From contig NZ_CP027806.1 in assembly GCF_003353065.1 (NCBI RefSeq), positions 3,306,501 through 3,370,500 of the forward strand: DNA of 64,000 nucleotides, written 5' to 3'. Below are positions 1-64,000 of this stretch, piece by piece (the stretch's first letter is position 1; each line of letters begins with the position of its first letter). The notes under the pieces are model-generated. The model made no database searches and was not told where the DNA came from. It saw nothing but the letters and a program-made list of their open reading frames with translations. Origin of the DNA: Cyclonatronum proteinivorum (lineage in GTDB: Bacteria > Bacteroidota > Rhodothermia > Balneolales > Cyclonatronaceae). The position numbers and the translations under genes are program-made.

Positions 1-1363
1 GGCCGTACCAGCTGTCGTTGAGCCAACGGCACATCTCAAAAACCTCGGTTTTGTATACGTCGGCAAGTACTGAAAGCCCGCCCGCCATATCCCCGTACAA
101 GGTACAGTAGCCAACCGCCATCTCTGATTTATTTCCCGTGTTGAGAAGCATGTGACCAAACTTGTTTGATACGGCCATGAGCAGCACCCCGCGGCTGCGG
201 CTCTGCAGGTTTTCCTCCGCAATTCCAAAGGCAGTACCCTCGAAGAGCGGGGCTAAAGCATGCAGATAAGCGTCATACAGGTTTTTGATGGGGATTTGCT
301 CGAACTGAATACCCAGGTTTTCCGCCAGCACGCGCGAGTCTTCCACACTGCCGCCGGACGAAAAAGCCGAAGGCATTGTAATCGCCGTCACATTCTCCGG
401 TCCAAGGGCTTCCGCGGCAATCACGCTCACCAGGGCGGAATCAATGCCACCGCTCAGGCCCAGCACAACTTTGCTGCCGAAGGCCGTCTTTCTCAGATAA
501 TCGCGAAGTCCCATCACAAGCGCCCGGAACAGCCGCTCGGGTCGCGCAGGAAGCTGCACCTCAGCGGCCGGACCTTCGGTATCCCATCGTCCGTCTTTTT
601 TGAAGAGCGTTACATCCTCCGTGCCGGTTCCGAAAAGCGCCGCCCGGCAGATAATTTCCCCGCGGGCATTCAGCGCCATACTGTCACCATCAAAAATAAG
701 CTCCGTATTGGCACCGGCCTGATTCACGTAAATAATCGGCAGTTCCAGCTTTTCCGCGTGGTTCTGAAGCATACGCGCACGCAGCTCCGGCTTTTTCTGC
801 GTGAATGGGGAAGCCGAAATATTGATCAGCACTTCCGCCCCGTCCCGCTTCAGTTCCTCTGCCGGATTGATATCGTACACGTGGTAAATCACCTCGTTTT
901 CGTTGTTCCAGATGTCCTCACAAATCGTGATACCGAGTTTCACGCCCTTAAAAGAAACGGTTTTGCGTGAAGTCTCCGGCTCGAAGTAGCGGAACTCATC
1001 AAACACATCATAGGTAGGCAGCAGGCTTTTGCGTGCCGTTTGCAGGATTTTGCCGTGCTGCGCCAGCAAAGCTGCGTTATACAGCGGGCGGCCGGCTCCG
1101 TTTCTGTTGCGTACCGGTGATCCGAAAATCACGCCCGTCTCACCGGTTGAAGCGATGAAATCCTCAACATGCCGCTCAATGGACCGGATAAAATCGCGGC
1201 GCTCGAGCAAATCAAGCGGCGGATATCCGCACACGCAAAGCTCGGGAAACACCAGCAAATCCACCTCATCCTGAAGGGCTGTTTCATAGGCCTCACGCAT
1301 AAGCCTGAGATTTCCGGAAATATCACCAATGGTGGGGTTCAGCTGTGCGAGTCTGATTTTCAT
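1..1363 (-). CDS. nadE: Glutamine-dependent NAD+ synthase, partial (C-terminus beyond window)
   Basis: Final step of NAD synthesis: ATP-dependent amidation of nicotinate adenine dinucleotide, with ammonia from glutamine hydrolysed by the N-terminal nitrilase-like domain. Reading the minus strand from ATG 1361-1363 gives MKIRLAQLNPTIGD. The glutaminase triad context then follows in order: Glu in FPELCVCGYPPLDL, Lys in ARKSLLPTYDVFDE and Cys in GITICEDIW. The second half has the ATP-pyrophosphatase P-loop SGGIDSALV and the conserved stretch LLNTGNKSEMAVGY. The frame stays open to base 1, so the C-terminal end of the synthetase domain is missing from the window. It is divergent from the GNAT gene, with a 97-bp gap between them. 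No frameshift is seen. Confidence 0.96.
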   Translation of the reverse strand, partial: MKIRLAQLNPTIGDISGNLRLMREAYETALQDEVDLLVFPELCVCGYPPLDLLERRDFIRSIERHVEDFIASTGETGVIFGSPVRNRNGAGRPLYNAALLAQHGKILQTARKSLLPTYDVFDEFRYFEPETSRKTVSFKGVKLGITICEDIWNNENEVIYHVYDINPAEELKRDGAEVLINISASPFTQKKPELRARMLQNHAEKLELPIIYVNQAGANTELIFDGDSMALNARGEIICRAALFGTGTEDVTLFKKDGRWDTEGPAAEVQLPARPERLFRALVMGLRDYLRKTAFGSKVVLGLSGGIDSALVSVIAAEALGPENVTAITMPSAFSSGGSVEDSRVLAENLGIQFEQIPIKNLYDAYLHALAPLFEGTAFGIAEENLQSRSRGVLLMAVSNKFGHMLLNTGNKSEMAVGYCTLYGDMAGGLSVLADVYKTEVFEMCRWLNDSWYG

Positions 1364-1460
1364 ATTCTGTAAAGCAGTTAAGTTGAGTACCTTTTAAGCT
1401 TTTCAATTCCGGCTGCATTTCCGGTTTTAGCAAACGCGCCATCCTTCAATCCAAACCTGT

Positions 1461-1958
1461 ATGCCCCACGCTGAATTCCCGCTGCAAGGCCATCCCGCAA
1501 ACGAGATCCGGATCGAACGACTTCCCCGCAAAGAGCTGGGCCGGCTTTCTGAACTGAACTTCGAAATTTTCCGGGAAAAACGCATCATCAACCACAAAAC
1601 CCATCCCTTTCTGGTCATCCTCGCAGCCTTCGCGGGTGACATCCCGGTGGGCTTCAAAATCGGATACGGCAGAAAAGAAGGTGAATTTTACTCGGCCAAG
1701 GGCGGGGTGCTGCCGGGCTTTCGGCGCCGGAAACTTGCCGACACCATGATGAAGCAAATGCTCGAAATTGCCCGGGAAGCACGCTATGAAGTTTTCACGT
1801 ACGACACTTTTCCGAACATGAATCCGGGCATGCTGATTATGGGCTTCAGTTACGGCTTCCGGGTGACCTATGCCGGCTACAACGCCCGCTACAACGACTA
1901 CCAAATCACCCTAAGCCTCAAGCTGAAGGACCTTCCCGCCTCAAAGCTTTTGAAGTAA
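1461..1958 (+). CDS. GNAT-family N-acetyltransferase
   Basis: A 165-residue protein with a Gcn5-related acetyltransferase layout. A central strand pair (ILAAFAGDIPVGFKIGY) leads into the acetyl-CoA pyrophosphate-binding loop region (GGVLPGFRRRKLADTMMKQM), followed by a C-terminal FPNMNPGMLIMGFSYGFRV segment typical of the N/GMxLyxklGF motif. It would transfer an acetyl group from acetyl-CoA to an amine; the substrate cannot be read from the sequence. The start is the first in-frame ATG. Its last 18 bases overlap the end of the convergent small gene at 1941-2180. Confidence 0.8.
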   Translation: MPHAEFPLQGHPANEIRIERLPRKELGRLSELNFEIFREKRIINHKTHPFLVILAAFAGDIPVGFKIGYGRKEGEFYSAKGGVLPGFRRRKLADTMMKQMLEIAREARYEVFTYDTFPNMNPGMLIMGFSYGFRVTYAGYNARYNDYQITLSLKLKDLPASKLLK

Positions 1959-2180
1959 AAGCCCGAAATCCTTATTCATTTCAATAAAACGCCTCAGCAC
2001 TTTCTCACAAAAATCATCATCCACAAGCGCCTTCACATCCTCCGGGTTTTCCGCCATAGTTGCGTCTATTTTGAAGGTCTGTTCATAAGGCCCGGCTTCA
2101 AATTTGATGAGATAGCGGTTATTCCACATAAAGATGGTAATCATCATCTGCGGGTGCGGTACGGTGCCAAGGGTTTTCAT
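1941..2180 (-). CDS. Small conserved hypothetical protein (79 aa)
   Basis: A compact 79-residue soluble protein starting MKTLGTVPHPQMMITIFMWN, with a run of beta-strand-like hydrophobic positions (RYLIKFEAGPYEQTFKI) and a helical, acidic C-terminal half ending in MNKDFGLLLQKL. I cannot assign a function. It reads as a real gene because of its balanced composition, its ATG start and its position in a minus-strand run with the NUDIX gene and pyrG. Its 3' end overlaps the GNAT gene by 18 bases in convergent orientation. Confidence 0.65.
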   Translation of the reverse strand: MKTLGTVPHPQMMITIFMWNNRYLIKFEAGPYEQTFKIDATMAENPEDVKALVDDDFCEKVLRRFIEMNKDFGLLLQKL

Positions 2181-2262
2181 GGGATGGTTTTGGAATTCGG
2201 GTTTCAGTTTACCGGGCTATTCCGGCTTTTCTTTTTTTTCGGGGGATGTGTACCTGCGCAGC

Positions 2263-2760
2263 TCATTTTTCCTGCCCGTGCGGCGGCTGTTTGATGTAGC
2301 GCAACGGCAGGTGGTCCCCCGTAATGACCTCCTGCGCCTGATCCCGCACAAACAGCGGAAAAACAGGCATCTGCCGGATCTGTGCTGCATTAAACCAGCC
2401 AATGTCTTCAAGCATTTGCTGCCCGCCTGCCATCTCAGGATCGATTCCAAGGGAAACTTCCCCAGAGAGCACCTCACAGCGGAAATACAGTTCCAGCGCA
2501 TGCCAGCTGCCGCTGATGTATTCGGATACAAAAACCGCTTCGGCTACTTTCACATTGAGTCCGGTTTCTTCCCGTAACTCACGGGCAACGGCCTGTTCGG
2601 CTTCCTCCTGAAACGCAACGCCTCCGCCGGGCGGCATCCAGAAGGGCTCGCTGCGGGTGGGTGAGTTGATTTTCACCAGCAGCAGTTTGTCGTCCTGTAC
2701 GACGAGCCCGCAGGCCCTCACACGAAGACGGCCTGCAAAAGGATTGGAAGCTTGGGTCAT
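2263..2760 (-). CDS. NUDIX hydrolase
   Basis: Hydrolyses a nucleoside diphosphate linked to another moiety; the exact substrate is unknown. The Nudix box is intact: GGGVAFQEEAEQAVARELRE followed by ETGLNV fits GX5EX7REUXEEXGU, and the usual PGGG turn (WMPPGGG) precedes it. The preferred start is ATG 2758-2760 (MTQASNPFAGRL); an in-frame TTG 9 bases upstream is less likely. It lies 22 bases downstream of pyrG on the same strand and is probably co-transcribed, which fits a nucleotide-housekeeping role but does not prove one. Confidence 0.87.
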   Translation of the reverse strand: MTQASNPFAGRLRVRACGLVVQDDKLLLVKINSPTRSEPFWMPPGGGVAFQEEAEQAVARELREETGLNVKVAEAVFVSEYISGSWHALELYFRCEVLSGEVSLGIDPEMAGGQQMLEDIGWFNAAQIRQMPVFPLFVRDQAQEVITGDHLPLRYIKQPPHGQEK

Positions 2761-2782
2761 GCGGAGCAATTCAGCTTTCGGT

Positions 2783-4848
<2,066 letters not shown>

Positions 4849-4893
4849 GTCAGAATACAATAGTTTAGTGCAGAAAAATATTTAAAATTAGTG

Positions 4894-5238
4894 TCAGTTT
4901 CGGTCCTGAATGGCGCGTTCGATGGCGTCCCGTGCCAAATCGCTTACGCTTCGGCGGCTATTGAAAACTTCATACACCTGATAAACCCCAAGCATGGTTA
5001 CTACACAGCCAAACAAACTCAGAAAGGCGGCAAGCCAGATCGGCTGAACGAGATTGAGAATTGAGACCATGGTAACCAAGGCACCCAAAAAAAGCTGCGC
5101 AGCACCGCTGATGAGATAGAAAAGGTTAACCGATTTGGCATGCCTCGCGAGCTTCTTCAAACTCAGACGACCGGACTGCGCGGTTTCCCCCTCGGCCTGG
5201 GGTATTTTGGGCTTGCCGGAAGGCGTTAAATCATTCAT
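4894..5238 (-). CDS. Small two-helix membrane protein, unknown function
   Basis: 114 residues starting MNDLTPSGKPKIPQAEGETA. After a polar N-terminal 35 residues there are two hydrophobic segments (LFYLISGAAQLFLGALVTMV and IWLAAFLSLFGCVVTMLGVY), then an amphipathic, charged C-terminal helix (RSVSDLARDAIERAIQDRN). No domain family is recognised. It is first in the minus-strand run leading to pyrG. The topology resembles the neighbouring gene at 4495, but the sequences are not evident duplicates. Confidence 0.6.
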   Translation of the reverse strand: MNDLTPSGKPKIPQAEGETAQSGRLSLKKLARHAKSVNLFYLISGAAQLFLGALVTMVSILNLVQPIWLAAFLSLFGCVVTMLGVYQVYEVFNSRRSVSDLARDAIERAIQDRN

Positions 5239-5358
5239 AAACAGTAGGACAGTTTGCTTTGCGGTAGTTAAGCATTTCTCTTTACTAAAATAAAGTCTTT
5301 ATGCAGTACTTCAATTCGTTATTTTGTGCCTTTTCTCAAACCTGAAATACCGCCTCTG

Positions 5359-6108
5359 ATGGAAGAAAACAACGACTTTATTTACGGCATTCACCCGGTT
5401 CAGGAAGCGCTCGACAATCCGCAGACGGGGGTGGAAAAGGTGTATCTGCGTCAGAACATGCGGGGTGCACCCGTAAACCGTATTACGGAAGCCGCTTCAG
5501 CGCGTAAAGTACCGGTCCTGAACGTTCCGGGCAAAAAGCTGAATGAACTCGTCGGACGCGTGAACGATCAGGGGGTAGTCGCACAGCTTTCGGGCATAAC
5601 CTATACCGAACTTGAAAACTGGCTTCAGGACACTGATTTAAAAACGCTCCCCTTTGTGGTAGTACTCTCTGAAATTGAAGACACCCATAATTTCGGGGCG
5701 ATCCTGCGGAGTGCGGCGGCGGCGGGTGCAGCAGCTGTGATCGTACCCAAGCACCGGCAGGCACCGGTTAATGCCACCGTATTTAAAACTTCAGCTGGTA
5801 CCGCGGGCAAAATTCCCATCATAAGAGTTACCAACCTGAATCAGGCTATCGCTACCCTCAAGGAAGCGGGTTTTTGGTTTGCAGGGCTGACTGCACAGGC
5901 AGACCGTACAATTTGGGATGAAAACTACGATGCCCCCATGGGCATTGTCATTGGCAGCGAAGGCAGCGGCATTCGGAAAAAAACGGCCGAGCTTTGTGAC
6001 TTCCACCTTTCTGTACCCATGTATAACGGCGTTGAATCCCTCAATGCTTCGGTAAGCGCAGCCCTTGTGCTGTTTGAAATTACCCGTAAGCGACTCAGCC
6101 GGAATTAA
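5359..6108 (+). CDS. rlmB: 23S rRNA 2'-O-ribose methyltransferase, RlmB/TrmH (SPOUT) family
   Basis: Methylates the 2'-OH of a ribosomal guanosine (G2251 in E. coli numbering) using S-adenosylmethionine. The N-terminal substrate-binding domain begins FIYGIHPVQEALDNP. The SPOUT knot motifs follow: LSEIEDTHNFGAILRSAAA (motif 1, N and R), IVIGSEGSGIRKKT (motif 2) and VPMYNGVESLNASVSAALVL (motif 3). I chose ATG 5359 because the protein then begins just before the family's usual start. The in-frame GTG at 5326 sits inside a TATTTTG stretch that looks like a promoter -7 element, so it is probably not translated. Convergent with the response regulator, with a terminator between them. Confidence 0.93.
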   Translation: MEENNDFIYGIHPVQEALDNPQTGVEKVYLRQNMRGAPVNRITEAASARKVPVLNVPGKKLNELVGRVNDQGVVAQLSGITYTELENWLQDTDLKTLPFVVVLSEIEDTHNFGAILRSAAAAGAAAVIVPKHRQAPVNATVFKTSAGTAGKIPIIRVTNLNQAIATLKEAGFWFAGLTAQADRTIWDENYDAPMGIVIGSEGSGIRKKTAELCDFHLSVPMYNGVESLNASVSAALVLFEITRKRLSRN

Positions 6109-6148
6109 TCCATCACTTGAAGCGTAAAACGACCCCGCCTCAAAACAA

Positions 6149-6187
6149 AAAACCCCGCTGGCAACCGGAGCTGCAAGGGGGCTTTTT
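6149..6187. terminator. Bidirectional rho-independent terminator candidate
   Basis: An A-run leads into a CCCC...GGGG-based hairpin followed by CTTTTT, between the convergent rlmB and response-regulator genes. The A-run on one side and T-run on the other let it serve both strands. Confidence 0.7.
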
Positions 6188-6217
6188 GGTAAACGTCAGA
6201 TGGTTTAAATGTCTCGC

Positions 6218-6916
6218 TTAGGGCATTTTCATCATGTAACCAACGCCGTGCAGCGTAACGAGATAGCGCGGATCATCGGGATGAAGCTCAATTTTAGAGC
6301 GCAATTTGGAAATGTGCACATCAACCGTACGGGTGTTGGTGCTGTATTCGTAACGCCATACGTGCTCAAGCAGGGTGTCGCGCGATACCGGCTCGTTTGA
6401 GTTGGCAACAAGGAAGCGAATCAGCTCAACCTCGCGTGTTGTGAGATCGATCTCTTCCCCATCAGGGCGCACAACTTTGCTGTGATTCAGGTTGATGAGC
6501 ACTTCTCCGAGTGTAACACTCTCAATTGGGCCCGGTTTGCTGTAGGTACTGATGCGACGCATACGTGCCTGAATGCGGGCTAAGAGCTCCTTCACCCCGA
6601 ACGGCTTGGTCATATAGTCATCGGCTCCGATGTTGAGTCCAGTTACTTTATCAATCTCCTGATCACGCGCCGTTAGTATAATGATGGGGAAGTTGAATTT
6701 CATTTCACGGACTTTCTTGCACACTTCAAAGCCGCTCATGCCCGGCAGCATGATATCAAGAAGCATCAGATCGGGCTGAAACTCAGGGATTTTATCGATA
6801 GCATCGTTGCCGTTCTCTACGATAAAAACTTCGTAGCCTTCATTTTCCAGGGTATCACGCAGGGTAAATACCAAACTTGGCTCATCTTCGCAGATGAGAA
6901 TCTTTTTTTTAGACAT
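6218..6916 (-). CDS. OmpR/PhoB-family response regulator
   Basis: A DNA-binding response regulator. The receiver domain (residues 4-120) has the acidic pair CEDE, the phospho-acceptor D54 in LLDIMLPG, the Thr/Ser switch in ILTARD and the Lys in MTKPF. The C-terminal winged helix (about 135-232) shows the DLTTREVELIRFL and RTVDVHISKLRSKI signatures. I chose ATG 6914-6916 (MSKKKILICEDE), which overlaps the end of the histidine kinase gene by 8 bases and suggests translational coupling; an upstream ATG at 6938-6940 would add eight lysine-rich residues. The target genes are not evident. Confidence 0.95.
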   Translation of the reverse strand: MSKKKILICEDEPSLVFTLRDTLENEGYEVFIVENGNDAIDKIPEFQPDLMLLDIMLPGMSGFEVCKKVREMKFNFPIIILTARDQEIDKVTGLNIGADDYMTKPFGVKELLARIQARMRRISTYSKPGPIESVTLGEVLINLNHSKVVRPDGEEIDLTTREVELIRFLVANSNEPVSRDTLLEHVWRYEYSTNTRTVDVHISKLRSKIELHPDDPRYLVTLHGVGYMMKMP

Positions 6917-8588
6917 ATTCTGCTTTGCTTTCTTCTTCATTTTGTTTTGGTCTGTGTTGTTTTGAAAATGTTGCGTTCGCGGCTATCGGAAAGGAAATGG
7001 TGAATGTAGAACCCTTTCCATACGTGCTGCTTAGGGAGATTTGCCCCCCGTTTCTTTCTGTTAAGTTCTTTACGATGGAAAGGCCAAGTCCATGACCTTT
7101 CGTTCTTGCTGTAAGCGTATCCTCAACCCGGTAGAATTTTTCAAAGATTAGTTTTTGAGATTCTGCCGGTATTCCCGTACCGCGGTCTTCAACCTCAATG
7201 AAGACTTTCTTTTGATTGGAATAAACATGAATACCAAGGTACTTCTCATTTTGCGAATATTTAACCGCATTCTCAATGAGATTTCCAAGTATGGTTTCGA
7301 AACTGTTTTGATCTACATTAATTTTGGGAATGTCATCTTCTATGTGAAGGTCAAGTTCTACGTTGTTCTGATTCAGGAAACCCTGCTGCTCGTGCAGATG
7401 GTCTTTTACCAGGCTGTCAGGCTGAAGGAGCATGGGCTTGAGAGTAAGCTGACCGGCCTCGGTTCTTGCTACGTCCAGCAATTTTTCGATCATCTTGCGC
7501 AGGCGCATGCTTTCGGTGAAAATGTGCTCTCCGTAAGATTGAAGACGTTCAGGAGTCGTCACCCGCCCGTCGGCCAAATTTTCGCCGGCAGCCTGCATCA
7601 CGGCCAGTGGTGTCTTTAGCTCATGCGTTACATTAGCCAGAAAAGATGCCTGCCGCATACTCAGCTCCCTGTCCCGCTTGGAGACAATGTACAAAAATAA
7701 TAGGCTGAACATGAGCGTAAACACCGTGACGGCAAGCACCGCAATGTTCCTAACAAGAGTTGCTTTGGATGCGGCAACTTCAGGCGTTTCAATGTGCCGC
7801 ATTTTCAGATTCCAGTCTTCAAGAATGCCCGAGAAGCGGGCAATAAAATCATGGTCGCGGCTGATGTCCTTATTGGCAGCATCGTTAGATACCAGCACCT
7901 GACGCTGGGTCCAGTCATCAAGATAAACCAATACGCCGGACTCCGCAGCATCGCCGAAACGATGCCTGATTTCAGGTCCAACCACACCCGAAATCAGGTA
8001 GTCCCGGTTGATAGGCATCGAAATGTAAGCAACGGTTTCCGCTTCATCCGGATTGAAAAAAACAAAATTGAAGGTAAAATAAGAATCAGTCATCATGTAG
8101 GCGGTCCACTTGTACGTAGAGGACAGCACATTCATGCGTGTACTTACCAGACCGACTCCACGACAGACCTGTTCCGGAATATTCGAAGCCTCAACCAAAC
8201 GGTCAGAAGCGCCATCAAACCTTAGCACCTGCGCTTCCCCTGAGCAAATTCGATCTCCATCAAACGTAAAGAAAATATCATCAAACAACTGGTCTGCACT
8301 TGCATGCCGCAGATACTGCAACAGCGGCTCAGGAATAGCATCCGGAGATTCGGCAACGCGTCGGATTTCGGATGCTTCCAAGCGCCACAAGTTGCCGCTA
8401 TTCTGACGCAATCTAACCCGCACCCACTGGGATAAATCATCCAGCTGTTCACGGTTCTTCTCCACAGATGTAGTAACCGCACTCATATGCAGCGCATAAA
8501 TGGAGTACAAATTCATACCCGTAAGCGCAAGGACACCAATGATGCCAAGCGCAAGTAACATTCTGCGGGTACTAAAAATGTTGTTCAT
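6909..8588 (-). CDS. Membrane sensor histidine kinase
   Basis: Autophosphorylating partner of the downstream response regulator. An N-terminal membrane helix (residues about 9-31) and a second helix (about 280-303, VRNIAVLAVTVFTLMFSLLF) flank a roughly 245-residue extracytoplasmic sensor domain that I cannot assign to a family. The catalytic core is complete: H-box VTHELKTPLAV, N-box NLIENAVKYS, G1 EDRGTGIP, F-box FEKFYR and G2 GHGLGLSIV. There is no HAMP or PAS domain between the second helix and the H-box. A divergent ABC-transporter operon lies 490 bp away; regulation of that operon by this pair is possible, but nothing in the sequence shows it. Confidence 0.95.
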   Translation of the reverse strand: MNNIFSTRRMLLALGIIGVLALTGMNLYSIYALHMSAVTTSVEKNREQLDDLSQWVRVRLRQNSGNLWRLEASEIRRVAESPDAIPEPLLQYLRHASADQLFDDIFFTFDGDRICSGEAQVLRFDGASDRLVEASNIPEQVCRGVGLVSTRMNVLSSTYKWTAYMMTDSYFTFNFVFFNPDEAETVAYISMPINRDYLISGVVGPEIRHRFGDAAESGVLVYLDDWTQRQVLVSNDAANKDISRDHDFIARFSGILEDWNLKMRHIETPEVAASKATLVRNIAVLAVTVFTLMFSLLFLYIVSKRDRELSMRQASFLANVTHELKTPLAVMQAAGENLADGRVTTPERLQSYGEHIFTESMRLRKMIEKLLDVARTEAGQLTLKPMLLQPDSLVKDHLHEQQGFLNQNNVELDLHIEDDIPKINVDQNSFETILGNLIENAVKYSQNEKYLGIHVYSNQKKVFIEVEDRGTGIPAESQKLIFEKFYRVEDTLTARTKGHGLGLSIVKNLTERNGGQISLSSTYGKGSTFTISFPIAANATFSKQHRPKQNEEESKAEYV

Positions 8589-9080
8589 AAATAAAGGGAT
8601 GCCGCTTTGGATAAAAATCTTTTAATATTCTGTGTGTTGGCTGTCAAAGCTGATAATTCAATTGGTAAACCCTTATCAGGGCTTCGTCACTTGGTTAGTA
8701 CTTTGAATCACCACAGTATTCAGGCATACAGTTCTGAACAGCGGAATTAATTTACAAAATATAGTTTACATTTTCACGACAGCCTAAGCTACTGTTATTT
8801 ATAAATTATACCGGCTCAGCTAATCAGATGATCTAATTGTAAAACAGCTCCGCAAACGAAGGTTTGGAACTAATATTTCAAGCTACTTCTGAAAAAACAC
8901 TGTTCCTATAAGTTTATCCGGCAGCAGTTTAATTCAGGTGCGAATAACACGGATCAAGCAGCTTAAAACGCAAAAATCTGATGCGTTAAAAAATTTATGT
9001 CGAAATCTGATGGATTGTGCTTGTTTTCAATGCGAGTGTATTAGTACATTAGTACACCATTACATAAAACCTATATTAAA
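8589..9080. other. Long divergent intergenic region (about 490 bp)
   Basis: An AT-rich gap between the divergent histidine kinase and ABC transporter genes. I see no coding frame worth reporting and no RNA gene. The only structured signal is the palindrome at 9036-9057, close to the ABC gene. Confidence 0.6.
9036..9057 (+). promoter_or_regulatory. Palindromic operator candidate for the YtrA-type regulator
   Basis: A 22-bp imperfect palindrome with perfect outer arms GTGTA/TACAC (16 of 22 positions symmetric) also contains the tandem TTAGTACATTAGTAC. It ends 23 bases before the ATP-binding-protein start. A GntR regulator of the YtrA type is the third gene of this operon, and such regulators usually repress their own operon. 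Binding here is inference. Confidence 0.55.
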
Positions 9081-9932
9081 ATGATTTCAGCCGAAAACCT
9101 TTTCTTTACATACCCCAAAACTTCCCCGCTGTTTGAAAGCTTCAGCTTCCGGATTAAGGCGGGTGGTATCTACGGATTGCTGGGCCTCAACGGCGCGGGG
9201 AAAACCACGCTGATGCGGCTGATGGCCGGGCTGCTGTTTCCGCAAAGCGGCAACTGCAATTTTATGGGCAAGCCCAGCTCAGAGCGGCACCCGGTTCAGC
9301 TTGCGGAGTGTTATCTGGTGCCGGAGCAGTTCAGCCTGCCTGACCTCAGCATTACAGGGTATCTGCGCCTTGTTGCGCCTTTTTACCCAAAGTTTGACGA
9401 GGCTTTTTTTGAGGAAGCCATCTCGCTCTGGGGGCTCGACCGGAACCAGCAGCTTTCGCAACTTTCGTTTGGTCAGCATAAGAAGATGCTGCTGGCCTTC
9501 GCTTTTGCCCTTAACACCAAACTGCTGCTGCTCGATGAGCCGACCAACGGACTCGATATCCCCGGCAAAAGTCAGTTTCGCAAACTGCTTGCCGGGCTTG
9601 ATACAAGCGAACGATGTATCCTGATTTCCACGCATCAGGTGCGCGATGTGGGTCAGCAGCTCGATCATCTGCTGGTTCTGAAAAACGGCAGCATGGTGGT
9701 TTCCGATAGTTTGGCAAACCTCAGTTCGAATTGGCACTGTACGGTTCTGCAGGAATCGGAGCGCGACCGGGCGGTGTACGCAGAGAAGCAGCTGGGCGGA
9801 TACCGCGCGGTTGTCCCCGCGGCCTCAGATACAGCGCCGGAGACGGAATTCGATCTCGAACTTTTCTTTAACGCCGCTATCCATGAGCCGGCGGCTTTTT
9901 CGACAACTCTTTACGCCAAATCAACCGTCTGA
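9081..9932 (+). CDS. ABC transporter ATP-binding protein
   Basis: The 283-residue nucleotide-binding subunit of an export-type ABC transporter. Walker A GLNGAGKTT, Q-loop region (LVPEQFSLPD), a slightly divergent signature LSFGQHKK (usually LSGGQ), Walker B LLLLDEPTNGLD and the H-loop STHQVRD are all present in order. About 70 residues follow the ATPase core without a recognisable domain. Its stop overlaps the start of the permease gene by one base, so the two subunits are very likely translated in a coupled way. Together with a YtrA-type GntR gene, this is the classic layout of Gram-positive ytr-like and Bacteroidota transporter operons. The substrate is unknown. Confidence 0.93.
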   Translation: MISAENLFFTYPKTSPLFESFSFRIKAGGIYGLLGLNGAGKTTLMRLMAGLLFPQSGNCNFMGKPSSERHPVQLAECYLVPEQFSLPDLSITGYLRLVAPFYPKFDEAFFEEAISLWGLDRNQQLSQLSFGQHKKMLLAFAFALNTKLLLLDEPTNGLDIPGKSQFRKLLAGLDTSERCILISTHQVRDVGQQLDHLLVLKNGSMVVSDSLANLSSNWHCTVLQESERDRAVYAEKQLGGYRAVVPAASDTAPETEFDLELFFNAAIHEPAAFSTTLYAKSTV

Positions 9933-10744
9933 TGCAAGTTTCTTCCCAAACTCCGATGCCCGCTGTTGCCCCCTCAGCCGGCTTTTCTTTCGAGCGTATC
10001 GGGCAACTTCTGTACTGGCACTTCACCGAACAAAAACGGCTCTGGCTATATGCGGCCCTGCTCGTAGCCGGACTAGTCGCGGTATTTGTTCTTGTCTTTT
10101 TTCTTTTTTCGGATGATCTCCGAATTGTCGTAAATCAGGCAACTGCCGCTACAGAAGGGCAGTCGTTGGGCGTTACGCTTTCCTTTTATATGATAGCGGG
10201 CCTCTATTTCAGCAGCCGGATTTTCCGGAATCTCCATAACCCGGACAGCGGCTGGCAATATTTAATGCTGCCAGCAAGCAAGTCCGAGAAGTTTGCCGCA
10301 GCATGGCTGTTCACGGGCCCCCTCTACACGATCGCAGCTTTTTCCTATTTATGGATCCTCAAAACCATCCTCATGCTGATTGTTTCGCTTACAACCAGCG
10401 AAACGATGAGCATCCCGGCTTTGGTCAGCGGCACAGAAGTCAGCCTTTTAAAATCGTACTTCTTCTGGCAGACTTTTTTCCTGTGGGGATCGGTGTATTT
10501 CAGGAGTCAGCATTTCCTGAAATCAGCCAACACCGCAGTCGCAGCAGGCCTGACCCTGTTTGGGATTGTGATTTCCGGATGGATGCTGAGCGGCAACAGC
10601 TTCATCGGTTTTTTCACCTTCATGGGTGATTTCCGCGAAAGCACCAGGTTGGTGCTTATATGGCAGCTGATTCAGCTCAGCATTGCGGCGCTAATGCTCT
10701 GGCTCGGTTACACCGCGCTCAAAAAGAGCGGGTTACGGCCATGA
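9932..10744 (+). CDS. ABC transporter membrane (permease) subunit
   Basis: A 270-residue membrane protein with about six hydrophobic segments. They include LWLYAALLVAGLVAVFVLVF near residue 35, a pair around residues 125-150, KSANTAVAAGLTLFGIVISG near 200 and LIQLSIAALMLWLGY at the end. An amphipathic loop (FSSRIFRNLHNPDSGWQYLM) is typical of ABC-2-like permeases of this operon type. It is fused to its neighbours at both ends: one base of overlap with the ATPase gene and an ATGA overlap with the GntR gene. Confidence 0.85.
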   Translation: MQVSSQTPMPAVAPSAGFSFERIGQLLYWHFTEQKRLWLYAALLVAGLVAVFVLVFFLFSDDLRIVVNQATAATEGQSLGVTLSFYMIAGLYFSSRIFRNLHNPDSGWQYLMLPASKSEKFAAAWLFTGPLYTIAAFSYLWILKTILMLIVSLTTSETMSIPALVSGTEVSLLKSYFFWQTFFLWGSVYFRSQHFLKSANTAVAAGLTLFGIVISGWMLSGNSFIGFFTFMGDFRESTRLVLIWQLIQLSIAALMLWLGYTALKKSGLRP

Positions 10745-11103
10745 AGTTCGATCCCAATCAGCCGATTTATCTGCAAATCGCGGAACATTTCTGCCGGCAG
10801 ATTCTGAGTAAAGAGCTTGCCGGAGGCGCGCGCATCCCCTCGGTGCGGGAAGTCGCAGCCCTGACCGAAGTAAATCCGAATACCGCCATGCGCGCCTACC
10901 ATCACCTGCAGGAACAGGGCATCATAGAACAACAGCGTGGCATCGGCTATTTCACCACGGACAATGCCTACGAACTCGTACTCGAACAGCAGCGCAGGGA
11001 ATTTCTCAGCAGCGAACTCCCCCGCTTCCTTGAAAAGCTCGAGCAGCTCGGCTACACGCTTGAAGACCTTCCTGCACTGGTCTCATCCCAAAACCTCCGA
11101 TGA
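10741..11103 (+). CDS. GntR-family transcriptional regulator, YtrA subfamily
   Basis: A 120-residue short GntR regulator. The N-terminal winged helix starts PIYLQIAEHFCRQILSKELA and contains the GNTR core IPSVREVAALTEVNPNTAMR and the wing (EQGIIEQQRGIGYFTT). A C-terminal tail of about 45 helical residues replaces a large effector domain, which is the hallmark of the YtrA subfamily. It overlaps the permease stop by four bases (ATGA). It probably represses this operon through the palindrome at 9036-9057 until an unidentified signal, often cell-envelope stress in this subfamily, relieves it. Confidence 0.92.
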   Translation: MKFDPNQPIYLQIAEHFCRQILSKELAGGARIPSVREVAALTEVNPNTAMRAYHHLQEQGIIEQQRGIGYFTTDNAYELVLEQQRREFLSSELPRFLEKLEQLGYTLEDLPALVSSQNLR

Positions 11104-11141
11104 ACACTTCCTTTCGATTACACAATAACTAAATCCAGGCT

Positions 11142-11642
11142 ATGAAAACCAAAATTGCGCTCACACTCATTACCTCCGGATTACTCATCCTCCTCATTTT
11201 TGAACTTGACCGGTTTGCCAACAACCACAGTCCGGCTACGGCTGAGGAAGATCACCTCTTCAGCCTGCGCGTTGAAGTGCTGCACGAAGAAGATGTATTC
11301 CGGCTCACAAGCCTCCACGGATTCAATTTTTTGGAGGATATTCGAGGCAGCAGCGGACTCAACATCAAGATTAATCATCTCAGCCTGCCGCTTAAGGGCA
11401 GACATCTGATCACCAATAAAAACATTCGCCCGTCGGCACTTCTTGCAACGATGGAAGAAGATGCACATCTTGAAGACACTGTCTTTGCATTTTGGATGGT
11501 TTATGACGATCAGGAAATCATCCTCGAAAGCATACACGGCACAAAATGGGAGCGGCTCAGCCTGTCGTGCCGTGCTGCTTTAGGGCCGAAATGCGACGCC
11601 CGTGTGACAGATTCGGGAATCGGATTTTACCAGCTGCAGTAA
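11142..11642 (+). CDS. Membrane-anchored or exported protein of unknown function
   Basis: 166 residues beginning with an uncleaved-looking anchor or signal segment (IALTLITSGLLILLIFELDR), then a soluble extracytoplasmic domain of alternating strands with no family I recognise. Two cysteines near the end (LSCRAALGPKCDARV) could pair. It follows the GntR gene after 38 bases on the same strand and may be a fourth operon member, perhaps an accessory of the ABC exporter. That role rests only on proximity. Confidence 0.65.
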   Translation: MKTKIALTLITSGLLILLIFELDRFANNHSPATAEEDHLFSLRVEVLHEEDVFRLTSLHGFNFLEDIRGSSGLNIKINHLSLPLKGRHLITNKNIRPSALLATMEEDAHLEDTVFAFWMVYDDQEIILESIHGTKWERLSLSCRAALGPKCDARVTDSGIGFYQLQ

Positions 11643-11730
11643 CAGTACAGGAAGCTGATTCTGAATATTATTTTATAAGCTAACGACCACAGGGTTTGAC
11701 ACGAAAACTTTTAGAGACTGTTCATTTTGA

Positions 11731-11762
11731 GTGATTTTATTAGCGTATCATTCTAAAATCAC
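11731..11762. promoter_or_regulatory. Inverted repeat upstream of the cNMP-binding gene
   Basis: GTGATTTTA and TAAAATCAC form a perfect 9-bp inverted repeat with a 14-base spacer, 85 bp before the gene at 11847. No T-run follows, so it looks more like an operator than a terminator. The function is not known. Confidence 0.35.
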
Positions 11763-11846
11763 AGATTAAGGTTGTATTTTAGGCAATACAATTCAGTAAA
11801 ATGCTAATCTGTTTTATTACCCATACTTCCTAATTGATTCTGATAT

Positions 11847-12359
11847 ATGGCTCTCTCATGGTCTGGTTTTGGAAAGCTTTTTTCAGGTAAAAGTTCTGAA
11901 GAGGAAGACTTTATAAAGCGGGTACAACTGTTTTGCGATCTATCCCGACGTGAACGGGTGAAAGTGCAGCGACTTATGCACTTCAGGGTATATGAAGAGG
12001 GGGAGTATATTTTTCACAAAGGTCAGCCCGGCGCGGCTTTCTATGTAATCCGAACCGGGCACGTGCAGATTGTCACACCCGCTTCACCGCCCATTATACT
12101 TGCGGAAGTATCACCTGGCGAAGTGATTGGTGAATTGGCTATACTGGATGAAACACCCCGGTCCGCAAGTGCCCTCACCTCGGAAAAGACGGAAACCCTG
12201 GCCATTTTCAAAGGTGATTTTGATGCCTTTATGCTCAGTGAGCCGGTCATTGCAGCCAAAATATACCGCAGGCTTGCCATTATTATTGGAAACAGACTGA
12301 AAACCACCAATGCCCTGCTTCAGACTCAAACTGAAAAGAGCGCAGAAAAGACAATGTGA
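11847..12359 (+). CDS. Cyclic nucleotide-binding domain protein (cNMP effector without DNA-binding domain)
   Basis: 170 residues consisting almost entirely of one CRP-type beta-barrel. Key positions of a cAMP-binding phosphate cassette are present: GELAILDETPRSASA holds the canonical Glu and Arg. FHKGQPGAAFYVIRTGHVQI is the conserved early barrel. The C-terminal 35 residues are a helix with no HTH, so it is not a transcription factor of the CRP kind. Its stop (TGA) shares a base with the ATG of the AI-2E-family transporter, so this sensor may act on that membrane protein. A class III adenylate cyclase is encoded 8 kb downstream, which could supply the ligand. Confidence 0.88.
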   Translation: MALSWSGFGKLFSGKSSEEEDFIKRVQLFCDLSRRERVKVQRLMHFRVYEEGEYIFHKGQPGAAFYVIRTGHVQIVTPASPPIILAEVSPGEVIGELAILDETPRSASALTSEKTETLAIFKGDFDAFMLSEPVIAAKIYRRLAIIIGNRLKTTNALLQTQTEKSAEKTM

Positions 12360-13666
12360 TGCGTAATCCGCAAAGCGATACCGAAGTTAAGCGCAGAACA
12401 CGTACTTATGTACTTGTAAGCAGCATCGTTTTTCTGCTCACAACCGGTTACGTGCTTTGGTCAATCCGCCCGTTGTTGCTGCCCGTCGTTTTCGGTGCAT
12501 TGCTGGCTTATGTGAGTCAGCCTGTTGTTGCGCTCTTAATTCGTAGGGGATTTCCCAAATTACTCAGCGTGCTGCTGTTTGTTACCTTCTTTATCACGCT
12601 GCTTTTTTATGCCTTCGTTTTTGTAAAGAATCAGATTCCCGACAGAGATGAACAGGCGGAACTGCGTACCGTTGCGATGTATCAGCTTAACGAGCGCTAC
12701 GAAAGCCTCATTGAAACTTCCGAACAGAACACCACTTTTGCCTTTGGCCTTCGCTTCCTCATGCAGGAAACGCATCCGCTGATTGATAACCTCAACTTTT
12801 TTCTGGCCCTCGAGCCGGAAGAACAGCGATCTTTTGAAGCCCGAATGGATAGCCTGAAGCACACAAGTCCCCGCTATGGGCGCATGCTTCAGTATCATCG
12901 TGAAAACCAGAATCTGAGATTATACACCAGCGATCTCTCCCTTTCAGAAGCTATTCTTACCGGTCAGCGCACCATTAACACGCGTGAACCCGCAGATCAG
13001 GAGCGGGAAGGCGGTTCAACCCTGCTGCTTATCTTTGGCTTCTTTTCCACCTGGCTCATTATGCCGGTTATTTTCTTTTTTCTTTTGCTGGATGAAGGTC
13101 GCTTCAGGCGCAAACTCATCTCAATGGTACCCAACATTTTCTTTGAAACAGCCCTGACATCCTTATATAACGTTGACAAAGCAATCGGCTCTTACCTGCG
13201 GGGCACGCTGCTCGAAAGCCTGGCTGTATTCACTGCATTTCTGATATTACTAAGCCTCATAGGCTTCAACTTCACGGTTTCAGTCCTAATAGGAATTGTA
13301 GCAGCTGTGGCAAATATCATCCCGTTTATTGGCCCGGCCGTAGGGATTATTCTGGTGATAGCATATGCGCTTATCATTGATGAAATCAATAGCATTCTTC
13401 CATTTATCAATACCGCAAATCTGGTTTACTTTGCGGGCTTAGCCGCCATTTTGATTCAGGTGTTGGATAACATGCTGCTCAAACCGCTCATTTTGGGCGG
13501 AGCGACAGACCTGCATCCGATTCTTGTTTTTTTCGTCGTAGTTGCCGGCGGTGTAATGTTCGGTTTCTGGGGTGTACTTTTTTCGATTCCGGTAATTGTA
13601 ATCATTAAAGTAAGTGCTACAACCATCCATGAACGGCTTTTGCTGTATCAGATCATCCGGCTTTAG
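12359..13666 (+). CDS. AI-2E/PerM-family membrane transporter
   Basis: About 435 residues with the family topology. Two N-terminal helices (VLVSSIVFLLTTGYVLW and LLPVVFGALLAYVSQPVVAL) precede a long soluble loop (residues about 90-220). Several C-terminal helices follow, with the conserved ANIIPFIGPAVGIILVIAYA motif and a final VMFGFWGVLFSIPVIVIIKV. Members export autoinducer-2 or act as Na+/H+ antiporters; the substrate here is open. ATG 12359 overlaps the stop of the cNMP-binding gene by one base (GTG 12356 is an alternative). The central loop is longer than I would expect for the family. Confidence 0.88.
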   Translation: MRNPQSDTEVKRRTRTYVLVSSIVFLLTTGYVLWSIRPLLLPVVFGALLAYVSQPVVALLIRRGFPKLLSVLLFVTFFITLLFYAFVFVKNQIPDRDEQAELRTVAMYQLNERYESLIETSEQNTTFAFGLRFLMQETHPLIDNLNFFLALEPEEQRSFEARMDSLKHTSPRYGRMLQYHRENQNLRLYTSDLSLSEAILTGQRTINTREPADQEREGGSTLLLIFGFFSTWLIMPVIFFFLLLDEGRFRRKLISMVPNIFFETALTSLYNVDKAIGSYLRGTLLESLAVFTAFLILLSLIGFNFTVSVLIGIVAAVANIIPFIGPAVGIILVIAYALIIDEINSILPFINTANLVYFAGLAAILIQVLDNMLLKPLILGGATDLHPILVFFVVVAGGVMFGFWGVLFSIPVIVIIKVSATTIHERLLLYQIIRL

Positions 13667-13700
13667 AACAAATTTAAAAAAATGCCGTAACTGCAAACCT

Positions 13701-13719
13701 TGAGACGATAAACGTCTCA
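13701..13719. other. Small hairpin after the AI-2E-type gene
   Basis: TGAGACG and CGTCTCA form a 7-bp stem with a 5-base loop, 35 bp after the transporter stop. There is no T-run, so termination is uncertain. Confidence 0.3.
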
Positions 13720-13865
13720 TATTAAACAAGCACTAACACTAAATTGTGCGAAAAATATGCAGTATAACAGCTTAAATTTACACAAGAATTAAAGTTTGCC
13801 TATCTTACACAGATAGACCAATCTGAAATCAACCGCTTTTAATAAACCCCAAAATCCTTACAAGC

Positions 13866-14774
13866 ATGCATTTAAAACTCGTTTCAGCCTGTGCATTAAC
13901 ATTCATCATCATATTTACCACCTCGTTGAATGTAAACGCTCAACCTATTCTAAATGATAATGATGAGCTCCTGAATGAAGCACGCTTTATGCTTGGTATC
14001 AGCAGCATGGACTTCACATTCAGAGACAGAGACCTGATGACCATTGCCGGTGAAAACGACTTCACCTATCAGTTCAATGGTGACGTTTACACCGCATACA
14101 TCGGAAGCGGAAAGTTTACGGGCCTAAGCGTTTCATTCGGAACCAACACTGAGTCATTTTTTTCATCTGCGCTTGCCGACTCTCTGCTTGAATTCGGTCC
14201 GGAGAATGCGATCGCAAATGAGGCTGATGTCCGCTTTCTGAACGTCAGGGCAAGCCTTGGGGGCAATAGTCAGCTCTGGCAGAACATCATGCGTCAGGAT
14301 CTCAACCTGTATCTGCCAATAAGGGTACACTTAAACTATTTCAACGTGTATTATGATACTGCCAATGAACTCAAGGATATCTTCAACGCCGCATTTCAGC
14401 AGGATTTCAGACCACTCAATAAGCTTGAGGCATCTTTCAACATCGGTCTTGGCGTAAACTACAGAACCGACCGCTTTTTCCCGCTGCTACAGGACAGACT
14501 TTTATTTGATCTGCACTTTACCAGAGGTTTAGGAGCAAATATACAGTACACCGATGGCGACATGTTTTACGGCGGCGCCCGTCATGATGAAGTAAATGCC
14601 TCCGTGCATTTCCTGCGCATCTTAGGACAAACCTCACTTGTTACAGGATTTCGACATATTCAAACCCGTTCAAACCAGGACGGTTTCGACGATTTCTTCG
14701 CGATGCTTAATGATCCGGACATCTTTGAATCGTCTCATTCCTCCCTGATGTTTTTTGTAGGTATTAAGTTTTAA
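13866..14774 (+). CDS. Secreted, probably outer-membrane beta-barrel protein, unknown function
   Basis: 302 residues with a clear signal peptide (KLVSACALTFIIIFTTSLNV, cleavage near NVNAQP). The rest alternates aromatic and polar residues in strand-length blocks (FTYQFNGDVYTAYIGSGKF, INHLNYFNVYYDT-like segments) and ends in an aromatic residue (SLMFFVGIKF), as expected for a barrel inserted in the outer membrane. No named family is recognised. It stands alone, ending at a strong terminator, so it has its own transcription unit. Confidence 0.68.
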   Translation: MHLKLVSACALTFIIIFTTSLNVNAQPILNDNDELLNEARFMLGISSMDFTFRDRDLMTIAGENDFTYQFNGDVYTAYIGSGKFTGLSVSFGTNTESFFSSALADSLLEFGPENAIANEADVRFLNVRASLGGNSQLWQNIMRQDLNLYLPIRVHLNYFNVYYDTANELKDIFNAAFQQDFRPLNKLEASFNIGLGVNYRTDRFFPLLQDRLLFDLHFTRGLGANIQYTDGDMFYGGARHDEVNASVHFLRILGQTSLVTGFRHIQTRSNQDGFDDFFAMLNDPDIFESSHSSLMFFVGIKF

Positions 14775-14812
14775 GCATGTGAATAAATCTGCCAAAGATA
14801 CCCTCCATATTG

Positions 14813-14851
14813 TCCGGATAAGCCTCAGGGGCTTATCCGGATGCTTTTTTT
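14813..14851 (+). terminator. Strong rho-independent terminator
   Basis: A perfect 12-bp stem (TCCGGATAAGCC / GGCTTATCCGGA) with a 5-base loop, followed by TGC and a 7-T run. It ends the transcript of the secreted barrel gene and insulates the NHL/TPR operon. Confidence 0.92.
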
Positions 14852-14924
14852 AGACCGCGCTGCAACCTCCTGAAATATTTATGGTTAGCTTCGGCTAACA
14901 TTTCACGCCCAAAGTAACACCGCC

Positions 14925-17900
14925 ATGAAACCCTTCCGCCCTCCCTTCCTGCTGCTTCCCCTCGTAATTCTTTTCTTTTTACCGTTTGTTGCAAACGGGC
15001 AACAATATGTACAAACACTTCCTAAACCAGCAGATACGGAGCAAACTTCGATCCGGGCACTTACAGATGCTGTACGCGCCGCAAACGGGGACTATTATCT
15101 CGTAGATCGAAGGAATTCAACAATTTCGATACTTGATCCAAATGGTGATTTGATCGAAGTGATTAATGGTTTCGTAGGACCGGCCGGCACCATTCAGCTT
15201 CGCAGCCCGCTTCGTATTGCAACCGGCCCCAATAACAGGCTTTACATCGCAGATGACAGGAACAATGAAATCTATGTTATTGAGGATTTACAGTACCTGC
15301 GTACCATCGGTGAATCAGGGCGTATGCCAGGACAGTTCAGCAGGATACGCGATATTGCCGTTGACAGCGACAATTACCTGTATGTGCTTGATGAAAGGGC
15401 CAATCGTGTGGATATTTTTGATGATCAGGGCCGCTTTGTAAACTGGATAGGAGGGCCTGAACGGGGTGAACCCAGGTTATTTGGGGATTTGCGCGGTATT
15501 GGTATTAATGGGGCTAATCAGCTTTATGTACTTGAAAACAACCCTGCAAGCCTGCATATTTTTTCCGATTCCGGTAAGCACATTCGCACGTTCCACAGCT
15601 TAGGTAGTGCAGGCAGTACGATTGAAAACGGACGCTCGCTTACCGTTTTCCAAAATGGTGATTTTTCCGTCCTTGATGGTGATAACGGCACCTTCAGCAC
15701 CTTCAGCAAAAACGGAGAATTCATACAGCGTACCGGCCGTAGTGCACGCATGAGCTCCCCCGGTATTTTCCGTGATCCGCTGATTCTGCGTGCCTCTATT
15801 GAAAGTCCCAATACCTTACTGGTCATTGACGCCGGCGACAATAATGTGCAGGAATACGTGTACAGTTTTCAGCCGGAAGATTTCAGCAGGACCGAAAAAA
15901 TACAGCTCGAGCACTTAACAGAAAGCATTCCAGCATTTTCAGATGCCGTTTTTGCACCCAATGGCGTGATGTATTACATACCGGATGGCAGTCAAAGTGA
16001 AGTTGTAGCGCTTGATCTGAATTACGGGGAAGTACGTTTCCGGTTGCCCGCCCAGCGTGCACACCGGCTCGCGACCGACAATAACAGCCGCGTATATATA
16101 GTCGATCAACACCGCAGGTCAAACGAAATCAATATCTTTAGTAGTGCCGGCGTGCTTGAACTGAGCCTGGGTCAGGATATTGCCAACCCCCTGCAAAGTC
16201 CTGAAGCCATTACTGTTAAAAGTGACGGCACCATCATCGTAGCGGACGCTTCACACCCGCGCCTTCATCAATGGGCGGCAAACGGAGAGTACCTCGGTGA
16301 CGAAATTTCTCTCCGCCAACTCGACCATCGAAATATTTCGATTATACGCACTGACAGCCGGGATAACATTTACCTGCTCGATGGTTCTGAAAACGAAATC
16401 TACCGCCTCAATGCGGCAGGCATGCTCACCGATCCGCAACCGCTAACGGTATCCGGATACAATCCGGAGCGGGGAAATGCTGAAATAAGCTGGTTCGATA
16501 TAGATTTGTCTGATCAGCTCCACTTATTCAATAATGAAACACTGCAATACTATTTATTTGAGTGGGAACCCAGTATTCAGTCCATCAATACCCCAAATCT
16601 GCTCTTCAAATTTGGCAGATCCGGGGAGAACGAGCTTGATTTCATGCGCACTGGTGCCGTAGCACTGAATCCGCATCAGCTCACAGCTCATGTAATGAAC
16701 AATCGCGGCCGGGAAGTAAAGTCCATCGGCATCACCATAAGGCCGCCCAAACCTGACCTCGACTCCTTTGTTTTTTCGGTTGATGAGGAGGGCTTTTTGC
16801 ACATTCGCCCTAAGGATGGCTTCGACGGGGTAACAAGCAGCTTCAGTTTAGCCATAGAAAACCTCGAAAACGGCGAGCTCGAAATCATAAGTTCGGATAA
16901 TCAGACGATTTCCGTGAATTACGCAGATCAGCGCAATGAACTGCTAAATTTTCGGATTATGGGTGCAAGTGCGGGAAACCTGAGTGAACCCAGTGAAGCA
17001 TTTCAGGACTACATTGGCTACGGCCGATATCTCGCTTCTCAGGAATTATTCATACACGCCCTCGAACAGTACGGACGTGCGCCCGGCTACTACTCCAATA
17101 CTGACCCTGAAATGGTCAACTTTATTGCGCGGCAGTATATCAACTGGGGTCAGACGCTCACAAACCGCGGGGAAGCCTACCTTACTACGCTCATTTTACG
17201 GAATGCCAGCACGCTTATTGATGAGCGTGATCCCCTCACAAGAGATATCAGCGAAGTCCTCATTACGCTGTATAATACACTGGGACGCCGGGGCGCTTAT
17301 GATGTACTCATAGAAAGCACCGATAATTTATTGGGTATCACATCACCTTCAATCGTTGATGAAGTAAGCCGTACAATAGGTCAGGTAGCTGCAGGGATGG
17401 CACGTACCGGTGTTGAACAGCGCATTCTGCAAAGCATTGAAATCTACAACCGCATGCTTGAGTGGGCCGATCAGCCTGACTGGGCGCTCAGCGGGCTTGC
17501 AGCTTCTCAGCTCAGTTACTTTGAACTGCTCGAACGTACAAATGCCCCGCATCACCTCAGCAGTTTGCGCATAAACCGCGCACAGCAAGCGGTGGAGGAA
17601 GCACTTGAAAAGATTCGTTTGGTTAATAACCTCTACAACGAAACCCGCATACTCCAACTTCGCATCCTGAATTATCAGGGGCAGCACGATCAGGTCATGG
17701 AGATCGCAGAACAGGAGCTTACCGATCAGATACCGGGCATGGATCAGCGTTTCGAACGCCTCTACCGATTACATGGCGGCAAGGCTATGCTTGCGGCCGG
17801 TGAATACAATCGGGCTATCTTCAATTTCACAGAGTTGCTTCAGCTGGATCAGGGGGATACAGATGTTCAGCTCATGCTTGCGGATGCTTATTTCAGGGAT

Positions 17901-19949
17901 GGGCGCTATGCGGAAGCACAGGGTATTTACCGGCAGTTACAGCTCCGCAACCCGGATGAAGCCCTCTATCAGGGGCTGACAGGCCGTACCGAATTCGCTC
18001 TTGGTAACTACGCGGAAGCCTCCTTTCAGCTTGAGCAGGCCATTCGCGCCAACCCCGATATCAACTGGTTCTACGGAGAACTCGCCCGTGCATTCTTTAT
18101 GGACGGCAAATACACCGAAGCATTAGCCTACTTTGAGCTTAGCGTGAGTGAAACCACAAACCGGCTCTCAGCTGCGCGGCAGCGTCAGCTTCCACAGCAG
18201 GCGCAAGCTGAAATACGCAGCGAACTGGAAACCTACCTTTTTGAACAAGGCGTGGCAGCTTCCCGTATTCGGGATTATGAAACAGCACAACAGGCCCTTC
18301 AAAGTCTGGTTGAGCTCACCCCCTCAAACGCGCAGTACTGGTTCGAACTGGGCAATGTATTCGTCAACACCGGGCTCGTTTATCAGGCTGAAAATGCTTT
18401 TTCACGGGCGCTTTCCATCGAATCTCAAAATGAAACCTACCGCAATGCTTTTAATCAGGCCCGTGAACGCAGCGACGAGTATGCCACAAATCAGCCGGCT
18501 GCTCGAATCCTGAGCGTGAACGTGAACCCTGTTTTCCCTTCCGTTTACCGGAATTATACGGACGCACAGTCGATCGGTGAGGTCGTAATCGAAAATAATA
18601 CGGCTTCCGTAATCACCAATGCCCGGCTCGAGGTTTCATTCAGCCGCTTTGCTGCCGAAAGTTACTTCATTGACCTGCCGGTGATGTCACCAAGAAGCAA
18701 CACTTCCGTACCCTTGTTCATGGCCTTCACCAGCGATATCATGACCAATGTTGAAGACACCAATGCGCAGCTCACGCTTAATCTGTTCTATAACCACCGC
18801 GGCGAGTCACTTACAGACGTCAGCAACGCCAATGTAACAATTCACCGCCGCAGCGCCATCAGCTGGCAGGACAAGCGGAGCCTGGCTTCATTCATATCTC
18901 CGGGCAGCGAAACCATACGGCAGTTTGTTTCTGAAATCAACAGCAACCTTGAACCACTCTCTGTACTTGACCTGCCGGAAGCCATTCTCATTGGCGCACG
19001 CCTGTACAGCACGCTAAACAACAGTGGCTTTGTTTATCAGCGGGATCCCAACATTGAGACAATTCTGGCTACCGGCGTTCTTGATGACATACAGTTCCCT
19101 GCTGAAACCCTCACACTCAGAAGCGGCGAATGCGATGACTTTGTTGTTATGTTTTGCAGCCTTTTTGAAGCTCAGGGCATTCGAACAGCCTACATTGATG
19201 TACCCGGCCATGTGTTCATGGCATTTGATACCGGTCTGAGTACAGACGAGCTTGATTTTATGGGGATGGATGCATGGAGATTTATTACTTATGAAAACCG
19301 TGTTTTCCTGCCTATTGAAACGACTCTGCTCGGGCGCGGAAGCTTTATGCAGGCCTGGGAAAATGCGGCCCTGCGCTGGCAGCAGGAGCGCGAAGCCGGA
19401 AACATGCCTCAGATTGTACCCATCGAGCAGGCCCATCGGGTCTATGCCCCTTCTGAGTACGTGCCTACAGATTTCCGGTCACCGCTGGTTTTCAGCGATG
19501 ATCTGCTGGCCGATTTCAGCTACACGCTGCAGCAGGTCTTCAATAGTTTTAATGCCGGCATGATACAGAATATCGAACAACGCTTAACTGCAGAACCCGA
19601 AAATCTTTTTCTCGTAAACCAACTCGGTATTTTGTTAGCTCAAACCGGAGAAACCGACAGAGCAAAAGAGGTTTTTGAAAACGGGCTCGCAATTTTTCCG
19701 GAAAGTCCGCAGCTCAACAACAACATGGGAAACCTGTACTTCCAGGAAAGAAACTTCATCAGAGCTGCTGAATTTTATCGCAACAGCACACAGCTAAATG
19801 ATCAAAATGCTGAGGTGTTTGTAAACCTTGCCCGTTCATTGCTGGAAGCGGGACAGACAGATGCTTCGAGAGACGCCCTCAGACAGGCGCTCCGTCTCGA
19901 CCAAAATGTACGCAGCCGCTACGATTTCATTTTTAACGAGTTATTCTGA
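14925..19949 (+). CDS. Giant secreted NHL-propeller / TPR / transglutaminase-like protein (1674 aa)
   Basis: The signal peptide (residues 1-25, LPLVILFFLPFVANGQQ) places it in the periplasm or outside. Residues about 45-600 hold many NHL-type blades (for example LRIATGPNNRLYIADDRNNE and DIAVDSDNYLYVLDERAN), enough for one or two propellers. TPR-like helices fill about 690-1180 (LMLADAYFRDGRYAEAQGIY). A transglutaminase-like domain follows: Cys1403 in SGECDDF, His1429 in PGHVFMAFD, and Glu1465 in LPIETT at the usual Asp position. TPRs return at 1520-1674 (LNNNMGNLYFQERNFIRAAE). Its stop overlaps the FecR gene start by one base. It is probably a scaffold or sensor reporting to the downstream cyclase; whether the transglutaminase fold is a protease or only a binding module is unknown. 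A GTTAGC-TTCG-GCTAAC hairpin lies in the leader (14884-14899). Confidence 0.9.
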   Translation: MKPFRPPFLLLPLVILFFLPFVANGQQYVQTLPKPADTEQTSIRALTDAVRAANGDYYLVDRRNSTISILDPNGDLIEVINGFVGPAGTIQLRSPLRIATGPNNRLYIADDRNNEIYVIEDLQYLRTIGESGRMPGQFSRIRDIAVDSDNYLYVLDERANRVDIFDDQGRFVNWIGGPERGEPRLFGDLRGIGINGANQLYVLENNPASLHIFSDSGKHIRTFHSLGSAGSTIENGRSLTVFQNGDFSVLDGDNGTFSTFSKNGEFIQRTGRSARMSSPGIFRDPLILRASIESPNTLLVIDAGDNNVQEYVYSFQPEDFSRTEKIQLEHLTESIPAFSDAVFAPNGVMYYIPDGSQSEVVALDLNYGEVRFRLPAQRAHRLATDNNSRVYIVDQHRRSNEINIFSSAGVLELSLGQDIANPLQSPEAITVKSDGTIIVADASHPRLHQWAANGEYLGDEISLRQLDHRNISIIRTDSRDNIYLLDGSENEIYRLNAAGMLTDPQPLTVSGYNPERGNAEISWFDIDLSDQLHLFNNETLQYYLFEWEPSIQSINTPNLLFKFGRSGENELDFMRTGAVALNPHQLTAHVMNNRGREVKSIGITIRPPKPDLDSFVFSVDEEGFLHIRPKDGFDGVTSSFSLAIENLENGELEIISSDNQTISVNYADQRNELLNFRIMGASAGNLSEPSEAFQDYIGYGRYLASQELFIHALEQYGRAPGYYSNTDPEMVNFIARQYINWGQTLTNRGEAYLTTLILRNASTLIDERDPLTRDISEVLITLYNTLGRRGAYDVLIESTDNLLGITSPSIVDEVSRTIGQVAAGMARTGVEQRILQSIEIYNRMLEWADQPDWALSGLAASQLSYFELLERTNAPHHLSSLRINRAQQAVEEALEKIRLVNNLYNETRILQLRILNYQGQHDQVMEIAEQELTDQIPGMDQRFERLYRLHGGKAMLAAGEYNRAIFNFTELLQLDQGDTDVQLMLADAYFRDGRYAEAQGIYRQLQLRNPDEALYQGLTGRTEFALGNYAEASFQLEQAIRANPDINWFYGELARAFFMDGKYTEALAYFELSVSETTNRLSAARQRQLPQQAQAEIRSELETYLFEQGVAASRIRDYETAQQALQSLVELTPSNAQYWFELGNVFVNTGLVYQAENAFSRALSIESQNETYRNAFNQARERSDEYATNQPAARILSVNVNPVFPSVYRNYTDAQSIGEVVIENNTASVITNARLEVSFSRFAAESYFIDLPVMSPRSNTSVPLFMAFTSDIMTNVEDTNAQLTLNLFYNHRGESLTDVSNANVTIHRRSAISWQDKRSLASFISPGSETIRQFVSEINSNLEPLSVLDLPEAILIGARLYSTLNNSGFVYQRDPNIETILATGVLDDIQFPAETLTLRSGECDDFVVMFCSLFEAQGIRTAYIDVPGHVFMAFDTGLSTDELDFMGMDAWRFITYENRVFLPIETTLLGRGSFMQAWENAALRWQQEREAGNMPQIVPIEQAHRVYAPSEYVPTDFRSPLVFSDDLLADFSYTLQQVFNSFNAGMIQNIEQRLTAEPENLFLVNQLGILLAQTGETDRAKEVFENGLAIFPESPQLNNNMGNLYFQERNFIRAAEFYRNSTQLNDQNAEVFVNLARSLLEAGQTDASRDALRQALRLDQNVRSRYDFIFNELF

Positions 19950-20695
19950 TGAATCACAGATTTCTTTATTCTCTTATCACTTCAGCTCTGTTTTCTTTAC
20001 AGCTGATGAACCCTTGTTTTTCTGAAGCCCGGCAAACGGCTGCCAGCACTGCTCAGCCACAGAGTGAAGCCATTGGTACCCTGGTCTTTTTTCAGGGCCG
20101 GGTGATGGTGTTTGTGGAAGACAACTGGCGGCCTGCAACTGTAAATCTACCCCTTACGGCTAACCGCCGTATACAGACCGGTCCCGCTTCGCAAGCTGAA
20201 ATAGAGTGGCGAACAGGGGATACAACCGTCATTGGGAGCAATGAAACACATAGTCTTGAAACCCTTTATGCCGCGTTTCAGCAGTCATCATCGAGGCAGA
20301 CGGAAGGTGTTTTTAACCGTTTCCGATCCATGTTTCGCGGACAGATCGACGATTCGCGGCAGGCTGAAGGGGGTATACGCCGCGACCGGGTCGACTTGGA
20401 ACGTAAGCCAAACCCCGGCGAACTCTATTGGTATCAGGATCCTCAAATCAACATAGCCGACGCCTTTGAAACCTACGAAAGCGGTGACTACCGCAGGGCT
20501 CTTATCGAACTCACTCTCTTCACAGAACAACAGCCGCGGAGTCAGCACCTGCGTCAGGCGCTGTTTATGATAGGCCATTGTCAGATTGAGCTTAACAACA
20601 TTCCGCAGGCACGCGAAACCTTCAACCGGATTATCACCCTGTTTCCCGGCGAACCCATTGCCGGGGAGGCACGTGAAGTTCTTCAGCAGCTGTAG
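19949..20695 (+). CDS. Secreted FecR-domain protein with TPR-like C-terminus
   Basis: 248 residues with a signal peptide (FLYSLITSALFSLQLMNPCF). Residues about 42-100 match a FecR-type domain: GTLVFFQGRVMVFVEDNWRP, then ANRRIQTGPASQAEIEWRTG. These domains sit in the periplasm and in many bacteria partner with CHASE2 cyclases or sigma/anti-sigma systems. Residues about 170-245 carry a tetratricopeptide-like helical pair (IADAFETYESGDYRRALIEL and INNIPQARETFNR-type spacing). It overlaps the upstream giant gene by one base and precedes the cyclase gene by 7 bases, so it is very likely part of the same signalling complex. Confidence 0.85.
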   Translation: MNHRFLYSLITSALFSLQLMNPCFSEARQTAASTAQPQSEAIGTLVFFQGRVMVFVEDNWRPATVNLPLTANRRIQTGPASQAEIEWRTGDTTVIGSNETHSLETLYAAFQQSSSRQTEGVFNRFRSMFRGQIDDSRQAEGGIRRDRVDLERKPNPGELYWYQDPQINIADAFETYESGDYRRALIELTLFTEQQPRSQHLRQALFMIGHCQIELNNIPQARETFNRIITLFPGEPIAGEAREVLQQL

Positions 20696-20702
20696 GTAGC
20701 GG

Positions 20703-23015
20703 ATGAAATTCTACAAGGCCAACTTCAATATGCAGCTTCCTGCTGGTAAACCCGGCTGGAAGCTGCTCAGTTTTGTAATCATTTGCGTACTATCGCTGCT
20801 GATTACACAGGCCTTTTCCTGGGTAAACCAAAACCTTACCCGCTCTCCGCTTACAGCTATTGATCTTGCGATTGATGACCTTGCCCTTCAAATCCGAACC
20901 CTGACCTATCAGGACAAACGGGTCAGTCCGAATGATTTTGTTATCATTGATATAGATGACTTCTCGATTTCACAGCTCGGAAGGGTTCAGCTTTGGCCCA
21001 GAAAATTCGACGCACAGGTTATCCGGAACATTAGCTCCGGAAAACCTCGCGTAATTCTGCTCGACGCACTCTACACAGAAACAGACGCGCTTCCTGAAGC
21101 TTATGTAGGGCTTCTAACCGAAAGAGGCTTTGAACAGGCAAACAGTATTGTTGCGGCAATGAGTACTGACGTCTATTTGACGGAAGCCATCCGGGAAGCC
21201 GGAAATGTCATTTTGGGCATGTTTGACACATCCGCGGATTTTCTGGAGGGTGATTCATTCAATGCTGAACTGGCAACACAGCTGCTACCACGTATCTATG
21301 GCAGCCGTCAGTTCTCAGGAGGCTACTATCAGCGCAGTGTACCGGTTTTACCTGCCACTGATTTTGCACACAATGCCAAAGCCATGGGCTTGCTCAAAGT
21401 GAATCCTGACCCGGATGGCACCGTGCGGCTTTACACCCTGCTTCAGCAAAGCCCGTTTCTGGATGGGGAAACAACAGCATCTCAGGTTCGCCTTCTTCCT
21501 TCCTTCATCCTTCCCGCCGCATTAAGCTACCTTGGGCTTACCGATGCTGATGTAGAAGCCCAACATGGGTTGATCCGTCTGGGCAATGTTATGCGGATCC
21601 CGGTAAACCAGCGGGCAGAGTTCAGCCTGAACTGGTTGGGGAGCGGTGAAGGCTTCCGGTACATCTCATTTTATAATGTATGGAGCGGACAGGTACCGCT
21701 TTCGTTTTTTGAAGATAAAATAGTGTTCGTAGGGAGCAGTGCTGCGGGCCTTGAAGATCTCAAAAACACCCCGGTCAATCAGGTAATGCCCGGGGTGGAA
21801 GTACACGCCACAGCTTTGTACAATCTGCTAAATGAGAGCTGGCTCGTCCGTCTCGACGACAGCCATCAGCTTTGGCTTAAAGGCCTGCTGGTATTTTTTT
21901 GCAGTGCCCTGTTTTTACTCATCCCGCAATGGCAGGCACTAATAGCCGTACTGATTCTTATTTCGCTGCAATTCTTTGGCTATGTGCTCCTTATCGTACC
22001 GGAACTCAAAGTCCTTTTTCCGCTCTCCGGAGTTGTTATCCTAACGATCAGCTCTTTTACGCTTTCACTTGTGTACCGGAATGCGACGGAAGGCCGCGAA
22101 AAACGTCAGCTAAAACTTGCCTTTTCTTCTTACGTTTCGCCGCAAATTGTTGAGGAGCTTATTGAAACCGGCAGGGATCCGCAGCTGGGCGGGTCAGAAC
22201 GTGAGATTTCGGCTTTCTTTAGCGACATTGAATCTTTCTCGCGTATTTCGGAGAAACTCAATGCCCCACAGCTGGTTGAACTGATGAATGAGTACCTCGA
22301 CGCCATGACCTCCATTATTACCGAGGAGCGCGGTACCCTTGATAAATACATTGGTGACGCCATCGTAGCCTTTTTTGGCGCACCAATTACGGTTGAAGAC
22401 CATGCCCTGAGGTCTTGTGTATCTGCCTGCAGGATTATGGAAGCTGAAACAGCACTCCGGGAGAAATGGACAGAAACAAAAGCAGACTGGCCACAAGAAA
22501 TATTCCGGCTGAAAAGCCGGGTTGGCATCAACTCGGGCCTTGCGGTAACCGGCAACATGGGTTCTTCGAAACGATTTAATTATACTATGATGGGGGATAC
22601 CGTGAACCTTGCAGCCCGTTGCGAAAGCGCGGCAAAACAGTACGGCATACAGGCCATTGTAACCGAATCTACGCGGGATCAGGCGCTAAAGGCTGGCGCT
22701 GACTGCAGCTTCCGGAAGCTTGACCGGGTAACGGTTGTTGGACGAACTAAGGCTGTGGAGCTTTACGAGCTTGTGGGATTTCGCGATAAGCTCAGCGATC
22801 AGCAACAGCGCTGTATTGCTGCATATGAAAACGGATTTGAAGCCTATTTGAAACAGGAATGGACGACAGCAACGGCGTATTTCACAGAAGCCCTTTCCCT
22901 GGAAACAAATACCGCACATAACCCATCGGCAGTCATGATTTCCCGCTGTGAAGCCCTCCGGGTTCAGCCTCCGGATGATGGATGGAACGGCGTATTTAAC
23001 CTTAAGTCAAAATAA
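20703..23015 (+). CDS. CHASE2-domain class III adenylate cyclase
   Basis: 770 residues. An N-terminal membrane helix (SFVIICVLSLLITQAFSWV) and a periplasmic CHASE2 sensor (about 45-385; DFVIIDIDDFSISQLGRVQL, VFVGSSAAGLEDLKNTPVN) lead to three more helices (about 393-465). The cytoplasmic cyclase domain is about 490-690. The metal-binding Asp508 (FFSDIESFS) and Asp552 (YIGDAIVAFFG) are present. The base-selecting pair is Lys548 (TLDKYIGD) and Thr628 (NYTMMGDTVN), the K/T combination of class IIIb adenylate rather than guanylate cyclases. The Asn/Arg of VNLAARCE complete the site. It should convert ATP to cAMP on a periplasmic cue, presumably relayed by the FecR and NHL/TPR proteins encoded just upstream. 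Confidence 0.95.
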   Translation: MKFYKANFNMQLPAGKPGWKLLSFVIICVLSLLITQAFSWVNQNLTRSPLTAIDLAIDDLALQIRTLTYQDKRVSPNDFVIIDIDDFSISQLGRVQLWPRKFDAQVIRNISSGKPRVILLDALYTETDALPEAYVGLLTERGFEQANSIVAAMSTDVYLTEAIREAGNVILGMFDTSADFLEGDSFNAELATQLLPRIYGSRQFSGGYYQRSVPVLPATDFAHNAKAMGLLKVNPDPDGTVRLYTLLQQSPFLDGETTASQVRLLPSFILPAALSYLGLTDADVEAQHGLIRLGNVMRIPVNQRAEFSLNWLGSGEGFRYISFYNVWSGQVPLSFFEDKIVFVGSSAAGLEDLKNTPVNQVMPGVEVHATALYNLLNESWLVRLDDSHQLWLKGLLVFFCSALFLLIPQWQALIAVLILISLQFFGYVLLIVPELKVLFPLSGVVILTISSFTLSLVYRNATEGREKRQLKLAFSSYVSPQIVEELIETGRDPQLGGSEREISAFFSDIESFSRISEKLNAPQLVELMNEYLDAMTSIITEERGTLDKYIGDAIVAFFGAPITVEDHALRSCVSACRIMEAETALREKWTETKADWPQEIFRLKSRVGINSGLAVTGNMGSSKRFNYTMMGDTVNLAARCESAAKQYGIQAIVTESTRDQALKAGADCSFRKLDRVTVVGRTKAVELYELVGFRDKLSDQQQRCIAAYENGFEAYLKQEWTTATAYFTEALSLETNTAHNPSAVMISRCEALRVQPPDDGWNGVFNLKSK

Positions 23016-23032
23016 ATCAGGACCTGTAGCTT

Positions 23033-23905
23033 ATGACTGATCATAAGAACCCAGCAAGTATGCGGATCGAATTTTTGGGAGTACGGGGCTCGGTACCAAC
23101 ACCGGGTAAACACACACTTTCCTACGGGGGCAATACGTCCTGCGTTTTAATTCAGTTTTCTGACAGCGATCATCACCTGTTTCTTGACGCCGGTACCGGT
23201 ATTGTGAAAGGAGGCAACCGGCTGGCCGATCACCCTACCCCTGTTGGAGGGCGCATCCTGCTTACGCACGCACATAGCGACCATATTCAGGGCATTCCGT
23301 TTTTCAAACCCTTGTATCAGCCGCATCATCAGTTTCACATTCACATGCCGGAACAGGCCGGACAGAATTGTGAACAGGTGTTAAAAATGCTGATGGCACC
23401 GGCCTTTTTTCCGGTCAATACCGATGCCTTCAAGGCCTCAATCACATACATCACACAGGGCACAGCGCCTGTTAAATTTAGGGAAGGGTACGAAGTTGAA
23501 GCGCTGACCGCATGTCATCCCGGCAACACCTTCATGTATAAAGTGAAATACAAAAACCTGACGCTGGTGTATTGTCCCGATAATGAGCTGAAACCAAATG
23601 ACAGCGCAATGCGGGCGCGCGTATCTGAATTTATCAACGGGTGCGACATGCTGATACACGACAGTCATGAAAGCCGGTCGAGCTATGAAAACAAGCGCGG
23701 CTGGGGACACTCAGCCTGGGAGGATGTTACGGAGCTGGCCTTTGAAGCCAGCGTAAAACAGCTCTATCTCACGCACCACGCCCCGGAATCCCGCGACGCG
23801 CATCTTGAACAGCGGCAGCAGCGGCTCAGCATGATGAACCGTCGTCCCCCTACCGCACTTTTTGCACGTGAAGGCTTTGTAACCGAACTCACTGCTTCGG
23901 CTTAA
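23033..23905 (+). CDS. Metallo-beta-lactamase-fold hydrolase (PhnP-like branch)
   Basis: 290 residues beginning MRIEFLGVRGSVPTPGKHTL after a short lead. The metal-site motif is LTHAHSDHIQG (HxHxDH); further His/Asp ligands are in TACHPGN, IHDSHES and LTHHAPE. This branch of the fold includes phosphodiesterases. Because it is the last gene of the cyclase operon (17-bp gap), hydrolysis of the cyclase product cAMP is an attractive role, but the substrate cannot be read from sequence. ATG 23033 gives MTDHKNPAS; the internal Met at 23060 is an alternative start. Confidence 0.85.
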   Translation: MTDHKNPASMRIEFLGVRGSVPTPGKHTLSYGGNTSCVLIQFSDSDHHLFLDAGTGIVKGGNRLADHPTPVGGRILLTHAHSDHIQGIPFFKPLYQPHHQFHIHMPEQAGQNCEQVLKMLMAPAFFPVNTDAFKASITYITQGTAPVKFREGYEVEALTACHPGNTFMYKVKYKNLTLVYCPDNELKPNDSAMRARVSEFINGCDMLIHDSHESRSSYENKRGWGHSAWEDVTELAFEASVKQLYLTHHAPESRDAHLEQRQQRLSMMNRRPPTALFAREGFVTELTASA

Positions 23906-23956
23906 GCCAGGCATCATCGTTACTTGTTTGGGATTCAGGCGACCTGCTTCGAATAC

Positions 23957-25297
23957 TCACGCATCCGCGCTTCCGGCTCTTCCGACTTCAATGAAGCCGA
24001 GGGTGATATCATCGCTCTGATGGGCTTTTCCGCGATGAAGGTCTACATCCTCAATCAAAGTACGGAGCATGATTTCCCCACTGCCATTGTTGCGATAAGC
24101 GGTCTCAAGAAGCTGCTCCATACGTTCAGCGGTGTACTCTTCCGTATCTGTGTTCATGGCTTCCGTAACGCCATCGGTATAGGCCGCAAGCACATCACCG
24201 GGTTTGAGCTGCAGCTCTTCCGTTGCATACGGAATCGCCATCACGCCCAGCATGAGTCCGCCTTTATTCAGTCTGAGAGGCATACCATTTCCGGAATCCT
24301 TCCGAAATAAGAGCACCGGATCATGCCCCGCCGAAATGGAAGTTAGTCTCAGATCTTCCTCATCAAGCAAGGCGAACCAACCTGTCACAAATTTATCCGG
24401 CGTCGTTGATTCTATCAGGAAGGTGTTAAGGGATTCAACAAAATGCTTGAGCTGAAAGCTTTTTTTGTGAATGATGAGGTAGCTGTGAATAAAGGAGAAA
24501 ACGGACGACACAATAAGGGCAGCCGAAATACTTTTTCCGGTTACATCGGTCAGAAAGAACAGCGCCTGCCGATCATTAATCCGTATCAGATTGTAATAAT
24601 CGCCGCCAAGGTGTTTTGCCGGACGCAAAAGGGTGTGCACGGAAAAAGAACGCAGTTCGGGCAGACGATCCGGCAGGATTTTGCGCTGAATGCTGCGCGC
24701 TGTTTCAAGCTCGGTACGCATTTGTTCTGCTTCAATCTCAAACTGCCCCAGCCGGTAGTTCTCAATAGCGATAGCACACTGCCCCGCAAGGGCAGAAAAA
24801 AACTGTTCATCCTGCGTATCAAAGCTGCGGTTGGATGATTTGTTCATCACCTGTATAACACCAATAAGAGTGCCCTTGCGCTCCATAGGGGCGCAAATCA
24901 TGTTGCGGGTTACAAAGCCTGAACTCATATCAAAGGCTGGATTAAACCGCGGATCGGTATAGCAATCATCAATCCGCACGGTTTTCATTTCTTCTGCAAC
25001 CCAGCCGGCTATGCCTTCACCAATATTTATTTCCTTCGACTTTATAAACGTGCCTTTTTCACCTTCCGCAACATAAAAAACGAGCTTCCCTGTTTTTTCA
25101 TCAAACAGTAATAAGGAGGAGGCTTCGGCATCAAGAAGCTTTTTGCTGGTGTCAATTATGCTCTTAAGGAGCTCAGGAAGAGGCTTTTTCTCAATAATCT
25201 GATTGGAAATATCCTTAAAAAAAAGCGTTTTCCGCACCAGGCTTCGATAGTTCGTGCATGTATTGCAGTCATGTTTGGGGTCTGCGTACTCACTCAT
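23957..25297 (-). CDS. GAF-domain PP2C/SpoIIE-type serine phosphatase
   Basis: About 446 residues from ATG 25295-25297 (MSEYADPKHDCNTC); an upstream in-frame start adds 20 residues. An N-terminal CxxC-bearing segment is followed by a GAF domain (about 40-195; EGIAGWVAEEM, GVIQVMNKSSN) and a helical linker (ELETARSIQRKILP). The RsbU/SpoIIE-type phosphatase domain follows, with metal-binding positions GGDYYNL, DVTGKSIS, DGVTEAMN and QSDDITLG. Such proteins dephosphorylate anti-anti-sigma factors in partner-switching cascades. None is encoded in the window, so the target is unknown. Its gene converges on the cyclase operon with a 51-bp gap. Confidence 0.92.
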   Translation of the reverse strand: MSEYADPKHDCNTCTNYRSLVRKTLFFKDISNQIIEKKPLPELLKSIIDTSKKLLDAEASSLLLFDEKTGKLVFYVAEGEKGTFIKSKEINIGEGIAGWVAEEMKTVRIDDCYTDPRFNPAFDMSSGFVTRNMICAPMERKGTLIGVIQVMNKSSNRSFDTQDEQFFSALAGQCAIAIENYRLGQFEIEAEQMRTELETARSIQRKILPDRLPELRSFSVHTLLRPAKHLGGDYYNLIRINDRQALFFLTDVTGKSISAALIVSSVFSFIHSYLIIHKKSFQLKHFVESLNTFLIESTTPDKFVTGWFALLDEEDLRLTSISAGHDPVLLFRKDSGNGMPLRLNKGGLMLGVMAIPYATEELQLKPGDVLAAYTDGVTEAMNTDTEEYTAERMEQLLETAYRNNGSGEIMLRTLIEDVDLHRGKAHQSDDITLGFIEVGRAGSADA

Positions 25298-25413
25298 TTC
25301 GGTTTTATATTTGGTTTGTGATGTATCTTGTAATCTTATTTCAAAAAAGTTTCCCATGCGCCAAGCATTCAGTAAAATAATAGAATTTTTACTGTTATTT
25401 GTTGCATGCAGGA

Positions 25414-25486
25414 CAAAAAAAAAGCTGCATGTTCACCTCTACCGGATATCCCGGTGCAAGCCGGTATCCGGTAGTGAACATACAGC
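25414..25486 (-). terminator. Long-stem rho-independent terminator for the 25517 lipoprotein gene
   Basis: On the minus strand a long, slightly interrupted hairpin (arms ATGTTCAC..ACCGGATA and TATCCGGT..TGAACAT, closed by GCTG/CAGC) is followed by a run of nine T. It sits just after the lipoprotein gene stop. Confidence 0.9.
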
Positions 25487-25516
25487 CCGTGATTTTAAAC
25501 AGCGCCTTACGTTAAC

Positions 25517-26122
25517 TTAGGCTTCTTCTTCAGTGTGATGAAAGAGCTCCGCACGGAAACGCGGTGCTTCATGACGTTCCAGATAATAAATGAAGCGGTC
25601 ATTGTCAAGATCCAGCTCCATCATCCATACGTTGGTCGTAGCTTCCGGAATCATCTCAGCGGTTACATCATCCGCGTGGAAAAACTGCTGAACGGCTGAA
25701 CCGGCATCGCTGGCAAAGCCGCCATAGCCGTGCGAATCTCCGCTTGCTTCAAGCTCTTCCATCGTACGGACTTCACCCAAATGGTCGTGAAACAAGTGCA
25801 GCCCCTCATCCCGGCGCTCAACAACCCAGGCACCGTGCCAGTAATCGCCCCCCTCACGCAGTAGCTCAATGCGCACAAACTGATCGTTGCACTCAGAAAC
25901 GTGCGTAACCAGCTGTGTGCCTACAAGCGCGTGATCTTCATTTTCCGGAAAAGTAGACTGACCGGTGAAGGTTTCCCCGCACAGCGCCTGAAGATTGGCA
26001 AAAAAGTCATCATGCGCACTCGTTTCTGCCGGCACCTGATAGTCAGCCTGTTCCGGTGAACCGCAGGCAGAGAAAGCAAAGGTGAGTGCGAGAAGCGAAA
26101 TGCCCAAAAGATATAATCTCAT
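25517..26122 (-). CDS. Lipoprotein of unknown function
   Basis: 201 residues. The lipobox is LTFAFSAC, followed by Gly-Ser, so after cleavage Cys20 would carry the lipid. The mature part (LQALCGETFTGQSTFPENED, ECNDQFVRIELLREGGDYWH, NVWMMELDLDNDRFIYYLER) looks like a single beta-rich domain that is unusually acidic and histidine-containing. I cannot name its family with confidence. It has its own strong terminator and lies downstream of the secreted subtilase gene on the same strand after a 99-bp gap. Confidence 0.75.
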   Translation of the reverse strand: MRLYLLGISLLALTFAFSACGSPEQADYQVPAETSAHDDFFANLQALCGETFTGQSTFPENEDHALVGTQLVTHVSECNDQFVRIELLREGGDYWHGAWVVERRDEGLHLFHDHLGEVRTMEELEASGDSHGYGGFASDAGSAVQQFFHADDVTAEMIPEATTNVWMMELDLDNDRFIYYLERHEAPRFRAELFHHTEEEA

Positions 26123-26221
26123 AAGTAGAATGGTTTCAAAGTTTTGATGGATGTTTTAAGAGAATTTGAAAATGCTGAATTCAAAGGGCAAATTCAACTT
26201 ATGAACCGGCTTAAACAAGCT

Positions 26222-29032
26222 TTATCTGAGCAACAGCATTTTTTCCGTAAAAAAGCGTCCGTCGGCCTGTAAGCGCACCAAATAGACGCCCGAAGCTAGT
26301 GCACTTCCGTCAAAAACCACATCATAGCGTCCCGGTGATTGCACCCCGTCAGCCAGCGTTGCGATCCGCCGCCCCGTCACATCATATACCGTAAGCCGCA
26401 CGCGGGTTTGGCTGCCAATTTCGTACGGAATAATCGTCTGCGGATTAAACGGGTTGGGGTAGTTGTTGCCCAGCGCTACAATAAAAGGAAGTTCGTAGCC
26501 AGCCGGCGGCGCTGTGGTTTCATCAGGAAACTGCACCGCGCTGATATCGAGATAAAGGGTGTGTCCGCTTTCCCAGCTTGTCAGCATACCGTCAGCTGCC
26601 GTATAGCGGTACACCGCAGGCGCCCCATCTCCAGAGTAGCTGCGGCTCAGAAGTTCAGCGGTAAGAAGCGATGGCTGAAGCCGGTCTGTATCGAGCGTAA
26701 TGCGCAAACCTGTTTCCATGGCCGGGCTCAGGAACACCCCCGTTTCACGCAGGTCTATCGATACCTCATTAAAATCCCGGATATCATGTAGCGAAACCCG
26801 CACCGGATTACCAATCGCGCGCTCGACCCTGCTGCCGTCCTGCCGCAGTTCTACGAGCTCAGCCACAAGTGCGGGATCACTGCCTTCCGGAAAATCCAGC
26901 ACGCCGGTATGAAGCGTCACTTTATTCAGGACTCCGGCCATGCGCGGCAGGCGATAGACCACGCCATTTTCTGCGTTAAGTAGCATGGAAGCACTGCCGG
27001 ACTGATTCAGCACCCCGGGCTGCCACAAATGCAGACCCGACACGCCATCAAGCGCGTCCCCGTCGGGCAATGCCGCAATGGCCCCCAAAAGATCGAGCTT
27101 GCCCATGCCCCAGCGCGGGTGCGGCACCTCTCCCGTAAACTGATCCGTGCGGGCTCCTTCAACAATGGCCTGCTTGATGGTAGCGTGCATGGCGTTCGGG
27201 AAAGCCTGCAGCATAAGTGCCGCGGCCCCTGCTGCCACCGGCGACGCCATGCTTGTGCCCGCCATCCACATGTAGTCTTCCCCGGGCTGTACCGAATTGC
27301 CGGAGCCCCCGCTGCTGCGGGACCGGGCAGCGGCCACAAAACGCCCCGGCGCCGTGACCTCCGGCTTCAGCCTGCCGTCACGGGTTGGCCCGGTTCCGGT
27401 AAAAAAAGCCAGGCTGCCAAGCGGATTCGATTCCCGCTGAAACACCAGACCACTCTGATTCAGCCAGTTGTTCTGCATCACATAGCCGCCTGTTGTCAAA
27501 ACCGACTTTCCGGTGCCAGGCGTCGTGACCGTGAAATCAGACGTAGCGCCCTGCTGCGAAATCGTGAGATTCCCAACCCTGTTCAGGACCATCCATGACT
27601 GAAACGGGCCGTCATAATCCGCTATGCTGATCCGCCAGCTGCCCGAAGCGGGCGGAAATGCGGCGTCATCATCACCCACATAAAAAATGAGCCGGCGGTG
27701 TCCGTTGGGCGCGTGCACAAAGTTCTCCCCTTCGATCACCCCCTCCGAAAAATCATCCGCGCCGCTAAAACTTCCGGGTTCCCATTCATAGACAGCGCCG
27801 CCCGGCGTTGTGACCCGCAGCGTAGCGGGCGCGTCCGACTTCAGCCAGATATCGACCAGCAAGCGGTCGTTGAACGGGCCGAGACGCGGCGTATAAGCCG
27901 GGATATCCAAAATAATATCATCCGTACCGGCCATGCCGCCAAAATACCGGAGCTCAGACCCATTGTTGCCTGCGGCCGTCACCATCATTACGCCCGGATT
28001 TTCGGTCGCAGCATCCATCGCACGCTCGGTTGCTTCTGATCCGTCACGCGCATGAAAAAGCCCGCCAATGCTGAAATTCGTGACCACAGGCCGGTTGTAC
28101 GTCTCCCGCAGCGAAGCCGAAAACTGAACCGCGCTGATAATATCAAAGGCCGTAAAGGACTGATTTCCGCCTTTAATCACCACGAGATCCGCTTCTGGTG
28201 CCATGCCGGGCAGGTGTGGCCCGCCGCCCGCCATAGTTCCGGCAACATGCGTTCCGTGACCGTTTGAGTCCTGCGAACGGATTCCGTCTCCGGTTGCGAG
28301 CGCCGCTTCAATATCCGCGCGGGTGTAGAGCACGCCGTAATCGAAAGGCGGCGGCGGGCTTTGCTCCTCATCCTGTGGCGTAAGCGTCTGATCCCACACA
28401 TACTTTATGCGCGACCGCAGCGAATCTTCAGGATGTCGGAAAGCCGGATGGGTAACATCAATGCCTGAATCGAACACCGCAGCAATCACCCCCTGCCCGG
28501 TAAGCGTTGTATTTTGCCAGATTCCCTGATGGAGCGCGTCGGCCCGGCTTTCGGCACGCGCCCGGTTTCCGGTTGTTTCGTGCAGGAGCGCCGGCTCAAG
28601 CCAGTCGAAACTCGCCGAATCCGCCAAATCCCGAAGCTCTGCATAGGTAAGCCGCAGCGCATACACCCCCTGCGTCGCCTTCATCCACCGCCCCGGCTGC
28701 CTGAAGTCCGTCGGCAGGGTTTCAGCATGAAGGATTACCTCAAAATACAAGGTCTCCGCTGCAGGCTCACCCACAAGACCGAAATCCTCCCCGTGGTTGC
28801 GCGCCCGCACTTCCTGAAGTTCCGCCTCCGAAATCCGCAGCACGCGCTGCACGAGCGGGTGCATATCCGGGCGGAATTCAGCCCCCCGTTGCAGCGTTTC
28901 ACCCTGAGAAACACCCCTGACCCAATCCAGACTTGTAACGGCCTGTTGCGCCATTGCAGGGGAAAAAGCCATCATCCCCAAAAAAAAGATGATCCATAAA
29001 AACCTGAAACCTGTACGATAGCGAAGTAGCAT
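26222..29032 (-). CDS. Secreted subtilisin-like (S8) protease with T9SS C-terminal tail
   Basis: 936 residues. The signal peptide (FLWIIFFLGMMAFSPAMAQQ) is followed by an inhibitor-like propeptide region (about 30-160). The S8 catalytic triad is present: Asp in AAVFDSGIDVTHP, His in SNGHGTHVAGTM and Ser in MAGTSMASPVAAG. A beta-rich insert and later domains follow. The last 85 residues are a type A sorting domain (NNYPNPFNPQTIIPYEI ... YDVTGRRIATLADG ... GVYLVRLQADGRFFTEKMLL), which directs export through the type IX system and is normally removed. It should be an extracellular protease, consistent with a protein-degrading lifestyle. Confidence 0.96.
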   Translation of the reverse strand: MLLRYRTGFRFLWIIFFLGMMAFSPAMAQQAVTSLDWVRGVSQGETLQRGAEFRPDMHPLVQRVLRISEAELQEVRARNHGEDFGLVGEPAAETLYFEVILHAETLPTDFRQPGRWMKATQGVYALRLTYAELRDLADSASFDWLEPALLHETTGNRARAESRADALHQGIWQNTTLTGQGVIAAVFDSGIDVTHPAFRHPEDSLRSRIKYVWDQTLTPQDEEQSPPPPFDYGVLYTRADIEAALATGDGIRSQDSNGHGTHVAGTMAGGGPHLPGMAPEADLVVIKGGNQSFTAFDIISAVQFSASLRETYNRPVVTNFSIGGLFHARDGSEATERAMDAATENPGVMMVTAAGNNGSELRYFGGMAGTDDIILDIPAYTPRLGPFNDRLLVDIWLKSDAPATLRVTTPGGAVYEWEPGSFSGADDFSEGVIEGENFVHAPNGHRRLIFYVGDDDAAFPPASGSWRISIADYDGPFQSWMVLNRVGNLTISQQGATSDFTVTTPGTGKSVLTTGGYVMQNNWLNQSGLVFQRESNPLGSLAFFTGTGPTRDGRLKPEVTAPGRFVAAARSRSSGGSGNSVQPGEDYMWMAGTSMASPVAAGAAALMLQAFPNAMHATIKQAIVEGARTDQFTGEVPHPRWGMGKLDLLGAIAALPDGDALDGVSGLHLWQPGVLNQSGSASMLLNAENGVVYRLPRMAGVLNKVTLHTGVLDFPEGSDPALVAELVELRQDGSRVERAIGNPVRVSLHDIRDFNEVSIDLRETGVFLSPAMETGLRITLDTDRLQPSLLTAELLSRSYSGDGAPAVYRYTAADGMLTSWESGHTLYLDISAVQFPDETTAPPAGYELPFIVALGNNYPNPFNPQTIIPYEIGSQTRVRLTVYDVTGRRIATLADGVQSPGRYDVVFDGSALASGVYLVRLQADGRFFTEKMLLLR

Positions 29033-29202
29033 GATGACGCAGTTTAAAGCAAAAAATCCATTAATCAGTTACGGTGAGCCGCTTCAGAATATGACACAAA
29101 ATCACCCTTTATCAAAGCCCTGTTTACCTTTCCAACACGCCGGTTCAGGCTTACACCTACCGCAAGGGGAAGCCTGACCCCAATGCCCGAGCTAATCCGG
29201 TG

Positions 29203-29300
29203 TTTCTTTTTTTTTGGGGGAAACTCCGTGAACATCACGGTCTTTCGCGGTAGTTTCCGGGACCCCAAACCTAAGATGAATGCGTTGCTTTTTGGGGGCT
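29203..29300 (+). repeat. Dispersed roughly 100-bp repeat, copy 1
   Basis: T-run then GGGGGAAACTCCGTGAACA, a 15-bp CCGTGAACATCACGG hairpin, TCTTTCGCGG, and after about 40 bases TTGCTTTTTGGGGG. It aligns without gaps over most of its length to 58723-58827 (identical through GTGAACATCACGGTCTTTCG). It lies in the divergent gap between the S8 protease and cysteine desulfurase genes. I see no transposase and no convincing terminal inverted repeats. Confidence 0.75.
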
Positions 29301-29379
29301 TGGCCATTCATCTTATTCCTGAATAACATTCTGTATACCACAACTTATCGCAGCTTGCGGTATGCGTTCCTTTTATGGT

Positions 29380-29387
29380 TATCTTTG
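29380..29387 (+). promoter_or_regulatory. Bacteroidota-type promoter -7 element
   Basis: TATCTTTG fits the TAnnTTTG consensus of the Bacteroidota housekeeping sigma factor and lies 39 bases before the cysteine desulfurase ATG. A clear -33 TTG at the right spacing is not obvious. Confidence 0.5.
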
Positions 29388-29426
29388 CCCGTATCTGAGA
29401 AATCATCTTTGAAAAGCTTACAACGT

Positions 29427-30590
29427 ATGTCTGTTTATTTTGACAATGCAGCCACCACAAAACCTGATGAGCGGGTGCTTGAAGCCATGCTTCCCTACTT
29501 CAGCACGCACTACGGAAATGCGTCTTCGGTTCACGCAGCCGGGCGGCAAACCAGCGTAGCTGTTGAAGAAGCACGTGAAAAAATCGCGGCCTGCATAGGC
29601 GCGGAAGTCAGCGAAATCATTTTCACCAGCGGGGGCACGGAAAGCAACAACGCGGCCATCAATGGCAGCCTCCGCAACGGCAGCAAGCGGCACGTTGTCA
29701 CCTCATCGGTTGAGCACCATGCCGTACTGCACCCGCTTGAGCATGCCGCAAAAACAGGGGTACGCACCACGCAGCTCGATCCGGGTGCCAAAGGCTGGAT
29801 CAGCGCCGAAGCGGTCGAAGCTGCGCTTGAGCCCGATACTGCACTTGTGAGCCTCATGCACGTGAACAACGAAACCGGCGCAATCAACCCGATTGACGAA
29901 ATTGCAACGCTTTGCGCATCAAGGGGCGTGCGCTTCCACACAGACTGGGTTCAGGCAGCCGGCAAGCTTCCCCTTGATGTCCGGAAAACAGCGGTCGATT
30001 TCCTGAGCGTGAGCGCGCACAAAATACACGGTCCCAAAGGAGCGGGATTTCTGTACGTCCGCGGCGGTACAGACTGGCAACCCTGGATGGAAGGCGGTTC
30101 GCAGGAACGCGGCCGTCGCGGCGGCACCCTGAACGTGCCGGGCATTGTGGGGCTGGGCGAAGCTTTTCGGATAGCCTGCGAAGAGCGGGAAGCAAACCTG
30201 CGGCATACCGAACACCTCAGCACCCTGATTCAGGATAAAATGGCTGCCCTTCTGCCCGATGTTGCCCGACTTAACGGAGACCGCAGCCACGCTGTGCCGC
30301 ACATTCTCAACTACAGTTTTCAGAATGAAGACGGCGAAGCCGCAGACGGTGAAATGCTGTTGCTCAGCCTGGATATTGACGGGATTTATGTTTCCAACGG
30401 TTCGGCCTGTACCTCCGGCACCGTGCTGCCCTCGCATGTCCTTCTTGGCATGGGTCACAGTCCGAAGCTCGCGCTTTCCTCGATTCGCCTCAGCCTCGGT
30501 AAGTACAACACGGAAAGCGATGTAAATACCTTGTTTGAAAAACTGCCCGCCATTCTCGGTCGCATGATGACGCTGCCCGCGCATGACTAA
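29427..30590 (+). CDS. Cysteine desulfurase (NifS/IscS-like class V aminotransferase)
   Basis: A PLP enzyme that releases sulfur from cysteine for Fe-S clusters, thiolated tRNA or other cofactors. 387 residues from ATG 29427, where the family's usual opening MSVYFDNAATTKPDERVLEA begins; the frame is open further upstream but that part is not family-like. The PLP Lys is in SVSAHKIHGPKGAGF, the cofactor-binding His is in TSSVEHHAVL, and the catalytic Cys is on the loop NGSACTSGTVLPSHVL. No isc, suf or tRNA-thiolation partner is adjacent, so its acceptor is unknown. A promoter element is visible at 29380. Confidence 0.94.
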   Translation: MSVYFDNAATTKPDERVLEAMLPYFSTHYGNASSVHAAGRQTSVAVEEAREKIAACIGAEVSEIIFTSGGTESNNAAINGSLRNGSKRHVVTSSVEHHAVLHPLEHAAKTGVRTTQLDPGAKGWISAEAVEAALEPDTALVSLMHVNNETGAINPIDEIATLCASRGVRFHTDWVQAAGKLPLDVRKTAVDFLSVSAHKIHGPKGAGFLYVRGGTDWQPWMEGGSQERGRRGGTLNVPGIVGLGEAFRIACEEREANLRHTEHLSTLIQDKMAALLPDVARLNGDRSHAVPHILNYSFQNEDGEAADGEMLLLSLDIDGIYVSNGSACTSGTVLPSHVLLGMGHSPKLALSSIRLSLGKYNTESDVNTLFEKLPAILGRMMTLPAHD

Positions 30591-30651
30591 ACCCAAGCGG
30601 CTCGCCTCACCTCACTCCTGTTCACCCCCGCGCTGACTTTTCTTCCTTACC

Positions 30652-31089
30652 ATGAAAATCCGACTCCTTTTAGCAAGTCTCGCTTTTATCACCGCTTCGC
30701 TGCTGATGTATGGCTGCGGCACCGCCACCGTACCCGAAGCAAGCCCCGACAATCCGCTTGAAGCCTGTCCGGAATCTCCCAACTGCGTGAGAAGTACGCT
30801 CACCTTCATGCAAACCGCCGACAAGGTCCTCGAAGCCTCAGAACAAACGCTGCGGGATATGGGCGCCGAGTCGGTAAGTCAGGAAAACGGCGGGTTGCAC
30901 GCCGTATTCCGGATTGCCGTTTTTGGCTTTCGGGATGACATGCATGTTGCGGTTCATAGCGGCGCAATCGAAGAAGGAACGCAGGTTCACATCCGCAGCG
31001 CAAGCCGCACCGGCTACAGCGATTTAGGGGTTAATGCCCGGAGAGCTGACCATTTCTACCGGCTCTTGTCCGGCAAACTGCAGCCGTAG
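30652..31089 (+). CDS. DUF1499-family lipoprotein
   Basis: 145 residues with lipobox LLMYGC (Cys22), then the DUF1499 hallmarks: CPESPNCVRSTL at the start of the mature part and SRTGYSDLGVNARRADHFYR at the end. The function of the family is unknown; members are usually small secreted or membrane-attached proteins. It stands 61 bases after the cysteine desulfurase gene on the same strand and could share its transcript. Confidence 0.85.
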   Translation: MKIRLLLASLAFITASLLMYGCGTATVPEASPDNPLEACPESPNCVRSTLTFMQTADKVLEASEQTLRDMGAESVSQENGGLHAVFRIAVFGFRDDMHVAVHSGAIEEGTQVHIRSASRTGYSDLGVNARRADHFYRLLSGKLQP

Positions 31090-31300
31090 CCGTTGTCCTA
31101 TCACTAAAAATAACAACAACGCTAAGCTGCAAATGCGCGCGCTCAACCCTGCTTTTCAGCTTCAACTATCATAAAGATAAATCCTTCAATTCATATCCAC
31201 AGTTAAGCTCCGGTAATTTTAAACCGAGGGCTGATTTTAAACCGCTTCGTATCTTTTCACAAAACAGCTTCTTCCGTTTCGGAACCAACTTTTTTTTCAG

Positions 31301-31684
31301 ATGAAATCCTTTCTCAATAACACGCACAACCTGTGGAACAGCCTGCTGTTCATGCAGATTTTCATCATTATCAGCTATGTGCTGTTCATACATTTGCGCA
31401 TACTCAATACTGCTTTCTTTTTTATACCGGGCCTGATTTTCATGGTTTTCACCGTGGAAGGGATTTACCTGCTCTATCAGAAAAGTGAAAAGCCCGATGA
31501 AGCGCGCAGTTTTGGTTCGGGATGGTTCCTTTGGATTGCGCTGCTGTTCATCAATTTTGGGATTGTCTTCTTTTTCTTCACGGAATTTTGGTTTGCGGGC
31601 ATTTTTGCAATGGTCCCGTTCACCATCGGCTACCTGATTTATCTTAAAATTAAGCGCAAAGACCTGTTTGGAGCCGCGCCATGA
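31301..31684 (+). CDS. Four-helix membrane protein, unknown function
   Basis: 127 residues with four hydrophobic segments (FMQIFIIISYVLFIHL, FFFIPGLIFMVFTVEGIYLL, GWFLWIALLFINFGIVFFFF, AMVPFTIGYLIYL) and a short basic end. No family is recognised. Its stop overlaps the CoA-transferase start by four bases (ATGA), which implies coupled translation, although no functional link is evident. Confidence 0.7.
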   Translation: MKSFLNNTHNLWNSLLFMQIFIIISYVLFIHLRILNTAFFFIPGLIFMVFTVEGIYLLYQKSEKPDEARSFGSGWFLWIALLFINFGIVFFFFTEFWFAGIFAMVPFTIGYLIYLKIKRKDLFGAAP

Positions 31685-32814
31685 TTTTGGAAGGCGTCAG
31701 GGTTGTCGAGCTTGCTTCTGTGCTTGCAGGCCCATCCGTGGGCATGTTTCTGGCAGAGCTCGGGGCTGAAGTCCTTAAAATTGAAAACCCGCACACAAAG
31801 GGGGATGTCACCCGAAGCTGGCAGCTGCGCGACGAAAAACCGGAAAATGGCTGCACAAGCTATTTCAATGCCATCAACTGGGGCAAATGCAGTCTCGTAC
31901 TTGACGCCAGGAATGAGCACGACCGCACAGTACTGCTCAAACACATTCGTGCGGCCGACATTGTCATAACAAGCTTTAAACCCGGAGACGCGGAAAAACT
32001 CGGGCTCAGCTGGGAGACCCTGCAGGCTGAAAATCCGGCGCTGATTTACGCGGCCATCACCGGTTACGGTGACGAAGACGCGCGCACCGCTTACGACGCC
32101 CTGCTGCAGGCCGAGAGCGGCTTCATGTACCTCAACCGTGAGCCCGGCAGGGAGCCTTTAAAAATGCCGGTTGCCCTGATGGATGTACTCGCGGCACATC
32201 ACCTCAAACAACTCATCCTGATCGCATGGATTCAGCGTCTCAAAACCGGAAAGGGCTGCCGGGTTGATGTTTCGCTGTTTGAGTCAGCGGTAAGCTCCCT
32301 CGTCAATCAGGCCGGATCCTGGCAATATGCCGGGATTTCGCCGGAACCTATGGGAAGCGAACATCCGCATATTTATCCCTACGGCGAAAGCTTCTGCTGT
32401 GGTGATGGCCGCAGCATAGTGCTCGCAGTTGGCAACGATACGCAGTTCCGGTCGCTCTGCGGTCTTCTTGGCTGTCCGGAGCTGTCCGAAGACGAGAAAT
32501 TTGCCACCAATGCCGCCCGCTCCCGCAACCGCAACGCGCTCAGGCTTATGCTCGGAGCTCGCTTTGCGCAAAGCCCGGACGCGGAAAAGCTGATTCAGGA
32601 ATTCCACCAGGCCAAAGTACCTGCAGCGCTCATCCGAAACATACCGGAAGCCCTTAAGGCCTACGCAGCCAATCCCGCTTATGCCCGGCACATCAGCCCA
32701 TGCGGCAGCATGGAAGGATTACCGCAGCTCTCCGGCCGCATAAACGGGAAACGGGCTACCCGAAACCTTGACCGCCCGCCTGCCTATCCACAGGAAAAAC
32801 AATCTCCTGAATAA
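31681..32814 (+). CDS. CaiB/BaiF (family III) CoA-transferase
   Basis: 377 residues of a family III CoA-transferase, which swaps CoA between carboxylic acids through an Asp-bound intermediate. The family opening VRVVELASVLAGPSVGMFLA and ENPHTKGDVTRSW are present. The catalytic Asp is probably the one in PVALMDVLAAHH near residue 168, followed by KGCRVDVSLFESAVSSLVNQ. The acyl substrate cannot be deduced; no acyl-CoA dehydrogenase or ligase is adjacent. Coupled to the upstream membrane protein by an ATGA overlap. Confidence 0.93.
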   Translation: MILEGVRVVELASVLAGPSVGMFLAELGAEVLKIENPHTKGDVTRSWQLRDEKPENGCTSYFNAINWGKCSLVLDARNEHDRTVLLKHIRAADIVITSFKPGDAEKLGLSWETLQAENPALIYAAITGYGDEDARTAYDALLQAESGFMYLNREPGREPLKMPVALMDVLAAHHLKQLILIAWIQRLKTGKGCRVDVSLFESAVSSLVNQAGSWQYAGISPEPMGSEHPHIYPYGESFCCGDGRSIVLAVGNDTQFRSLCGLLGCPELSEDEKFATNAARSRNRNALRLMLGARFAQSPDAEKLIQEFHQAKVPAALIRNIPEALKAYAANPAYARHISPCGSMEGLPQLSGRINGKRATRNLDRPPAYPQEKQSPE

Positions 32815-32938
32815 CAACATCAATGTCCGGTCCCAAAGCTCTCTTTTTTGGTGCTTAGCAATTTTCTTCAGCCCGCACCCAATTCCCTGAAGCCGGATCT
32901 GATTTCAAAACGAACGTCATACCATCAACCCATCTGTC

Positions 32939-33757
32939 ATGTCATCAAAAGCAAACGCTCCTATCGGGATATTCGACTCCGGGATAGGCGGACTCACCGT
33001 TGTGAAAGCGGTAATGGAAAAACTGCCGCACGAAAACATCATTTATTACGGCGACACCGCACGGGTGCCCTACGGGATCAAATCTATTTCGACCGTACGC
33101 GAATACGCGCTGCAAATCACGGATTTCCTGCTCACACAGCAAGTCAAAACCATATTGATTGCCTGCAACACCGTATCGGCTGCCGCCAATCAGGACGTAC
33201 GCGCGCGGGCCGGCACCATTCCCGTTCTTGATGTGGTTGAAGCGGGCACAAAAGCTGCACTTAGGGCACAGGCAGCAAGCAACCGTATCGGCGTAATCGG
33301 CACCATGGCGACCATCAACAGTCAAACCTATGAGCAATCCATCCTCAAGGAAAACAGCAACAAGCGGGTTTATTCCAAGGCCTGTCCCATGCTTGTGCCC
33401 CTCGCTGAAGAAGGCTGGATTTCCAATGAAATCAGCCGCCTGACGATCGCTGAATACCTTCAGGATTTCCGGGATAAATCCCTTGACGCCCTCATCCTCG
33501 GCTGTACACACTACCCGCTTTTCAAAACCGAAATTGAAGATTTCCTGAAAGACAGCGGAACCGATGTTATTGACTCAGCGGTGTCCATTGCTGCGAAAAC
33601 AGAAGCCCTGCTTACCGAAAACGAGCTGCTTAACACCTCCGGAAAAACCGGGAGATTTGACTGCTTTGTAAGTGACAAACCACAGCGTTTCCAGACCCTT
33701 GCTGAGCGCTTTCTGGGCAAAAAACTAAACCGTATCGAAATTTCGCCTTTACTTTAG
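32939..33757 (+). CDS. murI: Glutamate racemase
   Basis: Provides D-glutamate for peptidoglycan by cofactor-independent two-cysteine racemisation. 272 residues, normal length. The catalytic acid/base pair is visible: Cys in LIACNTVSAAANQ and Cys in LILGCTHYPLFKTE, each in its conserved context, plus the N-terminal IFDSGIGGLTVVKAVMEKLP and YYGDTARVPYG substrate-binding segments. It is preceded by a 124-bp gap without clear signals and ends inside a hairpin. Confidence 0.96.
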   Translation: MSSKANAPIGIFDSGIGGLTVVKAVMEKLPHENIIYYGDTARVPYGIKSISTVREYALQITDFLLTQQVKTILIACNTVSAAANQDVRARAGTIPVLDVVEAGTKAALRAQAASNRIGVIGTMATINSQTYEQSILKENSNKRVYSKACPMLVPLAEEGWISNEISRLTIAEYLQDFRDKSLDALILGCTHYPLFKTEIEDFLKDSGTDVIDSAVSIAAKTEALLTENELLNTSGKTGRFDCFVSDKPQRFQTLAERFLGKKLNRIEISPLL

Positions 33758-33777
33758 TTTTTAAAGTAAAGGCGAAA
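33741..33777. terminator. 16-bp hairpin between convergent murI and M48 genes
   Basis: TTTCGCCTTTACTTTA and its exact complement pair across a 5-base loop (GTTTT). The left arm includes the murI stop codon. There is no good T-run on either side, so it may act as an RNA-end stabiliser or weak bidirectional terminator. Confidence 0.6.
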
Positions 33778-33789
33778 ACGAGCCCGGTC

Positions 33790-35739
33790 TCATCCGATAA
33801 GCGGCAACGGAATGTCAAGTGCTGCCGCAACCGCACGGATCAGCAACATTTCGCGCTCGTTGACTTCCGAGTCGGCACATACGGCATGGGCGGCTAAGTC
33901 GAGAATAATGCGGCGAACCTCGCCCGATGAAGCCGAAAGCTCTTCAAGCGCCTGCTCCAGTGAAGCCCCCGTGCAGGCTTCAGGTGCAACGAGCCGCACG
34001 GCCAATTCTTCCGTACCCGCCGCAGCATGACCTTCCGCCTGCAGACGGCTGAGTTCACCCATAGCTGCCTTAAACGATTCCTCAACGCCACCGCCTGACG
34101 CATGGCTCAGGGCCGACAACACAACTGAAAGCCCGGGAATAAGACTATCAAGGCGGGTGTGCCGGATTTCAGCTTCAGGACGAACGCCAAAGTGCGCGTC
34201 CAGGCTATGAACCAAAACCTGCCGGAGTGCAAACTCAAAAACGAGCTGCCGCCCGTCCGCTTTTATCAGCTCATCTGCGCGGCTTCTGAATAAACGGTAT
34301 TCCTTCTTATCAAGCTCACGCAGCGCCGGGATGGCCATTTCAACCAGCGCCATTTTCCGCGTACCGCTCAGGTCCTGCAATTCATCCGCAAGCGTCAGTA
34401 CTTCCTCCGAAATATCATCGGCTTTTCCGGTAGATAAAATCTCGAGTTGCCTGCCGCGTACCGCAGGAGTTTTATCCATCAACAGCGCATATACAAGCTG
34501 AACGGCCCCGTCGGTATTTTGGGTAGCTGTAAGGGCCGTATCAGGAAGGGCCTCGCGCAATTGCCGGGCCTGCTCAAGCTGTGTCGCTTCAAGCGTACCC
34601 GCTGCCGCAACAAGTACCTCCGGGGTAATAGCCGGAAGATTCAGCGCATCATGCCCCTTAAGCGGTCCGCGCGATTTCCCGGCCGCTTGTTTGCTTTGCT
34701 GATCTGAAGCGGCCTGTTTCCGGCGGGAAGCCGAGCCGGTTTCGGCTTCAAGCACATGCAGCGCATTCAGAGCCTCAATGCGCTTTTTTATAGGCGGATG
34801 GGTGGCGAATACGGCGTTCATCCAGCTTTTCTGACCGGTCGAAAAAAACAGATGGCTCATTTCCGCAGCATGTGCATCCTTCACATCCGAACCTTCGGCA
34901 TGCCGCTGAATCTTAGCAAGAGCCGAAGCAATACCCTCCGGATTTCGCGTAAACTGCGCCGCTGCGGCATCGGCCAGAAACTCGCGCTGCCGCGAAACTG
35001 CGGACTGAATCATGCGGCCAAACAGCACGCCGAGATAGCCGATCACAGTAAGCGCCAGGCCCAACGCGATAATCGCAAGTCCCGCATTGTTTTTGTTCCT
35101 GCCGCCCCCTATCCGCGCATACATCTGGGACCGCATCAAAATCATCCCCATCAGATGAATAATCAGGATACCGTTTAATATCCCGATAAGGCGGATGTTC
35201 AGGCGCATATCCCCGTTAAAAATATGGCTGAACTCGTGCGCAATTACGCCCTGCAGCTCGTCCCGGTTCAGCAACTCCATACAGCCGCGGGTCACCCCAA
35301 CAACCGCATCGCGCGTACCGTAACCGGCCGCAAACGCATTGATCCCTTTTTCACCATCCATCACATACACACCCGGCACCGGCACCCCTGAAGCAATCGA
35401 CATCTCCTCCACGATATTCAACAGCTTGCGTTCATGCTGATCCTGCGTGTTGCTACTCACCAGCCGGGCGCCCATCATTTCCGCCACCGCACGGCCTCCC
35501 TTCCGCAGCTGCGAAATCCGCCAGCCAGACCCCGCCGTAATGACGAGCAAAATCACAACGGAAACGGTAAAAAACAGCTCCGGCACCCATAGCGCCCCCA
35601 TGCCCGTACCCGCACCGGCAAAAAGAAACAGCAACACCACATACACCGAGACAATCAGCCCGATGACGGCAAGTGCATACAGAAAAACCAGTTTTTTGGT
35701 ATTACGACGGGCGTCGTCCTGTGCCTGAAAAAAGTCCAT
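33790..35739 (-). CDS. HtpX-like M48 metallopeptidase with TerB-like C-terminal region
   Basis: 649 residues. Two N-terminal membrane helices (residues about 18-42 and 50-75) lead into an M48 protease domain with zinc motif GVIAHEFSHIFNGD and two further helices around 195-245. QREFLADAAAAQFTRNPEG supplies the third zinc ligand. After residue about 350 there is a long soluble region not found in plain HtpX, ending in EREMLLIRAVAAALDIPLP, which resembles a TerB-like terminus. It probably degrades damaged membrane proteins. It lies directly downstream of lemA, a very common gene pair, though a terminator separates them here. Confidence 0.9.
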   Translation of the reverse strand: MDFFQAQDDARRNTKKLVFLYALAVIGLIVSVYVVLLFLFAGAGTGMGALWVPELFFTVSVVILLVITAGSGWRISQLRKGGRAVAEMMGARLVSSNTQDQHERKLLNIVEEMSIASGVPVPGVYVMDGEKGINAFAAGYGTRDAVVGVTRGCMELLNRDELQGVIAHEFSHIFNGDMRLNIRLIGILNGILIIHLMGMILMRSQMYARIGGGRNKNNAGLAIIALGLALTVIGYLGVLFGRMIQSAVSRQREFLADAAAAQFTRNPEGIASALAKIQRHAEGSDVKDAHAAEMSHLFFSTGQKSWMNAVFATHPPIKKRIEALNALHVLEAETGSASRRKQAASDQQSKQAAGKSRGPLKGHDALNLPAITPEVLVAAAGTLEATQLEQARQLREALPDTALTATQNTDGAVQLVYALLMDKTPAVRGRQLEILSTGKADDISEEVLTLADELQDLSGTRKMALVEMAIPALRELDKKEYRLFRSRADELIKADGRQLVFEFALRQVLVHSLDAHFGVRPEAEIRHTRLDSLIPGLSVVLSALSHASGGGVEESFKAAMGELSRLQAEGHAAAGTEELAVRLVAPEACTGASLEQALEELSASSGEVRRIILDLAAHAVCADSEVNEREMLLIRAVAAALDIPLPLIG

Positions 35740-35764
35740 GAGAAAGGATACAAGTCTGAATCAG

Positions 35765-35795
35765 AAAAAAAGCCCGCCCGGTGTGCCGGACGGGC
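35765..35795 (-). terminator. Rho-independent terminator after lemA
   Basis: On the minus strand GCCCG.CCGG / CCGG.CGGGC with a TGTG-type loop is followed by seven T. It sits between the lemA stop and the M48 start, so only read-through or a separate promoter would give M48 expression. Confidence 0.82.
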
Positions 35796-35841
35796 CGTGA
35801 AAATGGAATAAAAGCTGCGTTCCGCTTTGTCTGTACCGGGA

Positions 35842-36438
35842 TCAGGTGAAGGACACCCGTACATTTTCGCGCTCTTCGGCAGGGTTATCCAGCTCAAACA
35901 GCGGCGCCTCACGAAACCCGAACATGTTGGAAAAAATGATATTGGGAAACTTCTCCCGCTGCGTGTTGAAATTCATCACCGAATCATTGAAAGCCTGACG
36001 CGCAAAAGAAATCTTATTCTCGGTAGAAGTCAGCTCCTCGGTTATCTGCATCATATTCTGATTGGCTTTCAGGTCGGGATAAGACTCGGAAAGCGCGAAG
36101 AAGCGGCTCATCACGCCTGAAAGCTGCTGCTCACTCTGCTTCAGCTTATTGAATGCGTCCGGGTTCGTCGGGTCGGCGGCGACCTGCTTTTCCACCTGCA
36201 CCGCCTGATTCCTTGCCTTAATCACCGCTTCAAGGGTTTCACGCTCATGCTTCATATAGCCTTTGGCTGTTTCAACCAGATTCGGGATAAGGTCGTACCG
36301 GCGCTTCAGCTGCACATCAATCTGCGAAAATGCATTCTTATACCGGTTCCGCAGCGTCACCAATCCATTGTAAATACTGATGGCCCAAATGATGAACAAA
36401 ATGGGAATGACAACAACCGCTATGATAAAGATCGTCAT
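35842..36438 (-). CDS. lemA: LemA-family membrane protein
   Basis: About 198 residues from ATG 36436-36438 (MTIFIIAVVVIPILFIIWAI); an upstream TTG is less likely. A single N-terminal membrane helix is followed by the LemA helical core with family motifs YNGLVTLRNRYKNAFSQIDV, LKRRYDLIPNLVETAKGYMK and a later FPNIIFSNMFGFRE. The exact role is unknown, but LemA proteins are typically encoded beside HtpX-like M48 proteases or TPM-domain proteins, as here. Confidence 0.93.
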   Translation of the reverse strand: MTIFIIAVVVIPILFIIWAISIYNGLVTLRNRYKNAFSQIDVQLKRRYDLIPNLVETAKGYMKHERETLEAVIKARNQAVQVEKQVAADPTNPDAFNKLKQSEQQLSGVMSRFFALSESYPDLKANQNMMQITEELTSTENKISFARQAFNDSVMNFNTQREKFPNIIFSNMFGFREAPLFELDNPAEERENVRVSFT

Positions 36439-36870
36439 GTTTCTGTTTGATTTAGGGGAAGGAAAAAGCCCATCATACAAAAGGACTTACGAGCTGAATA
36501 TAGGATTTTTCTACTTCCTAAGAAAAACAGCTTTCTATGGCAGCGTCTTCTCAGGAAAATGCGTATCTAAATTAAGTTTTTTGTCATTATCTCTATTCAG
36601 CCTCAGTTCAACATCTCCCACAAAATTGCCATCATAAATAAGCCAAACGTACCCGTATCCGAAACTCGCAATGTAGGAAAAGCACCTAAGAAGTCAGAAG
36701 TTAGTGACTGAAAAACTGTGCCTGTCTCAGTTCCGGAATGTCAGATTAATGAAGTTAACGAAGGACCTGCCGCCTGCCGCTCGAATCCGGTGTCAGGCAA
36801 AGCTTTCCTGATGAACAATGCGGGTTGGATCCTGATTTCAAAACATCTATAAATGTAAACCGACCGACAC
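36439..36870. other. Intergenic region (about 430 bp) with a decayed element end
   Basis: No credible gene. AT-rich sequence upstream of lemA, then a roughly 22-base match to the end of the MITE-like element (see 36805-36826). Confidence 0.6.
36805..36826 (+). repeat. Relic of the MITE-like element end
   Basis: TTCCTGATGAACAATGCGGG matches the terminus of the full copies with three mismatches in 22 bases, but the flanking TA is lost (TG) and the rest of the element is unrecognisable. Confidence 0.45.
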
Positions 36871-37206
36871 TCACTGCCCACGCTTCATTATAAGATACCC
36901 GCTCAGGCAGGCGAAGCCGCCGGTAAGTGCACCTACCGCCCAGGTAATAACATACATCACCCAAACCGGAACTGACATGACCGCGGCAACCTGCGCAGAC
37001 ATGATGAATCCGTTCTGCCAGTCAGCCATCAGCGCGAGTACCAGCCAAAGCACGCCAACGCCTGTCATGCCGGCAGACAAGGCTTTTATCCCGCGGTCAG
37101 GACCAACCAGACCGGCAATGAAACAGGGGAAAATAAGGGTCCACCAGGGCAGAAAAAGCATAACCCCCAAGGTTCCGGGTACGATGATAAGAAAGGACGT
37201 TTTCAT
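36871..37206 (-). CDS. Small four-helix membrane protein, unknown function
   Basis: 111 residues starting MKTSFLIIVPGTLGVMLFLP, with hydrophobic segments at about 3-30, 45-62, 70-85 and 86-106 and a short basic end (MKRGQ). No family is recognised. It lies 75 bases before the penicillin acylase-like gene start and is transcribed away from it in the same (minus) direction, as the downstream gene. Confidence 0.6.
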   Translation of the reverse strand: MKTSFLIIVPGTLGVMLFLPWWTLIFPCFIAGLVGPDRGIKALSAGMTGVGVLWLVLALMADWQNGFIMSAQVAAVMSVPVWVMYVITWAVGALTGGFACLSGYLIMKRGQ

Positions 37207-37281
37207 GATGTATTCAGATCAGATCAAAATTTGGTAGTAGTGAATGGGACATTTGAAAGCGCGATGAGCTCCTGAGCCATG

Positions 37282-39738
37282 CTATTCCGACAGGGTCGGG
37301 TTGAAGGGGGCCGTTTCCAGCCAGCTCAGGGCTTCTTCCTGCGTGCGGAAGAAATGCAGCGGAAAAAGCTCTCCCCTTGCCCAGGCTTCCAGAAAATCAT
37401 CGTAATGTTTGCTGCCCGGACTACCTGACTGTCCGCCGGGATAAACGCCCCATGCCTGCACTTCATCCTCCAGACTTACAACCATGCGCCAGCTTGGGCC
37501 GTTGCTGCCCCGCTGCGAGTTAACCGCCTCCGTTGCGCCGCTCGTGCGTATGCTCGTGCGGCTGAGCGGCTCAATTCGGGTCAGGTGCATGACCCGGGTT
37601 TGCTGATAGCGCCACCAACGCCACAACCGTCGATCTTCGCCCATGCGTCGGGTCAGCTCCGTAATCGCGTCATCCCATGACTGCAAAACCAGCGCACTCA
37701 GATTTTCCGGGGCGGAAGCCGGTGCGGGCGCGTAATTTTCTACGATGTAGGCATACTCGCTTTCATCCTGCAGCACCTGAATCGTACGGATGTGTTCGGG
37801 CACCCTGCGGTGCTGCGGTTCTACGGCTGCAAGGGGAATTTCCCACAGGTTGGATCGTATCTGTCGCAGCCATTCATTAAAAATAACCGGTGCATGTTCA
37901 TCGGCTTTCATCTCATAGTCCCAGGCTTCCAGCTTTGCAATAAGCTCCTGATCGGCTTGGGAAAGCTGCGCAAACCCCTCGCTGCTCTGCAGGTGCGCGA
38001 GCATAAACGGCAGGCCTTCCCGTGCACGCAGGCTCAGGTCATCATTCTGCAGTTCCTGCATATCCCGCCAGTCTGCATGGTCAAGTTCATGCAGGCGCTC
38101 ATTTATGCGGGCCCCGCGCTCGAACGACGCAAAGAAGCGTCCTAAATAGTACGGGTAATCCGGCGCCGCAGGATTCTGATTCGCTGAACTCACAAAACCG
38201 CGCTCCGGATTTGTGATTCGGGGGACTTCATCCCTTGGCACGAAATCCTGCCAGTCATAGGCCGCATTACTGCCATCACTGATTAAATCACCCATGCCTT
38301 CCCAGCGCAGCGGAAACAATCCGTTGTGCCAGAGCGATATATTGCCGTGCCGATCGGCATAAGTAAAGTTTTGGGCTGGCGTTTCAAAGTAAGGAAGCGC
38401 AGCCGTGAAATCATCGTAGCCGCGCGCACGGTTCAGGGTGAAAAAGGTGCGTAGATCCGTCGTGCCGCGGTGCGCCATCCACTGAGACGCCTGCCCCCGC
38501 AGCCGCTCGCGATCAAGCACCACGACCGGCCCGTGATGGGTGTACCAGACCGTATCCTGAACAGCTGCTTCGCCACGCACACCAATTTCTTCAATGGTCA
38601 TGCGGGTAGGGTGCCACGCTTCCTCATACAAATATTCCTCGAGCGACTCATCCCTGAAAACAATTTCATACACATCATGTACATTCGCGCCTGAATTGGT
38701 CACCCCCCAGGCTACGTCCTCATTAAACCCGACAATTACCGAAGGAATGCCGGGTATAGATACACCGTAAACATTCAGGCCCGGCGCATTGAGCTGCACT
38801 TCGTACCAAATTGCAGGCATGGTCATTTCCAGGTGCATATCATTGGCAAGCAGCGGCTGACCGGTACGGGTCCTGCTTCCGTGCACAGCCCAGGAGTTGC
38901 TGCCCAGAGAAGGATCGGGCAGTCGGTGTATGGCGGCAGATGACTCCGAGATCAGGGTCGGGGTAAACGTTTCGGGGGCGGGACCAGGCTGCACGGACGG
39001 GTCAGGCCATTCGGTACCGGGCGGAATGATAGGATCCATTTCCACGGGATGTGCCGGTAAAAAGCGATCTAGAAAACTATCGCCCAGGGCCGCTCTCATG
39101 TGACTCATGCGCACCGCGGATGTGCCTCCCGCAAGTGTTGAAGCCATGTTCATATGCATGAGTGCTACATTGACAGGCTCGAACGGCTCCGGTTCGTATC
39201 CCAAAAGTTTGAACTCCAGCGGAAACTGACGCGGGTGAAGTTTACTGATATATGCATTTACGCCGGCTGTGTAGGCGTCAATGATGGCCATAAGTGCCGG
39301 CTCCTGCTGATAAGCCTCCATTTTCTGCTGTGCCCCCCACAACATACCTCTGCGCCGCTCCGCACGGTCAAGCGCAACGGTTTGTCCGCCCAGGACTTCT
39401 GAAAGTCTGCCTGCGGCACCCCGTACCTGCAAATCCATTTGAAAAAGGCGGTCCTGTGCGGTCACATACCCCTGTGCGAAATAAACATCGTGATCATTTC
39501 GGGCAAAAATGTGCGGCACCCGCCTGTCATCAAAAACAACGAGTACGGAATCCCGTAAGCCTTCCGCTTCCAGCCAAATGGCCTCGGGCTCATGCTGCGG
39601 ACCGGCGCTCTGCCAGAAACCGTTTATCGGGTTCAGGAAAGGTCCGAGCGCAGGAATCATCCCTGCGCGGCTGTTGAGAATCATTACAAGTGCGAGCGTA
39701 ACGATCAACGCCCCCCCTACTTTAATCCATTTAATCAT
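37282..39738 (-). CDS. Penicillin acylase-family N-terminal nucleophile hydrolase
   Basis: About 818 residues from ATG 39736-39738 (MIKWIKVGGALIVTLALVMI), an N-terminal anchor or signal segment. The alpha-chain part holds DRRVPHIFARNDHDVYFAQG and QDRLFQMDLQVRGAAGRLSE. The autoprocessing site and nucleophile is the Ser in SLGSNSWAVHG, followed by LANDMHLEMTMPAIWYEVQL with the oxyanion and substrate residues. The beta-chain Asn is expected in VSSANQNPAAPDYPYYLG. Members cleave amides such as beta-lactam side chains or acyl-homoserine lactones; the natural substrate is unknown. Probably periplasmic. Confidence 0.93.
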   Translation of the reverse strand: MIKWIKVGGALIVTLALVMILNSRAGMIPALGPFLNPINGFWQSAGPQHEPEAIWLEAEGLRDSVLVVFDDRRVPHIFARNDHDVYFAQGYVTAQDRLFQMDLQVRGAAGRLSEVLGGQTVALDRAERRRGMLWGAQQKMEAYQQEPALMAIIDAYTAGVNAYISKLHPRQFPLEFKLLGYEPEPFEPVNVALMHMNMASTLAGGTSAVRMSHMRAALGDSFLDRFLPAHPVEMDPIIPPGTEWPDPSVQPGPAPETFTPTLISESSAAIHRLPDPSLGSNSWAVHGSRTRTGQPLLANDMHLEMTMPAIWYEVQLNAPGLNVYGVSIPGIPSVIVGFNEDVAWGVTNSGANVHDVYEIVFRDESLEEYLYEEAWHPTRMTIEEIGVRGEAAVQDTVWYTHHGPVVVLDRERLRGQASQWMAHRGTTDLRTFFTLNRARGYDDFTAALPYFETPAQNFTYADRHGNISLWHNGLFPLRWEGMGDLISDGSNAAYDWQDFVPRDEVPRITNPERGFVSSANQNPAAPDYPYYLGRFFASFERGARINERLHELDHADWRDMQELQNDDLSLRAREGLPFMLAHLQSSEGFAQLSQADQELIAKLEAWDYEMKADEHAPVIFNEWLRQIRSNLWEIPLAAVEPQHRRVPEHIRTIQVLQDESEYAYIVENYAPAPASAPENLSALVLQSWDDAITELTRRMGEDRRLWRWWRYQQTRVMHLTRIEPLSRTSIRTSGATEAVNSQRGSNGPSWRMVVSLEDEVQAWGVYPGGQSGSPGSKHYDDFLEAWARGELFPLHFFRTQEEALSWLETAPFNPTLSE

Positions 39739-40002
39739 GCGTAAAGCCTGCTGTAAGTTTCTGAGATGGTGAACGCCCGCGCTTATCCGAGTCGGTCTTA
39801 AATATCCCGAAAGCACGTTTTGCCTTATTTTTGAGCGATTCTGAAAGTAAGAAGCCTGTGTTTCATAAACAATCAGCCCCTCTTGAATCAGCGCTTACCG
39901 GCATGTTTATCAGGACATTTGCCCTTGGCACAATTCACATCATCTATGGCTTGCTTTGCTACTCCGTAGACCATAAACAGCAAGAGTTGCAAACAAGCGG
40001 GT

Positions 40003-43000
40003 TTAAAGCCGTCGGGCAAGGACTACCGTTTGACGAAAGGTTTTGGTCCTGCCCGTTGCACTGTTGTAGGCTTCAAAGAGCACGATATAAATTCCCACCC
40101 GATTTTCCATGCCGTTATCGCGGCGACCGTCCCAGATCAGGCTGCCGGAAAGTCCGGCAGGGCGGCCGTCGGCGAGCGTTCTGACCAAGCGTCCGTGCCG
40201 GTCGTAGATTCTGACGCGTAACAGGTAGTCGGGCTCATCGAGCACATAGCTTAGGAAAAGATTATCATCCACGCCGTCCCCGTCCGGTGAAAAGGGGTTG
40301 GGTTCGAGTGTGAGTCCTTCTTCTGTCATGGCCGGGCCAGGCTGCTGGAACAGGGAATTTGAAGTGCCCGGAGTGCCCCCTGCCGGAACTACGCTCGATC
40401 CCCAGTTGGAAGCTTCATTGGAAGCGCCTTCCGGGTTAATTCTTTCAAGCGCAATACCGCGTGCATCCGCAAGGTTGGGGTTATGCCAGGAAGCTTCATA
40501 GAACACTGAGTCAATCACTTCTCCTTCTGCTCCTGCGAGAAAAACCGCCCCGGCTGACGCACGCAAGTTCAGCGTAGTGCGGTCGGCTCTGAAGAAGGCT
40601 GCTTCATCCGAAACACCGAGATTGAAAAAACGCGCAATTCTCGTTGCACTGAAATCCCGCTGTGTATCAGCATACATCACCGCATATCCGTTGGCGGCTA
40701 TCCAGGCATTTTCGGTACGTTCAGGGAAAATGCGCCGAACCTCTCCTTCAAAATCGGGTTCATCATGGATATGAAAACCCCGAAGGTTTATTGCATAGTC
40801 CCGGCGGTTGTGCAGCTCAACATACTGACTCTGATCAGGAAAGCCCGCACTACTGCCGCTTAGGGGCTGATACATGATTTCGTTGAGAATTACATCACCC
40901 GCCTGCAGTTGCTGAGCCACCGGTATTTCCAGTTCAGTAGCCTGATTACCCGGCACGTCCCGCAGTCGGGTGACCTGCACCGTCTGCTCGGCACCTGTAA
41001 ATAGCGGTACAGGTCCGCCATCGAGACCTGAGAGTATCATGAGATCGGCCTGATCCGGATTAAAAGTATGCGGCTGCAGCGAAACCCCGTCAATTGCAAA
41101 CCGGGTTTGTTCGTCCGGCCGGACAAACTCGGTGAATCGGAGTTCGAGAAGACCATCCTCTGTTCGGCTTGCAAAGCGAAGCCCCGGCGGATGCTGATTG
41201 GGTTGAAAAACAGCGTTTTGCTCACCTGCAGAATGTCCTTCAGGGTGCCCCGCCCAGTTCGCGGGATCGTTGGAAGCGGATTCCGGATCAATCCTTTCAA
41301 TGGACTGCCCCGGCTGTGGCACAGCCCATGATGGCGCATAATGCAGGCTGTCAATAGTTAGCCCACCGTCTGAGCGAAGGTACACAGCGTCGCCATTTTG
41401 ACTAAATGCCGGCAATGCAGGAACTTTCAAAACACGCGAATCATCCGCAGAAAGTCCCAATAATGCGGGGCTTTCGGTTATGACCAGCAAGCCTCCCGGC
41501 TTAAGCGGTATTTGCCCGGAATCGCTATTGAGCGCTATGGTACTAAGAGATCGCCCCAGACGCCATCCCTGAAGATTCAGGTTTTTATCTGACCGGTTGT
41601 ATACCTCGATAAATCGGGGTACTTCCGCCGCTATGGGCCTGTAAAGGATTTCATTGATTACCAAATCAAGCCGACCGGCAGGTTCAAAATCCAGGTAGGT
41701 GAAGTCCACAACGGTTTCAACCAGCGGGTTGCCAAATACATCCTGCAGATTTTGCAGGGTGATTTGATAAACCGAGCCGGATTCCAAAGGTGTGTCCAGC
41801 ACGAGATCAATCCCCCGTTCCAGAAGGATAATTTCCGAAATACCGGGATCAGGGGTGATGTGGTAGTTTTGCAGGACAGCGGCCGTTTCGGGCGCTATAT
41901 TTTTACTGAAGCTGAGCGTTATCTGCTGCGGACCTGTCGCCGTCACACTGCGCAAATCCGGTGGGGTAGTATCCGGAAGAATTGCATTGGGCATACCCGG
42001 CGTACCGAGCTGTTCCGCCGGGGAATCGCCCCAATTTTCGGGATACCAGGCCGCAACTTCCGTTGTACGACGCTCTAAGGCAATTTCGCGTCCGCCCCAA
42101 TTGGGCTGATACGACAGGGAATCTATCAAAACACCGGCTAAGGAGCGCAGTACGATGGCGTCGCCTCCCGTTTTCAGGGCCGGGAAGCGGCTGCCCATAT
42201 CAATGAGCGGGACATCCGGGAAGATGTCCCGCAGGCTTTCATCCGGGGCAAGAACCACAAAAGCGCCGGGTGCTACGAGATAGCTATCCGTAGAGATTAC
42301 TCTCGGGTTACCGGTATCGTTGCTAAGGGTCCAACCCTGCAGGTCAAACGCAAATGCCCCGCTGTTAAAAATTTCCACATAGCGGGAGTAGCCATCGGGC
42401 CGATCGTACATAAACTCTGTAATGTGTACCGTTCCCGAATCCGGCTGCGCCAGCTCGAAAAACGTAAAACTTCGCTCCTGTTCCGGCATGGGCACCCCAA
42501 AAATGGATGCAATTCCCTGGACCGTCAGGCTGTAGGATGTTCCGTTATTCATTGCGGTACTCAGCCTGATTTCCACCTCACGGGGCGCGATTTTTTGCAA
42601 GGCTGAAATATCAGGGTCTCCCGAAAAATCAAAATTACCGGGTTCTTCGGCTGTGATGGCGTCAATGTGCCGGCTAAAGCGGGCCGTCAGCGTTTGGCTG
42701 TCCGTATAGCTGAGTGCTGTGAATACCGGCGGCAGGCTGTCCGGTTCGGCTGTGTTAGGCAGCCCCGGCGTACCGAGCTGCGGATTCGTGCTTGGTAGCC
42801 AGTTATCAGCGGCATAAGAAATGGCTTCTGACGAACGCCGCTCAAGGGCCGCACCGGCAGCGCCCCACACGGCAGGCACATACTGAAGCGAATCTATCTG
42901 CACCTCATCCTGCGAAAAAATACGAATCCGATCTGCTGAAGCCCGGTTCAGGGATGGAAAGTTGCTGACCACTATGGTATTGCGCTGTCCAAACCAGTTT

Positions 43001-45723
43001 TCAAAACGGGATATTTCCCGGGTTAACACCACATACTCGCCAGGCAGTATCGCACGGTCATTCAGGGTGAGACGCCTGATTGTAGTGGTATTATCCTGAA
43101 TCCGCCAGCCCCTGAGATTAATGATTTTATCGCTCCGGTTAAATAACTCGACATACTGCGGGGGACCATCATCAGCGCTGTCCTCATAGAAGAACTCATT
43201 TATGATGATGTCGAATGGTTCAGCCGGCTCAAAATCATAGAATATGACCTCGGCTTGTGTTTCACCGAGCGGATTGCCAAAAATATCCTGCTGATTTTGC
43301 AGTACCACGATGACTGACTCGCCGGATTCAAGTCCGTCACTCAGCTGAAGCTCAACCTCATCGCCTTCATAAATAATGGTCTCAATACCGACGGCTGACT
43401 CGAAAAAATAGTTGAGCGGGTTTAGCGCTGCTGCCTCATGCATGGCTTTTGAATACTGAAGTCGGATGCGGTTTTCTTCCGGTGCAGCGGCCTGTAAGAG
43501 TTCAGGGGGCGTAAGATCAGGCGGTATCAGGTTTGGCGCGCCGGGCGTACCGGGTAAGCTGCCGGGGGAATCCGCCCAATTATCAGAAAACCAGGACGGT
43601 GCGTCAGCCGACCGGCGTTCGAGCGACACTTCAAAACCACCCCATGAAGGCCGGTATGTGAGCGAATCAACCAATACGCCTTCAGCGTCACGGATCACTA
43701 TATCATCTCCTCCCAGCTTTAGAGCTGAAAACCGCGTGCCCATATTAATCAGGGGAAGCTCCGGAAAAATATCCAAGAGTGCGGCATTCGGGGCGAGCAC
43801 CACATAGGCACCCGGTACGAGAAGATGTGATTCATCAGTGATAACCCTTCTGTTTCCGGTATCATTATTATAGGTCCATCCGGAGAGATCGAAGGCATTG
43901 TCAGCGCGGTTGTACAGCTCAATAAAACGGGACCAGCCGTCTGCCGCGCGATACATAAATTCGTTAATGACCACATCTCCGGTTTCTACCGGTACAACAT
44001 TATAATAAGTGAATGTCCGGGTCTCAGGCGGCATGGGTACCCCGAAGATCGTTTCGACATTCGAAACGGTCAGCGTGTAGCTTGTTGACGGCAGCATAGG
44101 CATACTCAGGGTGAGCTCGGTTTCCCGGGCAGAAACTTGTGATGCTTCATTTATCTGTATGATGCCTTCAAACTGATAATTGGCTGCATTTTGAGCGGAC
44201 TCGGTATCTGCGTCTCTATTAAAGCGAAGGCGGAGAGACTGACTGCCGGTAAACATCAGGCTTTCGACAGAAAGCGGCTCATCATCCGGGACTGCTGTAT
44301 TCGGGGTCCCGGGCGTTCCGCCCAGCGGATGGGTACTCTCCTGCCAGTTTTCCGAGCTATACGAAACGGCGTCCGGAGCGCGCCGCTCAAGGGCAACGCC
44401 TGTGCCGCCCCATTCAGCCGGAACATAAAGAAGAGAGTCTATCTGAAGCTGCTGTGCGTCGAAGATTTTAATCTGATCAGGTGAAGCCCGGTTAAGATTG
44501 GGGAAATTGCCAAGCTCAAGATAGTTTCCCGGGCCAAACTGCAACTCCAGACCGGTTTTGTCGCCGGTCAGCACCAACAGCTCGTTGGGTTCGATGTAAA
44601 GGTCTGATGTTGTGAGGGGGCGGATCGTCGTCGTGTTATCCTGAATGCGCCAGTCTCTGAGATTCAGGGTTTTCCCGGAGCGGTTCAATAGCTCAACATA
44701 CTGCGGCCAGCCCGCTGTGATATCGAAGAAAAACTCATTGATGACCACATCTCCGGATTCAGCAACATCTTCAACAAAAAAGGAAATGCTGGTAGCTTCG
44801 AGTATCCCGCCGGCAGTATCCGTGATCCCGCCAGCCTGAAGCTCGTAGGCGCCGCCAGCCAGTGGCTGTTCGAAAAATAGTTCCAGGATACGGCCGCTGA
44901 GCGCAAATTCCGGCTGCGGTACCGGTACCTGATCATCCCGCAAAATGCTAATGGTCTCCGCCCCGACTGAAGACGCAATCACCTCCTCAGAAAAAGTCAG
45001 TCGCAGCGTTGAGGCGTCAACAACTTCAAAATCAGCAAGAAAGACGGGATTTTTTTCGATATAAAAGTCATCAAAGAAAAAGCGATCTGCGCGGGTTGCC
45101 GTGTACGTAGCACGCACGCCAAACCAGGATGAGGTAATCCAATGCGTATCCACAGCCGGTGTTCCTTCCGGTGCTGGCGGCTCTTGCGGGTCATCGCTGA
45201 CATATAGCGACCATTCTCCCTCATTGCTCCGGATTACCCGCACGCGGTACATGACGTCAGGTTCAATCAGGGTTTCGCCGGTTACGATGATGCGGGAAGG
45301 ACTGCCATCGTCGAATCTCACGATACGAAAAAACTTATTTGAACCGGACTCCCCGATACGTACCGCATACCCGTTCACACCCTCGCGCGTGTCGGACCGG
45401 TCACTCATCAGAAACACATGTGCGCGGTTTGCATTGGAGGTCGTGAAGCCATCAAGCCGGACCGAAAACTCCCATCGCCCGAAACCTGCAACCGAAGCGG
45501 TGCTCAGCCAGGATTGTCCGGCTTCATCAGCATTGAGACGGAGCAAATTATTCCCATTTTCTTCTACTATAAGCCAGTTACTGTCATCGCCTACCCATTC
45601 GGGATCAGCACTAAAGTCGCCGTCTTCAAAAGATTCGTTCAGAATTACCTGCGCATGCGCCGGCACACTCAAATGAAGAAGCAACATGGCAAGCGTAAAA
45701 TATGTTTTCAATGTTCCGGTCAT
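40003..45723 (-). CDS. Giant secreted protein with six lamin-tail domains and a gliding/T9SS-type C-terminus
   Basis: About 1906 residues from ATG 45721-45723 (signal peptide TYFTLAMLLLHLSVPAHAQ); ATG 45730-45732 is also possible. A jelly-roll-like N-terminal domain (about 25-225) is followed by six lamin-tail domains, each opening with a variant of VINEFxY...YVELxNRSDKxxNLRGW. They are separated by Ig-like blocks of the FxEPVxxxTAxxxxNY type and by a recurring ERRxxDAxSYxxxNWxxS.PGTPGxPN linker. The C-terminus (EPNPFSPDGDGVDDNLFLSY ... GRLVRTLADG ... LIWDGRRDNG) is a FlgD/CHU_C-like export domain. It is likely a surface adhesin or nuclease-associated cell-surface protein; no nuclease domain is visible. 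Confidence 0.92.
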   Translation of the reverse strand: MTGTLKTYFTLAMLLLHLSVPAHAQVILNESFEDGDFSADPEWVGDDSNWLIVEENGNNLLRLNADEAGQSWLSTASVAGFGRWEFSVRLDGFTTSNANRAHVFLMSDRSDTREGVNGYAVRIGESGSNKFFRIVRFDDGSPSRIIVTGETLIEPDVMYRVRVIRSNEGEWSLYVSDDPQEPPAPEGTPAVDTHWITSSWFGVRATYTATRADRFFFDDFYIEKNPVFLADFEVVDASTLRLTFSEEVIASSVGAETISILRDDQVPVPQPEFALSGRILELFFEQPLAGGAYELQAGGITDTAGGILEATSISFFVEDVAESGDVVINEFFFDITAGWPQYVELLNRSGKTLNLRDWRIQDNTTTIRPLTTSDLYIEPNELLVLTGDKTGLELQFGPGNYLELGNFPNLNRASPDQIKIFDAQQLQIDSLLYVPAEWGGTGVALERRAPDAVSYSSENWQESTHPLGGTPGTPNTAVPDDEPLSVESLMFTGSQSLRLRFNRDADTESAQNAANYQFEGIIQINEASQVSARETELTLSMPMLPSTSYTLTVSNVETIFGVPMPPETRTFTYYNVVPVETGDVVINEFMYRAADGWSRFIELYNRADNAFDLSGWTYNNDTGNRRVITDESHLLVPGAYVVLAPNAALLDIFPELPLINMGTRFSALKLGGDDIVIRDAEGVLVDSLTYRPSWGGFEVSLERRSADAPSWFSDNWADSPGSLPGTPGAPNLIPPDLTPPELLQAAAPEENRIRLQYSKAMHEAAALNPLNYFFESAVGIETIIYEGDEVELQLSDGLESGESVIVVLQNQQDIFGNPLGETQAEVIFYDFEPAEPFDIIINEFFYEDSADDGPPQYVELFNRSDKIINLRGWRIQDNTTTIRRLTLNDRAILPGEYVVLTREISRFENWFGQRNTIVVSNFPSLNRASADRIRIFSQDEVQIDSLQYVPAVWGAAGAALERRSSEAISYAADNWLPSTNPQLGTPGLPNTAEPDSLPPVFTALSYTDSQTLTARFSRHIDAITAEEPGNFDFSGDPDISALQKIAPREVEIRLSTAMNNGTSYSLTVQGIASIFGVPMPEQERSFTFFELAQPDSGTVHITEFMYDRPDGYSRYVEIFNSGAFAFDLQGWTLSNDTGNPRVISTDSYLVAPGAFVVLAPDESLRDIFPDVPLIDMGSRFPALKTGGDAIVLRSLAGVLIDSLSYQPNWGGREIALERRTTEVAAWYPENWGDSPAEQLGTPGMPNAILPDTTPPDLRSVTATGPQQITLSFSKNIAPETAAVLQNYHITPDPGISEIILLERGIDLVLDTPLESGSVYQITLQNLQDVFGNPLVETVVDFTYLDFEPAGRLDLVINEILYRPIAAEVPRFIEVYNRSDKNLNLQGWRLGRSLSTIALNSDSGQIPLKPGGLLVITESPALLGLSADDSRVLKVPALPAFSQNGDAVYLRSDGGLTIDSLHYAPSWAVPQPGQSIERIDPESASNDPANWAGHPEGHSAGEQNAVFQPNQHPPGLRFASRTEDGLLELRFTEFVRPDEQTRFAIDGVSLQPHTFNPDQADLMILSGLDGGPVPLFTGAEQTVQVTRLRDVPGNQATELEIPVAQQLQAGDVILNEIMYQPLSGSSAGFPDQSQYVELHNRRDYAINLRGFHIHDEPDFEGEVRRIFPERTENAWIAANGYAVMYADTQRDFSATRIARFFNLGVSDEAAFFRADRTTLNLRASAGAVFLAGAEGEVIDSVFYEASWHNPNLADARGIALERINPEGASNEASNWGSSVVPAGGTPGTSNSLFQQPGPAMTEEGLTLEPNPFSPDGDGVDDNLFLSYVLDEPDYLLRVRIYDRHGRLVRTLADGRPAGLSGSLIWDGRRDNGMENRVGIYIVLFEAYNSATGRTKTFRQTVVLARRL

Positions 45724-45924
45724 TTGCGACATATCTTTATACTTTGGGGCGCTTAGGTTCAATTTCGGAGGTTCTATCGGATCAAGGTTCCCGTGCAATT
45801 CCTGCTTAATGAGTAGTTTGTTTTCAAATCCTTACAGCGGTTTTTGACACTTTATGCTTTCTTTAGTCCCATTTTATGTTTAGTCTGACTTTCCTTCTTT
45901 AAGAACCCAAAAACCTGAACTGCT

Positions 45925-46368
45925 ATGAAAAAAGCTGACCCCAAGAAAATCGCTCTGATCGCGCACGACTCCCGTAAGAATGAAATGGTCGAATGGGCTA
46001 CCCACAATAAAGAAGTGCTGAAAGTACATGCCTTGTTCGGAACCGGTACTACCGGCAAAAGAATCGCCACCGAGGTGGGCCTAAGTGTGCACTGTTTCAA
46101 AAGCGGGCCACTTGGCGGAGATCAGCAAATCGGCGCAAAAATCAGTGAAGGAGAAATTGACTTCCTGATATTTTTCTGGGACCCGCTCTCCGCACAGCCT
46201 CATGATGTAGATGTGAAAGCCTTGCTGCGGCTGTCAGTGTATTACAACATTCCGATTGCCTGCAACCGGTCTACGGCAGACTATCTTATTACTTCGCGCT
46301 TACTTGAAGGGGATGAGTTTGAGCCGGAGACGAAGCCGGGAATCACAGATGAAATCAAATCAAAATAA
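45925..46368 (+). CDS. mgsA: Methylglyoxal synthase
   Basis: Converts dihydroxyacetone phosphate to methylglyoxal and phosphate, a bypass when phosphate is short. 147 residues, normal length. Conserved elements: IALIAHDSRKNEMVEWA, phosphate-binding FGTGTTGKRI, the catalytic Asp in SGPLGGDQQIGA, FFWDPLSAQPHDVDVKALLR and the late IPIACNRSTADYLI. Divergent from the lamin-tail-domain gene; TATGTTTA about 50 bases upstream resembles a -7 element. Confidence 0.96.
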   Translation: MKKADPKKIALIAHDSRKNEMVEWATHNKEVLKVHALFGTGTTGKRIATEVGLSVHCFKSGPLGGDQQIGAKISEGEIDFLIFFWDPLSAQPHDVDVKALLRLSVYYNIPIACNRSTADYLITSRLLEGDEFEPETKPGITDEIKSK

Positions 46369-46543
46369 GAGGGACACTTATGGCTATATCAAATCATGTC
46401 AACCTCATAATTTAAACCTCTAATCCCCGCTACACTTAATTTTTTAGCTGCTAACCCGCACGGTCAAATAACTACTTGTATTAGTCCATGCAATTAAATA
46501 CTTTATTGCCTTACAATTAATTCATACTTATCAAACCTTATCT

Positions 46544-47875
46544 ATGATGTTTAAATACAATACTTTTGCTTTGGCAGCCGCCTTTGCGCTGAGTTTTTTC
46601 TCAGCCGATGCCATTGCACAAAAAGCAACTCAGGCAACTGCCGAACGCGCAGTTAACACCGTACCTGTACTTCAGAACGAAGTACTCTGGGATCAGGCAA
46701 CTGACCCGGTAACCAACGGTGCACTTGGTATCTATGACCTTGATGAGACGGAAGTTTGGGCTGTTGAAGCCGCTGACGATTTTGTTGTACCTGAAGGCCA
46801 AATCTGGACGATTTCCGCTGTAGAAGCGATTGGTTTTTACGCTGATCTCATTGGTGAGCCTTTCTTCGCCAACGTTAACTTTTATATGGACGAGTTCGAT
46901 CGTCCTGCCGACTTCCCTACCTTCGAATTCTTCGAAGCTGAAGTTACTTCTTCTGCAGACGGTATCATTCTGGTAGAGCTCCCTGAAGAAGTTGAACTTG
47001 AAGCGGGTATTTGGTGGGTTTCTGTTGCTCCGCACATGGACTATTTCGCTGATGGCCGCTGGTTCTGGCTCGGCAACACTTCTGTAAATGGTGCTGAATT
47101 TCACTGGAGAAATCCAGGTGGCGGTTATGGTGATAACACAGCCTGGACACGTCAGTCTATTTCCTTCCCTGACTTCCCCGTTCAGGATCTTGCTTTCCGT
47201 GTTTACGGAACCGCAGCTGAGGATGAAGGTCCTGAGCTTGGCGCTTTCAGCCTTCTTTCTCCACCTAATGGCGTAGAGGTTGATCTCACTTTTGAAGGCG
47301 CTACCGATATCACTATTCAGTGGGAAGCTTCTGAAAATGCTACCGATTATGCCTGGGTTGCACACCTTGAAGGCAATGATCTTACTGATCCGCTCCTTGA
47401 AGTACCTACCGGTGCTGAAACTGAGCTCGTACTGACCGACGGCGCTATCTACGATATCCTCCTCGGCCTCGGTGTTGAGCAAGGTCAAACTGTAACTATT
47501 GACTGGAGCGTCGTTGCTTCTGCCGGTGACAACACCCGCTTCGCTGAAGAAACCTGGAGTGTTACCTTCACCCTTGTGCCTGCTACCAACATTGGTCGCG
47601 ACGAAGTAGTGAGCGGTTTTGAACTCGCACAAAACTATCCGAATCCGTTCAACCCTACGACCAACATCAGTTTCACCCTTCCTGAAGCTTCTGATGTAAG
47701 CCTTGAAGTGTTCAACATGCAGGGTCAGCGCGTAGCTACACTTGCTAACGGCAGCTTCTCAGCCGGCAATCACGTCGTAACTTTTGACGCAGCTAACCTC
47801 TCAAGTGGAATCTACCTCTACCGCATGACCGCAGGTGCCTTCACACAGACCAACAAAATGATGCTTGTGAAGTAA
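46544..47875 (+). CDS. T9SS-exported surface or secreted protein, probably highly expressed
   Basis: 443 residues with a signal peptide (FALAAAFALSFFSADAIAQK). A beta-sandwich-like N-terminal domain (about 45-225) follows, containing VWAVEAADDFVVPEGQIWTI and WFWLGNTSVNGAEFHWRNPG, then an Ig-like block (LLSPPNGVEVDL). The type A sorting tail is LAQNYPNPFNPTTNISFTLP ... VFNMQGQRVATLANGSFSAG ... LYRMTAGAFTQTNKMMLVK. Over 343 codons it uses no TTA, CTA or TCA, a strong codon bias that points to high expression. The mature function is unknown. Confidence 0.9.
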   Translation: MMFKYNTFALAAAFALSFFSADAIAQKATQATAERAVNTVPVLQNEVLWDQATDPVTNGALGIYDLDETEVWAVEAADDFVVPEGQIWTISAVEAIGFYADLIGEPFFANVNFYMDEFDRPADFPTFEFFEAEVTSSADGIILVELPEEVELEAGIWWVSVAPHMDYFADGRWFWLGNTSVNGAEFHWRNPGGGYGDNTAWTRQSISFPDFPVQDLAFRVYGTAAEDEGPELGAFSLLSPPNGVEVDLTFEGATDITIQWEASENATDYAWVAHLEGNDLTDPLLEVPTGAETELVLTDGAIYDILLGLGVEQGQTVTIDWSVVASAGDNTRFAEETWSVTFTLVPATNIGRDEVVSGFELAQNYPNPFNPTTNISFTLPEASDVSLEVFNMQGQRVATLANGSFSAGNHVVTFDAANLSSGIYLYRMTAGAFTQTNKMMLVK

Positions 47876-47910
47876 GCTGACAGGGTTTTATCACCCTCAG
47901 TAAAAAAATC

Positions 47911-47949
47911 AAAAGGGAATCATGGCTTTTGCTGTGATTCCCTTTTTTT
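47911..47949. terminator. Bidirectional rho-independent terminator
   Basis: AAAAGGGAATCA pairs with TGATTCCCTTTT around a 12-base loop, followed by more T on the plus strand and preceded by A on the other side. It separates the convergent T9SS cargo and 2'-5' RNA ligase-like genes. Confidence 0.88.
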
Positions 47950-47992
47950 GTGTGCTATTTTTGAAGATGAGCTCTGGATAGGCAGCCTGAAT

Positions 47993-48547
47993 TCATCCAC
48001 CTTTAAAATGAAAATCACGATGGACTTTCCAAAGCTTTCCGGTATGCTTCAGGAGCGCGACCGAAGAAACCACAAATGAGGCCTCATACGAACGATTTTT
48101 GAAGGCATCCCATGCCTGCGGAAACACATCCGCAGATAAGTCGCGGGTTGCGATGGTACAGTGCGGGTTGATGCGGTCGGGTATGTTGGAAGGATGAATG
48201 CCGGGCATTTGGCGCAGAAAGGGCTTCAGGGCCTGATGAAGCTGTCTCACAGGTTCCGGATTCTCCGGCCTCACAAAAATCACACGGGGCGGAAAACAGC
48301 CGAAACCGTTCAGATTAATCATAAAGGATTCTTGTGATGCTGCAAAGTCAGTGAGCAAGATCCCAATGTGTTGTTCATCTGTCTCCAAAGCCCGAAAGGG
48401 CATTTGCAGGGTGAAATGCGGGGGTGACTTCAGCGCGTGTTTTGCCCCGAAACGGGCCTGCATTTCATGCTTGAAACCGGTTATGGTTTCAGCGGATTTC
48501 GGGTCGGTGAGGATGGCGATGTAATAGAGATTTTTGACAGGCTTCAC
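47993..48547 (-). CDS. 2'-5' RNA ligase/cyclic phosphodiesterase-like (2H) protein
   Basis: 184 residues from GTG 48545-48547. The two 2H-phosphoesterase motifs are present: HFTLQMPF in the first half and NPHCTIATRD in the second, spaced as in the LigT/ThpR fold. Likely substrates are RNA 2',3'-cyclic phosphates or similar. It is divergent from the photolyase gene; proximity to repair genes is noted but does not define the role. Confidence 0.85.
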   Translation of the reverse strand: MKPVKNLYYIAILTDPKSAETITGFKHEMQARFGAKHALKSPPHFTLQMPFRALETDEQHIGILLTDFAASQESFMINLNGFGCFPPRVIFVRPENPEPVRQLHQALKPFLRQMPGIHPSNIPDRINPHCTIATRDLSADVFPQAWDAFKNRSYEASFVVSSVALLKHTGKLWKVHRDFHFKGG

Positions 48548-48717
48548 AAATCTTATAAATGATTGCGTTTATCAGACCAATGCGGGTTAGCTACCGCGCA
48601 CAGGAATCGGACGGGGATGGTAATTTGTGAAGGCCTGACATTTGATTCAAGCTGAGATTTCCCAAACAGAAACAGCCGCCCATGAACCCCGCTGCCCGCA
48701 ATGCTGTTGTGGGGCAC

Positions 48718-50232
48718 ATGAATTCAAAACCTACCATTGGCGTCGTCTGGTTCAAGCGTGACCTGCGGCTGAGTGATCATAAAGCCCTGAAGGAAGCCAT
48801 CGCTTCCGGGCTTCCGCTGTTGCTCATCCGGCTTTTCGAGCCGGAGATTGCGTCACATGCTCCGGATTTCGACCTGCGACACTGGCGCTTTGTGCGGCAG
48901 AGCATAAGCGACCTTAACCTCAGGCTGAAACAGCTTCCAAAACAGGATCAGGGCACAGCGGCCATCCCCCTAAACGAACACCCCAAAATTCACGTGCTGC
49001 GGCAAAACGCCGTACCCGCTTTTGAGATGCTCGCGGAACATTTTGATCTTAAAGCGGTGTGGAGTTACGAAGAAACCGGCACAGACATCACGTATCAGCG
49101 GGATATCCGGATGGGGAAGTGGTTCCGGGCGCGGGGCGTTGCCTGGCATGAGTTTCAGAGTAACGGGGTGCAGCGGGCGATTAAAGACAGGGACGGCTGG
49201 ACCAAAGCCTGGTACGGCAATATGGGCGCCCCAACGGACGAGCCGGAGCTTGGACGCCTTCGCAACGTTGCCATCCCGGAGAAGCTGTTAGAAAAGCTTC
49301 GGGGCGTACCTTTTGATGATGTGTTTTACGAAAATCCCGTGCAGTTTCAGATGGGCGGGGTTGCGAAAGCGCAGCGCGTACTGGACTCCTTCGTGAAAAG
49401 CCGTGCCGCGGGCTATAACCGCGACATCTCCAAACCGCTGGAAAGCCGCGAATCATGCAGCCGGCTTTCGCCCTATCTGACGTGGGGCAATCTCAGTGTG
49501 CGTCAGGTGTATCAGGCCGCAAAGGCGGGGAAAGAAACCTACGGCAACAAAAAAGGGCTCAACAGCATGATGTCCCGGCTGCGCTGGCACTGCCATTTTA
49601 TTCAGAAGTTCGAGACCGAGCCGCGTATTGAGTTTGAGAATACCAATCGCGGCTTCGACGATATCCGCACCGAAACCGACGCTGCGCTGATCGAAGCATG
49701 GCAAACCGGCACGACCGGCTTCCCCCTTGTGGATGCGTGCATGCGCTGCGTTACGCTGACCGGCTATCTCAACTTCCGCATGCGGGCCATGCTTGCTTCG
49801 GTGCTGACACACCATTTCTGGCAGCCGTGGCGGGCGGGCGCGCCCTGGCTTGGGCGTCAGTTTCTGGACTTCGAACCGGGCATTCACTACACGCAGTTTC
49901 AGATGCAGGCCGGAACGCAGGGGATTAACACCATCCGCATTTACAACCCGGTTAAGCAATCGCAGGAGCACGACCCGGAAGGCGTGTTCATCAGGGAGTG
50001 GGTGCCCGAACTTGAAAAAGTGCCGTCAAAGCTGATTCATGAACCCTGGAACATCTCCGAAATGGAACAGCAAATGATGGGCTTCCGGCTTGGCGAGGAC
50101 TATCCGCGACCGGTCATCAAAGACCTGAAGCGAAGCTACCGGGAAGCTTCTTCCAAATTGTGGTCAAAAAAATCCGATCCTGTGGTGAAGCGCGAAAACG
50201 AGCGCATTGTTCGCATGCACGTACGCCGCTGA
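48718..50232 (+). CDS. Cryptochrome/photolyase-family flavoprotein
   Basis: About 504 residues. The N-terminal photolyase domain opens at [20 protein letters not shown], with [16 protein letters not shown] nearby. The FAD-binding half includes [56 protein letters not shown] and [20 protein letters not shown], then [23 protein letters not shown] 48718 has GTGGGG just upstream; ATG 48682 would add 12 residues. It should bind FAD and either repair pyrimidine dimers with blue light or sense light; sequence alone does not decide. It is distinct from the DASH-type protein encoded at 52247. Confidence 0.93.
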
Positions 50233-50384
50233 TTTTTCTGATCAGCTTTATTCAAGTCAACGCTGCGTGTACCCTTTTGGCCTTTGTACTTTTGACTTTC
50301 TGCACGCTTTTCATTTGGAGCAAACAGGTTTTTGAAAATCCGAATTAAAGGTCATAGTTGAATAAGTCCTTCCATTTCTTTAGA

Positions 50385-50414
50385 TTATACGTACATCTTA
50401 ATTTGTACGTATAA
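50385..50414 (+). promoter_or_regulatory. Perfect inverted-repeat operator of the toxin-antitoxin pair
   Basis: TTATACGTACA and TGTACGTATAA are exact complements (11 bp) around an 8-base spacer, ending 7 bases before the antitoxin ATG. Autorepression by the RHH antitoxin at such a site is the usual arrangement. Confidence 0.78.
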
Positions 50415-50421
50415 AACAGCT

Positions 50422-50682
50422 ATGAAAAACAAAAAGCTCACCCTGTATTTGCCGGAAGAAGTCATCAGTCGGGCCAAGGCGCATGCGCGTGAAGAAGGGG
50501 TCTCCCTATCGGGCATGGTTGCCGATTTTCTAATCAAAGAAACCGCGATGTATGCAACAAATGATGATGAAATTTCAACGATTGAAGAAGAATTTGTGCC
50601 CTTTTGCGGGGTCATTGGTCTGCCCGACCCAACGGATGAACGCGAACTTGCGGCTTTGCTTCGCGAAGAAAAACACCGGTAG
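50422..50682 (+). CDS. Ribbon-helix-helix-type antitoxin
   Basis: 86 residues. The N-terminal half (KNKKLTLYLPEEVISRAKAH, AREEGVSLSGMVADFLIKE) has the strand-helix-helix pattern of the RHH/DUF6364-like antitoxins. The acidic C-terminal half (STIEEEFVPFCGVIGLPDPT) would wrap around the toxin. It lies 5 bases upstream of the PIN toxin gene and directly after the palindromic operator at 50385. Confidence 0.85.
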   Translation: MKNKKLTLYLPEEVISRAKAHAREEGVSLSGMVADFLIKETAMYATNDDEISTIEEEFVPFCGVIGLPDPTDERELAALLREEKHR

Positions 50683-50687
50683 CGGGA

Positions 50688-51137
50688 ATGGCGGCTTCAT
50701 CTCATCCCGAAAAAGCGCCGCGCCTTTTTCTCGATACAAACATACTTGTTGACCTGTTGGCCGAGCGGCACCCGCATTTTGAACCCGCGCTGTCACTGAT
50801 GCGTCAGGCACGTTCGGGCAATGTCAGGCTCTGCACATCCGCGCTCTCAATCACGACCTGTTGGTATTTGGTAAGCCGGCAGCGGGACAGCGCAACCGCC
50901 CTCGACGCAATAAGAGCCATGACCCGGTTTGTGGAGATCATTCCGGTGAGTGAGCGGGCCGTACTGCAGGCGCTGCAGTCTGTTTTTAGCGATTTTGAAG
51001 ATGCCGTGCAATACTTTGCAGCGCTTGAAGCCGGAGACACAGCCTTTATCATTACCCGGAACGTGCGGGATTTCCGGAAGTCGGTCATCCCCGTTTGCAG
51101 CGCCCGCGATTATCCGGAAGCAAGCCAATCACGGTAA
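50688..51137 (+). CDS. PIN-domain toxin (VapC-like RNase)
   Basis: 149 residues. PIN acidic positions are visible: Asp in [20 protein letters not shown], the central Asp in [13 protein letters not shown] and the late [14 protein letters not shown]. Such proteins cut RNA, often tRNA or rRNA, in a Mg2+-dependent way. The preceding RHH gene is its probable antitoxin. The pair sits between two photolyase genes and next to two transposon copies, a common place for mobile modules. Confidence 0.88.
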
Positions 51138-51198
51138 GCTGATTCGATTTGGAAGCACATCACCCTGCAAGAAAACCTTCACCCTAAAAGAACATTCG

Positions 51199-51339
51199 GT
51201 GTCGTATAAAGGGAATAAATCTTACCTGCCATCCAAAACCTGCCCCAGCTGCGGACGTCCCTTTACCTGGCGGAAAAAATGGGAGAAAAACTGGGATTCC
51301 GTGAAATATTGCAGCGAGAAATGCAGGCGAAAAAAATGA
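51199..51339 (+). CDS. DUF2256 zinc-ribbon micro-protein (46 aa)
   Basis: Translation from GTG 51199-51201 gives [19 protein letters not shown], then [20 protein letters not shown] and KCRRKK. Four cysteines (CPSC...YCSEKC) form a zinc ribbon, and the WRKKWEKxWDxVKYCSxxCR pattern is that of DUF2256. Proteins of this family are often encoded next to cryptochrome/photolyase genes (from memory, not searched), matching its place 1 kb after one and 0.9 kb before another. No biochemical role is known to me. Confidence 0.85.
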
Positions 51340-51404
51340 GATCAGGCAAATCGTCTCTTACAGCAATTCATACAATTTGCTCTGATAAACTTATTTATTG
51401 CCGT

Positions 51405-51486
51405 TTATTTGAAAACGAGTGCCCAAAAGCTGTACAACAGCCAGGCGTTCATGCACAAAAACAGCAATGAAGGCAAGGCAAATTTA
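51405..51486 (-). pseudogene. Detached C-terminal piece of the DoxX gene
   Basis: Reading the minus strand leftward from the MITE-like element gives KFALPSLLFLCMNAWLLY plus eight more residues (SFWALVFK) and a TAA at 51405-51407. This is the typical last membrane helix of DoxX-like proteins. It joins the frame of the upstream DoxX part exactly when the 228-bp element and one TA are removed. It has no start of its own, so it is now probably untranslated. Confidence 0.82.
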
Positions 51487-51714
51487 ACCCGCATTATTCA
51501 CAATTAAACAGGATTTATTTGCTAAGTGTTAGTTTAAATTTGGCTTAGCAAAAAACACCGGTAGCCCAAATTTGAGTGCGGTGTAAAAACTGCGAAATTT
51601 CCCCGCTGGCTGCGTTGAAGCTGAAAACTCATGCTCAGGGTACTGAGGTACCCTTCCGCTGAGTTTTCAGCTTCGCCTTGCCAGCAAGAAAATTTCTTGG
51701 TGAATAATGCGGGT
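51487..51714 (-). mobile_element. MITE-like non-autonomous element, full copy (228 bp), inside a DoxX gene
   Basis: 15-bp terminal inverted repeats (ACCCGCATTATTCAC), flanking TA duplications at 51485-51486 and 51715-51716, and an internal palindrome at 51594-51696 (arms include GAAGCTGAAAACTCA). It has the same length as, and high similarity to, 56302-56529, in the opposite orientation. No coding capacity. TA targets suggest mobilisation by an IS630/Tc1-mariner-type transposase encoded elsewhere. Confidence 0.93.
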
Positions 51715-51991
51715 TAACACTGTCTTTTATGCGCATTCGCACAACAAAAGCCACAAACATCATCACCGTGAAGCCCGCAGCGGAAAGAAGACCGACAAAA
51801 GGGATATACAGGCCGGTCAGGAGTCCGGCAACACCAAACAGCTGCAGCGCGCCGGTAATTTTTCGTTGGGTTTCGGTTAACCCAAAGCGCCTAAACTCTG
51901 CAATCATCCGTCTTGAATTGAGCGACTGAAACCCGTAAAACAGGAAAAACAGCGCGTTGAGAATGAGTAAAAACTGAAAAAAAACGGACAA
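51635..51991 (-). CDS. DoxX-like membrane protein truncated by a transposable element
   Basis: 118 residues as now encoded. Residues 1-91 are a DoxX-like three-helix membrane part (FFQFLLILNALFFLFYGFQS; GALQLFGVAGLLTGLYIPF; LLSAAGFTVMMFVAFVVRMR). From Val92 on, the reading frame runs through the MITE-like element (NPHYSPRNFLAGKAKLKTQ...) to a stop within it. The native fourth helix lies beyond the element (51405-51486). The uninterrupted protein would also be about 118 residues. Function is probably impaired. DoxX proteins are small quinone-related or redox membrane proteins. Confidence 0.85.
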   Translation of the reverse strand: MSVFFQFLLILNALFFLFYGFQSLNSRRMIAEFRRFGLTETQRKITGALQLFGVAGLLTGLYIPFVGLLSAAGFTVMMFVAFVVRMRIKDSVNPHYSPRNFLAGKAKLKTQRKGTSVP

Positions 51992-52246
51992 TGGGAGAAG
52001 TTATATTTTTGAACCTGAAGAAAGCTGACGACCCAACGCCCGGATGGCGCATACGTCAGTATTGTGCAGCCGAAAAGCTTTTATTTACCGCGTTTCGTTC
52101 AGACGCCAAACGGCATTCGTTTCCGTAACTCTTGGTGCACGCTTGTTGTCGTTGCATGAAATTTGAATCCGCGCAATGATTTGCGGCGGCTTCATGTTTG
52201 GCAGTTCAAATTCAAAACAAACTTATCCCCGAAAATACTGCCATCC

Positions 52247-53692
52247 ATGAACACCCTCCTCTGGTTCCGTAACGATCTGCGGCTGCATGACAACGAAGCC
52301 CTTCACATCGCCCTCGAACAGGCCGAAACCCTGATTCCGGTCTATATTTTTGACCCGCGTCAGTTTGGCCGGACAGACGAAGTCCGCTTCCCGAAAACCG
52401 GTCCCTTCCGACTGCGCTTCTTGCTGGACAGCCTCTCGGATTTACGCGCACGACTGCGCGAAAAAGGCTCGGACCTGATCCTGTTGCAGGGGAAACCGGA
52501 AGCGCTCATCCCGGAGCTGTGTCGCAAGCTGGATATCGGACTTGTGACCTATCACGAAGAAGCTACCTTCGAAGAAACGCAGGTTGAAGACGTCCTTGAC
52601 GACGCCCTCGAAGCCCTGGGGGTGGAAGTCGATTCCGCCTGGGGCGCGACGCTCTACCATGTGGATGACCTGCCGATGGATATCGAAAAGTTGCCCGATG
52701 TGTTCACCGCTTTTCGCAAAAAAGCCGAGAAATTCAGCGAAGTCCGTGCGCTGTTTGAAACACCCTCTACGCTGCCGCCGCTGCCTGCCGGACATCCCGA
52801 AGCGGGCGATTTCCCCGATTCCGAGTTCCTTGGCATAGCGCCGGATTCACCATCTGAAAAATCAGTACTGCCCTTTGAAGGCGGCGAGACCGCTGCGCTG
52901 AAGCGGCTCGAAACATATTTTTGGGATCAGGATCTCCTCCGTAAATACAAGGAAACCCGCAACGGCATGCTGGGTGCGGACTATTCTTCCAAATTCTCCC
53001 CCTGGCTGGCTAACGGTACGATCTCGCCCCGCTACATCTATTTTGAAGTGAAGCGCTATGAAAAAGAGCGGAAGAAAAACAGCTCAACCTACTGGCTGGT
53101 CTTTGAACTGATCTGGCGGGACTATTTCCGCTTCATCGCGCTCAAACATGGCCGTAAGTTATTCTGGGAATCCGGCATTAAGGGCAAGCGATATGCCTGG
53201 AGCCGGAATATGGGAGACTTTGAAAAATGGGTCAATGCGGAAACCGGGATTCCGATGATTGACGCCAACATGCGCGAGCTGAACGAGACGGGCTTCATGA
53301 GCAACCGGGGCCGGCAAAATGTGGCGAGCTTCCTGGCCAAATGTCTGAACATCGACTGGCGCTGGGGTGCCGAGTATTTTGAGTCGCTGTTGCTTGATTA
53401 TGATGTGTGCAGCAACTGGGGCAATTGGGCCTACAACAGCGGTGTCGGCAACGATCCGCGCGACCGCTACTTCAACATTGTGGGTCAGGGCAAGCGCTAC
53501 GACGCCAAAGGCGACTACATCCGGCACTGGCTTCCGGAGCTCGCGAACGTGCCCGACGACTACATTCACGAGCCGCACCGCATGAGCGTAGCCCAACAGC
53601 GTGAAGCCGGCGTAGAGCTTGGTAACGACTACCCCTTCCCGATGATCAGCCTGGAAAAAGCCTACCGCGAAATTGAGAAGCGCGGGGATTGA
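52247..53692 (+). CDS. CRY-DASH-type photolyase/cryptochrome
   Basis: 481 residues from ATG 52247 (MNTLLWFRNDLRLHDNEALH); the frame is open upstream but that part is not family-like. The DASH hallmark YDVCSNWGNWAYNSGVGNDP is present, together with GADYSSKFSPWLANGTISPR, WRDYFRFIALKHG, GIPMIDANMRELNETGFMSN and NIVGQGKRYDAKGDYIRHWL. It binds FAD and usually MTHF, and repairs cyclobutane dimers, mainly in single-stranded or loop DNA, under blue light. A second photolyase-family gene lies 2 kb upstream, so the organism is equipped for strong light. Confidence 0.97.
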   Translation: MNTLLWFRNDLRLHDNEALHIALEQAETLIPVYIFDPRQFGRTDEVRFPKTGPFRLRFLLDSLSDLRARLREKGSDLILLQGKPEALIPELCRKLDIGLVTYHEEATFEETQVEDVLDDALEALGVEVDSAWGATLYHVDDLPMDIEKLPDVFTAFRKKAEKFSEVRALFETPSTLPPLPAGHPEAGDFPDSEFLGIAPDSPSEKSVLPFEGGETAALKRLETYFWDQDLLRKYKETRNGMLGADYSSKFSPWLANGTISPRYIYFEVKRYEKERKKNSSTYWLVFELIWRDYFRFIALKHGRKLFWESGIKGKRYAWSRNMGDFEKWVNAETGIPMIDANMRELNETGFMSNRGRQNVASFLAKCLNIDWRWGAEYFESLLLDYDVCSNWGNWAYNSGVGNDPRDRYFNIVGQGKRYDAKGDYIRHWLPELANVPDDYIHEPHRMSVAQQREAGVELGNDYPFPMISLEKAYREIEKRGD

Positions 53693-53705
53693 AGCAAAAG
53701 TTGTA

Positions 53706-53776
53706 ACCCGCATTATTCACCAAGAAATTTTTTTGCTGGCAAGGCGAAGCTGAAAACTTATGCTCAGGGTGCTTAG
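53706..53776 (+). mobile_element. MITE-like element, truncated copy
   Basis: Begins with the intact terminus ACCCGCATTATTCACCAAGA after a TA, 11 bp after the CRY-DASH stop. After about 50 bases it follows the opposite arm of the palindrome (GAAAACTTATGCTCAGGG), so the central loop is inverted relative to the end. The second half of the element is missing. Confidence 0.85.
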
Positions 53777-53780
53777 AAAA

Positions 53781-53924
53781 TTATACGAATGTGGACACAT
53801 TACGAATAAGACCTTTGGCTTTTATCTTACCTCCGTCCTCTTGATCCAATAACTCCCCCACAGTCCTGACATCACCCCTGCGGCTCTCCATCAAATTCTC
53901 AATGTACCATCCAAACCCAATGTG
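53781..53924 (-). pseudogene. Possible C-terminal remnant of a gene
   Basis: A minus-strand frame of 47 codons (GWYIENLMESRRGDVRTVGE, LLDQEDGGKIKAKGLIRNV, ending STFV-stop) has protein-like composition but no start, with an in-frame stop just upstream. It adjoins the truncated element. The family is unknown, and it could be chance. Confidence 0.3.
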
Positions 53925-54596
53925 CTAAACACCGCTGTGACGCCACTCAACTTTTACGCCATTTCCCTGCAGCTTCTGCCCGAAAAAGCAATTTACCGGC
54001 CTGAAACCCGCACGCTGTACCTGACTGACACACATTTTGGGAAAGCCGGAACTTTCCGGCGCGGGGGTGTGCCCCTTCCCGGCGGACACAACCGGGCCGA
54101 TTACGATCGCCTCAACAGGCTTATCGAAACACACGGCCCGAAGCGGATGGTGTTTTTGGGCGACCTGTTCCACAGTTTTATCAATGAAGAATGGCAGCAA
54201 TTCACCGAATGGCGGGCCGCACATTCGCTGATCAGCATGCTTCTGATAGAAGGCAATCACGATGTACTCCTGCCCGATGATTACCTGCAGGCAAACCTGA
54301 TCGTACAGCCCGAAGGTTTTGAAGATGACGGCCTGATCCTGAACCATCATCCCCGAAATGACGAACGTGCCGGTCCCGACCTAAAGCCGTCACTCTGCGG
54401 ACACATTCATCCCGGGGTGCGGCTGAGCGGCCCGGGGCGACAGTTCGAACGGCTGCCCTGTTTCTGGCACAGCGTTTCGCGAAAACAGCTCATGCTGCCT
54501 GCATTCGGGTCATTCACCGGACTTGGAAACATCAGTCCGGAAAACACGGACAGCATTTTTGTGATTGCCGGGGAAGACGTTGTGCAGCTGCAGTAA
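53922..54596 (+). CDS. pdeM: PdeM-like metallophosphoesterase (ligase-associated DNA repair family)
   Basis: 224 residues from GTG 53922 (GTG 53937 is an alternative). Calcineurin-fold motifs: LYLTDTHFGKAGTFR, VFLGDLFHS, LIEGNHDVLL and LCGHIHPGVRL, plus NHHPRNDE. This matches the family normally found beside an ATP-dependent DNA ligase, a ligase-associated exonuclease and an Lhr-like helicase. None of those partners is in this window, so the gene is isolated here, although it lies near the photolyases. It should be a Mn2+-dependent phosphoesterase or nuclease. Confidence 0.9.
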   Translation: MLNTAVTPLNFYAISLQLLPEKAIYRPETRTLYLTDTHFGKAGTFRRGGVPLPGGHNRADYDRLNRLIETHGPKRMVFLGDLFHSFINEEWQQFTEWRAAHSLISMLLIEGNHDVLLPDDYLQANLIVQPEGFEDDGLILNHHPRNDERAGPDLKPSLCGHIHPGVRLSGPGRQFERLPCFWHSVSRKQLMLPAFGSFTGLGNISPENTDSIFVIAGEDVVQLQ

Positions 54597-54681
54597 TGCG
54601 GGCGCAATAAAAGTACGATCAGGATATCAGCTTTCTCTTAGTATGCATGTAAGGCTGGCCCTGCCCTTCCCGTAGCAATAC

Positions 54682-55293
54682 TCAGTGAATCATGCCGGAA
54701 ACCCGCTGCCAGATCTGATGATGAATGGTCTCTGCAGGCAGGTTGGCGTCGAGCTTTACAAACCGCGGATGTGTTTTGGACAGATACAGGAAACCGTCGC
54801 GTACGCGCTCATAAAAGGGACCGCCAGCAAGCTCCATGCGGTCATGTGCGCCTGACTGTGACATCCGTCGCTGCAGTGCCGTATCTACATCAAGATCCAG
54901 AAAAAAAGTGGCGTCGGGCTCTATATTTTGGGAAGCAATTTTGTTCAGATGATGAATTTCCTTAATCGGAAGACTGCCCCGTCCGAAGCCCTGATACGCA
55001 ACCGTCGAATCATAGAAGCGGTCGAGTATCACAATTACCTTTTGTTGCAGCAGCGGCTGTACCCGTTCGGCTACAAGCTCGGCACGCGCTGCAGAAAACA
55101 ACAGGAGTTCCGTAACCGGGTTCATCTGAACATCAGGGTTCAGCAGCAGGCTCCGTATCATCTCCGAAAGCTCGGTGCCGCCCGGCTCGCGTAATACTTC
55201 TACAGGAATCCTTTCACGGATCAGCCGCTCTTTCAGCAGCATAATTTGGGTTGTTTTTCCGCATCCGTCAATGCCTTCAAATGAAATCAGCAC
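54682..55293 (-). CDS. tmk: Thymidylate kinase
   Basis: Phosphorylates dTMP to dTDP. 203 residues from GTG 55291-55293. P-loop FEGIDGCGKTTQ, the dTMP-binding DRFYDSTVAYQGFGRG segment and the lid region (FLDLDVDTALQRRMSQSGAH) are all present. The start at VLISFEGIDGCGK is where the family begins. It is separated from neighbours by about 100 bp on each side and is probably its own unit. Confidence 0.96.
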   Translation of the reverse strand: MLISFEGIDGCGKTTQIMLLKERLIRERIPVEVLREPGGTELSEMIRSLLLNPDVQMNPVTELLLFSAARAELVAERVQPLLQQKVIVILDRFYDSTVAYQGFGRGSLPIKEIHHLNKIASQNIEPDATFFLDLDVDTALQRRMSQSGAHDRMELAGGPFYERVRDGFLYLSKTHPRFVKLDANLPAETIHHQIWQRVSGMIH

Positions 55294-55393
55294 GTATATA
55301 AAATCCTCTTTAAAAAATTAATTCATCCAAAGCGTACCCGCTCCTTCTGAAGAACATGTACCACAAGCACAACCATCTGTCCGGCCGCCTGCG

Positions 55394-56143
55394 TTAAAAT
55401 TCAGGCTCTTTTTTCAGAATAATCGCAAGCGCAATATACAGCAGCAGCGGCATGCCCTGAAACGGAAAAACAAGCAGGGCAAAACCAATGCGCACAAAGG
55501 TGGCGTCAATGCCAAAGTAATCGGCAAGTCCGCCGCAAACGCCCATAAGTCTTTTATCTGTGCGACTGCGGTAAATCGTTTTTTTTCTGGACAGCGCAAA
55601 AGCATCTACGCCTTCATCAGTATTTTTCCCGGATGAAGCCGACGCGTATTTATCTGCGAAGGTCTTCCCGCGGATATCATTGGCGCTGAAATCTTTATAG
55701 CGTGTAGCTCCGCCATCATCACCCGACCGTCCGTTCTGTGCACGTCCGGCACCTGTCTCTCCTGATTTTCGGGTGTTAACTTTTAGCAGGGGCTCTGCAG
55801 CAAGCGCTTCTTTTCTTTTTTTCCGCTTACGGGAAAGGGTCGTCCAGCCCAGAAGAACGAGCAAGGTAGCGATAACCGGCAGCAGCACATGCTCTGCAAA
55901 GCTGATTTCACGGCCAACCGGCACCCCTATCATCTGAAGCACCATCATCACCGACAAAACAAGCGTGACCGCACCAAAGGCTGAGAACGCGCCAATGAGT
56001 GCTTTGCTCTTTTTTTGGGGCTTTTCTTTTGCCACAAAGCTTCGGAAAGCCGCTTCTATGTCGCGATCCGTCACCTGAAATTCGGCTTCAAGCGGCTGAC
56101 TTTCCGTGTGCTCAGCTGTTCTTGATTTGGTTTTTGTCGTCAT
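55394..56143 (-). CDS. PspC-domain membrane protein
   Basis: 249 residues. Residues about 25-100 hold a helical segment and two membrane helices (LIGAFSAFGAVTLVLSVMMV and AEHVLLPVIATLLVLLGW). A charged linker (about 105-185) leads to a C-terminal PspC domain: YRSRTDKRLMGVCGGLADYF, GIDATFVRIGFALLV and PLLLYIALAIILKKEPEF. PspC proteins take part in the phage-shock envelope-stress response. The PspC module at the C-terminus, after an added membrane pair, is less usual. No pspA is nearby. Confidence 0.9.
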   Translation of the reverse strand: MTTKTKSRTAEHTESQPLEAEFQVTDRDIEAAFRSFVAKEKPQKKSKALIGAFSAFGAVTLVLSVMMVLQMIGVPVGREISFAEHVLLPVIATLLVLLGWTTLSRKRKKRKEALAAEPLLKVNTRKSGETGAGRAQNGRSGDDGGATRYKDFSANDIRGKTFADKYASASSGKNTDEGVDAFALSRKKTIYRSRTDKRLMGVCGGLADYFGIDATFVRIGFALLVFPFQGMPLLLYIALAIILKKEPEF

Positions 56144-56301
56144 GCTTCAAAAATAGGGTTTTCCGGCGTAACTCCCGGTCATTTAACTAAAAAGATACGC
56201 CCTGCGGTTTCTTTGCTTCGTGCCGGTACATGCTGAACCCTACGAAGCCCGCACCATAAGGTTAAGCCGCATTCCCTGGCGCCGTAACACCGCTTTCGTT
56301 A

Positions 56302-56529
56302 ACCCGCATTATTCACCAAGAAATTTTTTTGCTGGCAAGGCGAAGCTGAAAACTCAGCGGAAGAGTACCTAAGTACTCTGAGCATGAGTTTTCAGCTTCA
56401 ACGCCGCCAGCGGGAAAATTTCGCAGCCTTTACACCATACTCAAATTCGGGCTACTGGTGTTGTTCTCTAAGATAAACTTAAACAAACACTTAGATAATA
56501 AATTCAATTTAATTGTGAATAATGCGGGT
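56302..56529 (+). mobile_element. MITE-like non-autonomous element, full copy (228 bp)
   Basis: Same 15-bp terminal inverted repeats and length as 51487-51714, flanked by TA at 56300-56301 and 56530-56531. The internal palindrome spans 56320-56422. It inserted into the stop codon of the 5-formyl-THF cyclo-ligase gene, and the duplicated TA plus the element's first base rebuild a TAA, so the gene stayed intact. Confidence 0.93.
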
Positions 56530-57131
56530 TAACGGTTACCGGATTCGGCCCCACTCAGAAAGCGGTCTTCTGTAATCACATGGTGCAGGCGAACATCATG
56601 GGGCTCACAAGGCACCCGGTCCACCATACAGCACTCGAAACAAAGGCCGACCTTAAGGGCAGGCGTTTCCTTCAGGAAGGTATCGTAATAGCCTTTCCCG
56701 TAGCCCAGCCGGTTGCAGGCCGCGTCGGCCGCAACCATCGGCACAACGATCAGCTCCAGATCTTCAGCTGAGACCGGTTCACCGTCCACCGGCTCGCTGA
56801 CACCCCAGCGGTTCGTTTTCCACAGCGTTTTTCGGGTGACCAAAAAGTGAGACAGCGAACGGTCCGCAAACGACATCACAGGCACCGCTACCCGCTTGCC
56901 TGCGTCGAGCAGACGCAGGGCCAGCGTTTCGGTATCGATCTCATTCCGAAGCAGCATGGCCGTGTAGAGATGAACGGTATCAAAGGTACTCCCTTCAAAC
57001 AGATCCAGAAAACAGCTCTGTATATGCGTGCTGCGTTCTGACCATTCATCATCAGAAAGCGCCATCCGACGCGCCAGAGCCTCCTGTCTGAGTTTCTTCT
57101 TTGCTTCTCTGATTTCAGCAAGATTTTGCAT
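56529..57131 (-). CDS. 5-formyltetrahydrofolate cyclo-ligase
   Basis: Converts 5-formyl-THF to 5,10-methenyl-THF with ATP. 200 residues. The family motifs are KKLRQEALARRMALSDDEW near the start and the ATP/folate-binding NRLGYGKGYYDTFLKE near residue 145, plus LELIVVPMVAAD. The stop codon coincides with the edge of a MITE-like insertion (see 56302-56529). It lies 54 bases downstream of the mgtE gene on the same strand. Confidence 0.94.
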   Translation of the reverse strand: MQNLAEIREAKKKLRQEALARRMALSDDEWSERSTHIQSCFLDLFEGSTFDTVHLYTAMLLRNEIDTETLALRLLDAGKRVAVPVMSFADRSLSHFLVTRKTLWKTNRWGVSEPVDGEPVSAEDLELIVVPMVAADAACNRLGYGKGYYDTFLKETPALKVGLCFECCMVDRVPCEPHDVRLHHVITEDRFLSGAESGNR

Positions 57132-57185
57132 AGCAGCGGCCTTCGTCCGGGATAATGAACTTACATGTGCTGATCTTCGCGCAGC

Positions 57186-58532
57186 TTAAATAGAAAGGTA
57201 CCAGGTTGCAATGCTGAAATACATCAGAACGCCGGCAATATCCGCAATCGAAGTAATCAGCGGTGCAGAAGCGGTTGCAGGGTCAAAGTTGAATTTCTGC
57301 AGCAGAAACGGCAGGGACATGCCCAGCAGACTCCCCACGGTAACACAACAAATCATGGTCAGCGACACAACGACCGCTACCTCCGGGCCCGCTCTGAAAA
57401 ATCCGATCAGTGACACGGCAACGCCCATAATAATACCAATGATAACCGCTACAAAAATCTCTTTACTGAACAGGCGGAACCAGTCCCGGATTTTTACCTC
57501 GCCGGTTGCCAGCGCACGAACCATCAGGGTTGACGCCTGCGCACCAGCGTTACCGCCACTATCAATCAGCAGCGGCAGGAAGAACACAAGCGCAACTACG
57601 GCTTCAATCGTATCCTCAAAAAAGGCAATGCCTGCACCTGAGAATATATTCATAAACACCAGCACCAGCAGCCACGGCAAGCGCTTATAAATCAGCAGCT
57701 TGATGGGTGCGTCGCTCAGACTGATGTTCATCAGCCCCACCGATCCCATTTTGTGAAAATCCTCCGTAGCCTCTTCCTTACGGACATCCATCACATCATC
57801 AAAAGTAACGATACCCATAATCTTATTTTGCTCATCAAGCACGGGCATAGCAATCAGGTCATATTCGCTCAAACGGTTCGCCACGACCTCCTGATCCTCA
57901 TCATCTCTGGCAAAAACAACATCGGTATTCATGATATCCGAAATTTTCGTACCACCCGCATACAGCAGCAGCTCGCGCAGGGTAACAATGCCGGTCAGCC
58001 TGTTGTACCCATCCACAACATAGGCGTTATAAATGGTTTCGCGATCTTTTGCGACCTTGCGGATACTTACAAGTGCCTCCTCAACCGTCATGGTATCGCG
58101 CAGCGTTACGAACTCTGATGTCATCACCGAACCGGCTGTTTCCTCTTCATACATGCTCAGGCGCATGATGTCATCCCGATCCGGCTGTTCCACTTTCATC
58201 AGCAGCTTTTCCCGCCGCTCCTGCGGAATTTGCTTGATAAGGTCAACCCGGTCATCATGCGGCATAAGCTCGATGATATCAGCCAGCATTTCATCCATAT
58301 AAAGCTCAGCTATTTCACCAGCTTTTTCCTTTCGGAAATGGCTCAGAACCAGGGCCTGATTCTCAGGCATAAAGCGGTCTAAGATGGCCTTGGCGTCTTC
58401 AGGATCAAGCTCCGAAAGCCGCTGCCCCAATACTGCCGGATGAAGCATTTCACAGATACGGTGCAGCTCTTCTTCATTATCAATACCTTCCCTCAGCATT
58501 GTATCGAGACGCTCAAGATAAATATTCTTCAT
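57186..58532 (-). CDS. mgtE: MgtE-family magnesium transporter
   Basis: 448 residues. An N-terminal superhelical MgtE_N domain (about 20-130) and two CBS domains (about 135-260; EETAGSVMTSEFVTLRDTMT, IMNTDVVFARDDEDQEVV) bind Mg2+ on the cytoplasmic side. They are followed by five membrane helices with the pore segment PLLIDSGGNAGAQASTLMVR and the final DPATASAPLITSIADIAGVL. It imports Mg2+ and closes when internal Mg2+ is high. I see no Mg riboswitch in the 200 bases upstream. Confidence 0.96.
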   Translation of the reverse strand: MKNIYLERLDTMLREGIDNEEELHRICEMLHPAVLGQRLSELDPEDAKAILDRFMPENQALVLSHFRKEKAGEIAELYMDEMLADIIELMPHDDRVDLIKQIPQERREKLLMKVEQPDRDDIMRLSMYEEETAGSVMTSEFVTLRDTMTVEEALVSIRKVAKDRETIYNAYVVDGYNRLTGIVTLRELLLYAGGTKISDIMNTDVVFARDDEDQEVVANRLSEYDLIAMPVLDEQNKIMGIVTFDDVMDVRKEEATEDFHKMGSVGLMNISLSDAPIKLLIYKRLPWLLVLVFMNIFSGAGIAFFEDTIEAVVALVFFLPLLIDSGGNAGAQASTLMVRALATGEVKIRDWFRLFSKEIFVAVIIGIIMGVAVSLIGFFRAGPEVAVVVSLTMICCVTVGSLLGMSLPFLLQKFNFDPATASAPLITSIADIAGVLMYFSIATWYLSI

Positions 58533-58722
58533 AAATTACATCAATTAAGTTGAAAATTCTGATTCTGATCATCCGGAACCCATCATACCGCTGTACCGGC
58601 TTGTTCCGAAATCCGTCCGGGATAAAAGAGTCATCAAAAATGACGGCGGCAAATTACATAAAGTACGACAAAAGCCCGCAAAGAATAGGGTAACTTAACC
58701 ACGGACCTGGTTGCTGTTCATA

Positions 58723-58827
58723 GCTTTTTTTATTTGGGGGAAACTTCGTGAACATCACGGTCTTTCGTGGCAGATCAGCGCTCCCAAATCATAATTTGAA
58801 TCCCTTGCTTTTTTTTGGGGGGGGGGG
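58723..58827 (+). repeat. Dispersed roughly 100-bp repeat, copy 2, ending in an 11-G tract
   Basis: Collinear with 29203-29300: T-run, TTTGGGGGAAACTTCGTGAA, hairpin core CGTGAACATCACG, TCTTTCGTGG, then TTGC with eight T and eleven G (58809-58827). It lies in the 556-bp gap between mgtE and fmt; the rest of that gap holds no gene I can support. Confidence 0.75.
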
Positions 58828-59088
58828 CGGCACAAGCCCGGCAAACCAGACGAAAATGCCACCTTACCTGCCGAATGTTGCCATACTGCGACGCATTCGC
58901 AAATCGGACGCAAGATCGGGTATGCTGCCGGATTTACAAACATGAAGCGGCCTTGTGTGCTTCGGTTAACAAATTCATAACATGATGTGCTAAAGCGGTT
59001 TCAATCACCCTCACGACAACCAACCGTTTCAAACCATCTCAGCCCAAACAGCTTGCAAAAACCTGCCCTGCCCACTTAAGCAAATGCC

Positions 59089-60042
59089 TTAAGTAAGCTG
59101 CAGACTCCCGTTCCAGCCCCTGAAAAAATCCGCAGCCGGCATTTGCCGCTTTCCCTCATACCTGACCTCCCCTAAAGCCAGCGCGTTTTCTCCGCACCGA
59201 ACCCAAACAGTTCCTGCCGAAGCATCTGCATGTACCGCCCCGATACCGGCCTGCGCCAGGGGATGATCAGCCGGAAGCGCCTTAGGCTCCGCGCGCAGAA
59301 TCTTAAGCTTTTTCCCGTCGAGTTGCGCGTAAGCGGTCGGAAAGGGGCTCAATCCTCTGATGTGATCGTGAACCTGTTTGGCCGGCTGATTAAAGTCGAG
59401 ACGGCAGTGTTCATCAAACAGCTTCGGTGCAGGACTTGCTTCTGCATGGTTTTGCGGGGTAAAAACAGCCTTATCTGCGGCCAGCAGATCAACAGCTTCC
59501 AGCAGGGCTTCACTGCCAAGCTGCATGAGTCTTGTGTACACATCCCCGGTTGTTTCAAGGTGGCCGATAGGTGTTTTCACCTGTTTGATAATGCCGCCGG
59601 TATCAATCCCGGAATCAAGCCGGAAAATGGTACAGCCGGTTTCCGTCTCCCCCTGCATTACCGCGTGATGAATGGGCGCGGCGCCCCTGTATTTCGGAAG
59701 CAAAGAAGCATGCACGTTCACAGACCCAAGCCGCGGTATGGCAAGCAGCTCATCAGGCAGGATTTTGAATGCGACGACTACAAAGAGATCCGGCTTTAGC
59801 GCGGCAAGCTCCTGTTCAAGCGCTGTATTTCCTTTCAGGCGATCCGCGTGAATAACGGGCAGCTCCAGTTCCAAAGCTTTGGCTTTGACCGGCGTAGGGG
59901 AAAGTGCCCCGCCCCGTCCGCGTTTTTTATCCGTACCCGAAACAACCGCAACAACCTCATGGACAGATTGCCCTACAAGCTTCTCAAGGGATGGCACTGC
60001 AAAATCAGGCGATCCCATAAAAACAATACGCAGTGACGTCAT
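59089..60042 (-). CDS. fmt: Methionyl-tRNA formyltransferase
   Basis: Formylates initiator Met-tRNA using 10-formyl-THF. 317 residues, normal length. The catalytic core is VNVHASLLPKYRGAAPIHHA (Asn/His) and LDSGIDTGGIIKQ (Asp), preceded by RIVFMGSPDFAVPSLEKLV. A C-terminal tRNA-binding domain starts about residue 205 (CRLDFNQPAKQVHDHIRGLS). It is last in the ruvX-def-fmt run, 87 bases after def. Confidence 0.97.
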   Translation of the reverse strand: MTSLRIVFMGSPDFAVPSLEKLVGQSVHEVVAVVSGTDKKRGRGGALSPTPVKAKALELELPVIHADRLKGNTALEQELAALKPDLFVVVAFKILPDELLAIPRLGSVNVHASLLPKYRGAAPIHHAVMQGETETGCTIFRLDSGIDTGGIIKQVKTPIGHLETTGDVYTRLMQLGSEALLEAVDLLAADKAVFTPQNHAEASPAPKLFDEHCRLDFNQPAKQVHDHIRGLSPFPTAYAQLDGKKLKILRAEPKALPADHPLAQAGIGAVHADASAGTVWVRCGENALALGEVRYEGKRQMPAADFFRGWNGSLQLT

Positions 60043-60129
60043 GTAATATCGGTTAAGCGTGAAAACCCTATGTACTTACATCAGGCTTGTAGGTCCAACA
60101 TCGGAAATCAGGACTTTACCTCAGAAACC

Positions 60130-60711
60130 TTAGCCCTTATCGGCCTCAGCTGCCCGCTTAGGCCTGACGGGATAGCCCGCGTCAACCTCACCTGATTCTA
60201 CCATATTCAGACGGCTACGGAGCAGGCGCTTGCGAAAGCTTCCGAGATAGTCGATAAACAAAACGCCTTCGATATGATCATACTCATGCTGTATCACCCG
60301 ACCGGGCCAGCCGGAGAACGTCTTCTCGTGCGGCTTTAACTCACGGTCCAGCCACTTCACCCGTATGGTTTCAGGCCGCGTGACCGATTCACGCACACCG
60401 GGAATGCTCAGGCAGCCTTCATCAGTGGCCGTTTTAAACTCACCTACAGGTGAAAACTCAGGGTTGATGAACACCATCGGGCCAAGGTCTTCCTCCCCTT
60501 CTTCATCCGCTGTAAACGGGTCGGCGTCCATCACAAACAGACGCAGCGATTCGCCAATCTGCGGCGCCGCAAGGCCTACGCCCTGCCCGTTGTACATGGT
60601 TTCGAACATATCATCGATGAGCCGCTGAAGCCCGGGAGAATCTTCCGTAATGGGCGCGGCTTTTTCACGGAGTACAGGGTCGTTGTAGGTTACAATGGGC
60701 AGAATACTCAT
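60130..60711 (-). CDS. def: Peptide deformylase
   Basis: Removes the N-formyl group from new proteins; a metal enzyme. 193 residues. All three motifs are intact: GVGLAAPQIGES, EGCLSIPGVRES (metal Cys) and VIQHEYDHIEGVLFID (two metal His plus catalytic Glu). The partner fmt gene lies directly downstream, a classical arrangement, and ruvX is 6 bases upstream. Confidence 0.98.
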   Translation of the reverse strand: MSILPIVTYNDPVLREKAAPITEDSPGLQRLIDDMFETMYNGQGVGLAAPQIGESLRLFVMDADPFTADEEGEEDLGPMVFINPEFSPVGEFKTATDEGCLSIPGVRESVTRPETIRVKWLDRELKPHEKTFSGWPGRVIQHEYDHIEGVLFIDYLGSFRKRLLRSRLNMVESGEVDAGYPVRPKRAAEADKG

Positions 60712-60717
60712 AAAATG

Positions 60718-61149
60718 TTATCGGGTATTGGAGTTTTGATCTAAAAATTCCTGTAAGATAATGCAGGCAGCCGTAGCGTCAACAATCCCTTTTTGCTGTC
60801 GCTTCTTTTTTTTCATGCCTGAGTCGATCATTTGCTGTTTGGCCATTACCGAAGTAAAGCGCTCATCTACGAGCGTCACTTCTATGCCGGGGAAGCGTTT
60901 GTTCAGTTTTTTTACAAACTGTTCCACGCGCTGCGTTGAAGCGCCGCGCTGACCTTGCTGTCCGATCGGCCACCCCACAACAAAATGCGAAACAGGACCC
61001 GCCGCGATGATTGCGGCCACTTTTTCGAACAGTTCGCCCTCCCCAAAAGCACCAATCGGACTCGCGATGATGTGCATCGGGTCCGATTGTGCAAGTCCTG
61101 TGCGCTTATGCCCTACGTCGAAGGCTAATATCCGGCTGAAATTTCCCAC
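60718..61149 (-). CDS. ruvX: RuvX/YqgF-family nuclease
   Basis: 143 residues from GTG 61147-61149. RNase H-like fold: ILAFDVGHKRTGLAQSDP (first Asp), FVVGWPIGQQGQRGASTQRV, TLVDERFTSVMAKQQMIDSG and VDATAACIILQEFLD (last Asp). It takes part in pre-16S rRNA processing and may resolve Holliday junctions. It sits 6 bases before def and 48 bases after the HU/IHF gene. Confidence 0.94.
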   Translation of the reverse strand: MGNFSRILAFDVGHKRTGLAQSDPMHIIASPIGAFGEGELFEKVAAIIAAGPVSHFVVGWPIGQQGQRGASTQRVEQFVKKLNKRFPGIEVTLVDERFTSVMAKQQMIDSGMKKKKRQQKGIVDATAACIILQEFLDQNSNTR

Positions 61150-61197
61150 AGGCTATGTCCGGCAAAAATGTGTCTGATTGAAGGATTTCGTTTCCGC

Positions 61198-61515
61198 TTA
61201 CTCCTGATCAACAGATTCCAGCGGCTGCCGCAAAAATTCCTTCAGAAGCTTACTGGGTTTGAAATGCGTTTTGCGGTGCTCAGGTACATAAATTACTTCA
61301 TTGGTCTTCGGATTACGGGCCTTTGGCTTCGCTTTCGTCAGTTTAACCTCAAAGACGCCGAAATCACGGATCTCAATGCGGCAGGTTGGGTTGGCTTCCA
61401 TCATTGTCTCGCGCAAGGCAACAATAACATCATCAACCCATGGCTCAACCTGTACCATAGGCAGATTTTTGGTCTCTGAAATTTTGCGGACAATATCTCT
61501 TTTGGTGTATGTCAT
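61198..61515 (-). CDS. HU/IHF-family DNA-bending protein
   Basis: 105 residues. The HU fold is clear: TYTKRDIVRKISETKNLPMV, helix VDDVIVALRETMMEANPTCR, the strand IEIRDFGVFEVK and the DNA-gripping arm KPKARNPKTNEVIYVPEHRK, ending in FKPSKLLKEFLR. A C-terminal tail of nine residues follows. The arm's RNPxT and IPxxxxxxF-like positions favour an IHF/HU-like nucleoid protein. A promoter and an 18-bp palindrome lie just upstream. Confidence 0.93.
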   Translation of the reverse strand: MTYTKRDIVRKISETKNLPMVQVEPWVDDVIVALRETMMEANPTCRIEIRDFGVFEVKLTKAKPKARNPKTNEVIYVPEHRKTHFKPSKLLKEFLRQPLESVDQE

Positions 61516-61574
61516 GACAATTCCCTTTGATTCAATAATTTTGAGTGTGACAATAAATTCCTAATAACATAACT

Positions 61575-61598
61575 CAAATATAAGGGGAATTCCCCTTA
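61575..61598 (-). promoter_or_regulatory. Promoter -7 element with adjoining perfect 18-bp palindrome
   Basis: On the minus strand TATATTTG (61582-61575) fits TAnnTTTG, about 60 bases before the HU/IHF start. Directly upstream and overlapping by two bases is TAAGGGGAATTCCCCTTA (61581-61598), a perfect palindrome placed where a repressor would block sigma binding. Confidence 0.6.
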
Positions 61599-61819
61599 CT
61601 TAATTGTAAATTTTCAATAAGCGTACAGACAAGCAGCTGTTTTATTTGAGTTTATGTGCTGTAATATATTTTTATCAATCGTTTGATTAACGCGATAAAC
61701 TGTTACAATATAGGTATTTAAATAGCCCTATTGCAAATTAACAGGTACAAGGGTTTAGCACACACATCATGCCTCAGTAAAACACAGGGGGAACCCTTAA
61801 GCGTATGTTAGAAATAAAA
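61599..61819. other. AT-rich intergenic region
   Basis: Between the HU/IHF promoter and the rel gene end. No gene, hairpin terminator or RNA is apparent. Confidence 0.5.
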
Positions 61820-64000
61820 CTATTCTAACCTGTAAGCGCTCTTTACGCCTTCCACTTTTCTGATGTTCGTTATCACATTCCGCAGGTGATCAATGTCTTC
61901 CACGTACACCACAATAGTACCCTCAAACGTGCCGTCATCGCTATCCACGTGAATCCCCTTCATATTGGTTTTCAGCTTGTTTGACAGCAAATCCGAAATA
62001 TCATTTACCAAACCCTGCCGGTCTTCCCCAATCACTTTGATCGCTCCGTTAAAACGGCCCCCGGAATTCATATTCCACTTAATTTCCTGCACGGTGTTCT
62101 CCGACGCCTTCATCAAATGCTGAAGATTGCGGCATTTGGACCGGTGTATTTTCAGAAGACCTTCCCGGCTCACATAACCCAAAGCCTCGTCACCGGGTAT
62201 AGGTTTACAACAGTTTGCATACACATGCTTGATGTTTCCCAGCTCCCCGTCAAGGGTCAGGGTGTGCGCGTTCGCCATTTGCATGTCTTCGATCACTTCG
62301 GTCGATTCCACCTTTCTGCCCTGATTCAGGCCGGCAGGCTGCGCTTCTTCTTCCATCCGCCCTTTGCTCAAAAATGAGCGTACGGCCTTCACCAGGCGGT
62401 TGATTTCATACGATTCATTCCCGATAGCAAAAAACATGGCCTGAATCGAAGGAAAACCCAGTTTGCGGGCAATGCGCGCCAAATCCTGATCTGAAATTTT
62501 GAAGTTGTTGCGGTCCGCCTTTTTCTCCCAGGCCTCCTGCCCCAAATCAGAAATCTTACGCTGTTCCTGTTTCAGAAACTGACGCAGCCGGGCTTTCGCC
62601 TTATGTGTCACCACATGATCGATCCAGTCGGGGTTCAGGTTCGAAACTTTACCCGTTACAACTTCAACCTGATCGCCGCTACTCAGCTTATGCCGCAAGG
62701 GCACCAGCCGTCCGTTGACTTTTGCTGAAATCGCACGCTCTCCAATCTGACTGTGAATATCGAATGCAAAGTCGATGGGTGTTGCGCCCTGCGGCAGCGT
62801 TCGCAGCTCACCTTTCGGCGTAAATACGTAAATCTCACGGGAGTAAAGATTGAGCTGGAAATCCTTCACAAATTCCTGTGCCGACTCCGCACCCGGATTT
62901 TCGAGTACTTCCCGCACCCAGTTTACAAACTTATCGAGCCCCTCTCCTCCCTGACTCCCCTGTTTGTACTTCCAGTGCGCCGCAAGGCCCTGTTCCGCAA
63001 TTTCATCCATTTTGCGGGTACGAATCTGCACCTCAACCTTACGCCCGCGTTTTGTGATTACCGTTGTGTGCAGCGACTGATAGCCATTGGCTTTGGGCAC
63101 CGACATAAAATCCCGGAAGCGCTCCGGTATGGGCGTATATTCATCGGTGATGAAGGAGTACACCCGCCAGCAATCTTCTTTTTTATGGGGCAGGTCAAGG
63201 ATGATACGGATGGCGAACAAATCATAGATTTCCTCAAAGGGCTTTTGCTGCCGCACCATCTTTTTGTGAATGGAATAAATATGCTTCGGACGCCCCTTGA
63301 TTTCGAAATTGAATCCCGAGCGTTCCAGTTGCTCCCGGATCGGTTCCATAAACTCCCTTATGAAACTTTCCCGCATATCCTTTTTCTCCTTGAGCTTGCG
63401 GGCAATAAATTTAAAGGCGTGCTCATCGGTTGCTTTCAGACAAAGGTCTTCAAGCTCGCTTTTGATCTTATACAGGCCGAATCGGTGCGCAAACGGCGCA
63501 TACAGCTCACTCGTCTCCGTCGCGATACGAATCTGTTTTGCTTTCGGAAGATGGTGAAGCGTGCGCATGTTATGCAGGCGATCCGCAAACTTGATCAGCA
63601 CAACACGCAGATCGTCCGCCATGTACACCAGCAGCTTCATGAAAGTCTCAGCCTGCTTGGCGCCCTTAGTTTTGAAGAAGCCTGCAATTTTGGTCAGACC
63701 GTCAATCAGCTTCGCAACAACATCACCGAAGTGCTTGCGGATGTCGTCGAGCGTCACGTCCGTATCTTCGACCGTATCGTGCAGCAGGGCAGCTGCGACA
63801 GAGACATCATCCAGCCCGATTTCCTCAACAATAATGCAGGCAACCGCCAGCGGGTGCAGATAATAGGGTTCCCCGGAAGCACGGGTGTCTTTGCTGTGCG
63901 ACTGATAGGTCAGCTTAAATGCCCGTGAAATCAGGGATTTGTCGTATGATTTCAGGTGCTTATCACATAGCTGAAGCAGGTAATTCAGATCATTTTGCTG
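61820..64000 (-). CDS. Rel/SpoT-type bifunctional (p)ppGpp synthetase/hydrolase, partial (N-terminus beyond window)
   Basis: The frame is open from base 64000 (QQNDLNYLLQLCDKHLKSYD) to the stop at 61820, about 726 residues, with the start outside the window. The HD hydrolase domain has YYLHPLAVACIIVEE and AALLHDTVEDTDVTLDDIR. The synthetase domain has YDLFAIRIILDLPHK and RFRDFMSVPKANGYQSLHTT; RFRD replaces the more usual RFKD. A TGS domain (EIYVFTPKGELRTLPQGATP) and a C-terminal ACT domain (INGAIKVIGEDRQGLV-like region, to KSAYRLE) follow. It controls the stringent response. The intact HDxxED motif indicates hydrolase activity. Confidence 0.96.
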   Translation of the reverse strand, partial: QQNDLNYLLQLCDKHLKSYDKSLISRAFKLTYQSHSKDTRASGEPYYLHPLAVACIIVEEIGLDDVSVAAALLHDTVEDTDVTLDDIRKHFGDVVAKLIDGLTKIAGFFKTKGAKQAETFMKLLVYMADDLRVVLIKFADRLHNMRTLHHLPKAKQIRIATETSELYAPFAHRFGLYKIKSELEDLCLKATDEHAFKFIARKLKEKKDMRESFIREFMEPIREQLERSGFNFEIKGRPKHIYSIHKKMVRQQKPFEEIYDLFAIRIILDLPHKKEDCWRVYSFITDEYTPIPERFRDFMSVPKANGYQSLHTTVITKRGRKVEVQIRTRKMDEIAEQGLAAHWKYKQGSQGGEGLDKFVNWVREVLENPGAESAQEFVKDFQLNLYSREIYVFTPKGELRTLPQGATPIDFAFDIHSQIGERAISAKVNGRLVPLRHKLSSGDQVEVVTGKVSNLNPDWIDHVVTHKAKARLRQFLKQEQRKISDLGQEAWEKKADRNNFKISDQDLARIARKLGFPSIQAMFFAIGNESYEINRLVKAVRSFLSKGRMEEEAQPAGLNQGRKVESTEVIEDMQMANAHTLTLDGELGNIKHVYANCCKPIPGDEALGYVSREGLLKIHRSKCRNLQHLMKASENTVQEIKWNMNSGGRFNGAIKVIGEDRQGLVNDISDLLSNKLKTNMKGIHVDSDDGTFEGTIVVYVEDIDHLRNVITNIRKVEGVKSAYRLE

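Follow-up and report, generated by a model that had tools for sequence, protein, structure and literature searches.

The window, a 64,000-nucleotide stretch of the Cyclonatronum proteinivorum genome, was analysed around a four-gene operon. The operon and its neighbours comprise the following features, with positions numbered from the first nucleotide of the window.

11847 to 12359, plus strand: small stand-alone cyclic-nucleotide-binding (cNMP) protein, 170 aa, candidate cAMP receptor (GEVIGELAILDETPRSASA)
12356 to 13666, plus strand: AI-2E family transporter, whose gene shares 4 bases with the cNMP gene
13866 to 14774, plus strand: exported 302-aa protein, possible outer-membrane protein, adjoining the operon
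14811 to 14843, plus strand: intrinsic-terminator-like hairpin and T-run upstream of the operon, 15-pair stem, CTTTTTTT tail
14925 to 19949, plus strand: giant exported protein, 1674 aa, with signal peptide, NHL/6-bladed propeller(s), TPR, Ig-like, transglutaminase-like and C-terminal TPR parts
15003 to 16754, plus strand: propeller region of the giant (NHL 7.1e-11, DUF5128 4.4e-9; outer limits approximate)
16992 to 18464, plus strand: middle TPR array of the giant, from Pfam (limits approximate)
18477 to 19559, plus strand: Ig-like and transglutaminase-like (TG) module, residues 1185-1545 of the giant, from alignments, model and Foldseek
19131 to 19133, plus strand: Cys1403 codon of the giant, an invariant column
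19209 to 19211, plus strand: His1429 codon of the giant, invariant, partner of Cys1403
19317 to 19319, plus strand: Glu1465 codon of the giant, invariant, partner of Cys1403
19557 to 19907, plus strand: C-terminal TPR repeats of the giant, from the domain search
19949 to 20695, plus strand: exported FecR-like/TPR protein, 248 aa
20703 to 23015, plus strand: CHASE2 adenylate cyclase (CHASE2-AC), 770 aa, CHASE2 and class IIIb catalytic domain
23033 to 23905, plus strand: MBL-fold hydrolase (PF12706) of the RNase Z/atypical class II phosphodiesterase type, a lineage-specific operon member
23957 to 25357, minus strand: GAF-SpoIIE phosphatase, found repeatedly as a neighbour within the family (G005, G006, G008 and G009)

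All four operon reading frames were open, and their positions and gaps (-1, 7 and 17 bp) were as given in the preliminary description. Since the strong hairpin at 14811-14843 separates them from the upstream gene, the unit begins at the giant gene; its 3' boundary is the convergent SpoIIE gene. The 302-aa protein had no Pfam match; a homologue was observed in G006 (L015), where it is divergent to a giant gene. The locus did not show a FecI-FecR-FecA arrangement: no sigma-factor domain was detected among the genes scanned around the operon, which is flanked by the uncharacterised exported protein and the SpoIIE phosphatase rather than by an ECF sigma factor and a TonB receptor. Elsewhere in the window (26222-29032) lies the gene of a subtilase that has a C-terminal sorting domain for type IX secretion.

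In the giant protein, the NHL/6-bladed propeller and many of the TPRs exceeded the Pfam cut-offs. The TG domain scored below the Pfam gathering threshold (PF01841, 16.1 versus 23 bits), with 24.2 bits reached in the relative L088, and residues Cys1403, His1429 and Glu1465 were invariant across an alignment of 25 TG homologues. The AlphaFold model of the module had a pLDDT of 90.3 and a pTM of 0.87, and human transglutaminases were among its best PDB fold matches (Foldseek, E about 1e-4); the TM-score to these enzymes was low because the alignment covers only parts. As judged by alignment and model, the module has the Cys-His-Asp/Glu set in a predicted transglutaminase fold.

In the 248-aa protein a secretion signal is followed by a beta domain in the model, then by a helix and TPRs, and the TPR assignment was clear. 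There was no match to Pfam FecR (PF04773) below an E-value of 0.1. An invariant GIRR motif in the eight homologues resembles the FecR G-[IV]-R-G signature, and a GIRG/VRGT counterpart was seen in FecR proteins of Ensifer and Ruegeria. The modelled beta part and the motif agree, and the protein, which lies below the Pfam threshold, is accordingly termed FecR-like. Its best fold match was 5ix9, an adhesin cell-surface anchoring domain, which was also found by the family profile over the beta part residues (E 0.0038); comparison of this profile with the FecRs of the order's other FecR/CHASE2-AC loci gave a weak match (hhalign probability 33%). The longer invariant motif, QxEGGIRR, was considered as a transglutaminase or protease site; this reading was set aside because the FecRs near other CHASE2 cyclases carry GIRG/VRGT at apparently the same place.

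The cyclase has a hydrophobic segment (21-39), the CHASE2 domain (49-402), a hydrophobic stretch (390-455), the catalytic domain (500-688) and a C-terminal tail. Both domains matched above the cut-off (CHASE2, 9e-46; Guanylate_cyc, 1.6e-21), and the metal aspartates D508 and D552, the specificity pair K548/T628, and N635 and R639 follow the class IIIb pattern. These data bear out the original proposal of a membrane cyclase with a CHASE2 sensor and a K/T active site, for which the product predicted from these residues is cAMP. In a search limited to class III enzymes, it was the only PF00211 protein in the window genome.

To delimit the unit, gene neighbourhoods were compared across genomes. 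The giant was found in the window genome (G000), in four of its 59 sampled relatives (G005, G006, G009 and G011, all of the same order) and in G313, G135 and G068, which represent three further families of the phylum. In all eight giant-bearing genomes the order and strand of the giant, FecR-like/TPR and CHASE2-AC genes were kept, with giant identity down to 27% and FecR-like/TPR identity of 20-76%. Full-length giants were present in G005, G011, G313, G135 and G068; the gene was split over contigs in G006 and G009. Intergenic gaps were mostly -35 to +36 bp, the exception being G313 (192 and 163 bp). Retention of order and strand in eight genomes is far beyond chance, and the true unit is this triad, not the four genes first described. 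Thus the exported partners and the cyclase were upheld as a conserved unit, whereas the hydrolase lay directly after the cyclase only in the window genome and one congener (G005) among the triad loci, and its status as a fixed fourth operon member was rejected outside the window's genus; co-conservation of all four genes, which the preliminary description had set as its own test, thus failed for the hydrolase. Within the genus the giant is patchy, with none in G001-G004. The nearest named relative was a Balneolales MAG, 80% identical over the giant; the contig scan yielded nothing but the congener. G006 carries at least two window-type cyclases, which are 56% identical. The G011 cyclase gene is followed by a gene (L020, 8919-10397) for another exported protein, whose C-terminal motif is transglutaminase-like.

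The TG module also occurs near other CHASE2 proteins. In a 148-genome sample, a CHASE2 gene lay within about 6.2 kb in 18 of the 22 TG-bearing genomes. In seven genomes a CHASE2-AC gene adjoined the gene of a shorter TG protein (about 830 aa), in several cases together with a CsgG/LpoB-like protein, and 660-aa TG proteins, one with weak PorV-family similarity, lay near CHASE2 proteins at L086-L088, L090 and L091; the one CHASE2 protein tested among these loci, that of L088, carries a sigma-54 activator. Most other CHASE2-AC genes of the order were preceded by a barrel-like exported protein of 904-945 aa (L101, L102, L104-L107, L109, L111 and L112), and at several of these loci a FecR gene comes first. 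This protein is possibly NsrA-like; homology to the giant was rejected (hhalign probability 0.1%). Since most other CHASE2-ACs of the order have this barrel-like partner, the window system is a variant with the giant in the partner's place. At L103 and L108, in two genomes, the CHASE2-AC gene adjoins a gene of about 430 aa, which at L103 encodes an SH3-M48 peptidase. Apart from one irrelevant co-mention, a literature search returned no description of CHASE2 with a transglutaminase-like partner.

The small cNMP-binding gene upstream of the operon had been missed in the earlier reading of the sequence. Five places in the window genome encode cNMP-binding domains, among which 11847-12359 scored best. 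Clear orthologs (E below 1e-37) were present in seven of 41 genomes, namely all five triad genomes versus two of the 36 others (Fisher 2.8e-5, with no phylogenetic correction; the association rests on few independent lineages, several of them incomplete MAGs). The AI-2E gene adjoined the ortholog in all seven. Because the cNMP/AI-2E pair of G011 lies apart from the triad, the co-occurrence cannot be put down to linkage. The coupled pair suggests a direct cAMP target. Nothing was found in the literature on AI-2E transporters with cNMP-binding proteins.

Consistent with the preliminary description of a metal hydrolase from a phosphodiesterase-containing fold, the fourth gene product matched PF12706 (9.7e-14, 51.9 versus 27 bits) with a complete metal-ligand set. 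Rv1339, CpdA and YhfI are atypical class II phosphodiesterases with the motif [T/S]HxHxDH (PMC9293780). The hydrolase shares their PF12706 MBL fold, and its THAHSDH motif at 78-84 satisfies the pattern; however, it was not classed as an Rv1339/CpdA member because its NF041851 equivalog score was only 42.9 bits against a cut-off of 400. With the hydrolase family profile, solved RNase Z and BA1088 outscored YhfI (6kns). Identity as RNase Z was rejected, the TIGR02651 score being 80.3 versus 292.95 bits and the genome's true RNase Z lying elsewhere (323.9 bits).

The hydrolase may be unconnected with cAMP, a single-copy housekeeping or two-component output enzyme of the order that arrived behind the triad by chance in this genus, a reading to which we give somewhat less than an even chance. 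Its family was present in 25 of the 31 genomes of the relatives search, mostly unlinked to CHASE2, and occurred in five genomes with no PF00211 match (G015, G021, G024, G027 and G029). The L093 member has an N-terminal receiver domain and L094-L096 have aligned N-terminal extensions; the order's genes (L093-L096 and L098-L100) lie near DUF349 genes, and the receiver-MBL form is 410-428 aa. In the phylum sample, no gene of this MBL family was beside CHASE2 outside G000 and G005, and in the tree the window MBL grouped with the order's own MBLs. That tree placed the MBL of an Ensifer plasmid on a separate branch, and since FecR, TPR and CHASE2-AC genes occur there with an overlapping same-family MBL gene and a small cNMP-binding gene close by, the pairing with CHASE2-AC probably arose twice, which speaks against chance arrival. 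Also against it are the Rhizobium and Phyllobacterium MBLs, which have cyclases a few kb away, the phosphodiesterase motif, and the gene orders of G008 (SpoIIE, cNMP, AI-2E, MBL) and G006 (MBL, AI-2E, cNMP and SpoIIE on one contig together with a window-type cyclase), which indicate that the MBL belongs to a neighbourhood of the cNMP protein, with the triad in or beside it. On the strength of the Ensifer pairing, the nearby rhizobial cyclases and this neighbourhood, a cyclic-nucleotide role for the MBL was considered slightly better than an even bet. That the hydrolase may remove cAMP is plausible in view of the Ensifer locus and of a published Campylobacterota cluster (below).

CHASE2-cyclase envelope signalling is already known from several systems. 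In Sinorhizobium meliloti, NsrA acts on the CHASE2 cyclases CyaK and CyaD to control cAMP, as established experimentally (PMC13001267, PMC7529298). The likeness of the NsrA-CyaK/CyaD1/CyaD2 relay to the window system lies in an envelope partner controlling a CHASE2 adenylate cyclase; NsrA is an outer-membrane beta-barrel, whereas the window has the giant and the FecR-like/TPR protein, and the Sinorhizobium cAMP works through a CRP-type receptor, whereas no Clr-type target was identified for the window system. Magnetotactic bacteria encode MtxA, with Ig-like and TPR parts, before a CHASE2 cyclase gene (PMC4439547). The Magnetospirillum protein, likened here by description and not by sequence, is similarly an exported Ig-like and TPR protein directly before the cyclase, but is about 313 aa long and has no propeller or transglutaminase-like domain.

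In Campylobacterota, a published cluster combines a CHASE2-AC, a FecR outer-membrane protein, a TPR protein and a phosphodiesterase (PMC9239204). Compared by category only, it has the same four functional categories and the same CHASE2-cyclase core; a giant propeller/TG protein is not described for it, nor is the phosphodiesterase fold given. The adjacency of FecR and TPR to the cyclase seen there is found in the window too, with a sub-threshold FecR on which fold and motif agree. The Ensifer sp. PDNC004 plasmid (NZ_CP070354, L113) resembles the window in its FecR, TPR, CHASE2-AC, same-family MBL and small cNMP-binding protein. It differs in having a 104-aa TPR protein, no giant, and FecR/TPR on the opposite strand; an NHLP-type exporter with the small cNMP-binding gene lies beside these genes (L113, 621-7638). 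The Campylobacterota and Ensifer loci make a phosphodiesterase role possible and the combination less unprecedented than the preliminary description had taken it to be. No description was found of a propeller/TPR/TG giant as the partner, and the window system is in this respect a new variant.

Taken together, we put the probability that the first three genes form one envelope-to-cytoplasm relay via cAMP at about 0.6. The conserved triad, the sole class III cyclase and the known CHASE2 precedents favour this part of the original model; the hydrolase as a fixed member was not retained. The giant and the FecR-like/TPR protein, both exported, would serve the CHASE2 domain in the periplasm as sensors or adaptors. 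The target that the TG domain, whose Cys-His-Glu set is intact, binds or acts on is probably a protein or peptide of the envelope, and the state of the giant would be passed via the FecR-like/TPR protein to CHASE2, which in turn would control the class IIIb cyclase. The cAMP would act on small cNMP-binding proteins, most likely the AI-2E-coupled one upstream. In the window's genus the MBL hydrolase has joined the operon, and its substrate there is probably cAMP or some other cyclic nucleotide.

A different role for the giant, primarily as an envelope-assembly enzyme or scaffold in surface-protein processing, with the cyclase only reporting on that activity and its signal feeding back on a machine for export or surface assembly, appears rather unlikely. 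It would accord with the pairing of TG modules with a CHASE2-sigma-54 activator and with CsgG/LpoB-like lipoproteins, with the match of one TG homologue to LapG protease and with the match of the FecR-like part to the cell-surface anchoring domain of an adhesin; no secretion or polymer gene, however, was conserved with the triad in all loci. A defence function, suggested by the use of cyclic nucleotides as common defence signals and by matches of 18 of the 25 TG modules to the N-terminal part of the 'anti-phage protein ProA' profile (NCBIfam NF058533; best 1.5e-21; L076 also matched), was rejected as very improbable because its only support was this profile, to which all matches were far under the curated cut-off (38.7 versus 1500 bits for 18477-19559), the cyclase being a class III CHASE2 receptor rather than a CBASS or Pycsar type and no effector gene having been found.

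The cAMP relay may be one form of a wider arrangement. Possibly, though we hold this as a doubtful extension, an exported TG/TPR protein and CHASE2 form a general, unnamed envelope-sensing pair with an exchangeable output domain, either a cAMP cyclase or a sigma-54 activator; within the window's family cAMP would then gate an AI-2E-family transporter via a separate small cNMP-binding subunit. Many genomes link the TG partner to CHASE2 proteins, which carry two different kinds of output, and in the host genome no class III cyclase was detected besides that of the triad. A conserved exported TG partner with an intact active site offers a concrete handle on how an envelope signal is received by CHASE2.

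Follow-up and report, generated by a model that had tools for sequence, protein, structure and literature searches.

The window analysed here, a stretch of 64,000 nucleotides from Cyclonatronum proteinivorum, contains a gene of the DoxX family on the minus strand (51405-51991) that is interrupted by foreign DNA. The locus raises the questions of what this DNA is, where exactly its borders lie and what kind of transposase could have brought it there. Read from the sequence, the gene starts with 92 native codons (MSVFF...RIKDSV) and then enters the inserted element, where the frame today continues into a foreign tail of 26 residues and a new stop. Across the element the minus strand carries the 26 distal codons, with their TAA stop at 51405-51407. 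The two parts of the gene are:

51714 to 51991, minus strand: first 92 codons of the DoxX_2 gene, its proximal part (the start is uncertain, TTG at 51991 being assumed)
51405 to 51487, minus strand: distal part of the same gene, with 26 codons and the TAA stop, split off by the element (from orthologue alignment)

In-silico excision of 230 bases (51488-51713 plus one TTAA) leaves 357 bases with a frame of 118 residues that ends in TAA; the sequence expected at the locus without the element is GTGTTAAATTTG. The protein read as it stands matches the Pfam family DoxX_2 (PF13564) with 56.8 bits (E 2.7e-15) and the rejoined protein with 60.5 bits (E 1.9e-16, residues 8-103, curated cut-off 26.3), the end of the match moving from position 89 to 99 of the 103 of the profile, that is, past the junction. 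Aligned with the orthologues that ten genomes of the order encode, the rejoined protein showed no break across the junction, at 49-63% identity (best E 4e-42). Besides, the distal 26 residues aligned gap-free with six intact orthologues, with 8-10 of the 26 positions identical, while the foreign tail has 5 of 26 residues in common with the rejoined sequence. The orthologous genes of the related genomes are free of any interruption. An earlier note on this DNA had proposed that an element interrupts the DoxX gene and that its excision restores the frame, and both points are confirmed, although the native codons number 92 and not 91. No second lesion was seen in the gene. In place of its last 26 residues, which are predicted to form a membrane helix, the protein would carry a foreign tail, so that the gene has most likely been inactivated. 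As gene disruption this is an ordinary, well-supported MITE insertion.

The element reads CCCGCATTATTCAC...GTGAATAATGCGGG and is non-coding, without a transposase. Its parts, and the two other copies present in the window, are as follows:

51488 to 51713, minus strand (that of the conserved hairpin and A half): MITE of 226 bp with perfect 14-bp terminal inverted repeats, CCCGCATTATTCAC (from comparison of 78 copies)
51484 to 51487, no strand: target duplication, copy 1, TTAA (from flank comparison)
51714 to 51717, no strand: target duplication, copy 2, TTAA (from flank comparison)
51589 to 51713, minus strand: conserved A half, a long hairpin that MITEs throughout the order have in common and that shows compensatory changes
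51488 to 51588, minus strand: B half, whose first 60-80 bases beside the terminus occur only in copies of the own genome (from an order-wide search)
56303 to 56528, plus strand: second complete MITE copy, TTAA on both sides
53707 to 53772, plus strand: truncated MITE copy with the A end only, just behind a photolyase gene

The copy in the DoxX gene does not by itself decide between a duplication of TA and one of TTAA, because excision of the element plus either of them gives the same empty site. The earlier note had relied on this excision to fix the borders; the empty site that it obtained stands, but the borders that it derived from TA, with an element of 228 bp, were wrong. Borders were measured instead on 78 complete copies of the own genome, comparing the 4-mers directly outside CCCGCATTATTCAC...GTGAATAATGCGGG. 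An exact duplication of 4 bp was found in 57 of the 78 (0.3 expected by chance), whereas exact matches of 2 bp were found in none, and of 3 bp and 5 bp in one copy each. The 57 matching 4-mers were mostly TTAA (23) and CTAA (20), followed by TTAG (6), ATAG (2) and, once each, GTAG, CTAG, TCAG, CTAC, ATAA and TTAT. Since the bases to the left and right of the TA change together from copy to copy, they belong to the target sequence and not to the element. The target duplication is therefore 4 bp long with the consensus NTAN (TTAA at the DoxX site), and the element measures 226 bp (51488-51713). This length matters because TA would suggest the IS630/Tc1-mariner type, while 4-bp NTAN together with these ends suggests IS1380.

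The exact 14-base terminus was found 161 times in the genome (one contig, 4.29 Mb), and the reversed control pattern not once. There are about a hundred copies of the MITE; most of the complete ones have 226 bp, a second class has some 254 bp and there are a few short forms. The class of ~254 bp (e.g., L037 and L354) carries an extra internal GC-rich hairpin of ~28 bp. Short, non-coding, bounded by terminal inverted repeats and target duplications and present in many copies at unrelated sites, the element has the features by which a MITE is recognized. Those half-sites without an exact partner that were read in search of a long autonomous element turned out to be mutated, truncated or IS-interrupted MITEs, and in the plasmid records searched nothing matched the element. 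The insertions avoid genes: an open frame of at least 100 codons covers 10 of the 41 empty sites but 557 of the 638 control positions taken from these flanks. Other genes are possibly interrupted as well, the empty sites of L019, L031, L009 and L010 lying in frames of 506, 291, 255 and 182 codons, respectively. The insertion in the DoxX gene is recent relative to the family, as the earlier note had also held, and belongs among the younger copies, given that its nearest relative is 98.7% identical (the median nearest-neighbour identity among copies is 93%), that its termini and duplication are perfect and that the gene has no other lesion.

Which transposase could move such an element was examined by mapping the transposases of the own genome (PF01609, PF13701 and PF13546) and determining the ends of the multicopy groups. 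None of these multicopy groups (IS1380-like, IS701-like and other DDE) has the ends of the MITE. In the same order we found a complete IS1380 element, CTAG|CCTGCATTTCTCAC...1702 bp...GTGAGAAATGCAGG|CTAG (L238), whose transposase was recognized by PF13701 (E 1.2e-133) and by the NCBIfam IS1380 model (E 2.7e-104). Its terminus recurs unchanged in MITEs of related genomes of the order (CCTGCATTTCTCACCAAGAAAT), and these MITEs likewise carry 4-bp NTAN duplications. The protein encoded by L265, a Balneolaceae record, is 100% identical to that of L239 from a genome of the order, which makes Balneolales the most likely order. Public genomes, when scanned, yielded another 80 IS1380 loci, of which 39 were examined; both ends, CCYGNATTNNTCAY or close variants, lie beside a 4-bp duplication in 18 of them, belonging to Bacteroidota, Pseudomonadota, Myxococcota and others. 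The ends nearest to those of the MITE come from Phaeodactylibacter (CCCGGATTATTCAC, with TTAG twice) and from Aquimarina, where one element has CCCGCATTATTCAT on its right and TTAA in duplicate. The MITE terminus is of the same type as these nearest ends, with 13 of 14 bases identical, and the full-length IS1380 elements and the MITE alike make 4-bp NTAN duplications.

It is on the type of ends and the 4-bp NTAN duplication taken together that we place the MITE in the IS1380 type. Four results count against this: neither the own genome nor the others scanned yielded an IS1380 element having exactly CCCGCATTATTCAC as its two ends, the resident IS1380 elements differ in their ends and in their longer, irregular duplications, the abundance of MITEs in the order is not linked to a strong IS1380 match, and the interior of the MITE, outside the ends, is not significantly similar to IS1380 elements. 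On balance we are confident that the interruption is a 226-bp non-autonomous DNA transposon (MITE) with IS1380-type ends. As judged from the sequences, transposition was most likely carried out in trans by a DDE transposase of the IS1380 family: this enzyme would bind the 14-bp terminal repeats and move the MITE, which would insert at the TTAA between codons 92 and 93 of the DoxX_2 gene, duplicating those 4 bp and leaving a protein that presumably exchanges its last 26 residues, the predicted membrane helix, for the foreign tail. This would connect a multicopy bacterial MITE with IS1380. In the literature searched, no MITE of this family came up, nor did any paper containing the terminus.

The best surviving alternative is that the resident IS1380-like elements, six distant copies with the ends CCTRAATCCGTGA, move the MITE by tolerating divergent ends. 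They are multicopy, their transposase belongs to the same family (NCBIfam IS1380, 291 bits) and their ends also start with CC and keep A6, T7, T11 and A13. But only about 6-7 of the 14 positions agree with the MITE ends, and their flanks are irregular, with duplications of 5-7 bp or none instead of 4-bp NTAN, so that we consider this improbable. Origin from another family that makes 4-bp duplications, such as IS701, is more improbable still: the genome does encode IS701-like (DDE_5) transposases and the duplications of IS701 are exactly 4 bp (PMC2266710), but the resident IS701-like ends (CTGGAGTTTGGCT; AACTCAACTTTCGCACTTCG) are unlike those of the MITE and the published end signature, ---YACT, does not fit it even though the duplication length does (PMC2266710), whereas IS1380 fits on both. 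A MITE of the IS630/Tc1-mariner type with the TA duplication claimed by the earlier note, with which the empty site of the DoxX copy is compatible, is refuted for practical purposes by the 0 of 78 copies with a 2-bp match, by flanks that change in step around the TA (CTAA, TTAG, GTAG, CTAG...) and by one TCAG copy that has no TA at all.

A MITE usually shares its genome with a matching autonomous element, although this is not required for membership of the IS1380 type. In the single contig of the own genome no IS1380 transposase of close type was detected. With only the six distant IS1380 copies, which have different ends, the MITE looks orphaned in this genome, where about a hundred non-autonomous copies exist without a detectable matching transposase. 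MITE-rich genomes such as G039, G422 and G450 are also without a strong IS1380 match, and over 128 genomes of the order there was no significant link between MITE abundance and such a match (p 0.07 when any MITE counts, 0.27 when ten or more are required). Among the relatives, incomplete assemblies, from which repeats drop out, are a caveat to this comparison that does not touch the own genome. The simplest account would be past visits of IS1380 elements followed by their loss, or a transposase supplied from plasmids.

The A half, 125 nt from one terminus, is common to MITEs in 31 of the 128 genomes of the order, with 69-89% identity over long matches, while the B half (query bases 1-62) had no match outside the own genome among the genomes of the order searched. 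As a single strand the A half forms a long hairpin, with a folding energy of -67.6 kcal/mol and a z of -9.7. In an alignment of 20 sequences, 20 of the 37 pairs were altered on both sides and 95% of the cells were paired, values far lower in shuffled and slid alignments; the copies are related and p values for these statistics are nominal. On the hairpin strand G-U pairs prevail over A-C (about 53 vs 5, counted from the table of 20 sequences), and the single changes in copies of the own genome give 36 G-U vs 13 A-C. A DNA palindrome corrected from arm to arm is not expected to favour one strand, so that selection may act on a single-stranded form, either RNA or DNA. That the hairpin functions as an RNA or single-stranded DNA structure under strand-specific selection, kept up by compensatory changes across the order and aiding the MITE to persist and multiply without a matching transposase, is a more demanding proposal that we regard as rather doubtful. 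We also considered a strand-specific terminator of neighbouring genes, a role that is not supported since the orientation of the hairpin to them is unbiased (17 sense, 20 antisense). An Rfam search of the element gave nothing near the gathering score, and a promoter and terminator scan of it nothing beyond shuffles. Of more interest than the disruption of one gene is the orphan family that spans the order and conserves a hairpin; on this hairpin one can test whether such structures of MITEs are selected as nucleic acids or come about as by-products when the elements arise.

Other elements and genes were observed around the MITEs. An IS701-like element (transposase of ~478 codons, ends CTGGAGTTTGGCT) lies within the central hairpin of MITE copies L044 and L153 (near 385557 and 327753 of the own genome), and its other copies (L181-L186) are in GC-rich palindromes such as GTGCCCCTACAGGGCAC, from which the element seems to target hairpins. 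A DDE element of 299 codons is located inside one end of a resident IS1380 element at two places (L120/L134 and L121/L138, near 755000 and 4233000 of the own genome), as if the nested pair had moved or been duplicated together. In the window, all on the plus strand, a CopG-like/DUF6364 protein is followed by a PIN-domain protein beside the DoxX gene (50422-51137), likely a type II toxin-antitoxin pair, and a small DUF2256 zinc-finger-like protein (51205-51339) is encoded between two genes of the photolyase/cryptochrome family (48682-50232 and 52163-53692).

Among known systems, the MITE resembles IS1380 (PF13701, NCBIfam NF033539) in its CCYGNATTNNTCAY-type terminal repeats and 4-bp NTAN duplications, and differs in having 226 bp without a transposase, instead of ~1.6-1.75 kb, and no similarity past the ends. 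The piggyBac superfamily, in whose phylogeny IS1380 was used as outgroup, has CCC-type ends and mostly TTAA duplications with an occasional TTAG or CTAA (PMC10813416). Those are, however, animal elements with near-strict TTAA, which here makes up 23 of the 57 matching duplications, and membership of piggyBac was rejected. The IS982-derived MITE of Cardinium is also lineage-specific, spread in a Bacteroidota genome and found interrupting genes, although its parental IS, of the IS982 family, is in the same genome (PMC9769881). The Chunjie MITE of Geobacter uraniireducens, with 235 bp, is similar to the element in the DoxX gene, according to a review (PMC10969869), in its size, its dozens of copies, its size variants and partial copies and its interruption of a functional locus.
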